Origin: Shinella lacus
GTDB taxonomy: Bacteria > Pseudomonadota > Alphaproteobacteria > Rhizobiales > Rhizobiaceae
Length of the DNA: 64,000 nt
Reading direction: 5' to 3'
Assembly: GCF_010994755.1 (NCBI RefSeq)
Contig: NZ_WHSB02000003.1
Location: 1 to 64,000, forward strand
The position numbers and the translations under genes were made by a program. Positions 1-64,000 of this stretch are shown here, piece after piece. How positions within the stretch are numbered: the stretch's first letter is position 1; each line of letters begins with the position of its first letter. The notes beneath the pieces are model-generated. The model made no database searches. It saw nothing but the letters and a program-made list of their open reading frames with translations, and had not been told where the DNA came from.

Positions 1-622
1 TGAACATCAGCTTGAACTGTTCGAGTTCCTTCGCCAGCACCTTGGCCATCGGCCGGTGCACGCGGCCGTGGAAATCGACGCCGATGCCGATATAGGGGCC
101 GACCGCCTCGCGGATCGTCGCGATGGTCTCGACCGCCTTTTCGACCTTGTCCCAGGTATCGACGATCTGCATCTCCTCGCAGCCATTAAGCTTGATGGCC
201 TTGAAGCCGCGGGCGACCACCTCGCGGGCATTGTTGGCGACGTCGGCAGGACGATCGCCGCCGATCCACGAATAGACCTTGATCTTGTCGCGCACCTGGC
301 CGCCGAGCAGGGCATGGATCGGCTGGCCATAGGCCTTGCCCTTGATGTCCCAGAGCGCCTGGTCGATGCCGGCGAGGGCCGACATGTGGACCGCACCGCC
401 GCGATAGAAGCCGCCGCGGTACATGACCTGCCAATGGTCCTCGATCAGCAGCGGGTCCTTGCCGATAAGATAGTCCGACAGTTCTTCCACGGCCGCCTGC
501 ACGGTCAGCGCGCGGCCTTCCACCACCGGCTCACCCCAGCCGACGATGCCCTCGTCCGTCTCCACCTTCAGGAACAGCCACCGCGGCGGCACGATATAGG
601 TCGTCAGCTTCGTGATCTTCAT
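1..622 (-). CDS. dgoD: D-galactonate dehydratase, 3' end outside window
   Basis: Enolase-superfamily dehydratase that converts D-galactonate to 2-dehydro-3-deoxy-D-galactonate (De Ley-Doudoroff route, cytoplasm). The visible 207 residues are the N-terminal capping domain and the start of the barrel. They follow E. coli DgoD closely from memory: start MKITKLTTY, then [40 protein letters not shown] and [11 protein letters not shown]. The metal-binding carboxylates and the catalytic bases lie beyond the window edge and cannot be checked. A second ATG sits one codon upstream at 625. The gene lies 34 bases downstream of the GntR regulator on the same strand, so the two are probably one transcript, divergent from the sugar ABC operon. 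Confidence 0.88.
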
Positions 623-656
623 CATGATACTCGTCTTGGAAGGGTAAAGGGCGCGG

Positions 657-1436
657 TCATTCGCCGGCGGGCGGATGTTTCCGGATGGCGAGCGCCAGGT
701 CGCGTGCGGCAAGGTCGAGCATGCGGTGGGAGCAGTCGCGCGCCGCCGCCTTGTCGCGCATGCGCAGCGCCTCGACGAGCTGCTTATGGATCTCGACGGC
801 TTCGCCGCGTGCATCCACCGCCTCGTTGGAGGCGTAAAGCGAGAATTCCAGCGCCGCGCGGATGATGCTCGCAAGCTGCATGAAGACCTGGTTGTGGCTG
901 GCCTTCAGCAGGCCGGCGTGGAAGGCGACGTCGGCCTCCGTGAAGCGCGCAACATCGCCCTCGGCGTCGCGCATCTGTTCCCAAGCCCGCTCGATCTCGG
1001 CCACTTCCTGAACCGTCGCGCGCTCGGCGGCGAATTCGGCAGCGAAGGGTTCGATGGCACGGCGTGCGTCGAGCACGCATTTCAACAGGTCGAGTTCGAA
1101 GATGCGCGGCCCGATCCATTCCAGCACCTGCTGGTCGAGGATGTTCCACTCTTCCTTGGCGCAAACCACGGTGCCCACCCGCGAACGCCCGCGCACCAAG
1201 CCCTTGGATTCGAGGATCTTCAGCGATTCGCGGATGACCGTGCGGCTGACGCCGTAGCGCAGGCACAGTTCGTTTTCCGTCGGCAGGAAGCCGCCGACCG
1301 GAAAGACGTCGGCGCAGATATCCGAGGCGATCGCCCGCGTAATGTTTTTCTGCACGCGCGGGCGGCGCACGATCGCCTCGCCTTCGGGCGCGCTCACGCG
1401 TTCATCCTGTTCCTGCACAGCCATTCTCCACCCCAT
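657..1436 (-). CDS. GntR/FadR-family transcriptional regulator
   Basis: Cytoplasmic DNA-binding regulator of 259 residues, the usual length for the FadR group. An N-terminal winged helix (about residues 27-95, with [20 protein letters not shown]) is followed by an all-helical FCD ligand-binding domain (about 105-245). The FCD domain shows the usual Asp/His metal-site pattern in DVAFH and later histidines. DgoR, the galactonate-responsive repressor of E. coli, has this architecture, so galactonate or a related sugar acid is a reasonable ligand guess. The gene is divergent from the AraF-like gene and is followed by the dehydratase, so it probably controls both sides. An alternative ATG lies at 1424; neither start has an ideal ribosome site. 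Confidence 0.88.
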
Positions 1437-1506
1437 TCCGTCCGCGATGCATATCCCGTTTCCCGCCCGAAGGCGACGACCGGATTCGCGTCATCCCGAT
1501 ACTACT

Positions 1507-1571
1507 ATCATACACTGATATTTAATTCATCATACAAACGCAATTGACGAATATGATGAAAGACATTACAC
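1507..1571 (+). promoter_or_regulatory. Divergent control region with repeated ATCATACA sites
   Basis: The 175-base gap between the GntR gene and the sugar-binding protein gene is AT-rich for this window. ATCATACA occurs at 1507-1514 and again at 1529-1536, exactly 22 bases apart (about two helical turns). A possible sigma-70 promoter for the binding-protein gene follows: TTGACG at 1544-1549 and TTACAC at 1566-1571, spacing 16. The paired sites are a good candidate for the GntR operator. The promoter elements are by eye and the -10 is weak. Confidence 0.45.
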
Positions 1572-1611
1572 CAAAGCCCACTGCAAGCGCAGTTAATTTG
1601 GGAGAGAGACA

Positions 1612-2595
1612 ATGGGCTTTATCAAAGCAGCCATCCTGGCTGGCACCGTCGCCGTGTTCACCGCGACCTCCGCCTTCGCCGCCGACGTAAAGATCGGCTT
1701 CATCGTGAAGCAGCCGGAAGAGCCGTGGTTCCAGGACGAATGGAAGTTCGCCGACGAGGCCGCCAAGGAGAAGGGTTTCACCCTCGTCAAGATCGGCGCG
1801 GAAGACGGCGAGAAGGTTCAGTCGGCCATCGACAATCTCGGCGCACAGGGCGCACAGGGCTTCATCGTCTGCACGCCGGATGTGAAGCTCGGCCCCGGCA
1901 TCATCGCCAAGGCCGCCGCCAACGACCTCAAGCTGATGACTGTCGACGACCGCCTGGTCAATGCCGATGGCAGCCCGATCGAGGACGTGCCGCATATGGG
2001 CATCTCGGCCACCAAGATCGGCGAGGCCGTCGGCCAGACGATCGTCGAGGAAATCAAGAAGCGCGGCTGGGACATGAAGGACGTCGGCGCGATCCGCGTT
2101 TCCTACGACCAGCTGCCGACCGCCGTCGACCGCGTCGATGGTGCGCTCTCCGTGCTGAAGGCCGCCGGCTTCCCGGAAGCCAATATCTTCGACGCCCCGC
2201 AGGCGAAGACCGATACGGAAGCGGCGCTCAACGCCTCGACCGTCGTTCTCAACAAGAATGCCGGCATCAAGCATTGGGTCGCCGTCGGCCTCAATGACGA
2301 AGCCGTGCTCGGCGCGGTGCGCGCGACCGAAAGCGTCGGCATTGCCGCCGACAGCATGATCGGCGTGGGCATCGGCGGTGCGGATTCGGCGATCAACGAG
2401 TTCAAGAAGCCTTCTGCCACCGGCTTCTTCGGCACCGTGATCATCTCGCCGAAGCGTCACGGCTATGAGACCGCGCTCAACATGTATGAGTGGATCGCCA
2501 ACGGCAAGGAGCCGGAAACGCTGATCCTGACCGCCGGCCAGGTCGCGCTGCGCGACAATTACGAGACGGTTCGCAAGGACCTCGGCATCGAATAA
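1612..2595 (+). CDS. Sugar ABC transporter substrate-binding protein, AraF type
   Basis: Periplasmic binding protein of 327 residues with a Sec signal peptide (cleavage probably after TSAFA, residue 23). The mature N-terminus KIGFIVKQPEEPWFQDEWKF matches the start of E. coli L-arabinose-binding protein AraF, as do later stretches such as VDDRLVNA, ATKIGE and KAAGFPEANI. Family knowledge supports L-arabinose, with D-galactose or D-fucose as alternatives. The galactonate dehydratase next door makes galactose plausible too. It is first in an operon with an ATPase and a permease, and a GGGAGAG ribosome site precedes the ATG. Confidence 0.9.
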   Translation: MGFIKAAILAGTVAVFTATSAFAADVKIGFIVKQPEEPWFQDEWKFADEAAKEKGFTLVKIGAEDGEKVQSAIDNLGAQGAQGFIVCTPDVKLGPGIIAKAAANDLKLMTVDDRLVNADGSPIEDVPHMGISATKIGEAVGQTIVEEIKKRGWDMKDVGAIRVSYDQLPTAVDRVDGALSVLKAAGFPEANIFDAPQAKTDTEAALNASTVVLNKNAGIKHWVAVGLNDEAVLGAVRATESVGIAADSMIGVGIGGADSAINEFKKPSATGFFGTVIISPKRHGYETALNMYEWIANGKEPETLILTAGQVALRDNYETVRKDLGIE

Positions 2596-2618
2596 TCATC
2601 CTCCCAAGGTGATGTCAT

Positions 2619-2641
2619 CCCGGCGGCGTGCTGCCGCCGGG
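2619..2641 (+). promoter_or_regulatory. Intercistronic stem-loop after the binding-protein gene
   Basis: A perfect 9-base-pair stem (CCCGGCGGC / GCCGCCGGG) with a 5-base loop lies between the binding-protein and ATPase genes. Only a short T-rich stretch follows, so it is more likely a partial terminator or an mRNA-stabilising hairpin than a full stop. Such hairpins commonly let the binding protein be made in excess. Confidence 0.6.
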
Positions 2642-2661
2642 CCTCTTTGTGGGGTGGAGAG

Positions 2662-4194
2662 ATGCAGGACTTTCTCGAATTCAAGGCGATATCCAAGGGA
2701 TATCCCGGCGTGCAGGCGCTCGCCGACGTTTCCTTCTCGGTGAAGAAGGGCGCGGTGCACGGCCTGATGGGCGAAAACGGCGCGGGCAAATCGACCCTCA
2801 TCCGCGTGCTCTCGGGCGATCAATCCGCCGATACCGGCGAGATCCGGATCGACGGCCAGTTGCAGCACTATCGTTCGGTGCGCGATGCCTTCGATGCGGG
2901 CGTCATCGTGATCCACCAGGAACTCCAGCTCGTGCCCGAGCTGACGGTCGCCGAAAACCTCTGGCTCGGCCGTTTCCCCGGCAAGGCCGGCGTGATCGAC
3001 CGTTCGCGCCTCGTCGGCGTGGTGAAGGAGAAGCTTGCGGAGATCGGCATCGACATCGATCCGACCGCCAAGGTAGCATCGCTTTCGATCGGCGAGCGCC
3101 AGATGGTCGAGATCGCCAAGGCCGTGATGGCCGATGCGCGCGTCATCGCGCTCGACGAGCCGACCTCCTCGCTCTCGTCCCGCGAAAGCGAAATCCTCTT
3201 CACGCTGATCGATCGCCTGCGCGCGCAGGGCAAGGTCATCCTCTACGTCTCCCACCGTCTCGACGAGATCTTTCGCCTCTGCGACAGCCTCACCGTGCTG
3301 CGTGACGGCAAGCTTGCAGCGCATCACCCGGAGATCGCGCAGATCACGCGCGAGCAGATCATCGCCGAAATGGTCGGTCGCGAGATTTCCAACATCTGGG
3401 GTTTTCGCCCGCGCGAACGCGGTGCCGTGCGGCTGGAGGTCAAGGATCTCGCCGGCCGCAAGCTGCGCACGCCGATCAGCTTTTCCGTGCGCCAGGGTGA
3501 AATCCTCGGCTTCTTCGGTCTGATCGGCGCCGGGCGCAGCGAGATGGCGCGCCTGGTCTATGGCGCCGACAGCCGCTCGCAGGGCACCGTCAGCGTCGAT
3601 GGCGCAACCGTCACGCCCGACAGCCCGCCGCACTCCATCCGTTCCGGCATCGTGCTCTGCCCGGAAGACAGAAAATTCGACGGCATCGTGCAGGGCCGCA
3701 ATATCGAGGAGAACATGGCAATCTCCTCGCGCCGCCATTTTTCGCCCTTCGGCATTCTCCAGCCGAAGAAGGAGGCGGAGCTGGCAGACCGTTTCATCGC
3801 GAAACTGCGCGTCCGCACGCCCTCGCGCAAACAGGAGATCGTCAACCTCTCTGGCGGCAACCAGCAGAAGGTCATCCTCGGGCGCTGGCTTTCCGAGCAG
3901 GGCGTGAAAGTCCTCATCATCGACGAGCCGACGCGCGGCATCGACGTCGGCGCCAAGTCGGAAATCTATGAGATCCTTTACGAGCTCGCCGGCCAGGGCA
4001 TGGCGATCGTCGTCATCTCCAGCGAACTGCCGGAGGTGATGGGCATCACCGACCGCATCATGGTCATGTGCCAGGGCCGGGTCGCCGCCGATATCGAGCG
4101 CGCCGATTTCGACGAGCGCCGCATCCTCGCCGCCGCCCTTCCCGACGTGGCGAATGCCAGCGAACTTCCCAACCAGCAGGTCCAGTCACGATGA
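2662..4194 (+). CDS. Sugar ABC transporter ATP-binding protein, AraG type
   Basis: Cytoplasmic ATPase of 510 residues with two tandem nucleotide-binding domains, the layout of the AraG/RbsA/XylG group. The first domain has Walker A GENGAGKST, signature LSIGERQ and Walker B VIALDEP. The second lacks a normal Walker A (GLIGAGRSE) but has signature LSGGNQQK and LIIDEPTRGID, as is typical. The ATG at 2662 is chosen because GGTGGAG lies just upstream; a TTG five codons earlier is possible. The stop overlaps the permease start (ATGA), so the two are translationally coupled. Confidence 0.93.
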   Translation: MQDFLEFKAISKGYPGVQALADVSFSVKKGAVHGLMGENGAGKSTLIRVLSGDQSADTGEIRIDGQLQHYRSVRDAFDAGVIVIHQELQLVPELTVAENLWLGRFPGKAGVIDRSRLVGVVKEKLAEIGIDIDPTAKVASLSIGERQMVEIAKAVMADARVIALDEPTSSLSSRESEILFTLIDRLRAQGKVILYVSHRLDEIFRLCDSLTVLRDGKLAAHHPEIAQITREQIIAEMVGREISNIWGFRPRERGAVRLEVKDLAGRKLRTPISFSVRQGEILGFFGLIGAGRSEMARLVYGADSRSQGTVSVDGATVTPDSPPHSIRSGIVLCPEDRKFDGIVQGRNIEENMAISSRRHFSPFGILQPKKEAELADRFIAKLRVRTPSRKQEIVNLSGGNQQKVILGRWLSEQGVKVLIIDEPTRGIDVGAKSEIYEILYELAGQGMAIVVISSELPEVMGITDRIMVMCQGRVAADIERADFDERRILAAALPDVANASELPNQQVQSR

Positions 4195-5141
4195 CGTCTC
4201 TGAAAAAACTTCTCCTCGGCGAACAGGGTCTGGTCGTCATCTTCGCCATTGCCTTCGCCATCGTGGCGCTGACGGTTCCGAACTTCCTGACCGAGCGCAA
4301 CATGCTCGGCCTCTTACAATCGGTCGTCACCATCGGCATCGTTGCCTGCACGATGATGTTCTGCCTCGCCTCGCGCGATTTCGACCTCTCGGTCGGCTCC
4401 ACCGTCGCCTTTTCCGGCATGGTCGCCGTCATGGCCTCGAACGCCTCGGGTTCGATCATCATCGGCCTCCTCGCGGCGCTGCTGTGCGGCGGCGCCGTCG
4501 GCCTCGTCAATGGCGTGGTGATCGCCCGCTTCCGCATCAATGCGCTGATCACGACGCTCGCCACCATGCAGATTGTGCGCGGCCTAGCGCTGATCGCGTC
4601 TGACGGCCGGGCCGTCGGCATCAACGATCCGGGTTTCTACCAGCTCGCCTTGTCGAAATTCCTTGGCATCCCGACGCCGATCTGCGTGATGGCCGTGTTC
4701 TTCATCATCTTCGGCTTCGTGCTGAACCGCACCGTCTTCGGCAAGAACACGCTGGCGATCGGTGGCAATCCGGAAGCGTCGCGCCTCGCCGGCGTCAATG
4801 TCTCCAACATGCGCATCTGGATCTTCGCGCTTCAGGGCCTCGTCTGCGCCGTGGCCGGCGTGCTGCTCGCCTCGCGCATCACCTCGGGCCAGCCGAATGC
4901 CGCGACGGGCCTCGAACTCTCGGTCATCTCGGCCTGTGTGCTCGGCGGCGTGTCGCTGGCCGGCGGGCGGGCGGCGATGACGGGCGTCATCGTCGGCGTG
5001 CTGATCATGGGCATCGCCGAAAACGTCATGAACCTGCTCAACATTCAGGCCTTCTACCAATATGTCGTGCGCGGCCTGATCCTGCTACTCGCCGTGCTGC
5101 TCGACAACCTGCGCTCGGCCGCTGCCGGCCGGCGGACCTAG
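4191..5141 (+). CDS. Sugar ABC transporter permease, AraH/RbsC type
   Basis: Inner-membrane permease of 316 residues with about eight to ten hydrophobic segments. It has family hallmarks such as SRDFDLSVGSTVAFSGM near residue 64 and GGVSLAGGRAAMTGV near 250. It forms the channel for the sugar bound by the AraF-like protein, driven by the AraG-like ATPase. It starts inside the ATPase stop codon and is the last gene of the operon. Its stop overlaps by four bases the stop of the convergent TetR gene. Confidence 0.93.
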   Translation: MTSLKKLLLGEQGLVVIFAIAFAIVALTVPNFLTERNMLGLLQSVVTIGIVACTMMFCLASRDFDLSVGSTVAFSGMVAVMASNASGSIIIGLLAALLCGGAVGLVNGVVIARFRINALITTLATMQIVRGLALIASDGRAVGINDPGFYQLALSKFLGIPTPICVMAVFFIIFGFVLNRTVFGKNTLAIGGNPEASRLAGVNVSNMRIWIFALQGLVCAVAGVLLASRITSGQPNAATGLELSVISACVLGGVSLAGGRAAMTGVIVGVLIMGIAENVMNLLNIQAFYQYVVRGLILLLAVLLDNLRSAAAGRRT

Positions 5142-5812
5142 CCTAGGAGCGGAAAACTGCCGGGAAAGGCCTCGCGCAGCAGCGTCATGGCCGTCTTTTG
5201 CAGGGCGTCGGAGCGGACCTGGTCGGGATTGAACGTGTCCCAGTACCAGGCGCCCTGCACGAGATAGTTGAGGCCTTCGGCAAGCGTCTCCGTATCGACG
5301 CCCGCATGGCCGCCCTCGCGGGCGACCTCGGCAAGCAGCGCGCGGGTTTCGGCGAGATAGGCGCGGTCGTTGGGCAGGCTGATCTGGCGGTCGAGCTGTA
5401 GGGTCTGCCGGTCGCTGCCGAACAGCACCCAGACGGACACCCAATCCGGATGCCGGCTGCGAAAATGCCGCGCGCAATCGAGCGCCGCGACGATGCGCCC
5501 CGCCGCCGAAAGATCCGGCTGGCGCACGGTCTCCTGCCAGAGGCGGGCGAACTGGTCGTTGAGATATTCCAGAACGGCCCGAAAAAGCTTCTCCTTCGTG
5601 CCGAAATGGAAGACGACCAGCGCATTGGACGAGCCGATCTCGCCGGCGATGCGCTGCATGGTGACCGCTGCCATCCCGTCCTCCGCGATCAGGCGGATGG
5701 TCGTGTCGATGATGCGCTGGGCGCTCGCCTGCCCGCGCAGGTGACGGCGATCGGCCTTGCCGGCCTTGGTGATCGGCGCATCGTCGCTGGGGGCGGCTTT
5801 CGGTGTCTTCAC
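5138..5812 (-). CDS. TetR-family regulator with BetI-like C-terminal domain
   Basis: DNA-binding regulator of 224 residues. The TetR helix-turn-helix lies at about residues 31-75 (RIIDTTIRLIAEDGMAAVTM, then SNALVVFHFGTKEKLF). The C-terminal domain resembles the BetI group (ARHFRSRHPDWVSVWVLF). The start is a GTG at 5812; no convincing ATG lies upstream before the amidase gene, and the first internal ATG would cut the helix-turn-helix. It is 65 bases downstream of the amidase on the same strand, so it probably represses its own operon through the palindrome at 7379-7392. Confidence 0.82.
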   Translation of the reverse strand: MKTPKAAPSDDAPITKAGKADRRHLRGQASAQRIIDTTIRLIAEDGMAAVTMQRIAGEIGSSNALVVFHFGTKEKLFRAVLEYLNDQFARLWQETVRQPDLSAAGRIVAALDCARHFRSRHPDWVSVWVLFGSDRQTLQLDRQISLPNDRAYLAETRALLAEVAREGGHAGVDTETLAEGLNYLVQGAWYWDTFNPDQVRSDALQKTAMTLLREAFPGSFPLLG

Positions 5813-5877
5813 TGCAAGGGTCTCGGATTGCCGGACGGTCCGTCGCCTTATCGGACGACGGACCGCCTGGGTCAACG

Positions 5878-7305
5878 TTACAAGGCCGGGCGGCCCGCCG
5901 CATCGCGATACCAGCCGCCCTGCGCTTCTTCGAAAGCGATCCCGGCGCGAAAAACGTCGGCGTCGCAATAGGTGCGGCCGACGATCTGGATGCCGGTCGG
6001 CACGCCGTTGCCGGCATGGCCGGTGGGCACGGACAGAACGGGGCAGCGGCTCATCATGTTGAAGGGCGTCGTCATCGCCCAGCCGAGCATGGGATGCACC
6101 ACCTTGCCATTGATCTCGACCGTATCCTTGGACTGGTCGAAATCGGCCGGTACGGCGGGCAGCGCATTGGTCGGGCAGACGAGCACGTCGTAGCGCTCCA
6201 GCAGCGGCCCCAGCGTCTGGTACATCTCGCCGATCACCTCCAGGGTCGCGACGAAATCCGTCGATCTGGAAACCCGGCCCCGTTCGGCGAACTGCCGCGC
6301 ATAGGTCGTCATCTCGTCGCCATGCGCGTCGAGCAGTTTCGAGACGTAGCCTCCAAAGAGATGTTGCAGGTAGCCGATGCCGGCATCGAGCACGTTCTGC
6401 TTCCAGCCGAGGTCGACCTCTTCGACCGTCGCGCCGAGCGAACGGAAGACGTCGAGGGCGGCCAGCGTGTTCTTCTGCACATCGGGATCGACCTCGAAGA
6501 AACCGAGATCCATGGAGAAGGCGATCTTCCAGCCCTTGATCGGCTTGTATTCCAGCGGCAGGCGCAGTTTCGGACGAAGCGTCGTGATATCGTGCGGGCT
6601 CGGGCCGGTCATGACGTTCTGCAGCAGGATTGCGTCCTTGACCGTGCGGGCCATCGGGCCGGTGTGGCAGAAGAAATCCAGGTTGAACGGCGGGTCGTCC
6701 GGGTTGCGGCCATAGGGAGGCTTGTAGCCGACGACGCCGCAGGCGGCGGCCGGAATGCGGATCGAGCCGCCGATATCGGAGCCGGTCGCCAGCGAAGACG
6801 TGCCCGCCGCAAGCGACGCGCCGGCGCCGCCGGAAGAGCCGCCGCAGGTGAAATCCGGGTTCCAGGGATTGCGCGTGACGCCCCACAGCCGCGACCAGGT
6901 GGCGCCGGAGCAGCAGAATTCCGGCGTCGCCGTGCGCGCATGCACGATGCCGCCCGCCGCCAGGATGCGCGCATTCATCGTCGAGGTGCGCGTGCTGACA
7001 TGGTCCTTGTGGATCAGCGAGCCCATGGAGCTCGGCTTGCCCTCGATCTCGCTCTCGTCCTTGATGCCGACCGGCAGCCCCTCCAGTGCGCCGGTGCGCG
7101 CGCCGCGGGCATATTTTGCCTCCGCCTTGCGGGCGAGATCCATCGCCTCGTCGAAATGGGTGTAGGTCAGCGCATTGATCGGCGCCTTCACGGCTTCCGC
7201 TCGGCGGATCGTCGCCGCCATCAGGTCGACGGGGGAAAGCTCGCGGCTCTTGAAACGGCGGAGCGCTTCGTGGGCGGGCAGGTAGCATAGATCGAGATCG
7301 CTCAT
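5878..7305 (-). CDS. Amidase (amidase signature family)
   Basis: Amidase of 475 residues that hydrolyses a carboxamide bond; the substrate cannot be told from sequence. The Ser-cisSer-Lys triad is complete: Lys82 in GLPVGIKDE, Ser157 in CGGSSGGAG and Ser181 in GSDIGGSIR. No signal peptide is visible, so it is cytoplasmic. The start at 7305 has a strong GGAGGA ribosome site. It is the first gene of a two-gene operon with the TetR regulator. No dedicated transporter is attached, although the amidohydrolase and Dpp-type cluster lies 10 kb away. Confidence 0.92.
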   Translation of the reverse strand: MSDLDLCYLPAHEALRRFKSRELSPVDLMAATIRRAEAVKAPINALTYTHFDEAMDLARKAEAKYARGARTGALEGLPVGIKDESEIEGKPSSMGSLIHKDHVSTRTSTMNARILAAGGIVHARTATPEFCCSGATWSRLWGVTRNPWNPDFTCGGSSGGAGASLAAGTSSLATGSDIGGSIRIPAAACGVVGYKPPYGRNPDDPPFNLDFFCHTGPMARTVKDAILLQNVMTGPSPHDITTLRPKLRLPLEYKPIKGWKIAFSMDLGFFEVDPDVQKNTLAALDVFRSLGATVEEVDLGWKQNVLDAGIGYLQHLFGGYVSKLLDAHGDEMTTYARQFAERGRVSRSTDFVATLEVIGEMYQTLGPLLERYDVLVCPTNALPAVPADFDQSKDTVEINGKVVHPMLGWAMTTPFNMMSRCPVLSVPTGHAGNGVPTGIQIVGRTYCDADVFRAGIAFEEAQGGWYRDAAGRPAL

Positions 7306-7366
7306 GGGTCCTCCGGTGTGAAATCCTGTCGGCCGCGCGGCTCCTCTCCGGCGACCGATGGGGCAA

Positions 7367-7395
7367 AATAGAAAACAAACTGAATACTCAGTCAA
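7367..7395 (-). promoter_or_regulatory. Amidase promoter with overlapping operator palindrome
   Basis: On the minus strand, TTGACT (7390-7395) and TCTATT (7367-7372) are separated by 17 bases, a good sigma-70 promoter about 60 bases upstream of the amidase start. The inverted repeat ACTGA-N4-TCAGT at 7379-7392 covers the end of the -35 and the spacer, where a repressor would block polymerase. The TetR protein encoded downstream is the obvious candidate. Confidence 0.6.
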
Positions 7396-7520
7396 ATAGT
7401 TTTTGCGCGACGACCGGCCTTTCTCCAACCTCAAAATCCCGCGCAGGCGCCCTGGCCATGTCGGCCATATGAAACTTCAGAGAAAACAAGGACCCCACCC
7501 CGTTTTGGGCAATCCGGATA

Positions 7521-7549
7521 TTGACTTTACTTGGCAGGTCGCATTCCAT
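7521..7549 (+). promoter_or_regulatory. Putative promoter of the small lipoprotein gene
   Basis: TTGACT at 7521-7526 and TTCCAT at 7544-7549 with a 17-base spacer lie 33 bases before the lipoprotein start. The -35 is good and the -10 is poor; it was found by eye. Confidence 0.35.
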
Positions 7550-7581
7550 GAAGATCAGCTAAACCTGAGTGGGGCAGGGTC

Positions 7582-7779
7582 ATGACCAAATTTGTTGCCG
7601 CAAAATGGACTTCACTCGCGGCCATGTTGTCAGCGTCTCTCTTCTTGAGCGGCTGCGAAACAACCGCTGGCAAGCCGACGGTCACGACCGTCAAGTGCAA
7701 ACAAGGCCCCTGTAAAGTCGTGAAGAAAAAGCCCAATCGCGAATTGGCAACGACGACCCGCGGCCGTAGCAATTATTGA
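7582..7779 (+). CDS. Small lipoprotein of unknown function
   Basis: A 65-residue protein with a lipoprotein signal: a basic start, a hydrophobic stretch, and the lipobox LSGC with Cys25 as the lipid-modified residue. The mature part is about 40 residues, basic, with two further cysteines in KCKQGPCKVVKKK and no recognisable domain. The two cysteines could form a disulfide in the periplasm. Its stop overlaps the proposed TTG start of the heparinase-like gene, which suggests coupling, although that start is uncertain. Confidence 0.7.
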   Translation: MTKFVAAKWTSLAAMLSASLFLSGCETTAGKPTVTTVKCKQGPCKVVKKKPNRELATTTRGRSNY

Positions 7780-9455
7780 TCCTTTCTCTCGATCCGGCGC
7801 GAATCCGGCTATCGGCGCGGTCTTCCAGTACCGGTAGACGATACGCTGCGGCTGTTCTACAGGCTGCCAGCGATATCCAGACTGCTCCTTTACTTGAGCT
7901 TGAACGGGAAGACGGGCGGGACGTCATCCTTCCGACCAGCCGCAAGCTGATCGACCGTGTCGCGACGCTGGCCATCGCCGATTGCCTCACCGGCGGCAGC
8001 ACGCATCGCAGACGGGCGATCCGCGAAGTTCTGAATGCCGCGGCGTTTCAGAGCTGGAATCCCGCCCATTTCCTCGACACTGCCGAAATGACGACGGGCG
8101 TGGCGCTCGGTCTTCTCTGGACCCGCCCCCTCCTCTCGCGCACCGAGCGCGACACGATGGCGACGGCAATCGTCGAAAAAGGGCTTTCCCCCGGCCTTGC
8201 GGCTGCCGCTGCCGGCGCGCCCTGGATGACGGCGGAAAACAACTGGAACATCGTGTGCTGCGCGGGAATGATCGCCGGTGCAGCTGCGCTGGAGGGCGCC
8301 GACAAGGAGGTCCGAGACGCCGCGCTCGGCTGCTTCGTGCCGGCCATCGACCACGGTTTGCGCGCTTTCGGGGCAGACGGCGGTTATACGGAAGGCCCGG
8401 ACTATTGGGAATATGCCGTGCGCTACGCGGTGCTGGCCCAGGCATTCATGAAGGACCTGGGCATCGGCCCCGATGCACCGGCCGCACTCCTCAACACCTG
8501 GCGCTACGGACGCGGTCTCACCGGTCCGAGCGGACGGATGTTCAATTTCGGCGATGCGACGGAAGAGCCGCGCCGGTCGCCGGTGCTCGGCTGGCTCGCC
8601 AACCGCACGGGCGATCCGGACGCCATGGCCTGGCAACATGCCGCTCCCGGTGATCCGCATCCCTTCGATCTTCTCTGGTGCGCACCGGACCTTGAAACGG
8701 CGAGCGCGAGCGAAGGACCCGTTGCCTATGAACCGGCGGGCATCGCGGTGCTGCGCAACGGCACCACCTGGCTGGCGCTCAAGGGTGGGCGCAACGATGT
8801 CAACCACGCCCATCTGGACCTCGGCACTTTCGTGCTGGAAATGGCAGGCCAGCGTTTTGCCGGCGAACTCGGCCGCGAGAATTATGCCCTGCCCGGCTAC
8901 TTCGATCGGGCGCGGCGGTTCGGCTATTTTCGCACACAGACCGCCGCCCATAATATACTGCTGATCGATGGGGCAGAGCAATCGTTCGACGCCTACGCAA
9001 CTCTCCTCGGCACCGGACAGGAGGGCGAGAACCGCTTTGTGGCCTACCAGATTTTTGACGGGGAGCGGCGATCGGTCTGGCGTCGGGGCGCCGCGCTGGC
9101 GGATGGCGGCGCAGTTTTCATCGTCGACGAACTGGAGGCGGGCAACGGTCCCCTGCCGCGTGCGACATGGCAGGTCTATACGCAAGCGACGGTGACCCTC
9201 GATGGTGCACGCGCCAAACTCGCCTTGGGGGATGTGATGGCGGAGGCGGAAATCCTGGAACCGGCAGGGCTCGTCTGGTCGTTTGAAAGGGCTCCTTCCC
9301 CCGCGGGCGAGAGCAGCAACGCGGCCTTCGGACGCTTGTTCTTTGACGTGCCGGCGTCAAGGGAGGCGCAATCCATTACCGTCAGGTTCTCCCTCGCCGG
9401 TGACACCGGGACGTGGAAACCAGCCGCGATCGACGGCTGGCCGCTTGGCACCTGA
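7776..9455 (+). CDS. Heparinase II/III-like protein
   Basis: A protein of up to 559 residues. The N-terminal half is an alpha-helical toroid (RKLIDRVATLAIADCLTGG, then FLDTAEMTTGVALGL and NNWNIVCCAGM). The C-terminal beta-sandwich is of heparinase II/III type, with the hallmarks GGRNDVNHAHLDLGTFVLEM and AAHNILLIDGAEQ. Relatives are polysaccharide lyases acting on acidic polysaccharides. No signal peptide is seen. The proposed TTG start overlaps the lipoprotein stop, and an in-frame stop at 7767-7769 prevents a longer protein, so the usual extreme N-terminus may be missing. It lies just upstream of the glycosyltransferase operon, which suggests a link to surface polysaccharide. Confidence 0.72.
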   Translation: MILSLDPARIRLSARSSSTGRRYAAAVLQAASDIQTAPLLELEREDGRDVILPTSRKLIDRVATLAIADCLTGGSTHRRRAIREVLNAAAFQSWNPAHFLDTAEMTTGVALGLLWTRPLLSRTERDTMATAIVEKGLSPGLAAAAAGAPWMTAENNWNIVCCAGMIAGAAALEGADKEVRDAALGCFVPAIDHGLRAFGADGGYTEGPDYWEYAVRYAVLAQAFMKDLGIGPDAPAALLNTWRYGRGLTGPSGRMFNFGDATEEPRRSPVLGWLANRTGDPDAMAWQHAAPGDPHPFDLLWCAPDLETASASEGPVAYEPAGIAVLRNGTTWLALKGGRNDVNHAHLDLGTFVLEMAGQRFAGELGRENYALPGYFDRARRFGYFRTQTAAHNILLIDGAEQSFDAYATLLGTGQEGENRFVAYQIFDGERRSVWRRGAALADGGAVFIVDELEAGNGPLPRATWQVYTQATVTLDGARAKLALGDVMAEAEILEPAGLVWSFERAPSPAGESSNAAFGRLFFDVPASREAQSITVRFSLAGDTGTWKPAAIDGWPLGT

Positions 9456-9501
9456 GCGCCGTCTCACCCCGCTATTTCCACCCGCATCGTGCAGACTTCG
9501 T

Positions 9502-9530
9502 TTGACTCCGCCAAATCCCGGCAATAGCCT
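9502..9530 (+). promoter_or_regulatory. Putative promoter of the glycosyltransferase operon
   Basis: TTGACT at 9502-9507 and TAGCCT at 9525-9530, spacing 17, lie 50 bases before the 146-residue gene. This would give the three-gene operon its own start separate from the heparinase-like gene. Confidence 0.4.
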
Positions 9531-9580
9531 TGATTCATCGGCGCTTTCCGGCCTGTCCGGGGGATCGAGGAGGAGGCGGA

Positions 9581-10021
9581 ATGGGGATTTTCGGCTGGTT
9601 GCCGCGGCGCGGCCCAAAGCCTGCAACACCGGAGGCCGAGCCGGAGCCGACCCTCGCAATCTATGCCTCCCAGCCCGCGCTCACCGCAATTATCGTCACC
9701 CTCATCGGCGTCGATGCCGCGCAGGTCGATGAGATCATCGATGTGACGAACCAGCGCTTCGGCAGCCGGCACAAGATCGTCTATCTCACCGACAGCCTCG
9801 ACTTCATGCATTTCCGCAACCGGGGCGCAATCTTCGAATATCTCCCCTCGGCGCTCGAACAGAAACTGCATGCCGCCGAGATTTCGTGGAATGCCTATCT
9901 CGCCAAGCGCTGGCAACTGCTCGTTTCGAAATGGCAGCCGGTGCATGTCGTCAGCTACGGGCAGAACATCGATGCCTTCCTCGCCGCCGCTCCGCGCATG
10001 ACGGCTCGGAACGAGCGATGA
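9581..10021 (+). CDS. Hypothetical protein, first gene of glycosyltransferase operon
   Basis: A 146-residue protein I do not recognise. After a Pro/Glu-rich N-terminal stretch (residues 10-25) it looks like a compact alpha/beta domain, with hydrophobic strands LAIYAS and TAIIVTLIGV and a segment HKIVYLTDSLDFMHFRNRGA. It has no signal peptide or membrane segment. The start is fixed by a strong AGGAGG site at 9569-9574. Its stop overlaps the start of the next gene (ATGA), so it is translationally coupled to the chimeric glycosyltransferase and may be a partner of it. The TDSLDF stretch resembles strand-loop elements of glycosyltransferase folds, but that is a guess. Confidence 0.75.
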   Translation: MGIFGWLPRRGPKPATPEAEPEPTLAIYASQPALTAIIVTLIGVDAAQVDEIIDVTNQRFGSRHKIVYLTDSLDFMHFRNRGAIFEYLPSALEQKLHAAEISWNAYLAKRWQLLVSKWQPVHVVSYGQNIDAFLAAAPRMTARNER

Positions 10022-12234
10022 GTGCAACGCTCGACATCCTCTTCGTCGCCGACGCGCGCTTCGAGGGAGGGACATCGACCGCGCTCGCCGTCGAGATCCG
10101 GGCGGCGGCGCGGGCGGGTCTCCGGACGGGGCTTCTCGCCATCAAAGGCCCCCTGCTCGGCCTGCCCTTTCCCATGCATCCCGACTTGCGAAAACTGATC
10201 GACGACGGGCTGACGGAGCGCATCGATCCCGACATGCGGCTCACGGCCCGCCTGACGCTGATCCACCACCCGACGATCGTCGAAAATCGCCCCACGCGAC
10301 GGCTGTCGATCACCACCGACAAGCTGCTGATCGTGCTGCACCACCCGATGTATGACGGCAACGGCCGCCGGCAATACGACCTGGATCGCGTCATCGCGCA
10401 TGCCAGCGATGCCTTCGGCGCCGATGTGCATCTCGCCCCCGTCAGCGCCGTCGTGCGCGACAGCCTGCCACGCCTGCTGCCGCCCTATGCGCATATGCTG
10501 GAGGAGGACTGGGGCAACCTCGTAGAGCTTGATGACTGGCCGGCAAAACCGGTCCGCCCGCCCGCCTACCCCGTCGTGATCGGCCGCCATTCACGTCCCG
10601 ACCCCCTGAAATGGCCGACCGCGGAAGATGCACACCTCGCCTATCCGGCCGACGGCAGCCGATTTCGCGTGCGAGCGCTCGGCGCAGATGCGTATCTTGC
10701 GGAAAAATATGGCACGCTCCCCACCAATTGGGAGCTGATCCCCTTCGCCTGGGATGGCGTTCCGGATTTCCTCGGCACGCTCGATTTCTACGTCTATTTT
10801 CATGATCCCGCGTGGTCGGAGGCTTTTGGACGCACGATCCTAGAGGCGCTGGCGACCGGCCTCGTCGTGATCCTCCCCCCGCATTTCGCGGTACTCTTCG
10901 CAAAAGCCGCCGTCTATGCGGAACCAGCAGAGGTCGAAAGCGTCATCGCGCGTTTCGTGGCCGATCCGGTGCTTTACCGGTCCCAATGCGAGCAGGCCCG
11001 CCGTTTTGTCGAAAACAATTACGATGCGGCGATCTATAGTGATCGCGTCGCCCGCATCATCGGCGATGAAACAACATCGCCGGCCGGCGACGGGCTTTTC
11101 CCGCCGCTTCCGCAGCGCAACGTGCTCTTCGCCTCCAGCAACGGCATCGGCGTCGGCCATCTCACGCAGCAGCTGGCGATCGCCCAGCGCCTGCCGCCGG
11201 ATTTGACGCCGGTCTTCGCGACCATGTCCTATTCGATGAAGGCCGCCGTGCAGCATGGCTACCAAGCGCATTTCCTGCCGCATCACCGCATTCTTGAAGC
11301 GGATCCGGAGGACTGGAACACCTGCCTCGCCGAAGAACTGTTCGAACTCGTCGCCCATCTGCGCCCGACGGTCTTCGCCTATGATGCCACGGCAGTCTTC
11401 GAGGGTGTGACGCGGGCGCTCGACATGTTTCCGGATATTTTCAAGATCTGGGTGCGTCGCCCGCTCTGGCAGGAATCGCACCGCGTCTTCCTCGAATTCT
11501 CCGACAGTTTCGACGCCGTCATCGAGCCGGGCGAACTGGCGGAGACCTTCGACCACGGCCCGACGGCCGCCTGCCGCAAGGAGGTTTTCCTCGTGCCGCC
11601 GGTTCTGCATCTCGATCCTTCGGAGCGCATGTCGCGCGAAAGTGCCCGCGCCGCGCTCGGCATCCCGGACGGCATGACGGTCGTGGCGTTCCAGCTCGGG
11701 GCGGGGGCCAATTTCGACGTCAAGGACCTGCGCGCAGCGCTTCTCGCCGAGGTGCTCAGGCGTCCCGATACGATCGCGCTGGAAATCCAGTCGCCCATCA
11801 CGCCGAATGCCGCGGGCCTCGAAATTCTCGGCGAGCGGCACCGCACGGTCGAACTCTTCCCGAGCTTCCGCTTCAGCCGGGCCTTCGACGCGGCGATCTC
11901 GGCGGCGGGCTACAACACGTTCCACGAACAGGTACTGGGCTCAATTCCAACGCTCTTCGTGCCCAACGAGGGCGACGAGATGGACCTTCAGGCAAGTCGC
12001 GCCCGCTGGGCAGAGCTCACCGGCCGCGGCTGGATGATGCGCCGCGACTACGATCTCGGCTTCGCCGCCCAGCATGTCGAGCGCCTGCTGGACCCGCTGG
12101 AACGCGCGGCCGTCATTCGCCGTTGCCAGTCGATCGTGTGGAAGAACGGCGCGGTGGACATCGCCCGCTATGTGGAGGATCACGCGCGCATGCTGCGCAC
12201 CGATTGGGACATAACGAAGCTCGGCAGCACGTGA
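10018..12234 (+). CDS. Chimeric two-domain glycosyltransferase (GT4-like plus MurG-like)
   Basis: A 738-residue protein with two glycosyltransferase-like halves. Residues 1-350 resemble a GT4-type enzyme: N-terminal strand LDILFVADARFEGGTSTA and, at 268-276, the E-x7-E arrangement EAFGRTILEAL. Residues 366-735 resemble the MurG/GtfB fold: a start NVLFASSNGIGVGHLTQQ with a glycine-rich acceptor loop, and a C-terminal AAGYNTFHEQVLGSIPTLFVP typical of the nucleotide-sugar site. No membrane segments are visible, so it is cytoplasmic or peripheral. The C-terminal half is clearly paralogous to that of the next gene. Its stop lies seven bases before the next start. The sugars transferred are unknown. 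Confidence 0.78.
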   Translation: MSATLDILFVADARFEGGTSTALAVEIRAAARAGLRTGLLAIKGPLLGLPFPMHPDLRKLIDDGLTERIDPDMRLTARLTLIHHPTIVENRPTRRLSITTDKLLIVLHHPMYDGNGRRQYDLDRVIAHASDAFGADVHLAPVSAVVRDSLPRLLPPYAHMLEEDWGNLVELDDWPAKPVRPPAYPVVIGRHSRPDPLKWPTAEDAHLAYPADGSRFRVRALGADAYLAEKYGTLPTNWELIPFAWDGVPDFLGTLDFYVYFHDPAWSEAFGRTILEALATGLVVILPPHFAVLFAKAAVYAEPAEVESVIARFVADPVLYRSQCEQARRFVENNYDAAIYSDRVARIIGDETTSPAGDGLFPPLPQRNVLFASSNGIGVGHLTQQLAIAQRLPPDLTPVFATMSYSMKAAVQHGYQAHFLPHHRILEADPEDWNTCLAEELFELVAHLRPTVFAYDATAVFEGVTRALDMFPDIFKIWVRRPLWQESHRVFLEFSDSFDAVIEPGELAETFDHGPTAACRKEVFLVPPVLHLDPSERMSRESARAALGIPDGMTVVAFQLGAGANFDVKDLRAALLAEVLRRPDTIALEIQSPITPNAAGLEILGERHRTVELFPSFRFSRAFDAAISAAGYNTFHEQVLGSIPTLFVPNEGDEMDLQASRARWAELTGRGWMMRRDYDLGFAAQHVERLLDPLERAAVIRRCQSIVWKNGAVDIARYVEDHARMLRTDWDITKLGST

Positions 12235-12241
12235 GGATGTG

Positions 12242-14107
12242 GTGACCCCACCAGCCTGCAACATCTGTGGCAGTTCGGCCTTCGGGGATACCTATGGCAA
12301 GGCGGGCAGTGCCTTCATCCGCAAGAACGTGCGGTGCGAGGGCTGCGGCTCGCTGGAGCGCCACCGGCTGATCTTCGAAGTGCTGCGCATGCGCGGCCTG
12401 CTGTCCGGAAACCGTCGTGTCCTGCATCTGGCACCCGAAGAATGCCTCGCCACCATCCTGCGCAACCGCTTCGGCGGCAACTATCTCTGTGGTGATCTCG
12501 ATCCGGGCCAGTTCTCCTTCCCCGTCACGCGTATCGACCTGTGCAGCGATCTCGACCGCTTCGCCCCCGCCTCCTTCGACATCGTGCTGCACAATCATGT
12601 GCTGGAGCATGTGGCCTGCGATTATAAGGCAGTGGCCGCGCGCCTGGACGGCCTGCTGAAGCCCGGCGGCCTGCACATCTTCAGTGTCCCCTTCCTCGAA
12701 GGCGGCTTTCGCGAGGCGCTGGACGAGCGGACCGACGATTATCGCACCGACCATTTCGGCCAGTGGGATCATATGCGGATCTTCTCGCCGGAGGATTTTT
12801 TGCAAACTCTGGGATCGGCGCTGCCGGTGCCGGAGGAGTATGACGCGACCCGCCTCGTTCCGGCCGAACGGCTCTTCGCCATCAACGTGCCGGAAGACGC
12901 CTGGCGCGGCTTCAACAACAATTCCGTGTTCCTGCTTGAAAAGCGGCAGCCCGAGGATGCCTTTGCGGTCTCCCCGGCTACGCACCTCGCCTCCGCGCGC
13001 CCTCCCCATCGGCCGGATGCAGTGCTGTTCGTCTCGGCCAACGGCATCGGCCAGGGCCATCTCACGCGCCAGCTCGCGGTCGCCCGACGCCTGAAACACC
13101 GCCCGGCCGCCTTCCTGACGATGAGCTACAGCGCGGGGATCGTGCGGGACATGGGGTTTCCGGTGCATTTCGTTCCGCACCACGCGCTTTCGGGCGAAGA
13201 GCCCGGTGCCTGGAACGCCCGGCTCGCCACGGAAATCGAGCTGCTGCTCGACGCCTACCATGTCACGACCCTGATCTACGACGTCAACTTCGTCTTCGAC
13301 GGCATCATAGAGGTGCTGCGCAACCATGCGAAGCTCCAGGCTGTCTGGATCCGCCGCGCCATGTGGCCGAGCCACCATGCCAGCTATATCGGCGCGGGCG
13401 TGCATTTCCCCATCATCATCGAGCCGGACGACTATGCCGCCGCCCTCGATGCGGGGCCGACCACGACCGACCGGGCGAAGACCACGCTCGTGCCGCCGAT
13501 GTTGCTGATCGATCCCTCGGAGCGGCTGGAACGTGGCGCCGCCCGCCAGTCGCTCGGCCTGCCGCAGGAGGGTTTCGTCGTCCTCGTCGATCTCTCTCGC
13601 TCCTCCAATCCGGATCTCACGCATCTGCATGGACGGCTGCTCGACGATCTGCTGGCGAGGCCGGACATTCACATCGTGGAGCTGAAATCGCCGCTCACCG
13701 GAAACGTCGCCCCGCGCCACCCGACGCGTCACCGCCTGGTCACCCTCCACCCCGCCTATGCCCATAGCCGCGCCTTCGACGCCGCGATCGTGCGGGCGGG
13801 ATACAACACCTTCCACGAGCACATCGCCGGCGGCATTCCCACGCTTTTCGTGCCGGACGAAAGCCCTGACATGGACCGCCAGGTCGATCGCGCCCGCTGG
13901 GCGCAAGAGCGTGGCGCCGCCTTGATGCACCGTTTGGGCGATGGCGAAGCCGGGCTTTCCGCCGCTATCGACAGACTGCTGTCGGCCGACGCGCGGGCCG
14001 CGCTGACGGCCGCCTGTGCCGCCATCACCGGCGCGCGCTGGCAAAACGGCGCGGACGTGCTGGCCGGCATGCTGGAAGGCCGCTTCGATGGCGAGGACAC
14101 AGAATAA
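12242..14107 (+). CDS. Chimeric methyltransferase and MurG-like glycosyltransferase
   Basis: A 621-residue protein with three parts. A zinc-ribbon-like N-terminus has Cys6, Cys9, Cys32 and Cys35 in CNICG and CEGCGSLERHR. An AdoMet methyltransferase domain runs to about 235, with DIVLHNHVLEHVACDY and LLKPGGLHIFSVPF. A MurG-like glycosyltransferase half (about 260-615) starts VLFVSANGIGQGHLTRQ and has RAGYNTFHEHIAGGIPTLFVPDE. That half shares NGIG.GHLT, TMSYS, VPPML.IDPSER and GYNTFHE with the preceding gene, so the two arose by domain duplication and swapping. The GTG at 12242 is preferred because GAGG lies five bases upstream; a GTG one codon earlier is possible. It is the last gene of the operon. 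Confidence 0.78.
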   Translation: MTPPACNICGSSAFGDTYGKAGSAFIRKNVRCEGCGSLERHRLIFEVLRMRGLLSGNRRVLHLAPEECLATILRNRFGGNYLCGDLDPGQFSFPVTRIDLCSDLDRFAPASFDIVLHNHVLEHVACDYKAVAARLDGLLKPGGLHIFSVPFLEGGFREALDERTDDYRTDHFGQWDHMRIFSPEDFLQTLGSALPVPEEYDATRLVPAERLFAINVPEDAWRGFNNNSVFLLEKRQPEDAFAVSPATHLASARPPHRPDAVLFVSANGIGQGHLTRQLAVARRLKHRPAAFLTMSYSAGIVRDMGFPVHFVPHHALSGEEPGAWNARLATEIELLLDAYHVTTLIYDVNFVFDGIIEVLRNHAKLQAVWIRRAMWPSHHASYIGAGVHFPIIIEPDDYAAALDAGPTTTDRAKTTLVPPMLLIDPSERLERGAARQSLGLPQEGFVVLVDLSRSSNPDLTHLHGRLLDDLLARPDIHIVELKSPLTGNVAPRHPTRHRLVTLHPAYAHSRAFDAAIVRAGYNTFHEHIAGGIPTLFVPDESPDMDRQVDRARWAQERGAALMHRLGDGEAGLSAAIDRLLSADARAALTAACAAITGARWQNGADVLAGMLEGRFDGEDTE

Positions 14108-14182
14108 TGCGCCGAGGCATCCCGTCTTGCTCAATATCAGGCTGCGGGACTATGCTGTGATGGCTGGTCGGATTTTCATGGG

Positions 14183-16276
14183 ATGCCGATGCACATGCAA
14201 CGTTTCTTTCTGCTTCTCGCGTTCCTTCTCTGCACGGCGACGGCGACGCTCGCCGCCAAGGAAAACCGTGTCGCGCTGGTGATCGGCAACGGCAAATACA
14301 GTGCGCTCCCGCATCTGCCCAATGCGGAGAGTGATGCGCGACTGATGGAAAAGGCGCTTTCGGCGGCGGGTTTCAAGACTTTCCCGGTCATCGACGGCAA
14401 CCGCCAGCAGATGGTGCGCGCGATGCGCAGCTTTGCCGATGCGCTGACGCCTGAAACCAATGCCGTCATCTATTATGCCGGCCACGGCATCCAGTTTGCC
14501 GACGAGAACTACCTGATCCCGACGGACAGCCAGCTCACGAGCTCGTCCGACCTGCCGCTCGAGGCTTTCAGCCTGAAGATGGTGACGGAGCAGATCGAAC
14601 GGGTGCGGCCCCGCATCGCCGTGTTCATCGTGGACGCCTGCCGCAACAATCCGCTGGAGACCAACCGCTCGGCGGGCGCCGCGGCCAATGACGGTGCGAC
14701 GCGCGGGCTTGCGCGCGCCACCGGGCCGCTCGGCACCTTCATCGCCTTTGCCACGGCACCGGGCAAGGTCGCGACCGATGGCACGAAGGGCAACAGCCCC
14801 TTCACGAAGGCGCTGGCCGAGCTCATCACCGCGCCGGGCCTGCCGATCGAGCAGGTCTTCAAGCGCGTGCGCGAACGGGTGGTCGACGAGACTGGCGGCG
14901 AGCAGGTGCCGTGGGACAATTCCTCGCTGACCAAGGATTTCTTCTTCACCGAAGCGCTGCCGGAAGAGCCGAAATTCTCGGCCGAAGCGACGCAGGATGC
15001 GGAGGCCTGGCAGGCCGCGGCGGACGAGGACAATGCCGCAAGCTACAAGTCCTATCTCGCCACCTTCCCGCAGGGACTTTTCGCCGACATAGCCGAGATG
15101 CGGGTGGAGGTGCTGGAAGAGGCGAAGAAGCCCAAGGAAGAGGAAGTCGCGACCCTTGCCGTCGACCGCAGCATCAATGCCGCCGAAGACCTGTTGATGT
15201 GGAACGACATCCAGGCCGCTGGCACTGCCGAGCAATACCGCATCTACCTGGAAAAGTTCCCCGAGGGCGTCTTCGCCAAGCTCGCACGCCTGCGGCTGGA
15301 GGACGCCACAAAGGGCTCCGACGAGACGGTGCCGGCGATTTCCGGGCGCGTCACGGCGAATTACGAGGAGTTCTCGGAAAACCCGCTCTATCCGGAAATC
15401 ACCGACTGCGACCGCGAGGCCGGCCATGTGCAGGAGATCGCAGACCCCGCCGTCGGCGTCTATTTCAAGCAGATCAAGCCGGAGACTGCCGTTCCCGCCT
15501 GCATGGCGGCACTCAAACAATATCCGGACAGCTTTCGCATTCTCATGAATTACGGCCGGGCGATCGACGCCGCGGGCCGCAACGCCGAGGCGCGCGAGAT
15601 CTATCGCACGGGCGCCGCCGCCGGCTTCCCGATTGCCTATCGCTCGCTCGGCGACGTCTATCGCGACGGCCGCGGCATCGAGAAGAACCTGAACGAAGCC
15701 CGTTACTGGTATGTGCTGGGGGCTGCGAAGAAGAACGTCTTCGCCGAGTTCAACCTCGCGCTCATCTACGAAAACGGCCTTGGCGTGAGCGCCGACCCCC
15801 AGAAGGCGGCCTATTGGCTCTGGCGGGCCGCAAAACAGGGTTTTGCCCCGGCCATGGAGAAGCTTTCGGCCTATTACCTCGACGGCAAGGCGGTGCCGAA
15901 GGATGTCGCGCAGGCCGAGATCCTGCTGACGGGGGCCGCCGAGATGGGGCATATCTACGCCGAACTGCGGCTCGGCGACCTCTATATCGACGGCAGCGCC
16001 CTGAAGCAGAACCCGGCGGCCGGCGCGGAATGGATCCGCAGGGCTGCGCGTCAAGGCTATAACGAGGCGCAGTTCCGGCTCGCCACGCTTTATCTTGACG
16101 GCATCGGCCTGAAGAAGGACCCCGCCGAGGCGCTCGCCTGGTTCACGCTCGCCAAGGCCAACGGCGTCGAGCGGGCGCAGGAGAATGTGGCGACGCTCAG
16201 CGAAAAACTCGGCAACAAGGCCGTCAAGAAAGCCGAAAAATTCGCCTCAAGCTTCCAGCCAATAGCCGTGAAATAA
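14183..16276 (+). CDS. Caspase-like (peptidase C14) protein with Sel1 repeats
   Basis: A 697-residue protein with a signal peptide (about residues 6-25, ending ATLAA). A caspase-type p20 domain at about 26-250 has the catalytic pair His101 in YYAGHGIQ and Cys153 in VDACRNNP. A linker with two SPOR- or TPR-like segments (WNDIQAAGTAEQYRIYLEKFPEG near 335) follows. About five Sel1-type repeats fill residues 460-690 (for example SLGDVYRDGRGIEKNLNEARYWY and RLGDLYIDGSALKQNP). Such periplasmic caspase/Sel1 proteins are common in rhizobia, but their substrates are unknown. Three ATGs within five codons make the exact start uncertain. It follows the glycosyltransferase operon by 75 bases and converges with the diguanylate cyclase gene. 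Confidence 0.85.
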   Translation: MPMHMQRFFLLLAFLLCTATATLAAKENRVALVIGNGKYSALPHLPNAESDARLMEKALSAAGFKTFPVIDGNRQQMVRAMRSFADALTPETNAVIYYAGHGIQFADENYLIPTDSQLTSSSDLPLEAFSLKMVTEQIERVRPRIAVFIVDACRNNPLETNRSAGAAANDGATRGLARATGPLGTFIAFATAPGKVATDGTKGNSPFTKALAELITAPGLPIEQVFKRVRERVVDETGGEQVPWDNSSLTKDFFFTEALPEEPKFSAEATQDAEAWQAAADEDNAASYKSYLATFPQGLFADIAEMRVEVLEEAKKPKEEEVATLAVDRSINAAEDLLMWNDIQAAGTAEQYRIYLEKFPEGVFAKLARLRLEDATKGSDETVPAISGRVTANYEEFSENPLYPEITDCDREAGHVQEIADPAVGVYFKQIKPETAVPACMAALKQYPDSFRILMNYGRAIDAAGRNAEAREIYRTGAAAGFPIAYRSLGDVYRDGRGIEKNLNEARYWYVLGAAKKNVFAEFNLALIYENGLGVSADPQKAAYWLWRAAKQGFAPAMEKLSAYYLDGKAVPKDVAQAEILLTGAAEMGHIYAELRLGDLYIDGSALKQNPAAGAEWIRRAARQGYNEAQFRLATLYLDGIGLKKDPAEALAWFTLAKANGVERAQENVATLSEKLGNKAVKKAEKFASSFQPIAVK

Positions 16277-16282
16277 ACCGCT

Positions 16283-17599
16283 TTAACGAATGATTACGCG
16301 GTCGCGGCCGGATTTCTTGGCGTCGTAGAGGGCGTTGTCCGCGCGGGAAATGACCGAGCCGACGCTTTCGCCGGTCTCGCATATCGCGCCGCCGGCACTG
16401 ACCGAGACTTTGAAGGGTTCGAGGCCGACGGCGAAAAGGTCTGCGCCGATTGCGCTGCGAATTTTCTCGGCCACCGTGTAGACGGTTTCCCGCGTGCCCG
16501 CGCCCAGAACCACGGCGAATTCCTCGCCACCCATCCGGCCGAAGCAATCGCCGGGATGCAGCACCTCGCGGCAGCGCCGGGTGAACTCGATGAGCACCAG
16601 ATCGCCGACGCCGTGGCCGTATCTGTCGTTGATGGATTTGAAGTGATCGATGTCCAGCATCAGGAAGGCGATCGGCGTGCCGCGCCGCTGGCTGTCGGCA
16701 TGGATGCGATCGGCCTCCTCGAAGAAGCGCCGCCGGTTCATCGCGCCGGTCAGCGGATCGGTATCCGCCAGAACCTTGAGCTCTTCGGCATAGGCCCGCT
16801 CGCGCGTCACGTCGATATAGAGGTTGACGTTGAAATTGCCGATGGTGCGGTGGCGGAACTGGATGGTGCGCCTGGCGCCGCTGGCCGTCATCACATCCAG
16901 GTCGAAGGGCGTCATCTCGCGGTCCTCGGCGCGCGCCGCGGCGATCGACGAATGCCACTGCGTGCGGGCGAATTCGCGATATTCGGGGTCCGGATAGGCA
17001 AGCCGCCACCAGTCCTCGATATTGGCGATGTCGTCCATCGTGTAGCCGAACAGCTCTTTGAAGGTCGAATTGGCGAACTGGATCTGGTCCTCGGAGCTGG
17101 CGATCTCGAAGCCGAATGGCAGCCAGTTCAGCAGCGAGATGACGTTTTCCTGCCAGCCGGCAAGCGTCACCGAGCCCTGCGGCGGCGCGTCGACGAAGCT
17201 GAAAAGGCGCAGGATCTCGTCTTCGACCGCAAGCTTGGTGACCTGCACCATGAGCGTGCGCTCCTGGCCCTGGACGAGCGCACGGACGAGAAAGGGTTCC
17301 CCTGGAACGCCGACCGGCGCCACGCTCCAGATCTGGCCCAGCATGAGTGCTGCTTCCGGGCCGACCAGCTCGTCGACCGGGCAGGCGCCGAACGGCTCCA
17401 GGCCGAGGCCGAAGAGGATAGCGGCATTGCGGTTGGCATAACGCACCGTCAGCGCCTGTTTCTCCATGAGAACCAGCGGCGCGCCGACGCAATCCATCCA
17501 GAAATCCACCTCCTGGCGCGATCGTGCGCGAGCCGGATCGCCTGCCACCCCATCATGGGGTGAAAGGGCGCTCGTCTTTGCAGCTTCATGCATGCTCAT
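16283..17599 (-). CDS. Diguanylate cyclase with PAS domains
   Basis: A 438-residue signalling protein. Two PAS-like regions, about residues 30-140 and 150-265 (the latter with QIQFANSTFKELFGYTMDDI), precede a GGDEF domain at about 270-438. The active site reads GGEEF at 357-361, and GGEEF forms are normally active in making c-di-GMP from two GTP. LDIDHFKSINDRYGH and the terminal DNALYDAKKSGRDRV are intact. The inhibitory I-site RxxD, expected five residues upstream, reads HPGD (348-351), so product inhibition is probably lost. No membrane segment or signal peptide is seen, so it senses a cytoplasmic cue. It is transcribed alone. Confidence 0.92.
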   Translation of the reverse strand: MSMHEAAKTSALSPHDGVAGDPARARSRQEVDFWMDCVGAPLVLMEKQALTVRYANRNAAILFGLGLEPFGACPVDELVGPEAALMLGQIWSVAPVGVPGEPFLVRALVQGQERTLMVQVTKLAVEDEILRLFSFVDAPPQGSVTLAGWQENVISLLNWLPFGFEIASSEDQIQFANSTFKELFGYTMDDIANIEDWWRLAYPDPEYREFARTQWHSSIAAARAEDREMTPFDLDVMTASGARRTIQFRHRTIGNFNVNLYIDVTRERAYAEELKVLADTDPLTGAMNRRRFFEEADRIHADSQRRGTPIAFLMLDIDHFKSINDRYGHGVGDLVLIEFTRRCREVLHPGDCFGRMGGEEFAVVLGAGTRETVYTVAEKIRSAIGADLFAVGLEPFKVSVSAGGAICETGESVGSVISRADNALYDAKKSGRDRVIIR

Positions 17600-17694
17600 G
17601 CGCTCGATACTCGCTACGGATAAGGCGTGACCATCCAGGGTCCGAGGAGATTAGTGCGTCGGTGTAAGGATTTGGTTTACGTGGGGCACAAACG

Positions 17695-18888
17695 TTATTC
17701 GGCTGCGGATAAGCTCGCCGCCGGCACGCCGTCCCGTACAACGATGCGGCCACGGCGGATGACGGTGCGCTTTTGCGGCGTCAGTGCGACGGCCTCGGCG
17801 AGCGTGCGGGCCGGCACCAGCACGAGGTCGCCGAAATCGCCGTCCGCGAAACCGTAGCCGGCAAGACCGATGCTCTCGGCGCCGCCGAAGGTGCAGATGC
17901 GGGCGGTCTCGGCAAGGTCGGCATCGTTGGTCATGCCGTTGCGCTGTGCGAGATATTTTGCCCGCTCCAGCATGTCGCCATTGCCCCAGGGCTCCCAGGT
18001 GCCCTGGATGCCGTCCGAACCGGAGGCGACGATGAGACCGCTTTGCCGCATCAGGCGCAGCGGCAGGGCGGGGGCGGCGGGACTGCCGACCGTCATCACG
18101 GCGATCCGCTCGGCCGCAAGCGCCTCTATGAGTGCGCGCTGGCGGGTCGGCTCCAGCATGCCGAGGCAATAGGCATGGCTCACCATCACGCGGCCCTGCA
18201 AGGCGAGCGCGCGGGTGCGCTCGATGATGAGTTCCAGGCAGAAGGCGCCGAGCTCGCCGAGTTCGTGCAGGTGGATGTCGACGGGTTTTGTGTAGCGGTC
18301 GGCGAGCGCGAAGATCGCGTCGAGATGGCGCACCGGATCGCGCTCGATCGTGGCGGGATCGATGCCGCCGATGATATCGGCGCCCGCCCGCATCGCCGCA
18401 TCCATCAGTTCCAGCGTGCCCGCGCGCGGCAGCATGCCGCTTTGCGGAAAGGCGACGACCTGCACGTCGACAAGATCCCGCAGCGCTTCGCGGGTTTCGA
18501 GCACGCCCTCGATATTGGCGATTCCGATTTCGGTGTCGACATCGACATGGCTGCGGATGTGGAGAACGCCGTGTTGCAGCGTCTGGAGAATCTGGCGGGC
18601 GGATTGCCGGCGCGCATCGATGGCGAGCTCCCGCTTGGCCTTGCGGTCTGCAAGGATGCGCTCGTTTCGGGTCGGGCCGATGCGGTTTTCGAACCAGTCC
18701 GTGCCGATCAGCGTCTTGTCGAGATGGGTATGCGCCTCGACGAGCCCGGGCAGCGCGATATGGCCGGAGGCGTCGATCTCCTGTGCGGGAGGGTCGCCGG
18801 CCGTGCTGAAATGGCCGTCGCGGATGACGAGGTCCACCGGCTCGCCGCCCATGGGGCGGGCGTTGCGGATGAGAATGTCTGCAGTCAT
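17695..18888 (-). CDS. Amidohydrolase, cytosine deaminase-like
   Basis: A 397-residue metal-dependent hydrolase of the amidohydrolase superfamily, in the CodA-like branch. The metal site is visible: His53 and His55 in VEAHTHLDK, then IHLHELGE, VSHAYCLG and SGSDGIQGTWEPWG, matching the His/Glu/His/Asp order of cytosine deaminase. It probably deaminates or hydrolyses a small heterocycle; the exact substrate is unknown. It lies 16 bases downstream of a second amidohydrolase on the same strand, and the pair is divergent from a Dpp-type ABC operon that ends in a third amidohydrolase, so all probably serve one catabolic pathway. Confidence 0.85.
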   Translation of the reverse strand: MTADILIRNARPMGGEPVDLVIRDGHFSTAGDPPAQEIDASGHIALPGLVEAHTHLDKTLIGTDWFENRIGPTRNERILADRKAKRELAIDARRQSARQILQTLQHGVLHIRSHVDVDTEIGIANIEGVLETREALRDLVDVQVVAFPQSGMLPRAGTLELMDAAMRAGADIIGGIDPATIERDPVRHLDAIFALADRYTKPVDIHLHELGELGAFCLELIIERTRALALQGRVMVSHAYCLGMLEPTRQRALIEALAAERIAVMTVGSPAAPALPLRLMRQSGLIVASGSDGIQGTWEPWGNGDMLERAKYLAQRNGMTNDADLAETARICTFGGAESIGLAGYGFADGDFGDLVLVPARTLAEAVALTPQKRTVIRRGRIVVRDGVPAASLSAAE

Positions 18889-18904
18889 GTCCGGTCCTCC
18901 TCCC

Positions 18905-20272
18905 TCAGTCCAGCCCGGCGCGTTTCATCGCCACCCGGAATGCCGCTTCCGCGTGGTCGAGGATCGCGCCTTCGTCCTGGTTCAGCAGCTTGCGCCCGCG
19001 CATCAGCACGCGGCCGTCGACGATGGTCGTGTCGACATCCGCACCGTTGGCGAAGCGGGCGAGGCGCTGCACCGGATCGACCGGCGGCCAGAGATGCGGC
19101 TGGCGCATGTTGATCAGCAGGATATCGGCGCGCTTGCCGACCTCCAGCGAGCCGATCTCGTCCTCCATCGAAAGCGCGCGCGCGCCCTTGATCGTCGCCA
19201 TTTCGAGAAGCTGGAGCGGCGGCAGCACGGTGTCGTCGCAGAAATAGCGGGCGTGATAGCGGTGCGCTTGGAACATGTTGCGGAACATGTCGAAGGAGCG
19301 GTCGGGCGCCGCCGCATCGGTGCCGAGCGAGACGGTCACACCGTCCGCCATCAGCTCCGGCGCCGGGCAGCGGGCGTAAACGGACATCAGCGCGCTCGGG
19401 TTGTGCGCCACCTTGGCGCCGGTGCGCTTCAGCACTTCCCGATCAGCATCGGTGAGGTCGACGCAATGGGCGAGCAGCGAGTTGGCGTCGAAGAGGTCGA
19501 GGCGGGCGTCGTTTGCGGCAATCGAGCCGTCGCGGTGGCCGTCCTGCACCAGCAGCACGCCCTTTTCCCGTGCCAGCGCCCGGGCTTTGCGGCAAAGCGC
19601 GAAAACGGCCTCGTCTTCCAGCTCCTGCGCGGTGAACACCGGCAGCGAGACCGCAAGCTGCAACCGGTCATTGCGGCCAGCCCAGGCATCGATCAGGGCC
19701 ACTGTGACCGCGAGTTGTGTATCTGTGGATACGACAATCTCATTATACAATTCACCGTGGTAATTTCTGTATACACTGGCTGCGGATGGCCGGTTCGGGC
19801 CAATAGCGAGCACCTCGCGCACGCCCATTTCGGCGATGGCGGCAAGGTGAGCCTCGGCGGCTTCCGGGGCTTCGCTGCGCATGATATCCGGCCCGCCGCC
19901 GAACAGCAGCGCGGCGGTGGTGGTGCCGCATTTGATGCGCTCGGCTGCGGAAAGCGCGGCTTCGGCCGCCCAGAAGTCCGGGTCGGTCGCCTCCGCGTAG
20001 ATCCGGCCGGTCACCGTCATCCATTCCTCGGAATCGCTGCCCAATCCCTTGGTCAGCATGTGCCCGGCATGGGCGTGCGTGTCGATCAGCCCCGGCATCA
20101 CCACCATACCCGCCGCATCGATGCGCTCCGTTTCCGGCGCGACGGCGGGTGCGTCAACGCAGATCGCGGTGATACGGCCGTCTTCCACCAGCACATAACC
20201 GCGCTCCAGGACGCGCCGGTCGGCATCCATGGTGACGATCACGCTATTCTCGATCAACAGGGATTTGGTCAT
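18905..20272 (-). CDS. Amidohydrolase, AtzB/TrzA/SAH-deaminase-like
   Basis: A 455-residue amidohydrolase of the AtzA/TrzA/guanine-deaminase branch. An N-terminal composite beta domain (to about 58) is followed by the barrel with His66 and His68 in GLIDTHAHAGH, then VQDGHRDGS, LLAHCVDL, VAHNPSALM and LGTDAAAPDRSFDMFRNM. It ends with the usual GSLEVGKRADILLINM. These enzymes remove amino or substituted amino groups from purines, triazines or similar rings. It is first in a two-gene minus-strand operon, and GGGAGAA precedes the ATG. It is related to the amidohydrolase at 25821, but the two are well diverged. A patch at about 19700-19800 has unusually AT-rich codons. Confidence 0.87.
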   Translation of the reverse strand: MTKSLLIENSVIVTMDADRRVLERGYVLVEDGRITAICVDAPAVAPETERIDAAGMVVMPGLIDTHAHAGHMLTKGLGSDSEEWMTVTGRIYAEATDPDFWAAEAALSAAERIKCGTTTAALLFGGGPDIMRSEAPEAAEAHLAAIAEMGVREVLAIGPNRPSAASVYRNYHGELYNEIVVSTDTQLAVTVALIDAWAGRNDRLQLAVSLPVFTAQELEDEAVFALCRKARALAREKGVLLVQDGHRDGSIAANDARLDLFDANSLLAHCVDLTDADREVLKRTGAKVAHNPSALMSVYARCPAPELMADGVTVSLGTDAAAPDRSFDMFRNMFQAHRYHARYFCDDTVLPPLQLLEMATIKGARALSMEDEIGSLEVGKRADILLINMRQPHLWPPVDPVQRLARFANGADVDTTIVDGRVLMRGRKLLNQDEGAILDHAEAAFRVAMKRAGLD

Positions 20273-20296
20273 CGAATCTTTCTCCCAACAAGGATC

Positions 20297-20416
20297 GCAT
20301 ACATCTTTTACAGATTATGTACGCAAAATCTAATTCTGCCATCTTGATATTGTGCGCGTATTATGTACAGTCATATTGAGAATTATCGTATGCAAATTTT
20401 TTGGGAACCTGCATAC
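20297..20416 (+). promoter_or_regulatory. Divergent control region with paired GCATAC/GTATGC sites
   Basis: The 161-base gap between the second amidohydrolase and the peptide-type binding protein gene is AT-rich. GCATAC (20297-20302) is followed by GTACGC (20319-20324), and GTATGC (20388-20393) by GCATAC (20411-20416). This makes two inverted pairs with 16 and 17 bases between half sites, one near each gene. TTATGTAC also occurs twice, around 20315 and 20361. This looks like a symmetric operator set for a shared regulator, but none is encoded in the cluster. Confidence 0.45.
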
Positions 20417-20433
20417 AAATTGGGAGAACCCTC

Positions 20434-22008
20434 GTGAAATCCACTGTAAAAGCCCTTCTGGCGGGGCTGGCCATCCTGGTGCCGCTTTCCGCCCCCGCCT
20501 TTGCCGAGACGCTGCGCTGGTCGGCCTCCGGCGACGTCATTTCCTATGATCCGAACGCCCAGGTCGACAGCTTTACCCAGAGCGTGCAGCACATGGTGTT
20601 CGACCCGCTCGTTCGCCGCAACAAGGAACTGGTGCTGGAACCGGCGCTTGCCACCTCCTGGGAAATCATCGAGCCGACCCGCTGGCGCTTCAAGCTGCGC
20701 CAGGGCGTGAAATTCCATGAGGGCCAGGCCTTCAATGCCGACGACGTGGTCGCGACGATAGAGCGCCAGATCGATCCCGGCGCCCGCAACCGCGAAAACC
20801 TCTCCGCCGTTACCGGCGTCGAGAAGGTGGACGACTATACGGTCGACCTCATCCTGCGCGGTCCCTATCCGCTGCTCCTCAACGACCTTGCCGCCATCTA
20901 CATCATGAGCAAGCCGTGGATGGCCAAGCACGATGCGCTGAAGCCGGGCAACACGGCGACCGGCGTCGTCACCTATGCCAGCAACCACGCCAACGGCACC
21001 GGCCCCTTCAAGCTGAAGAGCTACGAGCCGGATTCGCGTTCGATCTTCGAGGTGAACAAGGAGTGGTGGGACAAGCCGCAGCATAACCTGACCGAGGTGG
21101 AGTTCCGCCCGATCGCCTCCGACGCCACCCGCGTCGCCGCCCTCCTGTCCGGCGAAGTCGACATGGTCGTGCCGGTTCCGTTGCAGGATGTCGATCGCAT
21201 CGCTTCCACCGAGGGCCTGAAGGTCGTCGAGAACCCGTCGCTGCGCACCATCATGCTGGCGCTGAACTTCAAGAAGGAGCTGCACGCCGCGCCGGGCGTC
21301 GCCAACCCGATGCTGAACGTCAAGGTGCGCCAGGCGCTCTGGCACGCCATCGACCTCAACACGATCCAGAAGCGCCTGATGCGCGGCAAGTCGCGCGTCG
21401 CCGCCATGCTCGTCGCCCCCGCCGTCACCGGCCACGACGATGCGATCGACGTGCCGCTGGACTACGATATCGACAAGGCGAAGGCCCTGCTCACGGAGGC
21501 CGGCTACCCGGATGGCTTCAAGACGGGCCTTTCCTGCTCGAACGACCGTTACATCGCCGACGAGCAGATCTGCCTGGCGATCTCCTCCATGTGGGCAAAG
21601 ATCGGCGTGCAGGTGGATCTCAGCGTCGAGAGCAAGACGACCTATTTCCCGCGCATGGATAATGGCGAACTCGACGTCTACATGCTCGGCTGGGCATCGC
21701 TTCCGCCGATGGACGGCTTCAGCGTGCTCCAGGCGCTGCTCGCCACCAATGACGGCACCTATGGCGGCTCGAACCCGAACGGCCTGTCCGATCCGCGCAT
21801 CGATGCGCTCGCCCGCTCGGCTGCGGTCGAACTCGACGAGACAAAGCGCGTCGACATGCTGAAGGAAGCCTTCCGCATCACCCATGACGAGGCGCTGTTC
21901 ATTCCGCTGCACCAGCAGCCGGTCGCCTGGGCCATGAGCAACAAGGTCGATATTCCGCAGTTCCCGGATGAATATGTTCGTCCGTGGTTCGCGCAGGTCA
22001 AGCAGTAA
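20434..22008 (+). CDS. Dpp-type ABC transporter substrate-binding protein
   Basis: A 524-residue periplasmic binding protein of family SBP_bac_5, with a Sec signal peptide ending SAPAFA at about residue 27. Typical segments are LRWSASGDVISYDPNA, WRFKLRQGVKFHEGQAFNADDV and NGTGPFKLKSYEP. The family binds oligopeptides, nickel, opines, glycosides or other small solutes. Here the three linked amidohydrolases argue for a nitrogen-rich heterocycle or amide. The GTG start at 20434 is chosen because GGGAGA lies 6 bases upstream. It is the first gene of an operon that continues after a 218-base spacer full of hairpins. Confidence 0.92.
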   Translation: MKSTVKALLAGLAILVPLSAPAFAETLRWSASGDVISYDPNAQVDSFTQSVQHMVFDPLVRRNKELVLEPALATSWEIIEPTRWRFKLRQGVKFHEGQAFNADDVVATIERQIDPGARNRENLSAVTGVEKVDDYTVDLILRGPYPLLLNDLAAIYIMSKPWMAKHDALKPGNTATGVVTYASNHANGTGPFKLKSYEPDSRSIFEVNKEWWDKPQHNLTEVEFRPIASDATRVAALLSGEVDMVVPVPLQDVDRIASTEGLKVVENPSLRTIMLALNFKKELHAAPGVANPMLNVKVRQALWHAIDLNTIQKRLMRGKSRVAAMLVAPAVTGHDDAIDVPLDYDIDKAKALLTEAGYPDGFKTGLSCSNDRYIADEQICLAISSMWAKIGVQVDLSVESKTTYFPRMDNGELDVYMLGWASLPPMDGFSVLQALLATNDGTYGGSNPNGLSDPRIDALARSAAVELDETKRVDMLKEAFRITHDEALFIPLHQQPVAWAMSNKVDIPQFPDEYVRPWFAQVKQ

Positions 22009-22025
22009 CGGGTTTCTCCCGAGAC

Positions 22026-22059
22026 GCGATCCCGGCAGGCGAAAGCTTGCCGGGATCGC
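22026..22059 (+). promoter_or_regulatory. Strong stem-loop with GAAA tetraloop after the binding-protein gene
   Basis: A 15-base-pair stem (GCGATCCCGGCAGGC paired with GCTTGCCGGGATCGC, one G-U pair) is closed by a GAAA tetraloop. It begins 17 bases after the binding-protein stop. No T-run follows, so it probably protects the upstream mRNA from 3' decay rather than ending transcription. Confidence 0.7.
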
Positions 22060-22108
22060 TTGGCAACCGGCCCGACCCCTCCTGAAGCCGCTGGCGTGGA
22101 GGGAATAG

Positions 22109-22192
22109 AGCGAAACGGCCCGGTTTTTCGCTCACTTTGTTTCGACGCAGTTCCGGACGCAAAACCGCGTTCCGCACTTTTGCTGGAACTGC
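22109..22192 (+). repeat. Nested hairpins resembling a rhizobial intergenic repeat
   Basis: Two hairpins fill the spacer before the permease gene. The first pairs GAGCGAAA (22109-22116) with TTTCGCTC (22127-22134). The second pairs GCAGTTCC (22147-22154) with GGAACTGC (22185-22192) and, nested inside, GCAAAA (22159-22164) with TTTTGC (22178-22183). The second resembles, from memory, a short hairpin sequence repeated in rhizobial intergenic regions. No second copy was found in this window. Confidence 0.5.
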
Positions 22193-22226
22193 TTCTGGGG
22201 CCTGATCGCTCGCAAGGACTATTCCG

Positions 22227-23192
22227 ATGTTCAGACTTTTCTCGATGAGGCTGCTTCAGGCCATCCTTGTGATGATCGCCGTGACGGCCATCGCCTTCGT
22301 CATGTTCCGCTTCGTCGGCGATCCGATCTCCTCCATGGTGCGCGAAGGCGCCACCCAGGCGGAAAAGGATGCGCTGCGCATGGCGCTCGGCCTCGACAAG
22401 CCGATCCTCACGCAGTTCTTCGATTTCGTCGGCCAGGTGCTGACCGGCGATCTCGGCACGAGTTTCCGCTACCAGCAACCCGTGGTGAGCCTGTTGATGA
22501 GTCGTCTGCCCGCCACGCTGGAACTCGTGATCGTCGCCACGTTCCTGGCGCTCGCGGTCGGCATTCCGCTCGGCGTGCTCTGCGCGCTGAAGCCGCATTC
22601 CTTCCTGTCGCGGCTCACCCAGGCGACGACGCTGGTCGGCATTTCCATGCCCACCTTCGTCACCGGGCTGCTCTTGATCCTGGTCTTCGCCGTGACCCTG
22701 CGCTGGCTGCCATCCTCCGGGCGCGGCGATCTCGTCGATCTCGGTCTTTGGAAGACCGGCTTCCTGACGCTTTCGGGGCTGAAATCGCTGATCCTGCCGT
22801 CGATCACGCTGGCGCTGTTCCAGCTCACGCTGATCATGCGGCTGGTGCGCTCGGAGATGATCGACGTGCTGTCGTCCGACTATATCCGCTTCGCCTTCGC
22901 CCGCGGCCTGCCGCGCGCCTATATCTACGGACGTCTCGCGCTGCGCAACGCGCTGATGCCGGTGGTCACCGTCACCGGCCTGCAGATCGGCCAGCTCATC
23001 GCCTTCGCCATCGTCACCGAGACGGTGTTCCAGTGGCCGGGCATGGGCCTGCTCTTCACCAATGCCGTCGGTTATCCCGATGTGCCGGTGCTTGCCGCCT
23101 ACCTGCTCTTCGTCGGCTTCCTGTTCGTCATGATCAACATGATCGTCGACATTCTCTACACCTTCATCGATCCGCGCCTGAGGACACGATAA
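22227..23192 (+). CDS. Dpp-type ABC transporter permease, DppB-like
   Basis: An inner-membrane permease of 321 residues with about six membrane segments. The N-terminal helix MRLLQAILVMIAVTAIAFVMF and the GDLGTSF motif of DppB/OppB proteins are present. The EAA loop reads RSEMIDVLSSDYIRFAFARG with ALRNALMPVVT. It pairs with the next gene to form the channel. Its TAA stop overlaps the next ATG (TAATG), so the two permeases are coupled. Confidence 0.93.
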   Translation: MFRLFSMRLLQAILVMIAVTAIAFVMFRFVGDPISSMVREGATQAEKDALRMALGLDKPILTQFFDFVGQVLTGDLGTSFRYQQPVVSLLMSRLPATLELVIVATFLALAVGIPLGVLCALKPHSFLSRLTQATTLVGISMPTFVTGLLLILVFAVTLRWLPSSGRGDLVDLGLWKTGFLTLSGLKSLILPSITLALFQLTLIMRLVRSEMIDVLSSDYIRFAFARGLPRAYIYGRLALRNALMPVVTVTGLQIGQLIAFAIVTETVFQWPGMGLLFTNAVGYPDVPVLAAYLLFVGFLFVMINMIVDILYTFIDPRLRTR

Positions 23193-24088
23193 TGGCCACG
23201 CAAACCCTGATGCGCCGGCTGCCGCCGGTTTCCGTGATGATCGCCGGCCTGGTGCTCGCCATCATGCTCGTGCTCGTCGTCTTCGCGCCGCTGATCGCGC
23301 CGATGGACCCGCGCGACGTCTCCTCCTACTCGCTGATCGACATGGAAATCCCACCGTCCTTCATGGATGGCGGCGATCCGCGCTTCCTGCTCGGTACGGA
23401 CAACCAGGGGCGAGACCTCGTCTCGGTCATCCTGTTCGGCCTGCGCATCTCCGTCGTCATCGGCCTCGGTGCGGTGCTGTTTGCCGCCGCGCTCGGCGTC
23501 GTGCTCGGCCTCGTCGCCGGCTTCTTCGGCGGCTTCGTCGACAGCATCGTCATGCGCATTGCCGACGTGCTCGTCAGCTTCCCGACCATCCTCGTCGCGC
23601 TGCTGATCAGCGGCATCGCCCGCGCCCAGCTCAGCGCGGACACGATGCTCACCTGGGCGCCGCTCGTGCTGATCTTCTCGATCGCCGTCAACGAGTGGGT
23701 GCAATATGCCCGCACCGTGCGCGCCTCCACCATGGTGGAAGTCGCCCGCGACTATGTGCGCGCCGCCAAGGTCATCGGCCTGCCGGCGGGCCGCATCATG
23801 GGTCGCCACATCCTGCCGAACGTCATGAGCTCGGTCATGGTCATCGCCACGATCAACCTTGCCGGCGCGATCCTGACGGAGGCGACGCTGTCCTTCCTCG
23901 GCGCCGGCATGCCGCCGACCTATCCCTCGCTCGGCACGCTGATCCGCATCGGCAACCAGTTCCTGTTTTCCGGCCTCTGGTGGATCGCCGTGATGCCGGC
24001 GGCGGTGCTGGTCATCCTCGTGCTCGCCGTCAATGTGATCGGCGACTATCTGCGCGATCGCTTCAACCCGAAACTGATGGCCCGCTGA
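23192..24088 (+). CDS. Dpp-type ABC transporter permease, DppC-like
   Basis: A 298-residue inner-membrane permease with the DppC layout: an N-terminal helix near residues 15-37, a periplasmic stretch with FLLGTDNQGRDLVSVILFG, then five more helices. The EAA loop reads VEVARDYVRAAKVIGLPAGRIMGRHILPN. It is the partner of the DppB-like protein. The dual ATPase gene starts two bases after its stop. Confidence 0.93.
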   Translation: MATQTLMRRLPPVSVMIAGLVLAIMLVLVVFAPLIAPMDPRDVSSYSLIDMEIPPSFMDGGDPRFLLGTDNQGRDLVSVILFGLRISVVIGLGAVLFAAALGVVLGLVAGFFGGFVDSIVMRIADVLVSFPTILVALLISGIARAQLSADTMLTWAPLVLIFSIAVNEWVQYARTVRASTMVEVARDYVRAAKVIGLPAGRIMGRHILPNVMSSVMVIATINLAGAILTEATLSFLGAGMPPTYPSLGTLIRIGNQFLFSGLWWIAVMPAAVLVILVLAVNVIGDYLRDRFNPKLMAR

Positions 24089-24089
24089 T

Positions 24090-25805
<1,716 letters not shown>

Positions 25806-25820
25806 ATCGGAGACCTCGCC

Positions 25821-27263
25821 ATGGCCGACATCCTCATCAAGAACGGCACCGTCATCGCCATCGACCCGGACCGCCGCATCATCGCCGATGGGGCGGTCGC
25901 GATCACCGGCGACCGCATCGTCGCCGTGGGGCCGACCGCTGAGGTGGAGGCCGCGCATCCGGCCCGCGAGGTCATCGATGCGCGCGGCATGGCAATCATG
26001 CCGGGCTTCGTCGATGCGCACGCCCATGCCGGCCACGGCCTGATCAAGACGCTCGGCGGCGGCAAGAGCGATCCGTGGTATCAGGCCTGCCGGGGCGCCT
26101 ACACGGTCGGTTCGACGCCGGAATTCTGGTTTGCCGAAGCACAGCTTGCCGCTCTGGAACGCCTGCGCTTCGGCGTCACGACCGGCGTCTCGCTGCTCGG
26201 CGGCGGCGATTCCGTCATGCGGACGGACGAGCCGGTCTATGGCGATGCCCATATGGAAGGCGTGCTCGGCATCGGCACGCGTTCCGTGGTGGCTGTCGGC
26301 ACGACGCGCCCGCCGCATCCGCTGACCTATGCGCGCTGGGAGGGCGAGACGCGCATCGACTATCCCGTTTCCTTCGACCAGCAGTTCGCCACCTGCAAGA
26401 CGCTCATCGACCGCTGGCACGGCAGCCATGACGGCCGCCTGCACCTCGCTCTGCTGACACCGACGCTCCATCGCGGGTATCAGGAGACTGCCGGTGCCGA
26501 AGAGGCCGTCGCCCAGTCGCGTATGGTCAAGCAATTCGCCGAGGACTACGGCCTCGTCTTCACGCAGGACGGCCACACCAAGGACAGCGTGCGCATCGCC
26601 AAAGACGTCGGCATTCTCGGCCCGCGCACTCTCTTGTCGCATGCGACGGGCCTCGACGAGGAAGAGATCGCGATCTGCGCCGAGACGGGCACGACCATCG
26701 TGCACAATCCGAGCGCCGTCGCCGCCATTCTAGCGCGCTGCCCGGTGACGGAGCTGCTGGATGCGGGCGTCACCGTCGTCATCGGCTCGGACGCGACGGC
26801 CCCCGACCGCTCGGCCGACATGTTCCGCCACATGCAGCAATGCATGCACTACCACCGCACCCATTTCCACGATCCGAGCTGGCTGCCGCCGGGCAAGGCC
26901 TTGGAAATGTGCACGATCGACGCCGCCCGCGTGCTCGGCCTTGACGCCGAGATCGGCTCGCTGGAGCCGGGCAAGAAGGCGGACGTCATCCTCGTCGACC
27001 TGCGCCGCCCGCACCTCTACCCGGCCCACATGCCGGAATTCCGCGTCACCTATTTCGCCAATGGCAATGACGTGCACACCGTGCTTGTCGGCGGCAAGGT
27101 GCTGCTGCGCGATCGCGTCGCCATCCATGTCGATGAGGATGCCGTGCTTGACGCCGCCCAGCGCGAAGCCGAGCTGATGATCGACCGGCTCGGTCTGCGC
27201 TATGCGCTCGAAACGCCGCGCATGTTCTGGGGCCACAGCCGCGACACGGACGTGCTTGACTAG
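25821..27263 (+). CDS. Amidohydrolase, AtzB/SAH-deaminase-like, in transporter operon
   Basis: A 480-residue amidohydrolase of the same branch as the one at 18905. Metal ligands are His67 and His69 in GFVDAHAHAGH, then QDGHTKDS, LLSHATGLD and IGSDATAPDRSADMFRHM; the C-terminus has IGSLEPGKKADVILVDL. It is the last gene of the ABC operon, 15 bases after the ATPase, so its substrate is probably the imported compound or a product of it. Ring deamination or dechlorination-type hydrolysis fits the family, but the compound cannot be named. Its stop overlaps by four bases the stop of the convergent aldose epimerase gene. Confidence 0.88.
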   Translation: MADILIKNGTVIAIDPDRRIIADGAVAITGDRIVAVGPTAEVEAAHPAREVIDARGMAIMPGFVDAHAHAGHGLIKTLGGGKSDPWYQACRGAYTVGSTPEFWFAEAQLAALERLRFGVTTGVSLLGGGDSVMRTDEPVYGDAHMEGVLGIGTRSVVAVGTTRPPHPLTYARWEGETRIDYPVSFDQQFATCKTLIDRWHGSHDGRLHLALLTPTLHRGYQETAGAEEAVAQSRMVKQFAEDYGLVFTQDGHTKDSVRIAKDVGILGPRTLLSHATGLDEEEIAICAETGTTIVHNPSAVAAILARCPVTELLDAGVTVVIGSDATAPDRSADMFRHMQQCMHYHRTHFHDPSWLPPGKALEMCTIDAARVLGLDAEIGSLEPGKKADVILVDLRRPHLYPAHMPEFRVTYFANGNDVHTVLVGGKVLLRDRVAIHVDEDAVLDAAQREAELMIDRLGLRYALETPRMFWGHSRDTDVLD

Positions 27264-28144
27264 GCGGTCACGGTGATGCGGGTTTCCACGGCCAGCGTCT
27301 CGCTCGGCACCAGGATTTTCAGGCCGTGATCTTCGGCGCTGCCGGGAAGGTTGAAGGCGTCGACGGGGTGCGTGACGGGCTCGAAGCAGAAGAAATCCGC
27401 ATCCGCCGCGGGAGAGAAGACGACATATTGGCGTAGCGCCTGGCTCGCGGTGACCTCCGCGGCAAGGCCGCGCGCGGGCCATTCGATGCGGGCCTTGCCA
27501 TCCCAGCCGTCGAACCAATTGTTGATCCAGCGCGCGGGTAAGGGCCGCGGCTGGTTGAAATCCATGTCCGGATGCGAGGCCACCGGTTCGTAGGCCTTCG
27601 GAAGATGGTCGGGCTGCTCCAGCCAGACGCCGCCGGCCGGCGCTGATAAAGTCGTATCCGCATCGCGCACGAACCAGGGGTGGAAGCCCGCGCCATATGG
27701 CAGGCGGATTTTCGCGCGGTTGACCACGCTCAACGCCATGACGAGGCTTGCACCTTCGAGCCGGTAGTACATCGTCGCCTCGTAGCGGAAAGGCCCCGGC
27801 CCGTCGGAGGAGAGGCTGAGCGTGATGGCATCCGCGCTCTGCGAGATCACATCCCAGTTCGCCGAAAAACCGTTGCCGTGCAGCGGATATTTTTCCGCCT
27901 CCACGTTGCGCGGTAGAGCGTGAAAAGTCCCGTCGAACGAAAAACCACCACCAGACACCCGCCCGGAAAAGGGCACGAGCAGGATGTTGGAGAGGGCGAA
28001 CGGATTCGCGGTCGCCGGATCGACCCTGCGCAAGATCGCTTGCCAGCCGCCGCCCTGCCGCACATCGAAGGCCGTCAGGCCGGCGCCGAGATCGGGGCGC
28101 ACGACGATACGGGCCGCGCTATTATTGAGTTCGATCGCAGTCAT
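27260..28144 (-). CDS. Aldose 1-epimerase family protein
   Basis: A 294-residue galactose-mutarotase-like protein that would interconvert alpha and beta anomers of an aldose in the cytoplasm. The catalytic-type residues appear in LHGNGFSANW and LPYGAGFHPWF (His as acid), with a conserved late Glu/Pro segment FFCFEPVTHPVDAF. The ATG at 28144 overlaps the stop codon of an eroded dehydrogenase reading frame (TGATG), so translation was once coupled to that gene. A GTG one codon upstream is also possible. It is divergent from the sugar ABC operon at 28490. Confidence 0.85.
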   Translation of the reverse strand: MTAIELNNSAARIVVRPDLGAGLTAFDVRQGGGWQAILRRVDPATANPFALSNILLVPFSGRVSGGGFSFDGTFHALPRNVEAEKYPLHGNGFSANWDVISQSADAITLSLSSDGPGPFRYEATMYYRLEGASLVMALSVVNRAKIRLPYGAGFHPWFVRDADTTLSAPAGGVWLEQPDHLPKAYEPVASHPDMDFNQPRPLPARWINNWFDGWDGKARIEWPARGLAAEVTASQALRQYVVFSPAADADFFCFEPVTHPVDAFNLPGSAEDHGLKILVPSETLAVETRITVTA

Positions 28145-28230
28145 CACCAGCCGCCGTCAATTGCAAAGTTCTGGCCGGATCATATCGGAGGTCGGCGAGA
28201 CAAGGAAATGTTCGCGTTCGGCCACGTCGA
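28144..28230 (-). pseudogene. 3' remnant of a short-chain dehydrogenase gene
   Basis: On the minus strand this stretch reads VDVAEREHFLVSPTSDMI and then, after a shift of frame at about 28177-28180, GQNFAIDGGW and a stop. These are the typical last ~30 residues of a short-chain dehydrogenase (FLVSP.SDMITGQNFAIDGGW), with two bases missing where the codon for Thr should be. The stop overlaps the epimerase start as TGATG. No matching dehydrogenase sequence is recognisable further upstream (28231-28378), so only the tail survives. It is read by eye and could be confirmed by comparison with a relative that has the intact gene. Confidence 0.6.
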
Positions 28231-28415
28231 CCCGCCGGAGGCGGGCCTTAGCGACTGGTTTTCGAGGATTGCTCGGCGATGACGTGCGCTTCCGTCTCTG
28301 AGACTACTGCGCTTTTCGCCCACTCATCCCCTGCTAATGCGAACCTGACGGCACCGAAATCCGCAGGTAATTTTACAAATGACAGACATAGATCATCTTT
28401 TGTCATTTCGATGTA
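28231..28415. other. Non-coding spacer without recognisable gene
   Basis: Together with the dehydrogenase remnant and the promoter this makes a 345-base stretch between intact genes. I see no convincing reading frame. The right end is AT-rich and carries the inverted repeat AAATGACA (28377-28384) and TGTCATTT (28401-28408), 16 bases apart, close to the promoter at 28416. Confidence 0.5.
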
Positions 28416-28444
28416 TTGACATATGTCGACGTAAGGGTGTTATT
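28416..28444 (+). promoter_or_regulatory. Promoter and palindrome upstream of the polyol/sugar ABC operon
   Basis: TTGACA at 28416-28421 and GTTATT at 28439-28444 are 17 bases apart, 45 bases before the ATPase gene. The perfect 10-base palindrome GACATATGTC (28418-28427) overlaps the -35. A further TTGTCAG lies at 28444-28450, and the TGTCATTT inverted repeat lies just upstream. Several TGTCA-like half sites in one place suggest a repressor site, with the SorC-DhaK fusion protein as the candidate regulator. Confidence 0.55.
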
Positions 28445-28489
28445 TGTCAGTACGCGATGGGAGTGTCGCGGGAATGCCGGGAGGGAAGC

Positions 28490-29968
28490 ATGCAGCCGCT
28501 CTTGAAGGTGGAAGGGCTAAAGAAGTCGTTTGGCGGCGTTGCGGCCCTGCGCGACGGCCGTTTCGAGCTAGCAGCCGGCTCGGTGCATGCGCTTTGCGGC
28601 GGCAACGGCGCCGGCAAGTCGACGTTTCTTTCGATCCTCATGGGCATCCACAAGCGCGATGGCGGCACGATCCTGCATCGCGGCAAGCCGGTGGAATTCG
28701 GCAGTCCGGCCGAGGCTCTGCGCTCCGGCATCGCCATTATCGAGCAGGAACTAAGCCCGGTTCCGCACATGACGGTGGCGGAAAACATCTATCTCGGCCG
28801 TGAACCCTCGGCCCGCTTTGGCGGCATCGATTTCAAGACGATGAACCGCAATGCGCAGGCGCTGCTGGACCGTCTCGAATTCAGCATTTCCGCACGCGAA
28901 TATATGATGAACCTCTCGGTCGCGCAGATGCAGCTCGTCGAGATCGCCAAGGCGCTGAGCCATGAGGCGGACGTCATCTTCATGGACGAGCCGACCTCGG
29001 CGATCGGCGAGAAGGAAGCCCAGCATCTCTTTTCGGCGATCCAGCGCCTGAAGGCAGACGGCAAGGGCATCGTCTATGTCTCGCACCGGCTGTCGGAAAT
29101 CTTCCAGATCGCTGACAGCTACACGGTCTTCCGCGACGGCGGCTTCGTTGGTGCCGGAAACCTGGCCGATATCGACCGGCGCGGCCTCATCCGCATGATC
29201 GTCGGCCGCGAACTGGGCGAGGAATATATCAAGACGAACACGCCGACCGAGATCGCCGGCCTCGAAGTCGCTGGGCTCTCGGCTCCTGGCAAGATCGAGG
29301 ATATTTCGTTCACCGCCCATAAGGGTGAGATCTTCGGCATCTATGGCCTGATGGGCTCCGGCCGCACGGAAATCTTCAATTGCCTCTTCGGCATGGACCG
29401 CCCGTCCGCCGGCGAAATCCGCCTCGACGGCCGTGCCGTGACCATCCGCCAGCCCGCCGACGCCATGGCCGAGGGCATCGCCTTCGTCACCGAGGACCGC
29501 AAGGTCACCGGCCTCAACCTCATCGACAGCGTGCGCAACAACATCTGCCTCGCCAGCCTGCCGGACATGAGCCCCAGCTTCGTCATGCAGAAGAGCCGCG
29601 AACAGGCGGCGAGCGCCGAGATGATCGAGCGTTTCGCCATCAAGGCCGCGCGCGACACCATGCCGGTCTCCGGCCTTTCGGGCGGCAACCAGCAGAAGGT
29701 GGTGCTCGGAAAATGGTTCCTGCGCCAGCCGCGCGTGCTGCTGCTCGACGAGCCGACTCGCGGCGTCGATGTCGGCGCCAAGCGCGAGATCTACCGCATC
29801 ATCTGCGACTTCGCGGCTGCCGGCGGCACGGTCGTGATGATCTCATCCGAAATCGACGAAATCCTGGGCATGTCCGACCGCATCCTCGTCATGCGGCAGG
29901 GACGCTCCGCCGGCATTCATGACCGGCAGGACACGGATGCCCAATCGCTCGTGCACCTGTCGACCTGA
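28490..29968 (+). CDS. Sugar/polyol ABC transporter ATP-binding protein, RbsA type
   Basis: A 492-residue ATPase with two nucleotide-binding domains. Domain 1 has Walker A GGNGAGKST, signature LSVAQMQ and Walker B VIFMDEPTSAI. Domain 2 has a degenerate Walker A (GLMGSGRTE) with LSGGNQQKV and LLLDEPTRGVD. The ATG at 28490 follows a GGGAGGGAAG ribosome site; the frame is open further upstream but overlaps the promoter. It is the first gene of a long operon: permease, binding protein, dehydrogenase and kinase subunits follow. Confidence 0.93.
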   Translation: MQPLLKVEGLKKSFGGVAALRDGRFELAAGSVHALCGGNGAGKSTFLSILMGIHKRDGGTILHRGKPVEFGSPAEALRSGIAIIEQELSPVPHMTVAENIYLGREPSARFGGIDFKTMNRNAQALLDRLEFSISAREYMMNLSVAQMQLVEIAKALSHEADVIFMDEPTSAIGEKEAQHLFSAIQRLKADGKGIVYVSHRLSEIFQIADSYTVFRDGGFVGAGNLADIDRRGLIRMIVGRELGEEYIKTNTPTEIAGLEVAGLSAPGKIEDISFTAHKGEIFGIYGLMGSGRTEIFNCLFGMDRPSAGEIRLDGRAVTIRQPADAMAEGIAFVTEDRKVTGLNLIDSVRNNICLASLPDMSPSFVMQKSREQAASAEMIERFAIKAARDTMPVSGLSGGNQQKVVLGKWFLRQPRVLLLDEPTRGVDVGAKREIYRIICDFAAAGGTVVMISSEIDEILGMSDRILVMRQGRSAGIHDRQDTDAQSLVHLST

Positions 29969-30022
29969 AGAGAGCTCGACGACGCCGCACGCATTGAACC
30001 CGCATGGCAAGAGGTGACACCC

Positions 30023-31027
30023 GTGTCCAGCATTGAGAACAAGTCGTCCAGCTCCTGGCTGAATTCCGATCGCCGCCGGCTGATCCTGCAGGAATACGGC
30101 ATCTTCCTCGCCTTCCTGCTGCTCGTCGGCATCCTGGCGCTCTCGAACGAATTCTTCCTGACGCCGGGCAACATTTCCAACGTGCTGCTCCAGACGTCGA
30201 TCAACGGCGTGCTCGCCATTGGCATGACCTTCGTGATCCTGACGCGTGGTATCGACCTGTCGGTCGGCTCGGTCGTGGCGCTGGCCGGCATGGTGAGTGC
30301 CAGCTTCGTCACCAGTTCGGCGACGGCCGGCATCGCCGGGGCGCCCTACCCGATGGTGGTGGCGCTGGCGGCCGGCATCCTCGTCGGCGTCTGCTGCGGC
30401 GCGCTGGTCGGCTTCATCGTTTCTCGCTTTTCCGTGCCGGCCTTCGTGGCGACGCTCGGCATGCTGTCAGCCGCCCGCGGCGCCACCCTCATCTATGGCG
30501 GCGGCAAGCCGGTGCCGGCGCTGTCGCCGGACTTCCGCTGGATCGGCACCGGCAACATCCTCGGCATTCCGATGCCGGTCATCCTGCTCGCTGTCGTGTT
30601 CGCCGGCTCCTGGTGGGTGCTGACCCGCACGCGCTTCGGACGATACATCTACGCCGTCGGCGGCAACCCGCATGCAGCCAAGACCTCCGGCCTCAACGTC
30701 ACGCGCATCCGCTTCCTCGTCTATGTCATCTCGGGTGCGCTGTCCGGCCTTGCCGGCATGATCCTCTCGGCGCGTACCGGCTCCGCCCTGCCGCAGGCCG
30801 GCATCGCCTACGAACTCGATGCGATCGCGGCGGTCGTCATCGGCGGCACCTCGCTTTCAGGCGGCGTCGGCCGGGTGACGGGCACGCTGATCGGCGCCCT
30901 CATCATCGGCGTCATGAACAACGGCCTCGATCTGATGGGTATCCAATCCTACTACCAGCAGGTCCTCAAGGGCGCCCTCATCGTCGGCGCCGTCATGCTC
31001 GACCAGAAGCGAAACCAGGGCGGCTAG
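30023..31027 (+). CDS. Sugar/polyol ABC transporter permease, RbsC type
   Basis: A 334-residue inner-membrane permease with about eight to ten helices. The family hallmark GIDLSVGSVVALAGM lies near residue 80 and GGTSLSGGVGRVTGT near 280. The GTG at 30023 is preferred to the GTG at 30014 because AGAGGTGA lies directly upstream at the right distance. It works with the ATPase before it and the binding protein after it. Confidence 0.92.
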   Translation: MSSIENKSSSSWLNSDRRRLILQEYGIFLAFLLLVGILALSNEFFLTPGNISNVLLQTSINGVLAIGMTFVILTRGIDLSVGSVVALAGMVSASFVTSSATAGIAGAPYPMVVALAAGILVGVCCGALVGFIVSRFSVPAFVATLGMLSAARGATLIYGGGKPVPALSPDFRWIGTGNILGIPMPVILLAVVFAGSWWVLTRTRFGRYIYAVGGNPHAAKTSGLNVTRIRFLVYVISGALSGLAGMILSARTGSALPQAGIAYELDAIAAVVIGGTSLSGGVGRVTGTLIGALIIGVMNNGLDLMGIQSYYQQVLKGALIVGAVMLDQKRNQGG

Positions 31028-31037
31028 CCCCCGAAAT

Positions 31038-31056
31038 ACGGGCGTCCTGCGCCCGT
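31038..31056 (+). promoter_or_regulatory. Short intercistronic stem-loop
   Basis: A 7-base-pair stem (ACGGGCG / CGCCCGT) with a 5-base loop lies ten bases after the permease stop and 53 bases before the binding-protein start. No T-run follows. It may mark an mRNA processing or stability boundary. Confidence 0.4.
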
Positions 31057-31108
31057 CATCGAAACGGTTTGCCAGACGGCAGCCGGAATCTCAAAGGAGG
31101 AGAATGTC

Positions 31109-32095
31109 ATGAAGAAACTGATGATTGCCCTTGCGTCCGCGACGGTGCTTTTCGCCTCGTCCGCGATCGCCCAGGAGAAGCTGAAGATCGGCGCGGCGCC
31201 CTATGGCCTCAACGCGGAATTCATGCAGATCTGGTCCGCTGCGCTGGAAGAGCACCCGGCCGTGAAAAGCGGCGAAGTCGAGCTCACCGTTTTCGACGGC
31301 CGCTATGATGCGCTGGTCCAGCAGGAACAGTTCAACACGATGATCACTCAGAAGTTCAACGCGATCATCTTCGTGCCGATCGACATCGAAGCCGGCGCTA
31401 CCGCCGTGCAGGCGGCCGCCGATGCCGGCATTCCGGTCGTCGGCTCCAACACCCGCGTGAACTCCGACCTGCTCGCCGCCTATGTCGGTTCCGACGACAC
31501 GATCTCCGGCTACATGGAAGCCAAGGCCGTGCTCGACAAGATCGGCTGCAAGGGCAACGTGGTCATCATCGAAGGCCCGATTGGCCAGTCGGCGCAGATC
31601 TCGCGCCTCGAAGGCAACCAGAAGGCGCTCGCCGAGTGCCCGGACGTGAAGGTGCTGGAACAGCAGACCGCCAACTGGTCGCGCGCTGAAGCCCAGACGC
31701 TGATGGAGAACTGGCTGACGTCCCATCCGGGCCAGATCAACGGCGTCATCGGCCAGAACGACGAGATGGCGCTCGGCGCGGTCGAGGCGATCAAGTCCGC
31801 CGGCCTGAAGACGAGCGACTTCGCCATTGCCGGCATCGATGGCATCACGGATGCGCTGACCGCCGTCAAGGAAGGCACGATCACCTCGATCCTGCAGGAT
31901 GCCCGCGCCCAGGCGCAGGGCGCCCTGGACCTCGCGATCCTTCATGCCAGGAAGGGCGACTACAAGCCGCAATCCGACATCTGGGCGCAGTATCCGGACA
32001 TGCCGTTCAACGACGGCAAGGACAAGGAGTACAATGTTCCGTGGACACCGGTCACGGCCGACAATGTCGATAAGCTCCTGGAAATGCGCAAGTAA
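31109..32095 (+). CDS. Sugar/polyol ABC transporter substrate-binding protein, RbsB type
   Basis: A 328-residue periplasmic binding protein of the RbsB/peripla_BP_4 type with a signal peptide ending SSAIA at residue 21. Typical segments are DAGIPVVGSNTRVN, EGPIGQSAQISRLEGN, IGQNDEMALGAVEAI and GIDGITDAL. The enzyme genes downstream (a dehydrogenase, then dihydroxyacetone-kinase-like subunits) suggest a short polyol such as a tetritol rather than ribose, but the ligand cannot be read from the sequence. AAAGGAGGA precedes the ATG. Confidence 0.92.
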   Translation: MKKLMIALASATVLFASSAIAQEKLKIGAAPYGLNAEFMQIWSAALEEHPAVKSGEVELTVFDGRYDALVQQEQFNTMITQKFNAIIFVPIDIEAGATAVQAAADAGIPVVGSNTRVNSDLLAAYVGSDDTISGYMEAKAVLDKIGCKGNVVIIEGPIGQSAQISRLEGNQKALAECPDVKVLEQQTANWSRAEAQTLMENWLTSHPGQINGVIGQNDEMALGAVEAIKSAGLKTSDFAIAGIDGITDALTAVKEGTITSILQDARAQAQGALDLAILHARKGDYKPQSDIWAQYPDMPFNDGKDKEYNVPWTPVTADNVDKLLEMRK

Positions 32096-32106
32096 TACAT
32101 GATCCG

Positions 32107-32127
32107 CGGGGCGGCCCTGCCGCCCCG
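32107..32127 (+). promoter_or_regulatory. Stem-loop after the binding-protein gene
   Basis: A 9-base-pair GC stem (CGGGGCGGC / GCCGCCCCG) with a 3-base loop is followed by TTTCT. It begins 12 bases after the binding-protein stop and 28 bases precede the dehydrogenase gene. It is a likely attenuator or mRNA-stability element. Confidence 0.6.
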
Positions 32128-32154
32128 TTTCTCCCGAACACGAAGGCTGGACCG

Positions 32155-32928
32155 ATGACCGATACCCCTCCCAAGATCGACCTCAACTTCCCGCTCGACG
32201 GCAAGGTCGCGCTCGTCACCGGCGGCGCCTCCGGCATCGGCGCGGCCATTGCCTCGGCTTTTGCGTCCAAAGGTGCAAAGGTTGCCGTGCTCGATATCAA
32301 TGCCGATATCGCGACGGCGAAGGCGGAAGAGCTTGGCGGCGCGGCAAAGCCCTTCGTCTGCGACGTGGCGGATGCCGCCTCCGTTCAGAAAGCCGTCGAC
32401 GATGTGGTCGCGGCCTTTGGCGGCATCGACATCGCGGTCAACAGCGCTGGCATCGTGGCGCTTGCCCCGGCGGAAGACCTGACGCTCGCCCAGTGGGACA
32501 AGACGATCGACATCAATTTGAAGGGCAGCTTCCTCGTCACGCAGGCGGTCGGCCGCCGCATGATCGCGGTCGGCAAGGGCGGCAAGATTGTCAATCTCGC
32601 CTCGCAGGCGGGCTCCGTCGCGATCGAGGAACACGTTGCCTATTGCGCCTCGAAGTTCGGCGTCATCGGCATGTCGAAGACGTTTGCCGCCGAATGGGGC
32701 AAACACGGCATCACCGTCAACACCATTTCGCCCACCATCGTGCTGACTGAACTCGGCAAGAAGGCCTGGGCCGGCGAGAAGGGCGAGGCCGCCAAGAAGC
32801 GCATCCCGACCGGCCGCTTCGCCTTCCCGGAAGAGATCGCCGCCGCCGCCGTGTTCCTGGCCTCGCCGGGCGCCGACATGATCAACGGCGCCGATCTCGT
32901 CATCGACGGCGGCTACACCATTCTGTGA
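32155..32928 (+). CDS. Short-chain dehydrogenase, probably polyol (tetritol-type) dehydrogenase
   Basis: A 257-residue classical SDR enzyme. The nucleotide motif TGGASGIG is at 22-29, NSAG near 96, and the catalytic set is Ser150, Tyr163 and Lys167 (YCASK). Asp47 after the second strand (VAVLDIN) suggests NAD rather than NADP. Context (transport genes before it, DhaK/DhaL kinase after it) fits oxidation of a short polyol to a ketose that is then phosphorylated. This arrangement is known for D-threitol and erythritol use, where erythrulose is the intermediate. Substrate identity is inference. Confidence 0.88.
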   Translation: MTDTPPKIDLNFPLDGKVALVTGGASGIGAAIASAFASKGAKVAVLDINADIATAKAEELGGAAKPFVCDVADAASVQKAVDDVVAAFGGIDIAVNSAGIVALAPAEDLTLAQWDKTIDINLKGSFLVTQAVGRRMIAVGKGGKIVNLASQAGSVAIEEHVAYCASKFGVIGMSKTFAAEWGKHGITVNTISPTIVLTELGKKAWAGEKGEAAKKRIPTGRFAFPEEIAAAAVFLASPGADMINGADLVIDGGYTIL

Positions 32929-32939
32929 GAGGACTTACC

Positions 32940-33932
32940 ATGCAGCGTTTCATCAATGATCCGGATCTGGTGGTCGAGGATACGGTCAAGGGTTTCGTCA
33001 AGGCCCATTCGGATATCGTGCGGCTGGCGGAAAACCCGCGCGTCGTGGTCGCAAAGGACGCCCCGTTTGCAGGCAAGGTGGGCGTGGTGACGGGAGGCGG
33101 CTCGGGCCATGAGCCGGCCTTCATCGGCTATACCGGCAAGAACATGCTCGATGCGGTCGCTGTCGGCGAGCTGTTCTCCTCGCCCACGGCCAAGAGCTTT
33201 CACGATGCCATCCGTGCGGCGGATGGCGGCAAGGGCGTTGTCGTTCTCTACGGCAACTATGCCGGCGACAATATGAACGTGAAGATGGCGACCAAGCTAG
33301 CTGCCAAGGACGGCATCGAGATCGCGACAGTCGTCGCCAATGACGACGTCTGCTCCGCACCGCTCGCCGAGCGCGAAAAACGCCGCGGCGTGGCGGGCGA
33401 AATCTTCATGTGGAAGATGGGCGGCGCCAAGGCCGCGACGGGCGCCAGCCTTGAGGAGGTGCGCGCCACCGCCCAGAAGGCGATCGACAATTGCCGCTCG
33501 ATCGGTGTCGGCCTCGGCCCCTGCACGCTGCCGGCCGTCGGCCATCCGAATTTCCAGATCGAGCCCGGCACGATGGAGGTCGGCATCGGCCATCACGGCG
33601 AACCGGGCGTGCGCGTCGAAAAGCTGAAGACGGCCGAAGAGGTAGCCAAGGACATGGTGAAGATCGTGCTCGACGATCACAACCTGCCCGAGGGCACCGA
33701 GGTTGCGGTCCTCGTCTCCGGCCTTGGCGCGACGCCGCTCAACGAACTCTACATCCTCAACGACACGATCGAGAGCGAGATTTCGGCTCGTGGCCTGAAA
33801 ATCCGCAAGACCTGGATCGGCAACTATTTCACCTCGCTGGAAATGGTCGGCGCGACGCTGACCGTGATGGCGCTCGACGACGACCTGAAAACGCTGCTCG
33901 ATGTCGAGACGCGTTGCACGATGATCCTGTGA
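32940..33932 (+). CDS. DhaK-type kinase subunit (dihydroxyacetone/tetrulose kinase)
   Basis: A 330-residue DAK1-domain protein, the substrate-binding subunit of a dihydroxyacetone-kinase-type enzyme. The residues that bind the ketose are present: His57 in GGGSGHEP, Asp110 in YAGDNMN and His219 in GHHGEPG, which forms the covalent hemiaminal with the substrate in E. coli DhaK. DhaL follows 14 bases later. No DhaM phosphotransferase subunit is nearby, so the pair probably uses ATP directly. Given the transporter and dehydrogenase upstream, erythrulose or another tetrulose is as likely a substrate as dihydroxyacetone. GAGAGGA precedes the ATG. Confidence 0.9.
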   Translation: MQRFINDPDLVVEDTVKGFVKAHSDIVRLAENPRVVVAKDAPFAGKVGVVTGGGSGHEPAFIGYTGKNMLDAVAVGELFSSPTAKSFHDAIRAADGGKGVVVLYGNYAGDNMNVKMATKLAAKDGIEIATVVANDDVCSAPLAEREKRRGVAGEIFMWKMGGAKAATGASLEEVRATAQKAIDNCRSIGVGLGPCTLPAVGHPNFQIEPGTMEVGIGHHGEPGVRVEKLKTAEEVAKDMVKIVLDDHNLPEGTEVAVLVSGLGATPLNELYILNDTIESEISARGLKIRKTWIGNYFTSLEMVGATLTVMALDDDLKTLLDVETRCTMIL

Positions 33933-33946
33933 CGGGAGGACACCTC

Positions 33947-34588
33947 ATGCAGACCTTCGACAATGCATCCTCTGGCGCCATCGTGCTGTCCATGGCCGAA
34001 CGGATCGTGGAAAACCGCGCCTATCTCAGCGAGATCGACGGCAAGATCGGCGATGGCGACCACGGCGTCAACATGGCCAAGGGTTTCGGCATGGCCGCCG
34101 AGCGGCTGAAGGGCAAGGACGTGGCGCTCGCCGAATCGCTCGACACACTTGGCACCGTGCTGATGACGGAAATCGGCGGCTCGATGGGTCCGCTCTACGG
34201 CGTCATGTTCACAGAGTTCGCCGAGACGATCCAGGGCACAGAAAAGATCGACGCCGCGGCCTACAGCAAGATGCTGCATGCCGGTCTCGCCGGCATCCAG
34301 GCGATCGGCTTCGCCAAGGTCGGCGACAAGACGCTGATCGACACCTTCGTGCCGGCCATCGAGGCCTTCGACAAGACAACAGCAGAGGGCAAATCCTTCG
34401 GCGAGGCGCTGGAGGCCCTGGTCGTCGCAGCGGAAACCGGCCGCGACTCGACGATAAACCTGGTTGCCAAGATCGGCCGCGCCAGCCGCCTTGGCGAGCG
34501 TTCGCTCGGCGTGCTCGATGCGGGAGCCACCTCCTGCGCGATCATCCTGAAGGAACTGTCCGACGGCGCGCGCGCGCGTCTCGCCTGA
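33947..34588 (+). CDS. DhaL-type kinase subunit
   Basis: A 213-residue DAK2-domain protein, the nucleotide-binding partner of the preceding DhaK. The Mg-ATP site IDGKIGDGDHGVNM (three Asp residues) is near residue 31, with GGSMGPLYG, GDKTLID and DAGATSCAII further along. The start at 33947 has a GGGAGGA ribosome site. A terminator-like hairpin follows at 34607, so this probably ends the first transcript. Confidence 0.9.
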   Translation: MQTFDNASSGAIVLSMAERIVENRAYLSEIDGKIGDGDHGVNMAKGFGMAAERLKGKDVALAESLDTLGTVLMTEIGGSMGPLYGVMFTEFAETIQGTEKIDAAAYSKMLHAGLAGIQAIGFAKVGDKTLIDTFVPAIEAFDKTTAEGKSFGEALEALVVAAETGRDSTINLVAKIGRASRLGERSLGVLDAGATSCAIILKELSDGARARLA

Positions 34589-34606
34589 GCAAAGGGTCCT
34601 CCCAGG

Positions 34607-34650
34607 ATGCGCGGCCCGTTTCCTCCCGGGCGGGCCGCGCGCCGCCTTTT
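34607..34650 (+). terminator. Terminator-like hairpin after the first DhaKL set
   Basis: A perfect 10-base-pair GC stem (GCGCGGCCCG / CGGGCCGCGC, 34607-34638) with a 12-base loop is followed, six bases later, by TTTTTT (34645-34650). The short gap between stem and T-run makes it somewhat imperfect. Confidence 0.6.
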
Positions 34651-34719
34651 TTCGATTCCGGTTGCAAACCGGCGGCGTTGCTCCCATGTTCGCCGCCAAA
34701 AGGGGGACCGGCGAAACCG

Positions 34720-36813
34720 ATGGCATTGAAGACTTCCTCGCCGCGCAAGGGCGGCATCGGCCGGGTGAACGGGCCGGAAGGCGTGGATTCGATCCCGCTG
34801 CGCTACGGCGACGACCCCTATGTCTGGGCCTGCTGGCTCTATTATGAAGACGGCATGACGCAGGGCGAGATTGCCGAGGCGATGGGCGTGTCGCGCGCCA
34901 CCGTCAACAGCTACCTCGCCGACGCCCGCGAAAAGGGCATCGTCAACATCTCGATCGAGCCCGCCCGGCTCGCCTCCCTCACCATCGCGCAGGAGCTCAA
35001 GCGCCATTTCGGCCTTTCCGACTGCCTCGTCGTGCCGAACGACGACGATTCTCGTCCGCTGATCGGCAGGCTGGGAGCGGCCGGTGCGCAGGCGCTCGCC
35101 AAGATGATCAAGTCCGGCGACACGCTCGCCGTCGCCTGGGGCCGCACCATCCTGTCGGTCGGCGAACATCTGGAGATGGGGCCTTTGCAGGACGTTACCG
35201 TCGTACAGGCGACGGGCGGTACGACTGCAAGCTTCGCCTATACGCCGGAACTCACCACGGCCGCCGTCGCCCGCGCGATTGCGGCGCGCTGCGTCAACAT
35301 CACGGCGCCCGCCGTCGTCGCCTCGGGCGAAATGCACCGCATGCTGCTCGCCGAGCCGCTGATCCGCGAACAGTTCGACACGCTCGCCCGCGCCAACCGC
35401 ATCGTCTTCGGCATCTCGTCGCTGCGCCCCAACTCGACGATCCACACCAGCGGCTTCTTCGAATCCGTGCCCCTGCAGCACTATCTCGCCAAGGGTGCCG
35501 CGGGCGTTCTCGCCGGGCGCTTCATCGACGAACGCGGCCGCCCCGTCGCCGGCCCCCTCGATGATCGTACGATCGGCATCTCGCTGGAAATGCTGCGTGG
35601 CATCGGCACCCGCGTCGCCGTCGCCGGCGGGTTCGACAAGGTGCCGGCCCTGCTCGCGGCCCTTCGCGGTGGTTACGTCAACGTGCTGGTGACGGACGCC
35701 GCCACGGGCGCTGGCATCCTGCGCGCCGATGGCGTGACGAGCCTCGACGGAAAACTCTCGCAACGCCAGAAGAGCGTACCGGTCGCCAACAGCTACCGCA
35801 GTCACGTCAAGAAATTTCTCAACAATCCCAACGATGTGGTCGAGGAAATGCTGGACGGCCTGATCGCCGCGCACAAGCCCTATCTGGAACCGGTCGCCGG
35901 CTCGCGCCGGGCGCTCGTCGCCCGCGACGGCCCGCGCCCCGGCAAGGTCGGCCTCGTCATCGGCGGCGGCGCGGGCCACGAACCCTGCTTTGTCGGCTAT
36001 GTCGGTAAGGGTCTCGCCGACGCGGTGGCGATCGGAAACATCTTCTCCTCGCCGCCGCCCGACCCGATCGTCAAATGCGCGGTCGCGGCCTCCGGTGGTG
36101 CCGGCGTGCTCTTCGTCTACGGCAACTATGCCGGCGATGTGATGAATTTCGAGATGGCCGCGGAGCTTGCCGAGGAACAAGGCATTCCCATCCGCACGGT
36201 TCTGACGACCGACGATATCGCCTCTTCGCCGGTCGAGGACAAGGAGGGACGCCGCGGCGTCGCCGGCAATTTCTTCGTCTTCAAGGTGGCGGGTGCGGCC
36301 TGCGACCGCGGCTTGACGCTCGACGAATGCGAGGCCGTCACCCGCAAGGCCAACGACCGCACCTTCACGGTGGGCGTAGCGCTCGAATCCTGCTCCATGC
36401 CGCAGACGCGGCGGCACAATTTCGAGATCGGCCCGGACGACATGGAGCTCGGCATGGGCATCCATGGCGAGCCAGGCGTCTCGCGCGAGCGCATCCGCAC
36501 GGCGGACGAGATCGTCGACACAATCATGGACAACATCTTCAAGGAGATGAAGGCCGAGTCTGGCGACCGCGTGGCGGTGCTGGTCAATTCCTTCGGTGCC
36601 ACGCCGCTGATGGAACTCTACATCCTGTTTCGCCGGGTGGAGCAGCGGCTTTCCGCCAAGAACATCACGATCGAGGCGAGCTGGGTGGGGCACTATTGCA
36701 CCTCGCTCGACATGGTCGGCGCCTCCATCTCGATCCTGCATCTCGACCGGCAGCTGACTGATCTCATGCACCACCCATGCCGGTCGTCGATCTTGACCGT
36801 CAACACGCCCTGA
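34720..36813 (+). CDS. SorC-type transcriptional regulator fused to a DhaK kinase subunit
   Basis: A 697-residue fusion. Residues 46-66 are a helix-turn-helix (MTQGEIAEAMGVSRATVNSY). Residues about 75-345 are a SorC/DeoR sugar-phosphate-binding domain (VAWGRTILSVGEHLE, VVQATGGTT, VFGISSLRPNS, VAVAGGFDKVPALLAAL). Residues about 358-697 are a complete DAK1 domain in which all substrate residues are kept: His420 in GGGAGHEP, Asp473 in YAGDVMN and His582 in GIHGEPG. It could therefore bind ketose covalently and act as a kinase with the DhaL encoded next. The start is the first ATG after AGGGGGA, at a long spacing; a TTG upstream or a GTG at 34768 is possible. It probably controls the polyol operon upstream. 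Confidence 0.9.
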   Translation: MALKTSSPRKGGIGRVNGPEGVDSIPLRYGDDPYVWACWLYYEDGMTQGEIAEAMGVSRATVNSYLADAREKGIVNISIEPARLASLTIAQELKRHFGLSDCLVVPNDDDSRPLIGRLGAAGAQALAKMIKSGDTLAVAWGRTILSVGEHLEMGPLQDVTVVQATGGTTASFAYTPELTTAAVARAIAARCVNITAPAVVASGEMHRMLLAEPLIREQFDTLARANRIVFGISSLRPNSTIHTSGFFESVPLQHYLAKGAAGVLAGRFIDERGRPVAGPLDDRTIGISLEMLRGIGTRVAVAGGFDKVPALLAALRGGYVNVLVTDAATGAGILRADGVTSLDGKLSQRQKSVPVANSYRSHVKKFLNNPNDVVEEMLDGLIAAHKPYLEPVAGSRRALVARDGPRPGKVGLVIGGGAGHEPCFVGYVGKGLADAVAIGNIFSSPPPDPIVKCAVAASGGAGVLFVYGNYAGDVMNFEMAAELAEEQGIPIRTVLTTDDIASSPVEDKEGRRGVAGNFFVFKVAGAACDRGLTLDECEAVTRKANDRTFTVGVALESCSMPQTRRHNFEIGPDDMELGMGIHGEPGVSRERIRTADEIVDTIMDNIFKEMKAESGDRVAVLVNSFGATPLMELYILFRRVEQRLSAKNITIEASWVGHYCTSLDMVGASISILHLDRQLTDLMHHPCRSSILTVNTP

Positions 36814-36834
36814 AATGCCTTAGTGGAGGAAGAC

Positions 36835-37470
36835 ATGTCGGAAAGCGCGGCGCGGGCTCTCGCCAGGATGTTCGGGCGCATGGCCGAGGCGATCGAGGCG
36901 GAGAAGGATCATCTTTCCGAGCTGGACGGTGCGATCGGCGACGGCGACCACGGTATCACCATGTCGCTCGGCTTCAAGGCGGTGAACAAGGCGCTCGCCG
37001 CGCTCGATCTCGACACGGCGAGCCCGTCCGAGGTGATGCAGACGGCCGCGACCGGTTTCCTCGATGCCGTCGGTGCCTCCACCGGCCCGCTCTACGCCAC
37101 CGGTTTGCGCCGCGCCGCGCAAGCGCTCGCCGGCCGCAAGGAACTCGACCTTGCCGCCTGCCGCGACATGCTGGCCGCCTTCTCCGAAGGCATCCGCGAT
37201 CGCGGCAAGGCGCAGCGCGGCGACAAGACCATGCTCGACGTCTGGCTGCCCGCGGCGGAGGCTGCTGCGACCGCGGTCGCCGATGGCCGGTCGAAACAGG
37301 ATTTCTGGAAAGCGGTGACGATCGCTGCCGACAATGGCGCGGCCGCGACTGCCACCATGGTCGCCACCAAGGGCCGCGCCGCCCGCGTGCGCGAGCGCTC
37401 GCTCGGTCATCTCGATCCTGGCGCCGCCTCCGCAGCCGCCCTCGTGCGGGCCATGGCAGAAACGCTTTAG
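36835..37470 (+). CDS. Second DhaL-type kinase subunit
   Basis: A 211-residue DAK2-domain protein. The Mg-ATP site LDGAIGDGDHGITM is intact, as are GASTGPLYATG, GDKTMLDVW and HLDPGAASAA. It lies 21 bases after the SorC-DhaK fusion with a GGAGGA site before the ATG, so the natural partner is the fused DhaK domain. It is clearly diverged from the first DhaL, which argues for an old duplication with separate roles rather than a recent copy. Confidence 0.9.
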   Translation: MSESAARALARMFGRMAEAIEAEKDHLSELDGAIGDGDHGITMSLGFKAVNKALAALDLDTASPSEVMQTAATGFLDAVGASTGPLYATGLRRAAQALAGRKELDLAACRDMLAAFSEGIRDRGKAQRGDKTMLDVWLPAAEAAATAVADGRSKQDFWKAVTIAADNGAAATATMVATKGRAARVRERSLGHLDPGAASAAALVRAMAETL

Positions 37471-37487
37471 CGCGCAAAACTTGGGGC

Positions 37488-37518
37488 TTGACCTTCCCAT
37501 GGGGGAAGGCGGCATCCT
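37488..37518 (+). promoter_or_regulatory. CueR-type copper promoter of copZ
   Basis: TTGACC (37488-37493) and CATCCT (37513-37518) are 19 bases apart, the long spacing typical of MerR-family promoters. The spacer carries the dyad ACCTTCCC-ATGG-GGGAAGG, the classic CueR box. CueR encoded at 40311 would activate it when it binds Cu(I). Confidence 0.85.
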
Positions 37519-37543
37519 GCTGGCCAAACATCAGGAGATACCC

Positions 37544-37750
37544 ATGGACAACAGCACCACCCTCGCCTTCACCGTCCCGGACATGACCTGCGGCCATTGC
37601 GCAAAGACCATCACCGGCGCGGTTATCGCCGCCTATCCGGGTGCCAAGGTCGATATCGACCTCGCCAGCAAGCGCGTTTCGATCGAAAATGCCGGTGACC
37701 GGGCCGCCGTCGCCTCCGTGATCGCGGCAGAAGGCTATTCGCCGGCCTGA
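37544..37750 (+). CDS. copZ: CopZ-like copper chaperone
   Basis: A 68-residue HMA-domain protein with the metal-binding motif MTCGHC (residues 14-19) and the ferredoxin-like beta-alpha-beta-beta-alpha-beta length of a copper chaperone. It would carry Cu(I) in the cytoplasm to CopA. CAGGAGA precedes the ATG. It has its own CueR promoter and lies 74 bases before the copA start. Confidence 0.9.
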
Positions 37751-37765
37751 GTGGCAAAAAGCCGC

Positions 37766-37796
37766 TTGACCTTGACATGATGGGAAGGTGCACGAT
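37766..37796 (+). promoter_or_regulatory. CueR-type copper promoter of copA
   Basis: TTGACC (37766-37771) is followed by a 19-base spacer and CACGAT (37791-37796). The dyad ACCTT...AAGGT (37769-37789) is the CueR box, less symmetric than the copZ one. This gives copA and cueR a second copper-controlled start. Confidence 0.75.
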
Positions 37797-37824
37797 CTAT
37801 CCGAAACAGGATGAAAGGTGCACC

Positions 37825-40314
37825 ATGCTCACCACCACACCGCCGGCAGACCGCCGGACCGTAAAACTCTCCATCTCCGACATGACCTGCGCGTCCTGTG
37901 TGCGCCGCGTCGAGAAGGCCATCGAAACGGTGCCGGGCGTCGCCGGCGCCGCCGTCAACCTCGCGACGGAAAAAGCCGACGTGACCTTCGACGGTGTGCC
38001 CGACGTGGCGGCCGTGGCGGAAGCGGTGCGCAAGGCGGGTTACGGCGTTACGGAAGAGGTCATTGAGTTCCCCGTCGACGGCATGACCTGTGCCTCCTGC
38101 ATCGGCCGGGTCGAAAAGGCGCTGAAAGCCGTGCCAGGCGTGATCGAGGCGACCGCCAACCTCGCGCAGGAACGTGCCCGCGTCCGCCTCGTCAAGGGTG
38201 CCGCAAGTTTCGAGGATCTTTCCGCTGCGATCGAACGCACCGGCTACAAGGCCATCCGCGAGACCGCCGCGACACCCGCCGAGGACGACCGCCGCGCGGC
38301 CGAGGCAAAAATCCTGCGGCGCGATCTGGTGATCGCCGCGCTGCTGACGGCGCCGCTTTTCGTGATGGAAATGGGCGCGCATGCCTTCCCGTCCTTCGGG
38401 CACTACATCCACGAGACGCTCGGCATGCAGACGAGCCGGATCATCCAGTTCATGCTGGCGACGCTGGTGCTGGCCGGTCCCGGCCTGCGCTTCTTCCGCA
38501 AGGGCATTCCGGCGCTCGCGCGGCTGGCGCCGGACATGAATTCTCTCGTCGTCATCGGCACGCTCGCCGCCTGGAGTTTCTCCACCGTCGCGACCTTCGC
38601 GCCGGGCCTGCTTCCGGGCGGCACGGCGAACGTCTATTTCGAGGCCGCCGCCGTCATCGTGACGCTCATCCTCGCCGGGCGCTACCTGGAGGCGCGCGCC
38701 AAGGGCCGCACCGGCGAAGCGATCCGCCATCTTGCCGGCCTGCGCGCCAAATCCGCCCGCGTGCTGCGCGCTGGAAAAGCGGAGGACGTGGCTCTCGAAA
38801 GCGTCGTGCCGGGCGATATCGTTTTGGTGCGTCCCGGCGAAAAGGTGCCGGTCGATGGTGAGGTGACGGAGGGCAGTTCCTATATCGACGAGTCGATGAT
38901 CACGGGTGAGCCGATGCCCGTCGCGCGCCAGGCCGGCGACCTCGTCACCGGCGGCACGGTCAACACGACCGGCTCGCTGACCTTCCGCGCCACCCGCGTC
39001 GGCGCAGACACGGTGCTCTCGCAGATTATCCGTATGGTGGAGGATGCGCAGGCGGCAAAGCTGCCGATCCAGGCGCTGGTGGATCGCGTCACGCAATGGT
39101 TCGTGCCGGCCGTCATCGCCGTCGCCCTCGTAACCTTCGGTCTCTGGCTGGTGTTCGGCCCGAGCCCGGCGCTCGCCCACGCCCTGGTCAATGCCGTCGC
39201 CGTGCTCATCATCGCCTGCCCCTGCGCCATGGGACTTGCGACGCCCACTTCCATCATTACCGGGACGGGCCGCGCGGCGGAACTCGGCGTTCTCTTCCGC
39301 CAGGGCACCGCGCTTCAGACGCTGGAAGGCACCGACATCGTCGCCGTCGACAAGACCGGCACGCTGACGCTCGGCCATCCGACGCTGACGGAGATCGTGC
39401 CGGCGGATGGCTTTGCGCGCGACGAGGTGCTGTCGCTGGTCGCTGCGGCGGAAGTGCATTCCGAGCACCCGATCGCCGCTGCCATCCATGAAGCGGCGGT
39501 CGCGGAGGGCATCGACTTACCGGCGGCAACCGGCTTCGTGGCGAGCTCCGGCCAGGGCATTTCGGCGGAGGTTTCCGGCCGCAGGGTGGAGGCAGGCTCC
39601 GTCGGCTTCATGCAGGCGCGCGGCCTCGATGTCTCGCCCTTCGCACGCCACGCCGACCGGCTCGCCGCCGAGGGTGCCTCGCCGCTCTATGCCGCCATCG
39701 ACGGCCGGCTGGCGGCGCTCTTTGCGGTCACCGATCCGGTGAAGCCGACAACGAAGGAGGCGATTGCCGCGCTGAAGGCGCTCGGGATTGAAGTGGCGAT
39801 GATCACCGGCGATAACCGCCGGACCGCCGAGGCCGTGGCGGAAAAGCTCGGTATCGACCGGGTGCTGGCGGAAGTGCTGCCGGATGGCAAGGTCGCGGCG
39901 GTGCGCGCGCTTTCGGCGGGCGGCGCGAAGAAGGTCGCCTTCGTCGGCGACGGCATCAACGACGCGCCGGCGCTTGCCGCGGCCGATACCGGTATCGCCA
40001 TCGGCACGGGCACGGATGTCGCCATCGAGAGCGCCGACGTGGTGCTGATGGCGGGCGACATGCGGGGCGTCGCCGTCGGCATCGCGCTGTCGCGGGCGAC
40101 GATGCGCAATATCCGCCAGAACCTGTTCTGGGCCTTCGGCTACAATGTCGCGCTGGTCCCGGTCGCTGCCGGCCTGCTCTATCCGGCCTTCGGCATCCAG
40201 CTTTCACCGGCGCTCGCGGCCGGCGCCATGGCGCTTTCCAGCGTGTTCGTGGTGTCGAACGCGCTGCGGCTCAAGCGTTTCCGTCTCGCATTCCGCAAGG
40301 GAGACCAGGCATGA
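37825..40314 (+). CDS. copA: Cu(I)-exporting P-type ATPase
   Basis: An 829-residue P1B-1-type ATPase in the inner membrane that pumps Cu(I) out of the cytoplasm. Two N-terminal HMA domains each have MTCASC (20-25 and 87-92). The transmembrane CPC motif is at 465-467. The phosphorylated Asp is Asp509 in DKTGT. The nucleotide domain has HSEHPIA, and the hinge is [10 protein letters not shown]. About eight membrane helices are visible. The ATG at 37825 lies after the CueR promoter. Its stop overlaps the cueR start (ATGA). Confidence 0.95.
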
Positions 40315-40721
40315 ATATCGGCGAAGCGGCGGAGGCGACGGGCGTCTCCGCCAAGATGATCCGGCACTACGAATCGATCGGCCTTATCCGTGAGGCCGGG
40401 CGTACCGGCGCCGGCTACCGCACCTATGGGCCGAAGGACCTTTCGACGCTCTCCTTCATTCGGCGGGCGCGCGACCTCGGCTTTTCCATCGCCCAGATCC
40501 GCGACCTGCTGGCGCTCTGGCAGGACCGCGCGCGCGCCTCCGGCGACGTGAAGCGCATCGCCAACCAGCATGTCGACGAGATGAAGGAAAAGATGCGCTT
40601 GCTGCAGGAGATGGTGCACACGCTGGAACACCTTTCGGCCCATTGCCACGGCGACGACCGGCCGGACTGTCCGATCCTCGAACAGTTGGCGAGCGGCAAG
40701 GCCGAGGAGGCGTGCTGCTAG
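40311..40721 (+). CDS. cueR: CueR-type Cu(I)-responsive MerR-family activator
   Basis: A 136-residue MerR-family regulator. The N-terminal winged helix reads [21 protein letters not shown], a dimerisation helix follows, and the Cu(I) ligands are Cys112 and Cys120 in CHGDDRPDC, the same positions and spacing as E. coli CueR. The tail carries an extra CC pair. It is translated from the end of copA and would activate both promoters at 37488 and 37766, giving positive feedback. Confidence 0.92.
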
Positions 40722-40722
40722 A

Positions 40723-41115
40723 TCAGGCGGCGGCGGAAAGATGCTCGTGCACGGCGAGCCAGCGGCCGGCGGGATCGCGCGAAAAGACAATCGTCTCGCG
40801 CTCGTTGTTCGTCACGGTTTCGCCGCCCACCGAAACGTCGGTCTCAACGGCATGGGTGAAGATCGCCACGTCGCCGACGAGCCGGACTTTGCGGTCCGTC
40901 GAACGGCAGCCGAGCACGCGAAAGCCGTCGCGCGTTTCCCACAGCGCCCATTCCGCTTCATAGGCGGCGCGGTCGTCGAGCGTGCGGTCGAGATTGTAGA
41001 ACAGGAAGGTCGCCTCCGGCGCGAAGGCAGCAAAATAGGCCGCGCGGTCATGCCGGGCGAAGGCGCTCACCAGGGTATCGGCGGCGGTGAGGACGGCGGA
41101 TTCCGTGTCGGTCAT
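40723..41115 (-). CDS. SnoaL/NTF2-like small protein
   Basis: A 130-residue protein with the NTF2-like fold pattern: an N-terminal helix, FARHDRAAYFAAFAPEATFLFY, then strands ending RWLAVHEHLSA. This matches the group of calcium/calmodulin-kinase association-domain-like or ketosteroid-isomerase-like proteins often annotated as DUF4440. No function can be assigned. It lies 16 bases downstream of the TetR gene, probably in one transcript. Its stop converges with the cueR stop, one base apart. Confidence 0.75.
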   Translation of the reverse strand: MTDTESAVLTAADTLVSAFARHDRAAYFAAFAPEATFLFYNLDRTLDDRAAYEAEWALWETRDGFRVLGCRSTDRKVRLVGDVAIFTHAVETDVSVGGETVTNNERETIVFSRDPAGRWLAVHEHLSAAA

Positions 41116-41131
41116 GGCATTTACCTGCGGC

Positions 41132-41758
41132 TCAGACGATCTTGATGCTGCTGATGAGGGCGGCGATGGGCTCGTGCTGGGCGTTCACGCGCGCCTTCAG
41201 CTCTTCAAGCGGCATGGCATCGACCTTGCAGAACTCGATGAACATCATGTTGAGATTGTTGAAGAAAACTTCGCCCATGGCCTTGGCGTCGACGCCGGCC
41301 TGAATCACGCCGCGCGCCTTCAGCGTCTCGACGAGTCGCACGACCTGGGCGCAAAGTTGTCCGTCCAGCTCGGTATAGCGCCGCGACAGCGGTGTTTCCG
41401 GCTGCTGGATGGAGATCGCCATGGCGGTGCGCCACATCTCCTTGGAGAGGTAATAGAGCGAGTGGTCGTAATATTGGTCGATCAGCGTGCGCAGCGCTTC
41501 CGCGACGTTCAGCGGCGGATTGGCGACGATGCGCGCACCGCCCTCCAGCACCTCCGTCACTTCCATCGCGACGGTGGCGACGAGGATGTCGCCCTTGTTC
41601 TGGTAGTAGTTGTAGAGCGTGCCGACGGAGACCTCCGCCATCTCGGCAATGTCCTCGATGCGGGCGCTGTCATACCCCTGCTCGCGGAACAGCGTGGTCG
41701 CGGCTTCAAGGATGCGGCGGGTCTTGTCCGCCTTCTGTTTTGCACGCAATCCAGCCAT
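41132..41758 (-). CDS. TetR-family transcriptional regulator
   Basis: A 208-residue regulator with the TetR helix-turn-helix at about 12-58 (RRILEAATTLFREQGYDSAR, VSVGTLYNYYQNKGDI) and an all-helical ligand domain. It is divergent from the polyamine-type ABC operon, and the promoter at 41793 between them carries a palindrome in its spacer. It is the likely repressor of that operon. The ligand is unknown. Confidence 0.9.
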   Translation of the reverse strand: MAGLRAKQKADKTRRILEAATTLFREQGYDSARIEDIAEMAEVSVGTLYNYYQNKGDILVATVAMEVTEVLEGGARIVANPPLNVAEALRTLIDQYYDHSLYYLSKEMWRTAMAISIQQPETPLSRRYTELDGQLCAQVVRLVETLKARGVIQAGVDAKAMGEVFFNNLNMMFIEFCKVDAMPLEELKARVNAQHEPIAALISSIKIV

Positions 41759-41792
41759 GGAATCCTCCGTTGGAATCTCCTCAAAAATGAGA

Positions 41793-41821
41793 TTGACTTA
41801 AAAAATGAATTCGTTCAATCT
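41793..41821 (+). promoter_or_regulatory. Promoter and TetR-type operator of the polyamine-type ABC operon
   Basis: TTGACT (41793-41798) and CAATCT (41816-41821) are 17 bases apart. The palindrome TGAA-TTCG-TTCA (41806-41817) fills the spacer, and a wider inverted repeat GATTGA (41791-41796) / TTCAATC (41814-41820) surrounds it. A repressor bound here would cover both promoter elements. Confidence 0.6.
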
Positions 41822-41885
41822 TTTTCTCAAGGCACCGGAATGAGTGCCATTCGCCTGGGCCAAAAGCCTTCAGCCAGAGGGAAAG

Positions 41886-42965
41886 ATGATGACGAAAACC
41901 GTTTCCAGCGGGTTCTCCCGCCGCATGCTTCTTGCCACCGCAGCCGTGTTGGTTCTCGCTCCCGCCGGCGCGCAGGCGCAGGACGAGCTGAACGCGCTCG
42001 TCTGGTGCGACCACACCGATCCGGCACTGGTCGAGCCCTTCGAAAAGGCCAACAACGTCAAGGTCAACCTCAAGGAATATGAGGGCACGGGTGCCGCGAT
42101 CTCGATCATCGAGCAGTCCCGCCCCGGTGACTGGGACGTGCTGGTGATCGACGCCGTCGACGTGCCGCGCGCCATCGACATGGACATTCTTAGCGAAATG
42201 CCGGCCGACAAGCTGCCGCTCGGCGATCTCTTCCCGGAAGTGCGCATGGAAGAGACGACGACCAAGGACGGCAAGGTCTACGCCGTTACCGAAAAATTCG
42301 GCTACAACACCATTTCCTTCGACAAGACGAAGGTCGATCCCGCCGACATGGACGACCTCTCCGTCATCTGGTCGGACAAGTACAAGGGCCGCATCGCGCT
42401 CTATGATTATTACCTGCCGATGGTCGGCCTGACCGGTGTCGGCATCGGCAAGAAGACCGCCGATCTCAAGCAGGAAGACCTGCCGGCGATCAAGGAAAAG
42501 CTCTTCGAGATGAAGAAGGTCGCCCGCCAGGTGAGCGACGTCGTCGCCTCGCAGACGGCCCTTGCGACCGGCGAAGTGGACATCGTCGTCGGTGGCGGCG
42601 AGTGGCTGACGGCCGGTCTTTCCGGCGAAAAGCCGAATCTCGACTGGACGATCCCCAAGCAGGGGGCGCTGCGCTGGGCGCAGTCGATCGGCGTCTTCAA
42701 GGACTCCGAAAAGCAGGATCTCGCGCTGAAATTCGTGCAGTACATCGTCAGCCCCGAGGGCCAGGCGCGACTTGCCACCTCGTCCTGCTACTGGGCGATG
42801 CCGGCCAATGCCAAGGCGGGCGAGCATCTCACCGACCCGCAGAAGGCGGCGCTGCGCTGGGACAAGCAGCCGGAGTATTTGAAGAACTCGCAGCTTTATC
42901 CGGTCGCCGACGCCGACATGGATGCGGCGATGCAGGATGTCTGGACGGAGATGTTGCAGCAGTAA
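41886..42965 (+). CDS. Polyamine-type ABC transporter substrate-binding protein, PotD-like
   Basis: A 359-residue periplasmic binding protein of the SBP_bac_8/PotD type. The signal peptide has a twin-arginine-like start, FSRRMLLATAA, and a cleavage region near GAQAQ (about 31). Later segments LNALVWCDHTDPALVEPFEK, SDKYKGRIALYDYY and ALRWAQSIGVFKDS fit the family. A polyamine or a related small cation is likely, but the distinct enzymes downstream leave the ligand open. Two ATGs in a row at 41886 and 41889 are possible starts. Confidence 0.88.
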   Translation: MMTKTVSSGFSRRMLLATAAVLVLAPAGAQAQDELNALVWCDHTDPALVEPFEKANNVKVNLKEYEGTGAAISIIEQSRPGDWDVLVIDAVDVPRAIDMDILSEMPADKLPLGDLFPEVRMEETTTKDGKVYAVTEKFGYNTISFDKTKVDPADMDDLSVIWSDKYKGRIALYDYYLPMVGLTGVGIGKKTADLKQEDLPAIKEKLFEMKKVARQVSDVVASQTALATGEVDIVVGGGEWLTAGLSGEKPNLDWTIPKQGALRWAQSIGVFKDSEKQDLALKFVQYIVSPEGQARLATSSCYWAMPANAKAGEHLTDPQKAALRWDKQPEYLKNSQLYPVADADMDAAMQDVWTEMLQQ

Positions 42966-42982
42966 GGTTTTGGGGGATGCGT

Positions 42983-43118
42983 GGATCCTCGGGTCAAGCC
43001 CGAGGATGACGGTGGGGAGGGTGTGAGCCTGCCCTATCGAACGGCTCGGCATGCGATGCCGTTTCTGCGTCGCCCCACTTCTCTTCTTTCGTCATCCTCG
43101 GGCTTGACCCGAGGATCC
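42983..43118. repeat. RIME-like palindromic intergenic element
   Basis: A 28-base sequence, ggatcctcgggtcaagcc followed by cgaggatgac (42983-43010), is repeated perfectly in inverted orientation at 43091-43118. Each arm is itself a hairpin (CCTCGGG / CCCGAGG). The 80 bases between include another hairpin (CGGCAT-GCG-ATGCCG). This is the form of the RIME-type, non-autonomous palindromic elements common in rhizobia. It sits in the spacer between the binding-protein and permease genes. Read as protein it gives DPRVKPEDD, a frequent source of falsely extended genes. Confidence 0.85.
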
Positions 43119-43148
43119 AAGCTCCAAGCACTGACGAGGACCGACCCC

Positions 43149-44012
43149 ATGACCGCCACTGCCTATGAGCGCGCGGAACGCCGCAAGGCCTGGGCCTTTG
43201 CCCTTCCGGCGCTGCTCTGGACGGGGTTCTTCTTTCTCGTGCCCTTCGCCTATATGGCGGCGATCAGTTTCTGGACGCGGCAGGGGCGCGAGATCGTCGC
43301 GACGTGGACGCTCGACAATTATGTCGCCTTCTTCGAGAAGGCCCATCTCTTCAAGGGCTTGGTGGTCTCGCTGGAGATTACCGCGGCCGTCACCGTCATC
43401 TCCATCCTGCTTGCCTATCCGCTCGCCTGGATCATCGCCGAGCGCGTGCCGAAGAAGTGGCAGCGTTTCGCCCTCATCATGGCGATCCTGCCCTTCTGGA
43501 CCTCCTATGTCGTGCGCTCCTATTCCTGGCTGCTGGTGCTCTCCAAGGGCGGCGTCGTCAACCAGGCGCTGCTCTGGCTCGGCGTCATCGCCGAACCGCT
43601 GGAGCTCTCCGCCAACCGCATCGGCACGATCATCGGCTTCGTGCACTTTTTCGTCATGCTGCTGACGCTGACGATCTACGCCAATCTCATCCAGCTTTCG
43701 CCGAACTATCGCCGTGCCGCAGCCGATCTCGGCGCAAACGCCTTCCAGACCTTCTGGTTCGTCGTTCTGCCGCTGACGCTGCCCGGCATCATGGTCGGCG
43801 CGTTCTTGACCTTCGTGCTCTGCATCGGCGATTACATCACGCCGCAGATCCTCGGCGGCAACAACGAACTGGTGCTGCCGCAGGTCATCATGCTGCAGCT
43901 CGGGAGGCGGGCGGATTTTCCGATGGCGGCCGCGCTCTCGCTGGTGCTGATGGTCGTCGTCACGCTCGCCTATATCGCCTGTGCCCGCTGGCTGAAGATG
44001 GAGAGGACGTAA
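43149..44012 (+). CDS. Polyamine-type ABC transporter permease, PotB-like
   Basis: A 287-residue inner-membrane permease with six helices. The loop motif NYRRAAADLGANAFQTFWFVVLPLTLPG (EAA type) is at about 198-225, and GDYITPQILGG follows. The ATG at 43149 is preferred; a longer frame exists but its extra part only reads through the RIME-like element. It pairs with the next gene as a heterodimeric channel. Confidence 0.92.
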   Translation: MTATAYERAERRKAWAFALPALLWTGFFFLVPFAYMAAISFWTRQGREIVATWTLDNYVAFFEKAHLFKGLVVSLEITAAVTVISILLAYPLAWIIAERVPKKWQRFALIMAILPFWTSYVVRSYSWLLVLSKGGVVNQALLWLGVIAEPLELSANRIGTIIGFVHFFVMLLTLTIYANLIQLSPNYRRAAADLGANAFQTFWFVVLPLTLPGIMVGAFLTFVLCIGDYITPQILGGNNELVLPQVIMLQLGRRADFPMAAALSLVLMVVVTLAYIACARWLKMERT

Positions 44013-44013
44013 C

Positions 44014-44796
44014 ATGCGCCACCTCACCACCGCCCTTGCCGCGCTCTATGCCGGCCTCATCTACCTCTTCATCTTCCTGCCCGTCGTCGTGCTGGTGCTC
44101 TTCTCCTTCCAGGACGGCACCCTACCGGTGCCACCGCTGAACGGGCTGACGCTGCGCTGGTACGAGGCGATCTTTTCCGATGGCAAGCTGATGGCCGCGC
44201 TCGGCAATTCGCTGATCGTCGCGATCGTTTCATCGGCCGTCGCCTGCGTGCTCGGCTTCCTCGCCGCCTATGCCTTCGCGCGTTACACGCTGCCCGCCTC
44301 CGGTCTCCTGCGCGGCCTCATCGTCGCGCCGATGACGGTCAGCACGCTGATCATCGGCCTCGGCCTGCTCTCGGTGCTGAATCTCACCGGCCTCAGGCTC
44401 TCGCTCGTCACCGTCGGCATCGGCCATGTGGTGATCAACCTGCCGCTCTGCTTCGCGATCATCTATGCCTCGATGGGTGGGCATCAGGTGAATATCGAGC
44501 GGGCGGCGCGCGATCTTGGCGCCAAGGACTGGCAGGTCATGCTGCTGATCACCGCGCCCATGTTGCTGCCGTCGATCCTCGCTGCCTTCTTCCTCTCCGT
44601 CACCTTCAGCTGGGACGAGTTCATCGTCGCCTTCTTGCTGTCGCGCTTCGACGTGACGCTGCCCGTCGAGATATGGAGCATGCTGCGCTCCGGCCTCGAC
44701 CCCCGGACAAACGCCATCGGCAGCGTCGTCTTCCTCGTCTCGGTCGCGTTCCTCGTCGTCATGGAACTCACCGTCTTCAGAAAGAAAGCCTCATGA
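44014..44796 (+). CDS. Polyamine-type ABC transporter permease, PotC-like
   Basis: A 260-residue inner-membrane permease with six helices and the EAA loop NIERAARDLGAKDWQVMLLI. SWDEFIVAFLLS near residue 205 is typical of PotC/PotI proteins. It starts one base after the preceding stop, and its own stop overlaps the ATPase start (ATGA). Confidence 0.93.
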   Translation: MRHLTTALAALYAGLIYLFIFLPVVVLVLFSFQDGTLPVPPLNGLTLRWYEAIFSDGKLMAALGNSLIVAIVSSAVACVLGFLAAYAFARYTLPASGLLRGLIVAPMTVSTLIIGLGLLSVLNLTGLRLSLVTVGIGHVVINLPLCFAIIYASMGGHQVNIERAARDLGAKDWQVMLLITAPMLLPSILAAFFLSVTFSWDEFIVAFLLSRFDVTLPVEIWSMLRSGLDPRTNAIGSVVFLVSVAFLVVMELTVFRKKAS

Positions 44797-45884
44797 CCGC
44801 CGACGTTTCCATTCGCAACGCCACCAAGGTCTTCGGCGCATTCCGGGCACTCGACGACGTGTCGCTCGATATTGCTGCCGGCGAGTTCATCGTGCTGCTC
44901 GGCCCCTCCGGCTGCGGCAAGACCACCTTGCTCTCTATCCTCGGCGGCTTCATCGAACCGACTTCCGGCACGGTTTCGATCGGCGGGCACGACATGACCC
45001 ATGTTTCGCCGGCAAAGCGCCCGACCACCACCATGTTCCAGGACTATGCGCTCTTCCCGCATATGTGCCTGCGCGACAATGTCGGCTTCGGGCTGCGCAT
45101 GCGCGGCATGGGCAAGGCGGAGCGATACGAGAAGGCGTTCTCCCTGCTCGATCTCGTCGGGCTCAGGGCCTCCTCCGCCAAGAAGCCGCACGAGCTTTCC
45201 GGCGGCCAGCGGCAGCGCGTGGCGCTCGCCCGCGCGCTGGCGGTCGATCCGGACGTGCTGCTGCTCGACGAGCCGCTTGGCGCGCTCGACTTGAAACTGC
45301 GCCGCCAGATGCAGGATGAATTGAAGGCGATCCAGAAGCGTGTCGGCACCACCTTCGTGCATGTCACGCACGACCAGGAGGAGGCAATGGCGATTGCCGA
45401 CCGCATCGTCGTGATGAACAAGGGCCGCATCGAGGATGTCGGCACGCCGGCCTCGATCTACATGCGTCCGCGCTCGCTGTTTTCCGCCGGCTTCATGGGC
45501 GAGGCGAATTTTTTGCCGGCAAAGGTGCGCGGCACGGCGGCAAACGAGGCGGAAGTGGAAACCGCCCTCGGCCGCGTTGCCCTGCCCGCTTCCGCCTTCG
45601 TTGCCGGCCTGGCGGCAACGGGCCGCGATGTCACGCTCTGCATCCGCCCGGAGCATTTTCGCAACGGGAACACGGATGTGCCGACCGTCTCGCTCGGCCG
45701 CGGCCGCATCACTGGCAGTGCCTTCTTCGGCACGCACCACCGCTGCCATGTGGCGGCGGATGGCACGTCGTTGACCGCCCATCTTCCCCAGACCGACAAT
45801 CCGCAAATCGGCGCCGAGCTTGACCTTCGGCTAAAGGCGGATAGCATCGTCGTGCTTCAGGACGGAGCGGGAGTCGTAGAGTAA
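44793..45884 (+). CDS. Polyamine-type ABC transporter ATP-binding protein, PotA-like
   Basis: A 363-residue ATPase. Walker A is GPSGCGKTT near residue 41, signature LSGGQRQRV, Walker B LLLDEPLGALD, and the switch His is in VTHDQEEA. The C-terminal quarter (from about 245) is a TOBE-type regulatory domain. A start inside the end of the permease gene is supported by the MTADVSIRNATKVFGAF N-terminus. The next gene begins directly after its stop. Confidence 0.93.
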   Translation: MTADVSIRNATKVFGAFRALDDVSLDIAAGEFIVLLGPSGCGKTTLLSILGGFIEPTSGTVSIGGHDMTHVSPAKRPTTTMFQDYALFPHMCLRDNVGFGLRMRGMGKAERYEKAFSLLDLVGLRASSAKKPHELSGGQRQRVALARALAVDPDVLLLDEPLGALDLKLRRQMQDELKAIQKRVGTTFVHVTHDQEEAMAIADRIVVMNKGRIEDVGTPASIYMRPRSLFSAGFMGEANFLPAKVRGTAANEAEVETALGRVALPASAFVAGLAATGRDVTLCIRPEHFRNGNTDVPTVSLGRGRITGSAFFGTHHRCHVAADGTSLTAHLPQTDNPQIGAELDLRLKADSIVVLQDGAGVVE

Positions 45885-46613
45885 ATGCAGCGCATCCGCC
45901 CGGAGGATTGGTACAGCGTTCGTCGCCTCGACGACGATGTCACCTATATTTCCGAGCCTTACATCCAGGAATTCTACCGCTGCAACATCTGGCACATACG
46001 CGGGCGCGACCGCGACATGCTGGTGGATAGCGGCATGGGCGTTGTTTCGCTACGCGAATGGGTGCCCGTTGTCACGGAGCGCGAGCTGATCGCGGTGGCG
46101 AGCCACACTCATTTCGACCATATCGGCTGCCACCACGAATTCGAGTGCCGCGCCGTGCATTCCGCCGAGGCCGATCTGCTCGCCAATCCGACGCGGGAAA
46201 ACACGCTCGCCGACCCTTACGTAACGGATGACATCTTCGACGCCCTGCCGCCGGAGCCCTATTGCTCGAAATGTTACGCGGTGAAGCGGGCGCCCGCGAC
46301 GCGCATCTTGGAGGACGGCGACGTGATCGACCTCGGCGACCGGCAGTTCGAGGTCATTCACACGCCTGGACACTCCCCAGGGGGTATTGCGCTCTACGAA
46401 AAGGCAACCGAAATTCTCTTCTCGGGCGACATCGTCTACGATGGCCCGCTGATCGAGGACACCTACCATTCCGACTTGGGGGATTACATCGCCTCGATGG
46501 AACGGCTCCTGACCCTGCCCGTGCGGCTGGTGCATGGCGGCCATTTTCCAAGTTTCGGCGGAGACCGCTACCGCCAGCTCATCAAGGGCTGGCTTGATGA
46601 AAAACAGAAGTGA
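45885..46613 (+). CDS. Metallo-beta-lactamase-fold hydrolase
   Basis: A 242-residue MBL-fold protein. The metal site HTHFDH is at 74-79; further ligands are in HTPGHSPGG, SGDIVYDGP (Asp) and VHGGHFPSFG (His). It has no signal peptide. Relatives are thioesterases, lactonases and glyoxalase-II-like enzymes. Its ATG follows the ATPase stop with no gap, so it is part of the transport operon and probably acts on the imported compound before or after the aldehyde dehydrogenase. The reaction is unknown. Confidence 0.85.
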   Translation: MQRIRPEDWYSVRRLDDDVTYISEPYIQEFYRCNIWHIRGRDRDMLVDSGMGVVSLREWVPVVTERELIAVASHTHFDHIGCHHEFECRAVHSAEADLLANPTRENTLADPYVTDDIFDALPPEPYCSKCYAVKRAPATRILEDGDVIDLGDRQFEVIHTPGHSPGGIALYEKATEILFSGDIVYDGPLIEDTYHSDLGDYIASMERLLTLPVRLVHGGHFPSFGGDRYRQLIKGWLDEKQK

Positions 46614-46625
46614 CGGGAGAAAAAC

Positions 46626-48059
46626 ATGCTCGACAAGCGCAAATTCTACATCGACGGCCAGTGGGTCGATCCGCTGAAGCCCAATGACCTTTCGGTGATC
46701 AACCCGGCGACGGAAAAGCCGATCGCGGTCATCTCCATGGGCACCGCCGCCGATATCGACCGCGCCGTCGCTGCCGCCAAGAAGGCCTTTGCGACCTACA
46801 GCCAGACCAACGTGGAAGAGCGCCTTGCGCTGCTTGAAAAGCTGCTCGACATTTACAAGCGCCGCTATGAGGAGATGGCACACACCATCACGCTCGAACT
46901 CGGCGCGCCGATCACCATGAGCACCGAACAGCAGGCGGATGTCGGCGTCGGCCACCTCCAGGGCTTCATCGAAGGCCTGAAGCGCCTGAAGGGCCGCGAA
47001 GTGCTGCCGAACGGCGACGTCGTGCGCCGTGAGCCAATCGGCGTCGCCGGCCTCATCACGCCGTGGAACTGGCCGATCAACCAGATCGCGCTCAAGGTCG
47101 TCCCCGCGCTTGCGACCGGCAGCACCTGCGTGCTGAAGCCGTCCGAATTCACGCCGCTCAACGCGCTGCTCTATGCGGAGATGGTGCATGAGGCCGGCTT
47201 CCCGGCGGGCACGTTCAACCTCGTCAACGGCGATGGCCTCGAATGCGGCGCGGCGCTTTCCAAGCACAAGGACGTCGATATGATGTCCTTCACCGGCTCC
47301 ACCCGCGCCGGCATCGCCGTCAGCAAGGATGCGGCCGAGACGGTCAAGCGCGTGACGCTGGAACTCGGCGGCAAGTCGCCGAACATCGTCTTCGCCGATG
47401 CGGACCTCGAAGATCGCGTCGCCGGCAGCGTGCGCGAATGCTTCAACAATTCCGGCCAGTCCTGCGACGCGCCGACCCGCATGCTCGTCGAGCGTTCGGT
47501 CTATGACAAGGTCGTCGAGATCGCCGAGCGAACCGGCAAGGAAGCCAAGGTCGGCAATCCGGAGGAAGCAGGCGAACACATCGGTCCGCTCGTCTCGCAC
47601 ATCCAGTTCGGCCGCGTGCAGGCGCTGATCGAGGCGGGTGTCGCCGAAGGCGCACGCGTTCTGGTTGGCGGCCCCGGCAAGCCGGAGGGTTTCGAGACCG
47701 GCTATTTCGTCAAGCCGACGATCTTTGCCGACGTCAACAACGAGATGCGCATCGCCCGCGAAGAGGTGTTCGGCCCGGTCCTGTCGATCATTCCCTTCGA
47801 CACCGAAGAGGAAGCGATCGCGATTGCCAACGACACGGCCTACGGCCTTGCCGCCTATCTCCAGACCGGCAACCCGGACCGCGCCGAGCGCGTCGCGTCG
47901 CGGCTTCGCGCCGGCATGGTGCACATCAACGGCGGCCCGCACCGCTACGGCAGCCCCTTCGGCGGCTACAAGCAGTCCGGCAACGGCCGCGAAGGCGGCA
48001 TCTTCGGCCTTGAGGATTTTCTTGAGGTGAAGACGGTTCACCGGCCGGATGCAGCGTAA
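46626..48059 (+). CDS. NAD(P)-dependent aldehyde dehydrogenase
   Basis: A 477-residue aldehyde dehydrogenase that would oxidise an aldehyde to its acid. The catalytic Cys280 lies in NNSGQSCDAPTR and the general base Glu246 in VTLELGGKSPN; the cofactor-binding GSTRAG and the oxyanion Asn in PWNWP are present. As the last gene of the polyamine-type operon it may act on an aminoaldehyde, but the family is broad. GGGAGA precedes the ATG. A clear terminator follows. Confidence 0.92.
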   Translation: MLDKRKFYIDGQWVDPLKPNDLSVINPATEKPIAVISMGTAADIDRAVAAAKKAFATYSQTNVEERLALLEKLLDIYKRRYEEMAHTITLELGAPITMSTEQQADVGVGHLQGFIEGLKRLKGREVLPNGDVVRREPIGVAGLITPWNWPINQIALKVVPALATGSTCVLKPSEFTPLNALLYAEMVHEAGFPAGTFNLVNGDGLECGAALSKHKDVDMMSFTGSTRAGIAVSKDAAETVKRVTLELGGKSPNIVFADADLEDRVAGSVRECFNNSGQSCDAPTRMLVERSVYDKVVEIAERTGKEAKVGNPEEAGEHIGPLVSHIQFGRVQALIEAGVAEGARVLVGGPGKPEGFETGYFVKPTIFADVNNEMRIAREEVFGPVLSIIPFDTEEEAIAIANDTAYGLAAYLQTGNPDRAERVASRLRAGMVHINGGPHRYGSPFGGYKQSGNGREGGIFGLEDFLEVKTVHRPDAA

Positions 48060-48080
48060 TCCAGCCAGATAAATCCGAAG

Positions 48081-48107
48081 GCGGCGCTCGAAAGGGCGCC
48101 GCTTTTT
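48081..48107 (+). terminator. Rho-independent terminator of the polyamine-type operon
   Basis: A 7-base-pair GC stem (GCGGCGC / GCGCCGC) with an 8-base loop is followed at once by TTTTT (48103-48107). It begins 22 bases after the aldehyde dehydrogenase stop. Confidence 0.85.
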
Positions 48108-48205
48108 CATGGACGCAAAGTTTTCCGCTAAATTAGCGGCGCCCGTCTGGTTCAACCCGGTGCAGTCTGATAGCTCGCTGGCATCCTGATGCCCGGACCA
48201 CCGCC

Positions 48206-49084
48206 TTGTCCTCGATTGCCGTCTCCACCCATCGCCGCCTCGCGCTTGCAGCCCTTCTGATCGGGGGCGCTGCCATCGGCGGCTCGCCGATTTTCGTCCG
48301 CCTCTCGGAAGTCGGACCTCTGGCAACGGCATTCTGGCGGGTCTCTCTGGCGCTGCTGCCGTTCTTCCTGATCTCGCGCATCGCCAGGGAAGCGGATGAA
48401 GAGCCGGCCGGACTGCGCGACTATGTCGTGCTTCTGCTGCCCGGCATCTTCTTGGCCATCGATCTCGTGGCCTGGCATCTGTCGCTGCACATGACCTCCG
48501 TCGCCAATGCGACGCTGCTGGCCAATCTGGCGCCCGTCTTCGTGACACTCGGCTCCTGGCTGATCTTTCGCACGCGCATTACGCCGATCTTCCTGGCGGG
48601 GCTTGCGCTGGCGCTGGTCGGCGTCATCGTGCTGAAGGGTGGGCCGGCGGCAATCGGCGGCGGGCAGCTTGCGGGCGATGCGACCGCCATCGTCGCCGCC
48701 ATCTTCTACGCCTGCTACATGCTGGCGCTCGGCCATGTCCGCTCGCGTTTCTCGACGCTGCGCATCATGGTCTGGACGACGTTTTCGGCTGCCGTCTGCA
48801 TGTTGCCGATCGCCTTCTTCTTCGAGGGCAGCATGTTGCCAATCACCCTCTTCGGCTGGGCGATGGTTGTCGGCCTTGCCTTCATCAGCCATGTCGGCGG
48901 GCAGGGTCTCGTGACCTACGCGCTCGCCTATCTACCGACGGCCTTCTCGTCGCTGACGCTGCTCCTGCAGCCAGTGGTCGCCGCCATCCTCGCATGGTTC
49001 CTGCTCGCCGAGCCCGTCGGCATCATGCAGGCGGTGGGCGGCGTCATCGTGCTAGCCGGGATTCTGGTCGCCCGGCGGGGTTGA
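48206..49084 (+). CDS. EamA/DMT-family transporter
   Basis: A 292-residue inner-membrane protein with ten hydrophobic segments in two EamA repeats (about 12-140 and 152-290). It starts ALAALLIGGAAIGGSPIFVRLSE and has LLANLAPVFVTLGSWLIF and LLLQPVVAAILAWFLLAEP near the repeat ends. The family exports or imports amino acids and metabolites; the substrate is unknown. The start is a TTG at 48206 with no strong ribosome site, because no upstream ATG is in frame. Its 3' end overlaps the convergent small membrane gene by 33 bases. Confidence 0.85.
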   Translation: MSSIAVSTHRRLALAALLIGGAAIGGSPIFVRLSEVGPLATAFWRVSLALLPFFLISRIAREADEEPAGLRDYVVLLLPGIFLAIDLVAWHLSLHMTSVANATLLANLAPVFVTLGSWLIFRTRITPIFLAGLALALVGVIVLKGGPAAIGGGQLAGDATAIVAAIFYACYMLALGHVRSRFSTLRIMVWTTFSAAVCMLPIAFFFEGSMLPITLFGWAMVVGLAFISHVGGQGLVTYALAYLPTAFSSLTLLLQPVVAAILAWFLLAEPVGIMQAVGGVIVLAGILVARRG

Positions 49085-49321
49085 AGTCTGGCCTTCCGCC
49101 TGTTTTGCCTGCATGACGGCCCGTATGCCGGAAAACAGGATCAGGCCGTTGATGGCGATCCCGAACAGGAAGCGGCCCGGCGCGAGGCCGAAGCTCAACG
49201 GTGCGTCGGGATTGTAGCCGAGGCTCGCAAGGCCGCCCATGTCGTTCATCAGCAGGCCGGAAGCCAGCCACCAGGCGCCGGCGACGATCATCACCCAGCC
49301 CCATACCTTGCCGTTCTTCAT
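49052..49321 (-). CDS. Small membrane protein of unknown function
   Basis: An 89-residue protein with two hydrophobic segments (about 7-24 and 50-68), so probably a two-helix inner-membrane protein, with a polar tail (QAKQAEGQTSTPPGDQNPG). I do not recognise the family. A strong GGAGGTG site lies just before the ATG, which supports it as a real gene. It lies 75 bases downstream of the dehydratase gene on the same strand and overlaps the end of the EamA gene. Confidence 0.65.
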   Translation of the reverse strand: MKNGKVWGWVMIVAGAWWLASGLLMNDMGGLASLGYNPDAPLSFGLAPGRFLFGIAINGLILFSGIRAVMQAKQAEGQTSTPPGDQNPG

Positions 49322-49396
49322 GCTGCACCTCCATTGACGTGGCCATGCTCCTTCAAAGAAGACGGCTGGATGCCGCGCAATATTCCGCCGGGCTGA

Positions 49397-51181
49397 TCAG
49401 TGGTTATGCCGCGGCGGCGTTTTGGCGATTTCGCGGAAATCGGCGGCCCCCTCGATGACCGCACCGTCCGAAAGCTGGGTGACCGTCTTGCGGTAGAGCC
49501 GTTGCCACGGCGTCGCGTCTGCAGGCACCGGCGGAATGCCATCAGCCTTGCGGCGCTCGATTTCCGACGCCTCCACCAACATGTCGCAGCGCCCGTTTTC
49601 GAGATCGATGCGGATCACGTCCCCGGTGCGAAGCCACGCAAGCCCGCCGCCGGCCGCACTTTCCGGTGAGGCGTTGAGGATCGACGGGCTGTCGGCGGTG
49701 CCGGACTGGCGCCCGTCGCCGATCGTCGGCAGGCTGGTGATGCCGCGTTTCAGCAGATGATCCGGCGGCTGCATGTTGACGACCTCGGCCGAGCCCGGCC
49801 AGCCGAGCGGCCCCGCACCGCGGATGACGAGGATGGTGCGCTCGTCGATGCCCAGCGCAGGATCGTTGATGCGCCTGTGGTAATCCTCCGAACCGTCGAA
49901 GACGACGGCCTTACCCTCGAACGTGCCTTCCCGACCCGGCTCGCTCAGATAACGCGCGCGGAACTCCGGCGAGATCACCGAGGTCTTCATGATGGCGAAA
50001 TCGAACAGGTTGCCCTTGAGAACGAGGAAGCCCGCCCGCTCTTTAAGCGGTTCGCCATAGGGCCGGATGACCTCGCGGTCACTTGCCGCACGCCCTTCCA
50101 GATTTTCCGCAACAGTGCGCCCCGTGACGGTGGGACAGCCTCCATGGAGCTTCCCGGCATCCAGCAACTCGCTCATGATCGCCGGCACGCCGCCTGCCCG
50201 GTGAAAGCGCTCGCCGAGGAAACGCCCGGCCGGCTGCACGTCGGCGAGCAGCGGGATGTCGTAGCCGTGCACCTGCCAGTCCTCCGGCTTCAGCTCGACG
50301 CCTGCATGTTTCGCCATCGCCATCAGATGCGGCTGCGCATTGGTCGAGCCGCCGATTGCCGAATTGACGCGGATCGCGTTGAGGAAAGCTTCGCGCGAGA
50401 GAATGTGCGAGGGGCGGATGTCCTCCAGCACGAGCTCCACCGCACGACGGCCGGTGCGATAGGCCATCTGGCCGCGCTCGCGATAGGCGGCGGGAATGGC
50501 GGCGCAGCCCGTCAGCGACATGCCGAGCGCTTCGGCCAGCGCATTCATCGTCGAGGCGGTGCCCATCGTGTTGCAATGGCCGATGGAGGGCGCGGAATCC
50601 ATCGCGGCCTGCAAGAACTCCTCCTCGTCCATCGTGCCGGCTGCAAGCTTGCGGCGCGAGCGCCAGATGACGGTGCCGGAGCCGGCGAGGTCACCCTCAT
50701 GCCAGCCGTCGAGCATCGGCCCGCCGGAGAGCACGATCGCCGGAATATCGACTGTCGAGGCTGCCATCAGCGCAGACGGCGTGGTCTTGTCGCAGCCGGT
50801 GGTCAGCACGACGCCGTCGAGCGGATAGCCGTAGAGGATTTCGACGAGGCCGAGATAGGCAAGGTTGCGGTCGAGCGCCGCGGTCGGCCGCTTGCAATTC
50901 TCGAAGATCGGATGCGTCGGGAATTCGATGGGGATGCCACCCGCATCGCGGATGCCGTCGCGCACTCGCTTGGCGAGGTCGACGTGATGGCGGTTGCACG
51001 GCGTCAGGTCGCTGCCGCTCTGCGCAATGCCGATCACCGGCTTGCCGGAGCGCAGCTCTTCCGGCGTGATGCCGTAGTTCATGAAGCGTTCGAGGTAGAT
51101 GGCGGCCATATCGATATGGTCGCGGTTGTCGAACCAGTCCTGCGATCGCAGCCGGCGCTTGCCTGTCTTTTCGTCCGTCAT
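49397..51181 (-). CDS. IlvD/Edd-family sugar-acid dehydratase (arabinonate/xylonate type)
   Basis: A 594-residue iron-sulfur dehydratase. The three cluster cysteines are Cys62 (DLTPCNRHH), Cys130 ([10 protein letters not shown]) and Cys203 ([10 protein letters not shown]). Their spacing equals that of the structurally known rhizobial L-arabinonate dehydratase (59, 127 and 200). The length and the pentonate-type N-terminus ([22 protein letters not shown]) fit that subgroup rather than the valine-pathway IlvD. It would convert L-arabinonate, D-xylonate or a similar sugar acid to a 2-keto-3-deoxy acid. The frame is open 91 codons further upstream, but the family start is at the ATG at 51181, with AAGGG before it. 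Confidence 0.88.
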
Positions 51182-51332
51182 GAAATGACCCTTGTAAACA
51201 ATATCCACCCGCACTGTTCCATCCCTCTCGTTCGGGATCAACAGATGCTTGATGCAGCTATCAAAATTGCTGACTGGATCGGCCCCGTGGAATGTGTCAC
51301 AGCCCTCCCATCCCGAGATCCGAGTTTCCGCC

Positions 51333-52238
51333 ATGACCGATATCACCGCTTCCTCGCCCGCCTCCGGCACCGCCCGCCTTGGCGTGATGCTGATGCTGCT
51401 CGGCATGGCCATGTTTTCGCTGAACGACGTGCTGGGCAAATGGCTGGTGGCCACCTATTCCGTCAGCCAGCTCATGCTGATCCGCAGCGCCGCCGCAATG
51501 CTGGTGCTGACGCCCTTCCTGTGGCGCACGGGATGGCGACAGCTGATCGATGTCGACCGCCCGAAACTGCATTTCCTGCGCTCTGCGCTCTATGCGTTCG
51601 AGGCATCCGCCTTCTACTTCGCCGTCGCCTACATGCCGCTCGCGGATGCCATGACCTACTGGCTTGCCGCGCCGATCTACGTGGCGGCGCTGTCGCCTCT
51701 CCTGCTTCGCGAAAAGGTCGGCTGGCGGCGCTGGACGGCCATCATCATCGGCTTCGTCGGCGTGGTCATCGCGCTGGAGCCGTCGAAGGACACGTTTACG
51801 CTGCCCGCCCTTATCGCGCTTGCCGGCAGCCTTGCCTTCAGCGTGGCCATGGTGCTCGGCCGGTCGCTGCGCGCCGCGCCCGATACAACGCTCGTCTTCT
51901 GGCAGATGGGGGCGGCGGTGATCTTCGCGGGCGTCTGGTGTCTCGCCGATCCGTCCGGCTGGGCGCCGGTCAGCGGCGCCGGCCTCGGCCTGTTGAGCCT
52001 GCTCGGCATCGTCGCGATGAGCGCGCACATGCTGGTCAACCGCTCGCTGAAGCTGGCGGATGCCGCGACCGTCGTGCCGCTGCAATATACGCTGCTGCTC
52101 TGGGCCGTCATCTTCGGATGGATTTTCTTCGGCGATCTGCCCCGCCCGGCCATGCTGATCGGCGCCGGCTTCATCGTCGCTTCCGGCCTCTTCATCTTCT
52201 TCCGCGAGCAGCAGCTCAAGCGCCGCGCTCGCGGCTGA
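51333..52238 (+). CDS. EamA/DMT-family transporter
   Basis: A 301-residue inner-membrane protein with ten hydrophobic segments in two EamA repeats. It starts with GVMLMLLGMAMFSLNDVLGKWL, has ALYAFEASAFYFAVAYMPLADA near residue 90, and ends with the basic tail REQQLKRRARG. The sequence is of the RhaT/RarD/S-adenosylmethionine-uptake-like type; the substrate is unknown. It is divergent from the dehydratase gene, with a 151-base gap. The ATG at 51333 fits the first helix; a longer frame upstream has no support. Confidence 0.85.
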   Translation: MTDITASSPASGTARLGVMLMLLGMAMFSLNDVLGKWLVATYSVSQLMLIRSAAAMLVLTPFLWRTGWRQLIDVDRPKLHFLRSALYAFEASAFYFAVAYMPLADAMTYWLAAPIYVAALSPLLLREKVGWRRWTAIIIGFVGVVIALEPSKDTFTLPALIALAGSLAFSVAMVLGRSLRAAPDTTLVFWQMGAAVIFAGVWCLADPSGWAPVSGAGLGLLSLLGIVAMSAHMLVNRSLKLADAATVVPLQYTLLLWAVIFGWIFFGDLPRPAMLIGAGFIVASGLFIFFREQQLKRRARG

Positions 52239-52243
52239 GACCG

Positions 52244-52711
52244 TCAAAGCGGCAGTTCGGTGGTGTATTTCACGCTCTTCAGCGCGAAATGCGAAGACGA
52301 GTTCGCGACCGCCTCGTGGGTCAGGATCGCCTGCATGAGAAGCTGCTCGTAATCCCGGACGTCCTTGACGACGACGCGGATCAGGTAATCCCATTCGCCG
52401 GACATGGAATAACATTCCAGCACCTCCTCATGCGTCTGCACGAAGCGCTCGAAATCCCGCCGCGCGATGGGGTCATGCGACTTCATGCGCACCTGGCAGA
52501 AGACGTTGAGGCCACGGCCGATGCGGTCCGGATCGAGCAGGCGGACGGTGGGGCCGAGAACGCCCGCCTCCTCCAGCGCCTTGATCCGCCGCCAGCAGGA
52601 GGCGCTTGAGGCACCCACTTCCTCGGCGAGCGCCGCATGGCTGATATCGCCGCGTCGCTGCAGGACCTTCAGGATTCTCCTGTCGATGGCGTCAAGTTGA
52701 ATGGAATTCAT
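52244..52711 (-). CDS. Lrp/AsnC-family regulator, probably of the bkd operon
   Basis: A 155-residue regulator with an N-terminal helix-turn-helix (LDAIDRRILKVLQRRGDISH, ASSASCWRRIKALEEAGVL) and a C-terminal RAM ligand domain (about 70-150). It is divergent from the branched-chain 2-oxoacid dehydrogenase operon, 120 bases away. In Pseudomonas the same arrangement holds for BkdR, an Lrp-type activator responding to branched-chain amino acids. The role here is inferred from that. Confidence 0.88.
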   Translation of the reverse strand: MNSIQLDAIDRRILKVLQRRGDISHAALAEEVGASSASCWRRIKALEEAGVLGPTVRLLDPDRIGRGLNVFCQVRMKSHDPIARRDFERFVQTHEEVLECYSMSGEWDYLIRVVVKDVRDYEQLLMQAILTHEAVANSSSHFALKSVKYTTELPL

Positions 52712-52831
52712 CGTAAAACCCAGAAATAAGATACGGACGTTTCATTTGTACCGCAAACTGCGCGCTGTTTGAAACGCTTTTTCGCCCGCCGCGGCCTACA
52801 CTTTCCATCCATGCACATGCGGGAGGAAATC

Positions 52832-54910
52832 ATGGCACAGGCCGCTCTCAAACCCATCGCCCGAAACGCGCCGGATGAAACCGTCGACTGGAAACGCATT
52901 ACCTATCTGATGCACCTGTCGCGCGCGCTTGACGAGATGGAGGAAACCCGCCTCGTGCCGGAGAAGAAGGTACTCTACCAGTTCTCCGCCCGCGGCCACG
53001 ACATGGCGCAGATCATGCTCGGCAGCCACCTGACCGACCGGCACGATGTGACCTGCGGCTATTATCGCTCGCGGCCGCTGCTGCTCTCGCTCGGCGTCGA
53101 TCCCCTAGATGCGCTGGGCTCCGCGATGGGGCGCGCGGGCGGCTATTCCGATGGGCGCGACATCGGCGTCGTCTTCAACTATCCGAACCTCGATGGCGCG
53201 TCGGCGCTCCCCATGTGCGGCGGCGTCGGCGCGCAATATACGCCGACGGCCGGCTGGGCGCAGGCAGTCAAATATTATGCCGACGTGCTGGGCAAGGCGG
53301 AGTACCGCGAGAGCATCGCCGTGGTGCTCGGCGGCGATGGCTCGGTCGCCTCGAACGGGTTCTGGTCGGCGCTGACGATTGCTACGACCCAGACCCTGCC
53401 GATGCTCTTCTACATCGAGGACAACGGCTACGGCATCTCGGTCCCCTCTACCATCCAGACACCCGGCGGCAACATCGCCGCCAACCTTTCCGGCTGGAAG
53501 AACCTGACGATTTTCGAAGGCGACGGCACCGATCCCGCGGCCGCCGCGCGCCTCACCGGCGATGCGGTGGAGCATGTGCGCCGCAGCCGTGGCCCTGTCC
53601 TGCTGCGTCTCACCGTGCCGCGCCTGCAAGGCCACAGTTTCCAGGATACCCAGGCGTACAAGAACGAGGAGACGGTGCGCAGCGAATGGGCGCGCGATCC
53701 GCTGCCGCGCCTGAAGGGCTATATCGTGCCCGCCGTGCTGAGCGAGGCGGAGTGGAATGCCGCGGACGAGGATGCACGGCAGGCGGCGGAGACGGCGCGC
53801 ATCGCAGCCGAAGCGCGCCCGACCGCCGTCCCCGAGACGGTGACCCGGCACGTCTTCTTCGATGGCGAGGTGCAGGTGATGGGCGGGCAGATCCGCCACG
53901 GCTATAGGGCGCCGGAGACAGTCGCCACGGTGCAGGCGGACGGCCAGCGCATCAACATGGTCACCGCCATCCGCCGCACGCTCGACCATGAACTGTCGAT
54001 CAACGAGCGCGTCGTGCTGTTCGGTGAGGATATCGGGCCGAAGGGCGGCGTGCATGCTGTGACCCTCGGGCTTCAGGAAAAGTTCGGCAGCGAGCGGGTG
54101 TTCGATACCTCGCTTTCGGAGGAAGGCATTGTCGGCCGGGCTGTCGGCATGGCGCTTGCCGGCCTGATGCCTGTGCCGGAAATCCAGTTCCGCAAATATG
54201 CCGAGCCCGCCACCGAGCAGATCAACGATTGCGGCACGATCCGCTGGCGCACCAACAACCGATTTGCGGCACCCATGGTGCTGCGCATGCCGGGCGGTTA
54301 TTTCAAATGCGGCGACCCCTGGCACAGCCAGACGAACGAGGTCGCCTTCGTGCACCAGCCCGGCTGGAAAGTCGCGGTGCCGTCCAATGCGGCCGATGCC
54401 GTCGGCCTGCTGCGCACCAGCCTTCGCGGCAACGATCCGGTGATCTTCTTCGAACACCGCGCCATGCTGGACCACGCCTGGGCACGCCGTCCCTATCCCG
54501 GTGACGATTATTCCCTGCCTTTCGGCAAGGCGAGCCTCACGCGCCGGGGCGACAGGATCACGCTCGTCACCTGGGGCGCGATGGTGCATCGCTGCGAGGA
54601 GGCCGCGGATGGCATTTCGGCCGATGTCATCGACCTGCGCACGCTGATGCCCTGGGACAGGGAGGCGGTTCTATCCTCCGTGCGCCGCACCCGGCGCTGC
54701 CTCATCGTGCACGAGGATCTCGGCACCGCCGGTTTTGGCGCGGAAATCTCGGCCGTGGTGGCCGACGAGGCCTTCATGGACCTCGACGCGCCGGTCTCGC
54801 GGCTCACCATGCCGGACATACCGAGCCCTCACAATCCGGTGCTGCTCGACTGGGCGGTGCCCTCGGTCGGGAAAATCCGCGCCAAGATCGACGCGCTGCT
54901 GGAGTTCTGA
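52832..54910 (+). CDS. 2-oxoisovalerate dehydrogenase E1, alpha and beta subunits fused
   Basis: A 692-residue protein joining the E1 alpha and E1 beta halves of a branched-chain 2-oxoacid dehydrogenase in one chain. The alpha half (about 20-345) has the thiamine-diphosphate motif GDGS at 168-171 with IEDNGYG near 201. The beta half (about 370-692) starts NMVTAIRRTLDHELSINERVVLFGEDIG and ends near PSPHNPVLLDW. It decarboxylates the 2-oxoacids of valine, leucine and isoleucine and passes the acyl group to E2. GGGAGGAAA fixes the ATG. Many bacteria have two separate genes. Confidence 0.92.
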   Translation: MAQAALKPIARNAPDETVDWKRITYLMHLSRALDEMEETRLVPEKKVLYQFSARGHDMAQIMLGSHLTDRHDVTCGYYRSRPLLLSLGVDPLDALGSAMGRAGGYSDGRDIGVVFNYPNLDGASALPMCGGVGAQYTPTAGWAQAVKYYADVLGKAEYRESIAVVLGGDGSVASNGFWSALTIATTQTLPMLFYIEDNGYGISVPSTIQTPGGNIAANLSGWKNLTIFEGDGTDPAAAARLTGDAVEHVRRSRGPVLLRLTVPRLQGHSFQDTQAYKNEETVRSEWARDPLPRLKGYIVPAVLSEAEWNAADEDARQAAETARIAAEARPTAVPETVTRHVFFDGEVQVMGGQIRHGYRAPETVATVQADGQRINMVTAIRRTLDHELSINERVVLFGEDIGPKGGVHAVTLGLQEKFGSERVFDTSLSEEGIVGRAVGMALAGLMPVPEIQFRKYAEPATEQINDCGTIRWRTNNRFAAPMVLRMPGGYFKCGDPWHSQTNEVAFVHQPGWKVAVPSNAADAVGLLRTSLRGNDPVIFFEHRAMLDHAWARRPYPGDDYSLPFGKASLTRRGDRITLVTWGAMVHRCEEAADGISADVIDLRTLMPWDREAVLSSVRRTRRCLIVHEDLGTAGFGAEISAVVADEAFMDLDAPVSRLTMPDIPSPHNPVLLDWAVPSVGKIRAKIDALLEF

Positions 54911-54912
54911 GT

Positions 54913-56115
54913 ATGGCCGATCTGATTGATGTTCTTGCCCCTGAGGAACAGGAAGGCACCAAGGCGGTCGTGCGCAACTGGCTCAAGGCCGTGGGCGAGA
55001 CGGTGGCGCTCGACGATCCGCTCGTCGAGCTCGAAACCGACAAGGTGACCCAAGAAATTCCCGCGCCCATCACCGGCATCCTGCACGAAATCCTCATGCA
55101 GACCGGCGAAAAGACGGAGCCCGGTGCGGTGCTCGGCCGGATCAAGCTTGCGGGTTCCGCGGAGGCGCGCTTGGCGGCTGCACCAGCCGCCACGCAGGAG
55201 ACCGCGCCGGCAGTGTCGGAAGCGGTGCACCATTCTCCGGCGGTGCGGCGCGCGGCCGAGGAATACGGCATCGACCCCGCGACAGTGACGGGCTCCGGCA
55301 AGGGCGGGCGCGTGACGCGCGCCGACATGGATGCCGCGCATGAGGCGGCCCTTGCGACGCCTGCGCTGCAACCCGCCAGAACGCCAACGCCGCAGGCGGA
55401 AAAGCCGAGCGGCGACCTGCGCTCCCGCTCGATCAAACACTCGCCCATGCGGCTCGCCATTGCCGAGCACATGCAGATGTCCGTCTCAACGGCGCCGCAT
55501 GTCACCGCGGTGTTCGAGGCTGATTTCAGCGCCGTGATGTGCCATCGCGAGAAGAACAAGGCCGCGTTTGCCGCTTCCGGCGTGGCGCTCTCCTACACGG
55601 CCTATATCGTCGCGGCCTGCGTTGCCGCGATGAAGGCCGTGCCGGCGGTCAACAGCCGCTGGTTCGACGATCGCCTGGAGGTTTTCGAGGATGTGAACAT
55701 CGGCATCGGCACCGCGCTGGGTGACGACGGCCTCGTCGTGCCGGTCATCCGCGAGGCACAAAACCTCTCGCTCTCCGGCATCGCCACGCGCCTACAGGAT
55801 CTCACCGCCCGCGCGCGGGCGAAAGCGCTGACGCCGGCCGACATGCGCGGCGGCACCTTCACCATCTCCAACCATGGCGTTTCGGGTTCGCTGGTCGCCA
55901 CGCCGATCATTATCAACCAGCCGCAATCGGCGATCCTCGGCATCGGCAAGCTGGAAAAGCGGGTCGTGGTGCGGGAGGTGGACGGCGTCGACACGATCCA
56001 GATCCGCCCCATGGCCTATGTCTCGCTCACCATCGACCACCGTTCGCTTGACGGCCACCAGACCAACACCTGGCTGACCCGCTTCGTCGAAACGCTCGAA
56101 AGCTGGCCGCAATGA
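54913..56115 (+). CDS. Branched-chain 2-oxoacid dehydrogenase E2 acyltransferase
   Basis: A 400-residue dihydrolipoamide acyltransferase. One lipoyl domain (1-80) has Lys44 in ETDKVT as the lipoylation site. A peripheral-subunit-binding domain at about 108-143 reads HHSPAVRRAAEEYGIDPATVTGSGKGGRV (seen in two parts), and the catalytic domain ends with the active-site DHRSLDG near 378. It transfers the acyl group to CoA and forms the core of the complex. It starts two bases after the E1 stop, and its stop overlaps the E3 start. Confidence 0.93.
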   Translation: MADLIDVLAPEEQEGTKAVVRNWLKAVGETVALDDPLVELETDKVTQEIPAPITGILHEILMQTGEKTEPGAVLGRIKLAGSAEARLAAAPAATQETAPAVSEAVHHSPAVRRAAEEYGIDPATVTGSGKGGRVTRADMDAAHEAALATPALQPARTPTPQAEKPSGDLRSRSIKHSPMRLAIAEHMQMSVSTAPHVTAVFEADFSAVMCHREKNKAAFAASGVALSYTAYIVAACVAAMKAVPAVNSRWFDDRLEVFEDVNIGIGTALGDDGLVVPVIREAQNLSLSGIATRLQDLTARARAKALTPADMRGGTFTISNHGVSGSLVATPIIINQPQSAILGIGKLEKRVVVREVDGVDTIQIRPMAYVSLTIDHRSLDGHQTNTWLTRFVETLESWPQ

Positions 56116-57515
56116 CCGCTTCCCATGCCTATGATCTGCTGGTGATCGGCGGCGGTCCTGGCGGCTATGCCTGCGCCATCCGCGCCGCGCAACTCGGCCT
56201 GAAGACGGCCTGCGTCGAGGAGCGGCCGACGCTCGGCGGTACCTGCCTCAATGTCGGCTGCATCCCCTCGAAAACCTTGCTGCACGCCACACACCTGCTC
56301 GAAGCCGCCCGCGACGGCCACATGGCCGGCTTCGGCATCGACACAGGCCCTGTCTCCGTCGATCTCGCCAAACTGATGGCGCGCAAGGACACGACCGTCG
56401 CCTCGCTCACCAAGGGCATCGACTTCCTGTTCCGCAAGAACGGCGTGACCCGTCTTGCCGGCCGGGCGCGCTTTGCCGGACCGGGCCGCGTGGAGATCGC
56501 GAGCAAGACGGTCGGCGCAAAATCCATCGTGATCGCCACCGGCTCGCAACCGGCAACACTTGCCAGCGTGACGGTGGACAATGCGGCCGGCATCGTCGTC
56601 GATTCGACCGGCGCGCTGTCCCTCTCCCGCGTGCCGGAACGGCTCGTCGTCATCGGCGGCGGCGTCATCGGCCTCGAACTCGGCTCCGTTTGGCGCCGTC
56701 TCGGCGCCAAGGTTACGGTCGTCGAATATGCCGAGCGCATCCTGCCCGGCATGGATGAAGATATCCGCACGGCGATGACGAAGCTCCTGACCCGGCAGGG
56801 CATGACGATCCTCGCCTCGACCGCCGTCACCGGCGTTGACACCGGGAGCGACGGCGCGACCCTCGCCGTTCGGGCCGCCGATGGCGGCACGTCGGAATTG
56901 GCGGCGGATGTCGTGCTCATTGCCACCGGTCGCAAGCCGAACACCGGCGATCTCGGTCTGGAGTCCGTCGGAATCACCCCCGATGACGGCGGCTTCGTGC
57001 CGGTCGATCATCGCGGCTGGACGGGCGTCGAGGGCATCCACGCAATCGGCGACGTGACGCGTGGCCCCATGTTGGCGCACCGTGCGGAGGACGAGGGCAT
57101 TGCGGTTGCCGAACGGCTCGCCGGCAAGCCCGGCATCGTCAACCACGCCATCATCCCGGCCGTGGTCTATACCGATCCGGAAGTTGCCGCCGTCGGCAAG
57201 ACCGAACAGGCACTGAAGGCCGAGGGCATCGCCTACTGCGCCTCGACCTTCCCGATGCTCGCCAACAGCCGCGCCAAGGCAAATGGCAACACTGAGGGTT
57301 TCGTGAAACTGCTGGCCGAGGAGAAGACCGGCATCCTGCTCGGCGCCCATCTTATCGGCGCGGTGGCAGGCACGATGGTCGCGCAGATCGCGCAGGCGAT
57401 GGAGTTCGGCGCAACGGCGGAGGACATCGCCTATACCTGCCACGCGCACCCGACGCACAGCGAGGCCATCAAGGAAGCCGCCCTCGCCTTTACCGGTGCC
57501 GCCATCCATATTTGA
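56112..57515 (+). CDS. lpdA: Dihydrolipoamide dehydrogenase (E3)
   Basis: A 467-residue FAD enzyme that reoxidises the lipoyl group and reduces NAD. The FAD motif VIGGGPGGYACA is near residue 11, and the redox disulfide is Cys45 and Cys50 in GGTCLNVGCIPSK. The NAD-binding GGGVIGLELGS is near 185, and the C-terminal His-Glu pair lies in CHAHPTHSEA. It starts inside the E2 stop (ATGA), so it is dedicated to this complex. Confidence 0.95.
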   Translation: MTASHAYDLLVIGGGPGGYACAIRAAQLGLKTACVEERPTLGGTCLNVGCIPSKTLLHATHLLEAARDGHMAGFGIDTGPVSVDLAKLMARKDTTVASLTKGIDFLFRKNGVTRLAGRARFAGPGRVEIASKTVGAKSIVIATGSQPATLASVTVDNAAGIVVDSTGALSLSRVPERLVVIGGGVIGLELGSVWRRLGAKVTVVEYAERILPGMDEDIRTAMTKLLTRQGMTILASTAVTGVDTGSDGATLAVRAADGGTSELAADVVLIATGRKPNTGDLGLESVGITPDDGGFVPVDHRGWTGVEGIHAIGDVTRGPMLAHRAEDEGIAVAERLAGKPGIVNHAIIPAVVYTDPEVAAVGKTEQALKAEGIAYCASTFPMLANSRAKANGNTEGFVKLLAEEKTGILLGAHLIGAVAGTMVAQIAQAMEFGATAEDIAYTCHAHPTHSEAIKEAALAFTGAAIHI

Positions 57516-57615
57516 AATCGGGTGGTCTTCCATCGGATTTGAAAGCAAGGATCGGAGTGTGGCGGCCCCAGCCTGGCGGCATGGTGACCGCGATCCGTTC
57601 AGGAAGGCTAAGACG

Positions 57616-58698
57616 ATGACCCGATCTGCATCCACGCAACCCCTGTCACCCGTGGCGGACGATCCGCGCTGGGCGCGCATCGTCGCCCGCGACAAGGCGG
57701 CCGATGGGCGCCTGTGGTATTCGGTGGCGACGACCGGCGTCTATTGTCGCCCCTCCTGCCCGTCCCGCCGGGCCAATCCGCGCAACGTGATGCTGCACGA
57801 CACGCTGGAAAGCGCACGGGCGACCGGCTTCCGGCCCTGCCAGCGCTGCAATCCCGAGGGGCCGTCGCTCGAAAGCGAGAATGCGGCGCTCGTCGCGCGC
57901 GCCTGCCGGATCATCGAGGACAGCGAGGAGGAGCCGGCCTTGGAGGCGCTGGCGGAGGCGGTCGGCCGCAGCGCCGGCTATTTCCACCGGGTGTTCAAGG
58001 CCGCGACCGGATTGACGCCCAAGGCCTATGCCGCCGCCGACCGGGCGAAGAAGGTTCGCGAGGGCCTCGAAACCGGCAACAGCGTCACCGCGGCGATCTA
58101 CGATGCCGGCTTCAATTCCAGCGGACGGTTCTACGAAAAATCCACCGGCATGCTCGGCATGACGCCGACGCAATATCGCGCGGGCGGTGCCGACGAGGCG
58201 ATCCGCTTTGCCGTCGGCCAGACGTCGCTCGGCGCGATCCTCGTCGCCTCCAGCACGAAGGGCGTCGCCTCAATCCTGCTCGGTGACGATCCGGATGTGC
58301 TGGTCCGCGATCTCCAGGATCGTTTTCCGAAAGCCCGCCTCGTGGGCGCCGACAAGAACTATGAGGCGCTGGTCGCCCGCGTCGTCGGCTTCGTCGAAAA
58401 TCCCGGCATCGGGCTGGACCTGCCGCTCGATGTGCGCGGCACGGCGTTCCAGCGCCGTGTCTGGCAGGCGCTGCAGGAAATTCCGGCCGGCGCGCGAATC
58501 TCCTATTCCGAGATCGCGCGGCGCATCGGGTCGCCGACAGCGGTGCGCGCGGTGGCGGGCGCCTGCGCGGCGAATGCGCTTGCCATCGCCATTCCCTGCC
58601 ACCGCGTGGTGCGCACCGACGGGGCGCTCTCCGGTTATGCCTGGGGTGTCGAGCGCAAGCGGGTGCTGCTGGAGCGGGAGGCAGCGCCGTCGATTTAA
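57616..58698 (+). CDS. ada: Ada: methyl-DNA-responsive regulator and O6-methylguanine-DNA methyltransferase
   Basis: A 360-residue protein with the full Ada layout. The N-terminal zinc domain has Cys44, Cys48, Cys75 and Cys78 (YCRPSCPSRR and RPCQRCNP), where Cys44 would accept a methyl group from phosphotriesters. An AraC-type helix-turn-helix covers about 95-188. The C-terminal methyltransferase has Cys328 in IPCHRVV. It repairs alkylated DNA and, once methylated, activates repair genes. The ATG at 57616 follows AGGAAGG; the frame is open upstream without support. Confidence 0.95.
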   Translation: MTRSASTQPLSPVADDPRWARIVARDKAADGRLWYSVATTGVYCRPSCPSRRANPRNVMLHDTLESARATGFRPCQRCNPEGPSLESENAALVARACRIIEDSEEEPALEALAEAVGRSAGYFHRVFKAATGLTPKAYAAADRAKKVREGLETGNSVTAAIYDAGFNSSGRFYEKSTGMLGMTPTQYRAGGADEAIRFAVGQTSLGAILVASSTKGVASILLGDDPDVLVRDLQDRFPKARLVGADKNYEALVARVVGFVENPGIGLDLPLDVRGTAFQRRVWQALQEIPAGARISYSEIARRIGSPTAVRAVAGACAANALAIAIPCHRVVRTDGALSGYAWGVERKRVLLEREAAPSI

Positions 58699-58735
58699 GG
58701 TTATGGTGGTGGTTCGAGTGCGCCAGGAAAACGCC

Positions 58736-59401
58736 ATGCCCCTGCAAAACCGTGTCACGCCCTTCGGCGAGATCGTCGCCCTCCCGCAACGCGGCCTGTT
58801 CACCGGCAATCGCGGCATCATCCACGATCCGGCGACCAAAACCCTTCTCACCAAGCGCTGGTCGAGCAAGGCCTGGCTGATCTGCGTCTGCGAATATAAA
58901 GGCCGCCGCCGCGCGGTGATGGGCGGGCGGAGCTGGACCGAACTGTTCTTCCTCGACGAGGCCGTGGCCCTCGCCGCCGGCCATCGCCCCTGCTTCTTCT
59001 GCCGGCGGGAGGCTGCGGAAGGTTTTCGCGCCTCTTGGGCCGCCGCGCGGGGCGAAGCGCCGCCCCTGGCCGGCGTGATGGACGCCGTGCTCCATGCCGA
59101 GCGCGTCGCCCGTCGCCGCAAACGCGTGCATCCGATCGCCGGGCCGTTGGCGGCACTGCCCGACGGGGCGGTCGTCGCGCGCGGAACGGAAGCGTTTACG
59201 CTTCGGGGCGGCCTTGCCTATCGCTGGACGGTGGAGGGATATGCCGCGCCGCAGCACCTCGCCAGCGCCGATGGGCTGCTGACACCACCCTCTACGGTTG
59301 GGGCGCTCAGTGCCGGTTACAAGCCTGTCTTCCATCCGACGTTGGAAAATTGCGGGCCGGCTGCCATCGTGGATTGCGGATTGCCGGAAGTTGAAGCATA
59401 G
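58736..59401 (+). CDS. Conserved-looking hypothetical protein with CFFCRR motif
   Basis: A 221-residue protein I cannot place in a family. It has a cysteine pair Cys86/Cys89 in GHRPCFFCRREAAEGF, a basic stretch RVARRRKRVHP near residue 125, and three further Cys residues. There is no signal peptide or membrane helix. The RPC..C.RR pattern recalls the Ada zinc-site segment RPCQRCNP, but the surroundings do not align by eye. It starts 37 bases after ada and may share its transcript, which makes a role in the response to alkylation damage possible. The ATG at 58736 has AGGA upstream; an ATG at 58703 is an alternative. Confidence 0.72.
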   Translation: MPLQNRVTPFGEIVALPQRGLFTGNRGIIHDPATKTLLTKRWSSKAWLICVCEYKGRRRAVMGGRSWTELFFLDEAVALAAGHRPCFFCRREAAEGFRASWAAARGEAPPLAGVMDAVLHAERVARRRKRVHPIAGPLAALPDGAVVARGTEAFTLRGGLAYRWTVEGYAAPQHLASADGLLTPPSTVGALSAGYKPVFHPTLENCGPAAIVDCGLPEVEA

Positions 59402-59443
59402 TTCTAATTCAACTTCACCTATCGTGACAAAGGGCCGTGTCGC

Positions 59444-60685
59444 ATGCCGGCTTACCCGCTTGGTCCCGAGCATTCCGCCGCCCGCTCGACGGGGCCTGCG
59501 TCCTTTGCCGGTGCGCCGCTTGAGGCGCCCAACCAGTTCCTGCCGAACCCGCGCATCGCCCTCCTGCCGCCACTGACCCGCAAGGCGAAGGCCGCCGAGG
59601 TCGCGCTCGCCCGTGCGCTCATCGACGACATCACCATGGGCCTGTGCGCCATGCGCACCGTTTCCGTCGTCGCGCCCCATACCGCAAGCTGCCTGCGCAA
59701 CGAGCCCGACTGGCTCGACCATCTGGAGCGCAACAAGGTCCAATATATCCTGGACGCGCGCAGCACGCCGGAAGGCCTGCTGCTTCAGCTCGTCTTCCTG
59801 CCCTCCGACACGATGATCTGGGCGGCGCGGTACGCGCTGCACGTCGCGGTCCTGCCGGATCAGCGCCGGGAAATCGCGCGGGCGGTGACGGTGCAGCTCG
59901 CGCAGGAGCTTGAGCGCAACGAGGTGTTCTACGCCGATTATGTGCGAAACGCCCGCGCCTACCACCTCTATCTCCGCGGTCTGGACCGGCTGAAGGCCGT
60001 GACGCTCGCCGATAGCCTCTGGGCGCGAGAAGCCTTTTTGCAGGCGCTGGAGGAGCACAAGGATTTTGCCCCGGCGCTGAGCGGGCTGTCGCGCACGTTC
60101 ACCATGGAATGGCTGCTGCGCGGGCGCGATGACCAGGCGCTGTTGCAGGCCGCCGAAAATGCGGCATGCGAGGCCATCCGACAGAACCCGCTTTCGCCGC
60201 TCGGCCATCGCGAGCGGGGCGTCGCGCGTCTCTACCAGGGCGGAGTCGAGGAGAGCGTCGAGGCGCTTTCGACATCCGTCAGCCTCGGCCCGCACTATGC
60301 GGATGCCATCTACAGTCTTGCGGACTCGCTCGTGCACGCCTCCCGCCCGCTGGAGGGGCTGGCGACCATCGAGCGGGCGCTTGCGCTCAATTTCATCCCG
60401 CCGGACACCTATCTCTGGAGTGCTGCCGGCGCCTGCTTCTTCCTCGAACGATACGAGGAGGCGATCGACTTCGTCCAGCGCATGAAGGTTTCCGCCCCTG
60501 CCGCGCGCCTTGCCGCTGCCGCCTGGGGCATGCTCGACAATGTGCAGGAGGCCGCCGCCGAGCGTCGGCGCGTGCTTCAGCTCAATCCGGATTTCGACCT
60601 GGAAACATGGCTCGCCGCCATTCCGATCAAAGAGCGGTGGCAGAAGGACATGTACCGGACCGGCCTGAAGAAAGCAGGTTTCTAG
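59444..60685 (+). CDS. TPR protein resembling a CadC-type regulator without its DNA-binding domain
   Basis: A 413-residue cytoplasmic protein. Residues about 35-150 form an alpha/beta domain (RIALLPPLTRKAKAAEVALARALIDDITMGL seen in parts, then SVVAPHTA and LQLVFLPSDTMIWAARY). This is the segment that precedes the TPRs in CadC-like regulators and TPR-containing adenylate cyclases. Residues about 160-400 are TPR-like helices (AYHLYLRGLDRLKAVTLADS, EAIRQNPLSPLGHRERGVARLYQGG). The N-terminal winged helix or cyclase domain of those proteins is absent. It may act as a partner of another regulator, or on the 73-residue peptide encoded next, which it precedes by 86 bases. Confidence 0.75.
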   Translation: MPAYPLGPEHSAARSTGPASFAGAPLEAPNQFLPNPRIALLPPLTRKAKAAEVALARALIDDITMGLCAMRTVSVVAPHTASCLRNEPDWLDHLERNKVQYILDARSTPEGLLLQLVFLPSDTMIWAARYALHVAVLPDQRREIARAVTVQLAQELERNEVFYADYVRNARAYHLYLRGLDRLKAVTLADSLWAREAFLQALEEHKDFAPALSGLSRTFTMEWLLRGRDDQALLQAAENAACEAIRQNPLSPLGHRERGVARLYQGGVEESVEALSTSVSLGPHYADAIYSLADSLVHASRPLEGLATIERALALNFIPPDTYLWSAAGACFFLERYEEAIDFVQRMKVSAPAARLAAAAWGMLDNVQEAAAERRRVLQLNPDFDLETWLAAIPIKERWQKDMYRTGLKKAGF

Positions 60686-60719
60686 CACTAAGTGGTGCGA
60701 GAAAACAAAGAGATGGAGC

Positions 60720-60741
60720 CTTTTCGCGATCCCGCGAAAAG
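60720..60741 (+). promoter_or_regulatory. Stem-loop upstream of the 73-residue gene
   Basis: A perfect 9-base-pair stem (CTTTTCGCG / CGCGAAAAG) with a 4-base loop lies 35 bases after the TPR gene and 30 bases before the small gene. It is not followed by a T-run. It may separate the levels of the two products, favouring the small one. Confidence 0.5.
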
Positions 60742-60771
60742 CTTCGGCAACCCGAGAGAAAGGAAAGCAAT

Positions 60772-60993
60772 ATGGCAAATACCGTTGTGATCGGCGTGGA
60801 AGGCGATGCGGCTCTCTACATGATCGACCTCGATGCGAAGACCGTCGAGCCCATCGAAGCGCTCGGCCAGGACGCCCTGTTGAAGGCGAATGCAATCCGC
60901 TCGACGGGTGCGCCCGTCATCAATGGCATCAATTTCGCCGTGAAGGTCGCGCAGGCCCCGGCCCTTTCGGCCGGCCATTTCGACGGTCACTAA
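60772..60993 (+). CDS. Small protein of 73 residues, unknown function
   Basis: The product starts MANTVVIGVEGDAALYMIDL and ends with a His/Gly-containing tail, LSAGHFDGH. It has no signal peptide, no membrane helix and no cysteine. The first 30 residues look like two or three beta strands, followed by a helix (GQDALLKANAIRSTGA). AGAAAGGAAAG before the ATG is a strong ribosome site. It is flanked by a hairpin before and another after, and follows a TPR regulator-like gene, which suggests a highly expressed small product. No function is recognised; a modified-peptide precursor or a small structural protein are both possible. Confidence 0.7.
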   Translation: MANTVVIGVEGDAALYMIDLDAKTVEPIEALGQDALLKANAIRSTGAPVINGINFAVKVAQAPALSAGHFDGH

Positions 60994-61043
60994 GACCGGC
61001 GCGATCGGCGAACGTCCGGTCAGGATCGACAAACATCGAGACG

Positions 61044-61069
61044 ACGGGAGGGTTTTACGACCCTCCCGT
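61044..61069 (+). terminator. Stem-loop terminator after the 73-residue gene
   Basis: A perfect 10-base-pair stem (ACGGGAGGGT / ACCCTCCCGT) with a 6-base loop lies 50 bases after the stop. The T-run is poor (TTGCACGTTT), so termination may need Rho or be partial. Confidence 0.6.
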
Positions 61070-61168
61070 TGCACGTTTCTAGAGCATCGGTTTCGCCGGA
61101 GATGACGGTTACGGGGAACCGTAGGCGGACATTGTCGTTTCTTCTGCATCCAAAAGAGGAGAACGACG

Positions 61169-61495
61169 ATGAAGACCAAGCTCATTCTTGCCACGGCGGC
61201 GCTTCTGACCCTGTCGGCAACGGCCTATGCGCAGGATACCGTCATTATTCAGCAGACCGACCCGGTGACCACGGAATCGACGGTCGTCGTGCCGGGTGAA
61301 GTTCGCACCTACGTCCTGGAACAGCAGGTTCCCTCGGCCAGCTATGAAGGTGACGTCTTGATCGGCCGGGTGATGCCCGACACCGTGGAAATCCACAGCG
61401 TCGATGGCCATTCCGACTATGGTTATACGGTCGTCAACGAACAGCGGGTGATCGTGGACCCGCAAACGCGCACGGTCATCCAGGTGCTGGAATAA
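61169..61495 (+). CDS. DUF1236-type periplasmic protein
   Basis: A 108-residue protein with a Sec signal peptide (MKTKLILATAALLTLSATAYA, cleavage at about 21). The mature domain matches the DUF1236 pattern: VRTYVLEQQVPS, then VLIGRVMPDTVEIHSV, YGYTVVNEQRVIVDPQTRTVIQVLE. These proteins are frequent in rhizobia, often in several copies, and their function is unknown. GAGGAGAACG precedes the ATG. A 17-base duplication covers its last codons and stop. Confidence 0.88.
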   Translation: MKTKLILATAALLTLSATAYAQDTVIIQQTDPVTTESTVVVPGEVRTYVLEQQVPSASYEGDVLIGRVMPDTVEIHSVDGHSDYGYTVVNEQRVIVDPQTRTVIQVLE

Positions 61496-61514
61496 TTCAG
61501 GTGCTGGAATAATT
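61481..61514 (+). repeat. Perfect 17-base tandem duplication over the stop codon
   Basis: CAGGTGCTGGAATAATT occurs at 61481-61497 and again at 61498-61514. The first copy contains the last codons and the TAA stop of the DUF1236 gene; the second copy is non-coding and leads directly into the terminator stem. It is probably a recent slippage event. Confidence 0.95.
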
Positions 61515-61547
61515 GACAAAGCCCGGCGGTCTCCGCCGGGCTTTGTC
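61515..61547 (+). terminator. Rho-independent terminator of the DUF1236 gene
   Basis: A perfect 15-base-pair stem (GACAAAGCCCGGCGG / CCGCCGGGCTTTGTC) with a 3-base loop is followed by the T-rich repeat TTTGTCTTTGTCTTTTC. The near-perfect symmetry means it can also work on the other strand. Confidence 0.85.
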
Positions 61548-61626
61548 TTTGTCTTTGTCTTTTCTCACAAGCTGTCGGAAAGCCGCCCATGCGATCGTCC
61601 TTGCCTTGAAGGACAAGGAGGCACCC

Positions 61627-62430
61627 ATGCAGGGGACGGATGACGAGCTGGTGATGTTCGAGAGGGACGGCGCGCCGCCGCTCCCGGCCTCCACCGCAGA
61701 AGGTTTTGTCGCGAATGACGGTGCGCGCATCTGGTATGCCGTCCATGGCGCCGGCCCGGCCGTCATCCTGCTGCATGGCGGATTGGGAAATGCCGGAAAC
61801 TGGGGCTATCAGGTGCCGGCGCTCGTGCAGTCCGGCCGCATGGTCGTCGTGGTCGACAGTCGCGGCCATGGCCACAGCACGCGCGATGCCGTGCCGTTCG
61901 GCTATGCCCGCATGGCGGGCGACGTGCTGTCGGTGATGGATCATCTTGGCCTTGAAACGGCGAGCTTCGTCGGCTGGAGCGATGGTGCCTGCACGGCGCT
62001 CATCCTTGCCGACAAGCACCCGCAACGCGTCTCCGGCGTGTTTTTCTTTGCCTGCAACATGGACCCGAGCGGCGCGCTTCCCTTCAAGCCGACACCGGTA
62101 ATCGACCGCTGCTTCAGCCGCCACCGGCAGGACTATCAGGCACTGTCTGCGACGCCGCACGATTTCGAGACATTCGTGGCCGACGTATCGCACATGATGG
62201 AGAGCGAGCCGAACTACAGCGCCGAGCAGCTCGCCGGTATCAAAGTGCCCGTCGCCGTGGTGATCGGCGAGAACGACGAATTTATCCGGCGCGACCATGC
62301 GGATTATCTGGCCCGCACCATTCCCGGTGCCGAATTGGTGGTTCTCCCCGGCGTCAGCCATTTCGCGCCGTTGCAACGACCGGAGTTGTTCAACCGCGCG
62401 GTTCTCGATTTTCTTGACCGGATCGATTGA
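61627..62430 (+). CDS. Alpha/beta hydrolase
   Basis: A 267-residue alpha/beta-fold hydrolase. The oxyanion segment is LLHGGLGNAGNWG, the nucleophile is Ser118 in GWSDGA, the acid is probably Asp in VVIGENDEFIRRD, and the His is in PGVSHFAPLQ near 248. No signal peptide is seen. The family includes esterases and C-C bond hydrolases; the substrate is unknown. AAGGAGG fixes the ATG at 61627; the frame is open upstream through the terminator without meaning. It converges with the LysR gene, the stops being three bases apart. Confidence 0.9.
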   Translation: MQGTDDELVMFERDGAPPLPASTAEGFVANDGARIWYAVHGAGPAVILLHGGLGNAGNWGYQVPALVQSGRMVVVVDSRGHGHSTRDAVPFGYARMAGDVLSVMDHLGLETASFVGWSDGACTALILADKHPQRVSGVFFFACNMDPSGALPFKPTPVIDRCFSRHRQDYQALSATPHDFETFVADVSHMMESEPNYSAEQLAGIKVPVAVVIGENDEFIRRDHADYLARTIPGAELVVLPGVSHFAPLQRPELFNRAVLDFLDRID

Positions 62431-62433
62431 GGC

Positions 62434-63312
62434 TTACACCTGGCTCTGGAGCCATTGCACGAATTTGCGCAGCGCCTTTTCGTTGCCGCGCCGCTCCAAA
62501 TGGACGAGATACCAGCCGCCGGGCTGCATGACGTCGGAGGCGAGCGGGGCGACGAGCGCGCCGCTGGCGATATCGCCTTCCACCAGGAAGGCCGGCACGA
62601 CGACGAGCCCCTGCCCGTTGATCGCCGCCTCGATGGCGAGCAGGTTGCTGTCGAAGAGCGGCGAGGATTTTTGCGAGTGGGCGGTGGCACCAACGCTCGC
62701 TGCCCAGGTCGCGGCGTCCTCGGTGGTGCCGCTGACGGCGAGGAACGAGAAATGCCGAAGGTCCTCCGGCGCCTTGATCGCCTTGGCGATGGCGGGCGAA
62801 CAGACGCCGACGAGCCGCTCGCGGCGCAAAAGCGTATAGGTCAGGTTCGGCCGGTTCGGCGTGCGGGTGTAGATGAAGCCGATATCGGCGCGGTCGGGAT
62901 TGAACTCCCAGTCGAGCAGGCTCGCATCGAGGCTGACGGCGACTTCGGGCGAGGCTTCCTTGAAGGTTTGCAACCGCGGGATCAGCCAGCGCACGGCGAC
63001 GGTCACATAGACCTGCACCGTCAGCGCGGCCGGCGTGTTGGTCTGGCGGATGAGGTCCGTGGTGAGCGCGATCCGGTCAAGCGCGTCTTGCACGACGGGA
63101 AAGTAGATCGCGCCCGCCTCGCTCAGTTCCACGCGGCCGGGCAGCCGAAGGAACAGCGGCGTGCCGAGATTGCGCTCCAGCGAGGCAACCTGATGGCTAA
63201 TCGCGGATTGCGTGACGCGCAACTCCTCGGCGGCCGCCTTGAAGCTCAGGAGCCGCGCCGCCGCCTCGAAGGCCCGCAGCGTCGTCAGGGGCGGCAGGAT
63301 TCGCCGGACCAT
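62434..63312 (-). CDS. LysR-family transcriptional regulator, GcvA-like
   Basis: A 292-residue LysR regulator. The winged helix (residues 8-66) reads LTTLRAFEAAARLLSFKAAA and LRVTQSAISHQVASLE, and the effector domain starts at about 93. The N-terminus is of the GcvA/AmpR type. It is divergent from a peptide-type binding-protein gene and probably controls that operon through the inverted repeat at 63326-63340. Confidence 0.92.
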   Translation of the reverse strand: MVRRILPPLTTLRAFEAAARLLSFKAAAEELRVTQSAISHQVASLERNLGTPLFLRLPGRVELSEAGAIYFPVVQDALDRIALTTDLIRQTNTPAALTVQVYVTVAVRWLIPRLQTFKEASPEVAVSLDASLLDWEFNPDRADIGFIYTRTPNRPNLTYTLLRRERLVGVCSPAIAKAIKAPEDLRHFSFLAVSGTTEDAATWAASVGATAHSQKSSPLFDSNLLAIEAAINGQGLVVVPAFLVEGDIASGALVAPLASDVMQPGGWYLVHLERRGNEKALRKFVQWLQSQV

Positions 63313-63325
63313 TTTTGCAACCCAT

Positions 63326-63340
63326 ATGAATTTTACTCAT
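63326..63340. promoter_or_regulatory. LysR-type binding site in the divergent promoter region
   Basis: ATGA-N7-TCAT forms an interrupted inverted repeat of LysR-type size, 14 bases upstream of the LysR start codon and 80 bases before the binding-protein gene. The 108-base gap is AT-rich (for example GTTAATTCTAATCG), as expected for overlapping divergent promoters. Confidence 0.45.
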
Positions 63341-63420
63341 GTAGACGTTAATTCTAATCGTTTGCAAGCCGGGCGCCCCGTTTTCATACTCCCGCCATAA
63401 TCCGAAAACGGGGAACCGAA

Positions 63421-64000
63421 ATGAAACGAGATCTTCTGAGAATCACGGCGCTCGCCGTGGCCATGGCCGCCTGCGCGCTTTCGACGGCCGCCTTCGCCCA
63501 GCAAAGCTGCGTGCGCGTGCTCGGCTACGAATCCGATGGCGAAAAGCAGACGATGGACCCGGCAGCGCTGATCGGCACCGACAGTGTTTACCACATCCGC
63601 GCGGTCTACGAGCCGCTTGTCGACCGCAGCAACACGATGCAGCCGGTGCCGGTGCTTGCCGAATCCTGGGAAGCCAATGCCGACGCGACGGAATGGACCT
63701 TTCATCTGCGCAAGGGCGTGAAGTTCCACGACGGCTCGGATTTCGACGCCAAGGACGTCGTCTACTCCTATCGCCGCCTGCTCGACCCCGCGATCTCGCC
63801 GGGCGGTTTTTCCACCCTCGCCTTCCTCGATGCAGACGGCATCACCGCCGTCGACGACCACACGGTGCGCTTCAAGGTGAAGCAGCCCGTCGTCGAGCTA
63901 CCGATGTTGATCGCCACCAAATATGCGCTGATGGTGCCCGAAGGGGCCAAAGCGGAGGATTTGCGCGTCAAGGGCAACGGCACCGGCCCGTTCGTGCAGG
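63421..64000 (+). CDS. Peptide-type ABC transporter substrate-binding protein, cut by window end
   Basis: The first 193 residues of an SBP_bac_5 (Dpp/Opp) binding protein with a signal peptide ending STAAFA (about residue 26). [43 protein letters not shown] and GNGTGPFV are typical. GGGGAACCGAA precedes the ATG. The rest of the operon lies outside the window. It is divergent from the LysR gene. It is clearly different from the binding protein at 20434. Confidence 0.9.

Follow-up and report, generated by a model that had tools for sequence, protein, structure and literature searches.

The control of a dihydroxyacetone kinase operon by its own kinase subunits has been described in Escherichia coli, where DhaK-family and DhaL proteins regulate operon transcription; DhaK and DhaL act there in trans, through the regulator DhaR (PMC5890353, PMC6643234). 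Regulators of the SorC family, including LsrR, DeoR, SorC and CggR, are built from a helix-turn-helix and a sugar-phosphate-binding domain. In Lactococcus, the Dak1-fold protein DhaQ is a co-activator of the operon and acts with a separate TetR-type protein, DhaS. Regulator and enzyme can also reside in a single chain, as in the trigger enzymes NadR, BirA and PutA. Here, we describe a protein encoded at 34720-36813 of the window, that is, of the whole 64,000-nucleotide stretch of Shinella lacus DNA that was analysed, in which the two domains of a SorC-family regulator are joined to a complete DhaK subunit. In E. coli the kinase subunits and the regulator they influence are separate proteins, whereas in the protein described here DhaK and a SorC regulator form a single chain. 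The arrangement resembles that of NadR, BirA and PutA in that a DNA-binding regulator and an enzyme share one chain, but the folds and substrates differ, and the enzyme half of the fusion would need a second subunit, DhaL.

The fused architecture is already known by name. The preliminary description of this DNA had supposed that databases might hold such a name, and NCBI does use the product name 'bifunctional sugar-binding transcriptional regulator/dihydroxyacetone kinase subunit DhaK' for proteins with the same architecture and the same gene order; one of them, from Shinella sp. H4-D48, is 91.5% identical to the fusion over residues 1-695. No study of the mechanism, operator or effector of the fusion was among the papers listed in searches of an open-access library. 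We propose that the fusion is an operon-specific regulator, the kinase half of which binds a ketose and probably phosphorylates it together with the neighbouring DhaL2 and the SorC half of which senses the product, a reading that could equally well turn out right or wrong.

The frame from 34720 to 36813 on the forward strand, to which all features of the window described below also belong, has no internal stop and is translated into 697 residues. Pfam places a helix-turn-helix, a SorC domain and a full Dak1 domain on this one frame, in agreement with the single-chain arrangement first proposed. The helix-turn-helix occupies residues 40-75 (34837-34944; Pfam HTH-type matches), and 13 residues of the surrounding block, residues 26-80, are invariant in an alignment of 53 fusions. 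It is followed by the sugar-phosphate-binding domain at residues 86-334 (34975-35721), where Sugar-bind PF04198 scores 201 bits against a cut-off of 27, so that both constituents of a SorC-family regulator are present at the N-terminus of the fusion. Within this domain, K307 is invariant in the 53 fusions and is aligned with a lysine of LsrR, DeoR and SorC. LsrR and DeoR are also the nearest solved structures to the SorC half by sequence. The Dak1 domain at residues 380-689 (35857-36786) is complete, with PF02733 scoring 393.2 bits against a cut-off of 31.4 over profile positions 2-311 of 313, and His420, Asp473 and His582, located where the preliminary description had put them, correspond in the alignment to H56, D109 and H218 of E. 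coli DhaK.

An AlphaFold2 model, built with 50 fusion sequences, shows three folded modules (mean pLDDT 80.9, pTM 0.52), and pLDDT falls below 50 at residues 1-30, 75-80 and 343-361. The last of these segments (35746-35802) is a disordered linker between the SorC and DhaK halves; the distance from A336 to K364 varies from 24 to 35 residues among the 53 aligned fusions, and none of residues 337-361 is invariant. In Foldseek searches, the SorC half matched DeoR, LsrR and SorC, and the DhaK half matched E. coli DhaK, also in its complexes with DhaL and DhaR (the DhaR-DhaK structure being 4lrx), as well as Lactococcus DhaQ (2iu4 and 2iu6). Unlike LsrR, DeoR, SorC and CggR, with which it has the helix-turn-helix and the sugar-phosphate domain in common, the fusion continues into Dak1; none of the structure matches listed, by sequence or by Foldseek, has a SorC domain joined to Dak1.

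Including that of the window, 73 distinct full-length fusions were collected after removal of duplicates; they come from plasmids (four records fetched), from the best 80 of a larger number of genome-contig matches, and from order, class and phylum samples, and thus form a non-random sample with several close kin. Among plasmids, 102 records have one place covering at least 80% of the fusion protein, and the best match reaches 94.4% identity across its whole length. A frameshift or assembly error separating the two halves, which the preliminary description had named as one finding that would undo its proposal, is rejected because these relatives, some of them on complete plasmids, carry the fusion intact, and the probability that the fusion is an artefact is negligible.

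In the same order, 22 of 397 genomes (the organism's own counted) have an unbroken full-length fusion; stops interrupt the fusion of one further genome, and in another its parts lie on different contigs. The order-survey match G286 covers residues 269-697 of the query and has three stops inside. The class sample of 385 genomes gave no match beyond the own genome at the chosen threshold, and the phylum sample of 398 genomes gave five full fusions, the own counted, two of them from another family of the same class. The genome-contig scan found the fusion in named species of Rhizobium, Ensifer, Mesorhizobium, Brucella/Ochrobactrum, Labrys, Rhodobium, Aureimonas, Salipiger and Tropicimonas. In 398 genomes of Bacillota, separate SorC and DhaK matches are common and none among the matches listed spans both halves; a full-length fusion should rank first and would therefore stand among them. 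Two kinds of candidate from outside the alphaproteobacteria were discarded. The Bacillota locus L198 drew attention by the unusual length of the open frame of its SorC gene, but its translation, inspected by eye, placed a SorC protein at the end of an upstream frame, with no kinase domain, and at the Anaerolineales DhaK loci L111 and L117, where the matches begin before the DhaK half, there is no SorC match.

This distribution bears on the possibility that the two domains were merely joined for co-expression or stoichiometry, in which case SorC alone would read a ketose phosphate and neither half would signal to the other. The disordered, unconserved linker would suit such an arrangement, and so would the separate SorC genes that adjoin DhaK: two relatives have them unfused and in line, and this genome has a convergent pair. 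Against it, the fused form persists in many alphaproteobacteria, at identities reaching down to 54%, while the unfused form is common elsewhere, and we consider a plain joining of this kind distinctly unlikely.

The ancestry of the DhaK half was examined in a tree of 102 of 205 sequences, which remained after thinning at 86% identity and included 39 of the 73 fusions. The fused DhaK halves branch apart from the stand-alone DhaK1 of the same operon, and 36 fusions make up one supported group. The other three (L035, L044 and L092) fall together with nine DhaK sequences that are not fused, including the DhaK piece of a broken fusion, L046. The fusion label needs two changes on this tree, which would fit two separate origins as well as a single one after which the SorC part was lost.

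The sequence of the DhaK half was examined for signs of a kinase or of a sensor. The preliminary description had taken the three kept substrate residues as a sign that the domain is not obviously dead. The residues are indeed present, in 73 of 73 fusions as in 119 of 119 stand-alone DhaK sequences, but as an argument for a kinase they fail, because all nine sequences over the DhaQ cut-off, as well as the three just below it, keep them too and they cannot separate kinase from sensor. At most, they indicate ketose binding. They would equally serve a DhaK half that, like DhaQ, binds the ketose covalently with no turnover in the cell; ketose occupancy would then alter DNA binding directly, DhaL2 would perhaps be a second input, and the SorC pocket would be structural or weak. 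The persistence of the residues in the DhaQ family makes binding without catalysis possible, and the control of DhaR in E. coli, exerted by DhaK and DhaL through binding to it (PMC5890353), points the same way. We regard this alternative as unlikely, and the positions at which DhaK and DhaQ differ speak against it.

At 12 sites that DhaK conserves and that have changed in the sequences scoring over the DhaQ cut-off, the fusions keep 8-12 DhaK residues (mean 10.6), slightly fewer than the 119 stand-alone DhaK sequences (7-12, mean 11.5), whereas eight of the nine DhaQ sequences keep 0-2 and the ninth, L192, keeps 8. An alternative set of 15 sites, chosen from 36 DhaK sequences of other loci alone, gave 10-14 for the fusions, 0-2 for the same eight DhaQ sequences and 14 for L192. 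The three sequences just below the DhaQ cut-off are also DhaK-like at these positions, and with L192 they mean that the cut-off is no clean separator. On a separate diagnostic set of 17 positions, the fusion of the window is DhaK-like at all 17. On a further set of 21 positions, for which four DhaQ sequences were taken as strong, the fusions have 13-18 and a marginal DhaQ group, which included the five others over the cut-off, one of them scoring above the lowest of the four, has 7-21. Since the fusions are related more closely to DhaK than they are to DhaQ, shared ancestry accounts for part of this pattern.

The fusion scores 382.1 with the DhaK equivalog TIGR02363, below the cut-off of 406.25, as does the stand-alone DhaK1 (353.7); with the DhaQ model TIGR02362 it scores 199.7, below the cut-off of 413.25, and its DhaK-type residues at the diagnostic positions likewise place it outside DhaQ. 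It does not belong to a PEP-dependent (PTS) DhaKLM system either. In E. coli, DhaM supplies phosphate from PEP, whereas this genome has no match to the DhaM model TIGR02364, with which 3 of 14 controls, including E. coli and L. lactis, were positive; the lack of DhaM points to ATP as the phosphate donor. The idea of a working kinase half finds support in its DhaK-like, not DhaQ-like, appearance; the fusion looks competent as a kinase subunit, although most clusters have another DhaK besides it.

The fusion gene lies in an operon that begins with an ABC importer, made up of an RbsA-like ATP-binding protein (28490-29968; Pfam and NCBIfam matches of the frame 28379-29968), a permease (30014-31027; BPD_transp_2) and a periplasmic substrate-binding protein (31109-32095; Peripla_BP_4). 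A short-chain dehydrogenase of the GolD/DthD family follows at 32155-32928 (NF005309, 409.8 bits, cut-off 286); the family name includes the D-threitol enzyme DthD. Next come the stand-alone DhaK1 (32940-33932; Pfam Dak1, 374.8 bits) and the adjoining DhaL1 (33947-34588; Pfam Dak2, 176.8 bits; TIGR02365, 169.9 bits, cut-off 138.3). Neither this second DhaK-DhaL pair, at about 32940-34588, nor the importer and the dehydrogenase had been mentioned in the preliminary description. Behind the fusion lies DhaL2 (36835-37470), assigned by TIGR02365 (178.9 bits, cut-off 138.3) and its conserved residues. Its ATG at 36835 is 21 bp past the fusion stop, exactly the spacing first reported, and a GTG upstream, at 36823, is an alternative start.

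Plasmids of Shinella sp. H4-D48 and HZN7 are annotated with an identical gene order, as is a plasmid of Pararhizobium qamdonense, except that there the gene for the binding protein lacks an annotation and matches in two pieces. In Sinorhizobium meliloti 1021, the DhaK-DhaL-fusion-DhaL block is present without the importer and the dehydrogenase in front; its fusion gene lies on pSymB at NC_003078.1 312530-314614. The Shinella lacus genome as a whole gives six matches to Dak1, seven to SorC and six to Dak2, and the fusion is the only chain with both SorC and Dak1. A terminator-like hairpin was picked up by a hairpin scan in the gap between dhaL1 and the fusion (34608-34647). Sites of its type number 7 in the window against a shuffle mean of 6.2, and a hairpin of -10 kcal/mol or below with a T-run occurs in only 16 of 41 distinct dhaL1-fusion gaps, so it is not generally conserved and a conserved attenuator was dropped as a candidate.

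A DhaL gene accompanies every fusion collected, although it does not always follow it: a same-strand DhaL lies within 400 bp in 73 of 73 cases, downstream in 57 and upstream in 16. In all 73, the partner DhaL keeps D30, D35, D37, H38, D132, R178 and R185 (E. coli numbering), and this conservation of aspartates and arginines argues against a DhaK half that only senses. It also departs from residues that are invariant in DhaL1 and E. coli DhaL, with N41 changed to T or S, L72 to F and G78 to A in 73 of 73 and G85 to A in 71 of 73; it may therefore not be an ordinary DhaL, and these substitutions count on the side of the sensor. So does the second DhaK. A stand-alone DhaK is present in the examined stretch of 65 of the 73 fusions, as well as beside the fusion of the window, while four of the remaining stretches span only about 5 kb, which is not long enough to judge. 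Because the operon encodes another DhaK-DhaL pair, the bulk of the kinase work need not fall to the fusion, and with a second DhaK in most clusters its catalysis is not required for flux. On the other side, no stand-alone DhaK was found in the 14-20 kb around three fusions (L143, L144 and L092), which have ABC importer genes with an SBP_bac_1 binding protein beside them. As these clusters are without another DhaK in the examined stretch, and as the nearest non-fused relatives of the DhaK half are mostly stand-alone DhaK genes adjoining a DhaL, the lineage seems able to act as a kinase.

The fusion can be connected with the control of its own cluster through a predicted operator. A palindrome, TTGACAWWTGTCRA, was read from 20 regions upstream of importer genes. 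The window has one site, TTGACATATGTCGA at 28416-28429, and none of 20 window shuffles has a site scoring at least 13 of 14. The motif recurs in the fusion clusters of relatives, in S. meliloti 1021 as a predicted operator at L020:8030. Allowing at most one mismatch, the same site ahead of the operon is the single place in the 7.04-Mb genome. Forty fusion loci (627 kb, including the motif-source loci) hold 30 sites of at least 13/14, and 72 control loci (522 kb) hold none. Of 20 loci set aside, 9 reach 13/14 and 17 reach 12/14, counts in which L097 overlaps the motif-source locus L163, the two covering different parts of one cluster, L164-L166 are of a single cluster type, and L147 is counted as a miss, its 13/14 site 84 bp ahead of a broken fusion being outside the scored span. 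Among 120 permuted palindromes searched in the same 20 loci, at most 1 locus reaches 13 and at most 10 reach 12. No site of at least 12/14 occurs in 3 of the 20 set-aside loci, and the control loci contain 17 sites at 12/14, so that a score of 12 is weak evidence. The sites in the set-aside loci precede varied genes, namely the fusion itself, DhaK1, the SDR or another importer.

A degenerate second copy, matching at 10 of 14 positions by eye, lies at 28437-28450 of the window, 21 bp after the first. Across the window and its relatives, 26 sites were examined, 17 of which stem from regions used for reading the motif. A second copy of at least 11/14 follows at an offset of exactly +21 bp in 17 of the 26, and no other offset tested gave more than 2. 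Two sites two helical turns apart would suit a SorC tetramer, and the whole chain might be expected to form such a tetramer with two DhaK dimers. The first site contains a -35-like TTGACA, and no consensus sigma-70 promoter was found in a scan of 28148-38000. As the pair of sites covers this TTGACA and the expected -10 region, the geometry suggests that the fusion is probably a repressor. The early proposal that the protein sets gene expression gains in plausibility from the conserved palindrome, which appears to tie the fusion to the control of its own cluster.

For an operon-specific regulator with a working kinase half, we infer the following course of events. The helix-turn-helix of the fusion would bind the TTGACAWWTGTCRA pair, with its spacing of 21 bp, at the promoter for ketose or polyol uptake (28416-28450), and the bound protein would probably repress the operon. 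The DhaK half would capture a ketose (dihydroxyacetone, erythrulose or a similar compound) on His582, and the fusion would probably phosphorylate it with DhaL2 and ATP. The SorC half would then sense the ketose phosphate, upon which the fusion would be released from the DNA or rearranged on it. In this scheme, DhaK1-DhaL1 would carry the metabolic flux and fusion-DhaL2 would be a reporting kinase. The nature of the signal may depend on the substrate. Dihydroxyacetone phosphate is a common central metabolite. Were it the product, product sensing alone would carry little information. This argues that either the ketose is a rarer one, for instance erythrulose, to which the D-threitol enzyme in the dehydrogenase family name may point, or the DhaK half senses the substrate. 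A tentative extension, which we think more probably wrong than right, is that the fusion reports on its own catalysis, capturing the ketose covalently, phosphorylating it with its dedicated DhaL and handing the product to its own receptor. If this were true, the operon would be induced by flux through the regulator's own catalytic act and DhaK1-DhaL1 would do the bulk work.

Compared with the systems already known, namely the named fused architecture, the in-trans control of DhaR by DhaK and DhaL, and the co-activator DhaQ, the new elements at this locus are the palindrome, the constant DhaL neighbour, the DhaK-like and not DhaQ-like residue pattern and the usual presence of a second DhaK. The fusions have the substrate residues in common with the DhaQ family, but they keep the DhaK residues that eight of its nine members are without. 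The role of DhaK-family proteins in transcription is known in trans, and here a kinase subunit is fused to the regulator itself, with both halves and a DhaL partner maintained across a broad set of alphaproteobacteria. The single-place predicted operator makes it directly testable, also in Sinorhizobium meliloti 1021, whether such an operon is induced by the substrate, by the product or by the act of phosphorylation.

Separate SorC and DhaK genes were found in two relatives, in which DhaK and DhaL lie immediately 3' of a SorC gene (locus L167, 3048-5792; locus L168, 6129-8864). The SorC and DhaK parts stand in line at both loci, separated by stops, and at L167 DhaK and DhaL form one DhaKL frame. 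These SorC-DhaK-DhaL rows are an unfused counterpart of the SorC-DhaK fusion protein. In the genome of Shinella lacus itself, a single open frame on contig C50 (loci L001, L013 and L133) also holds DhaK and DhaL, and the adjoining SorC gene is convergent to it.

A second type of fusion cluster was represented by loci L164, L165 and L166, in which ABC importer genes precede the fusion together with a stand-alone DhaK-DhaL pair, and a PfkB-type kinase is also present in the L165 cluster. This type of cluster carries at its far end the same palindrome as lies ahead of the operon in the window.

An 837-aa open frame on the minus strand of the window (34261-36774), antisense to the fusion, was interpreted not as a gene but as a shadow frame arising in GC-rich coding DNA. 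Immediately 3' of the operon, at 37600-40721, translations read by eye gave a small protein with an apparent HMA domain, an apparent CopA-like P-type ATPase (37777/37825-40314) and an apparent MerR/CueR-like regulator (40311-40721), which together look like a copper efflux set.

DUF1537-type kinases were encoded close to one fusion (L143, 14836-16119; SBD_N/NBD_C by Pfam) and to one stand-alone relative of the fusion (L048, 2625-3959; read by eye), a placement that hints at pathways of four-carbon or branched sugar acids.
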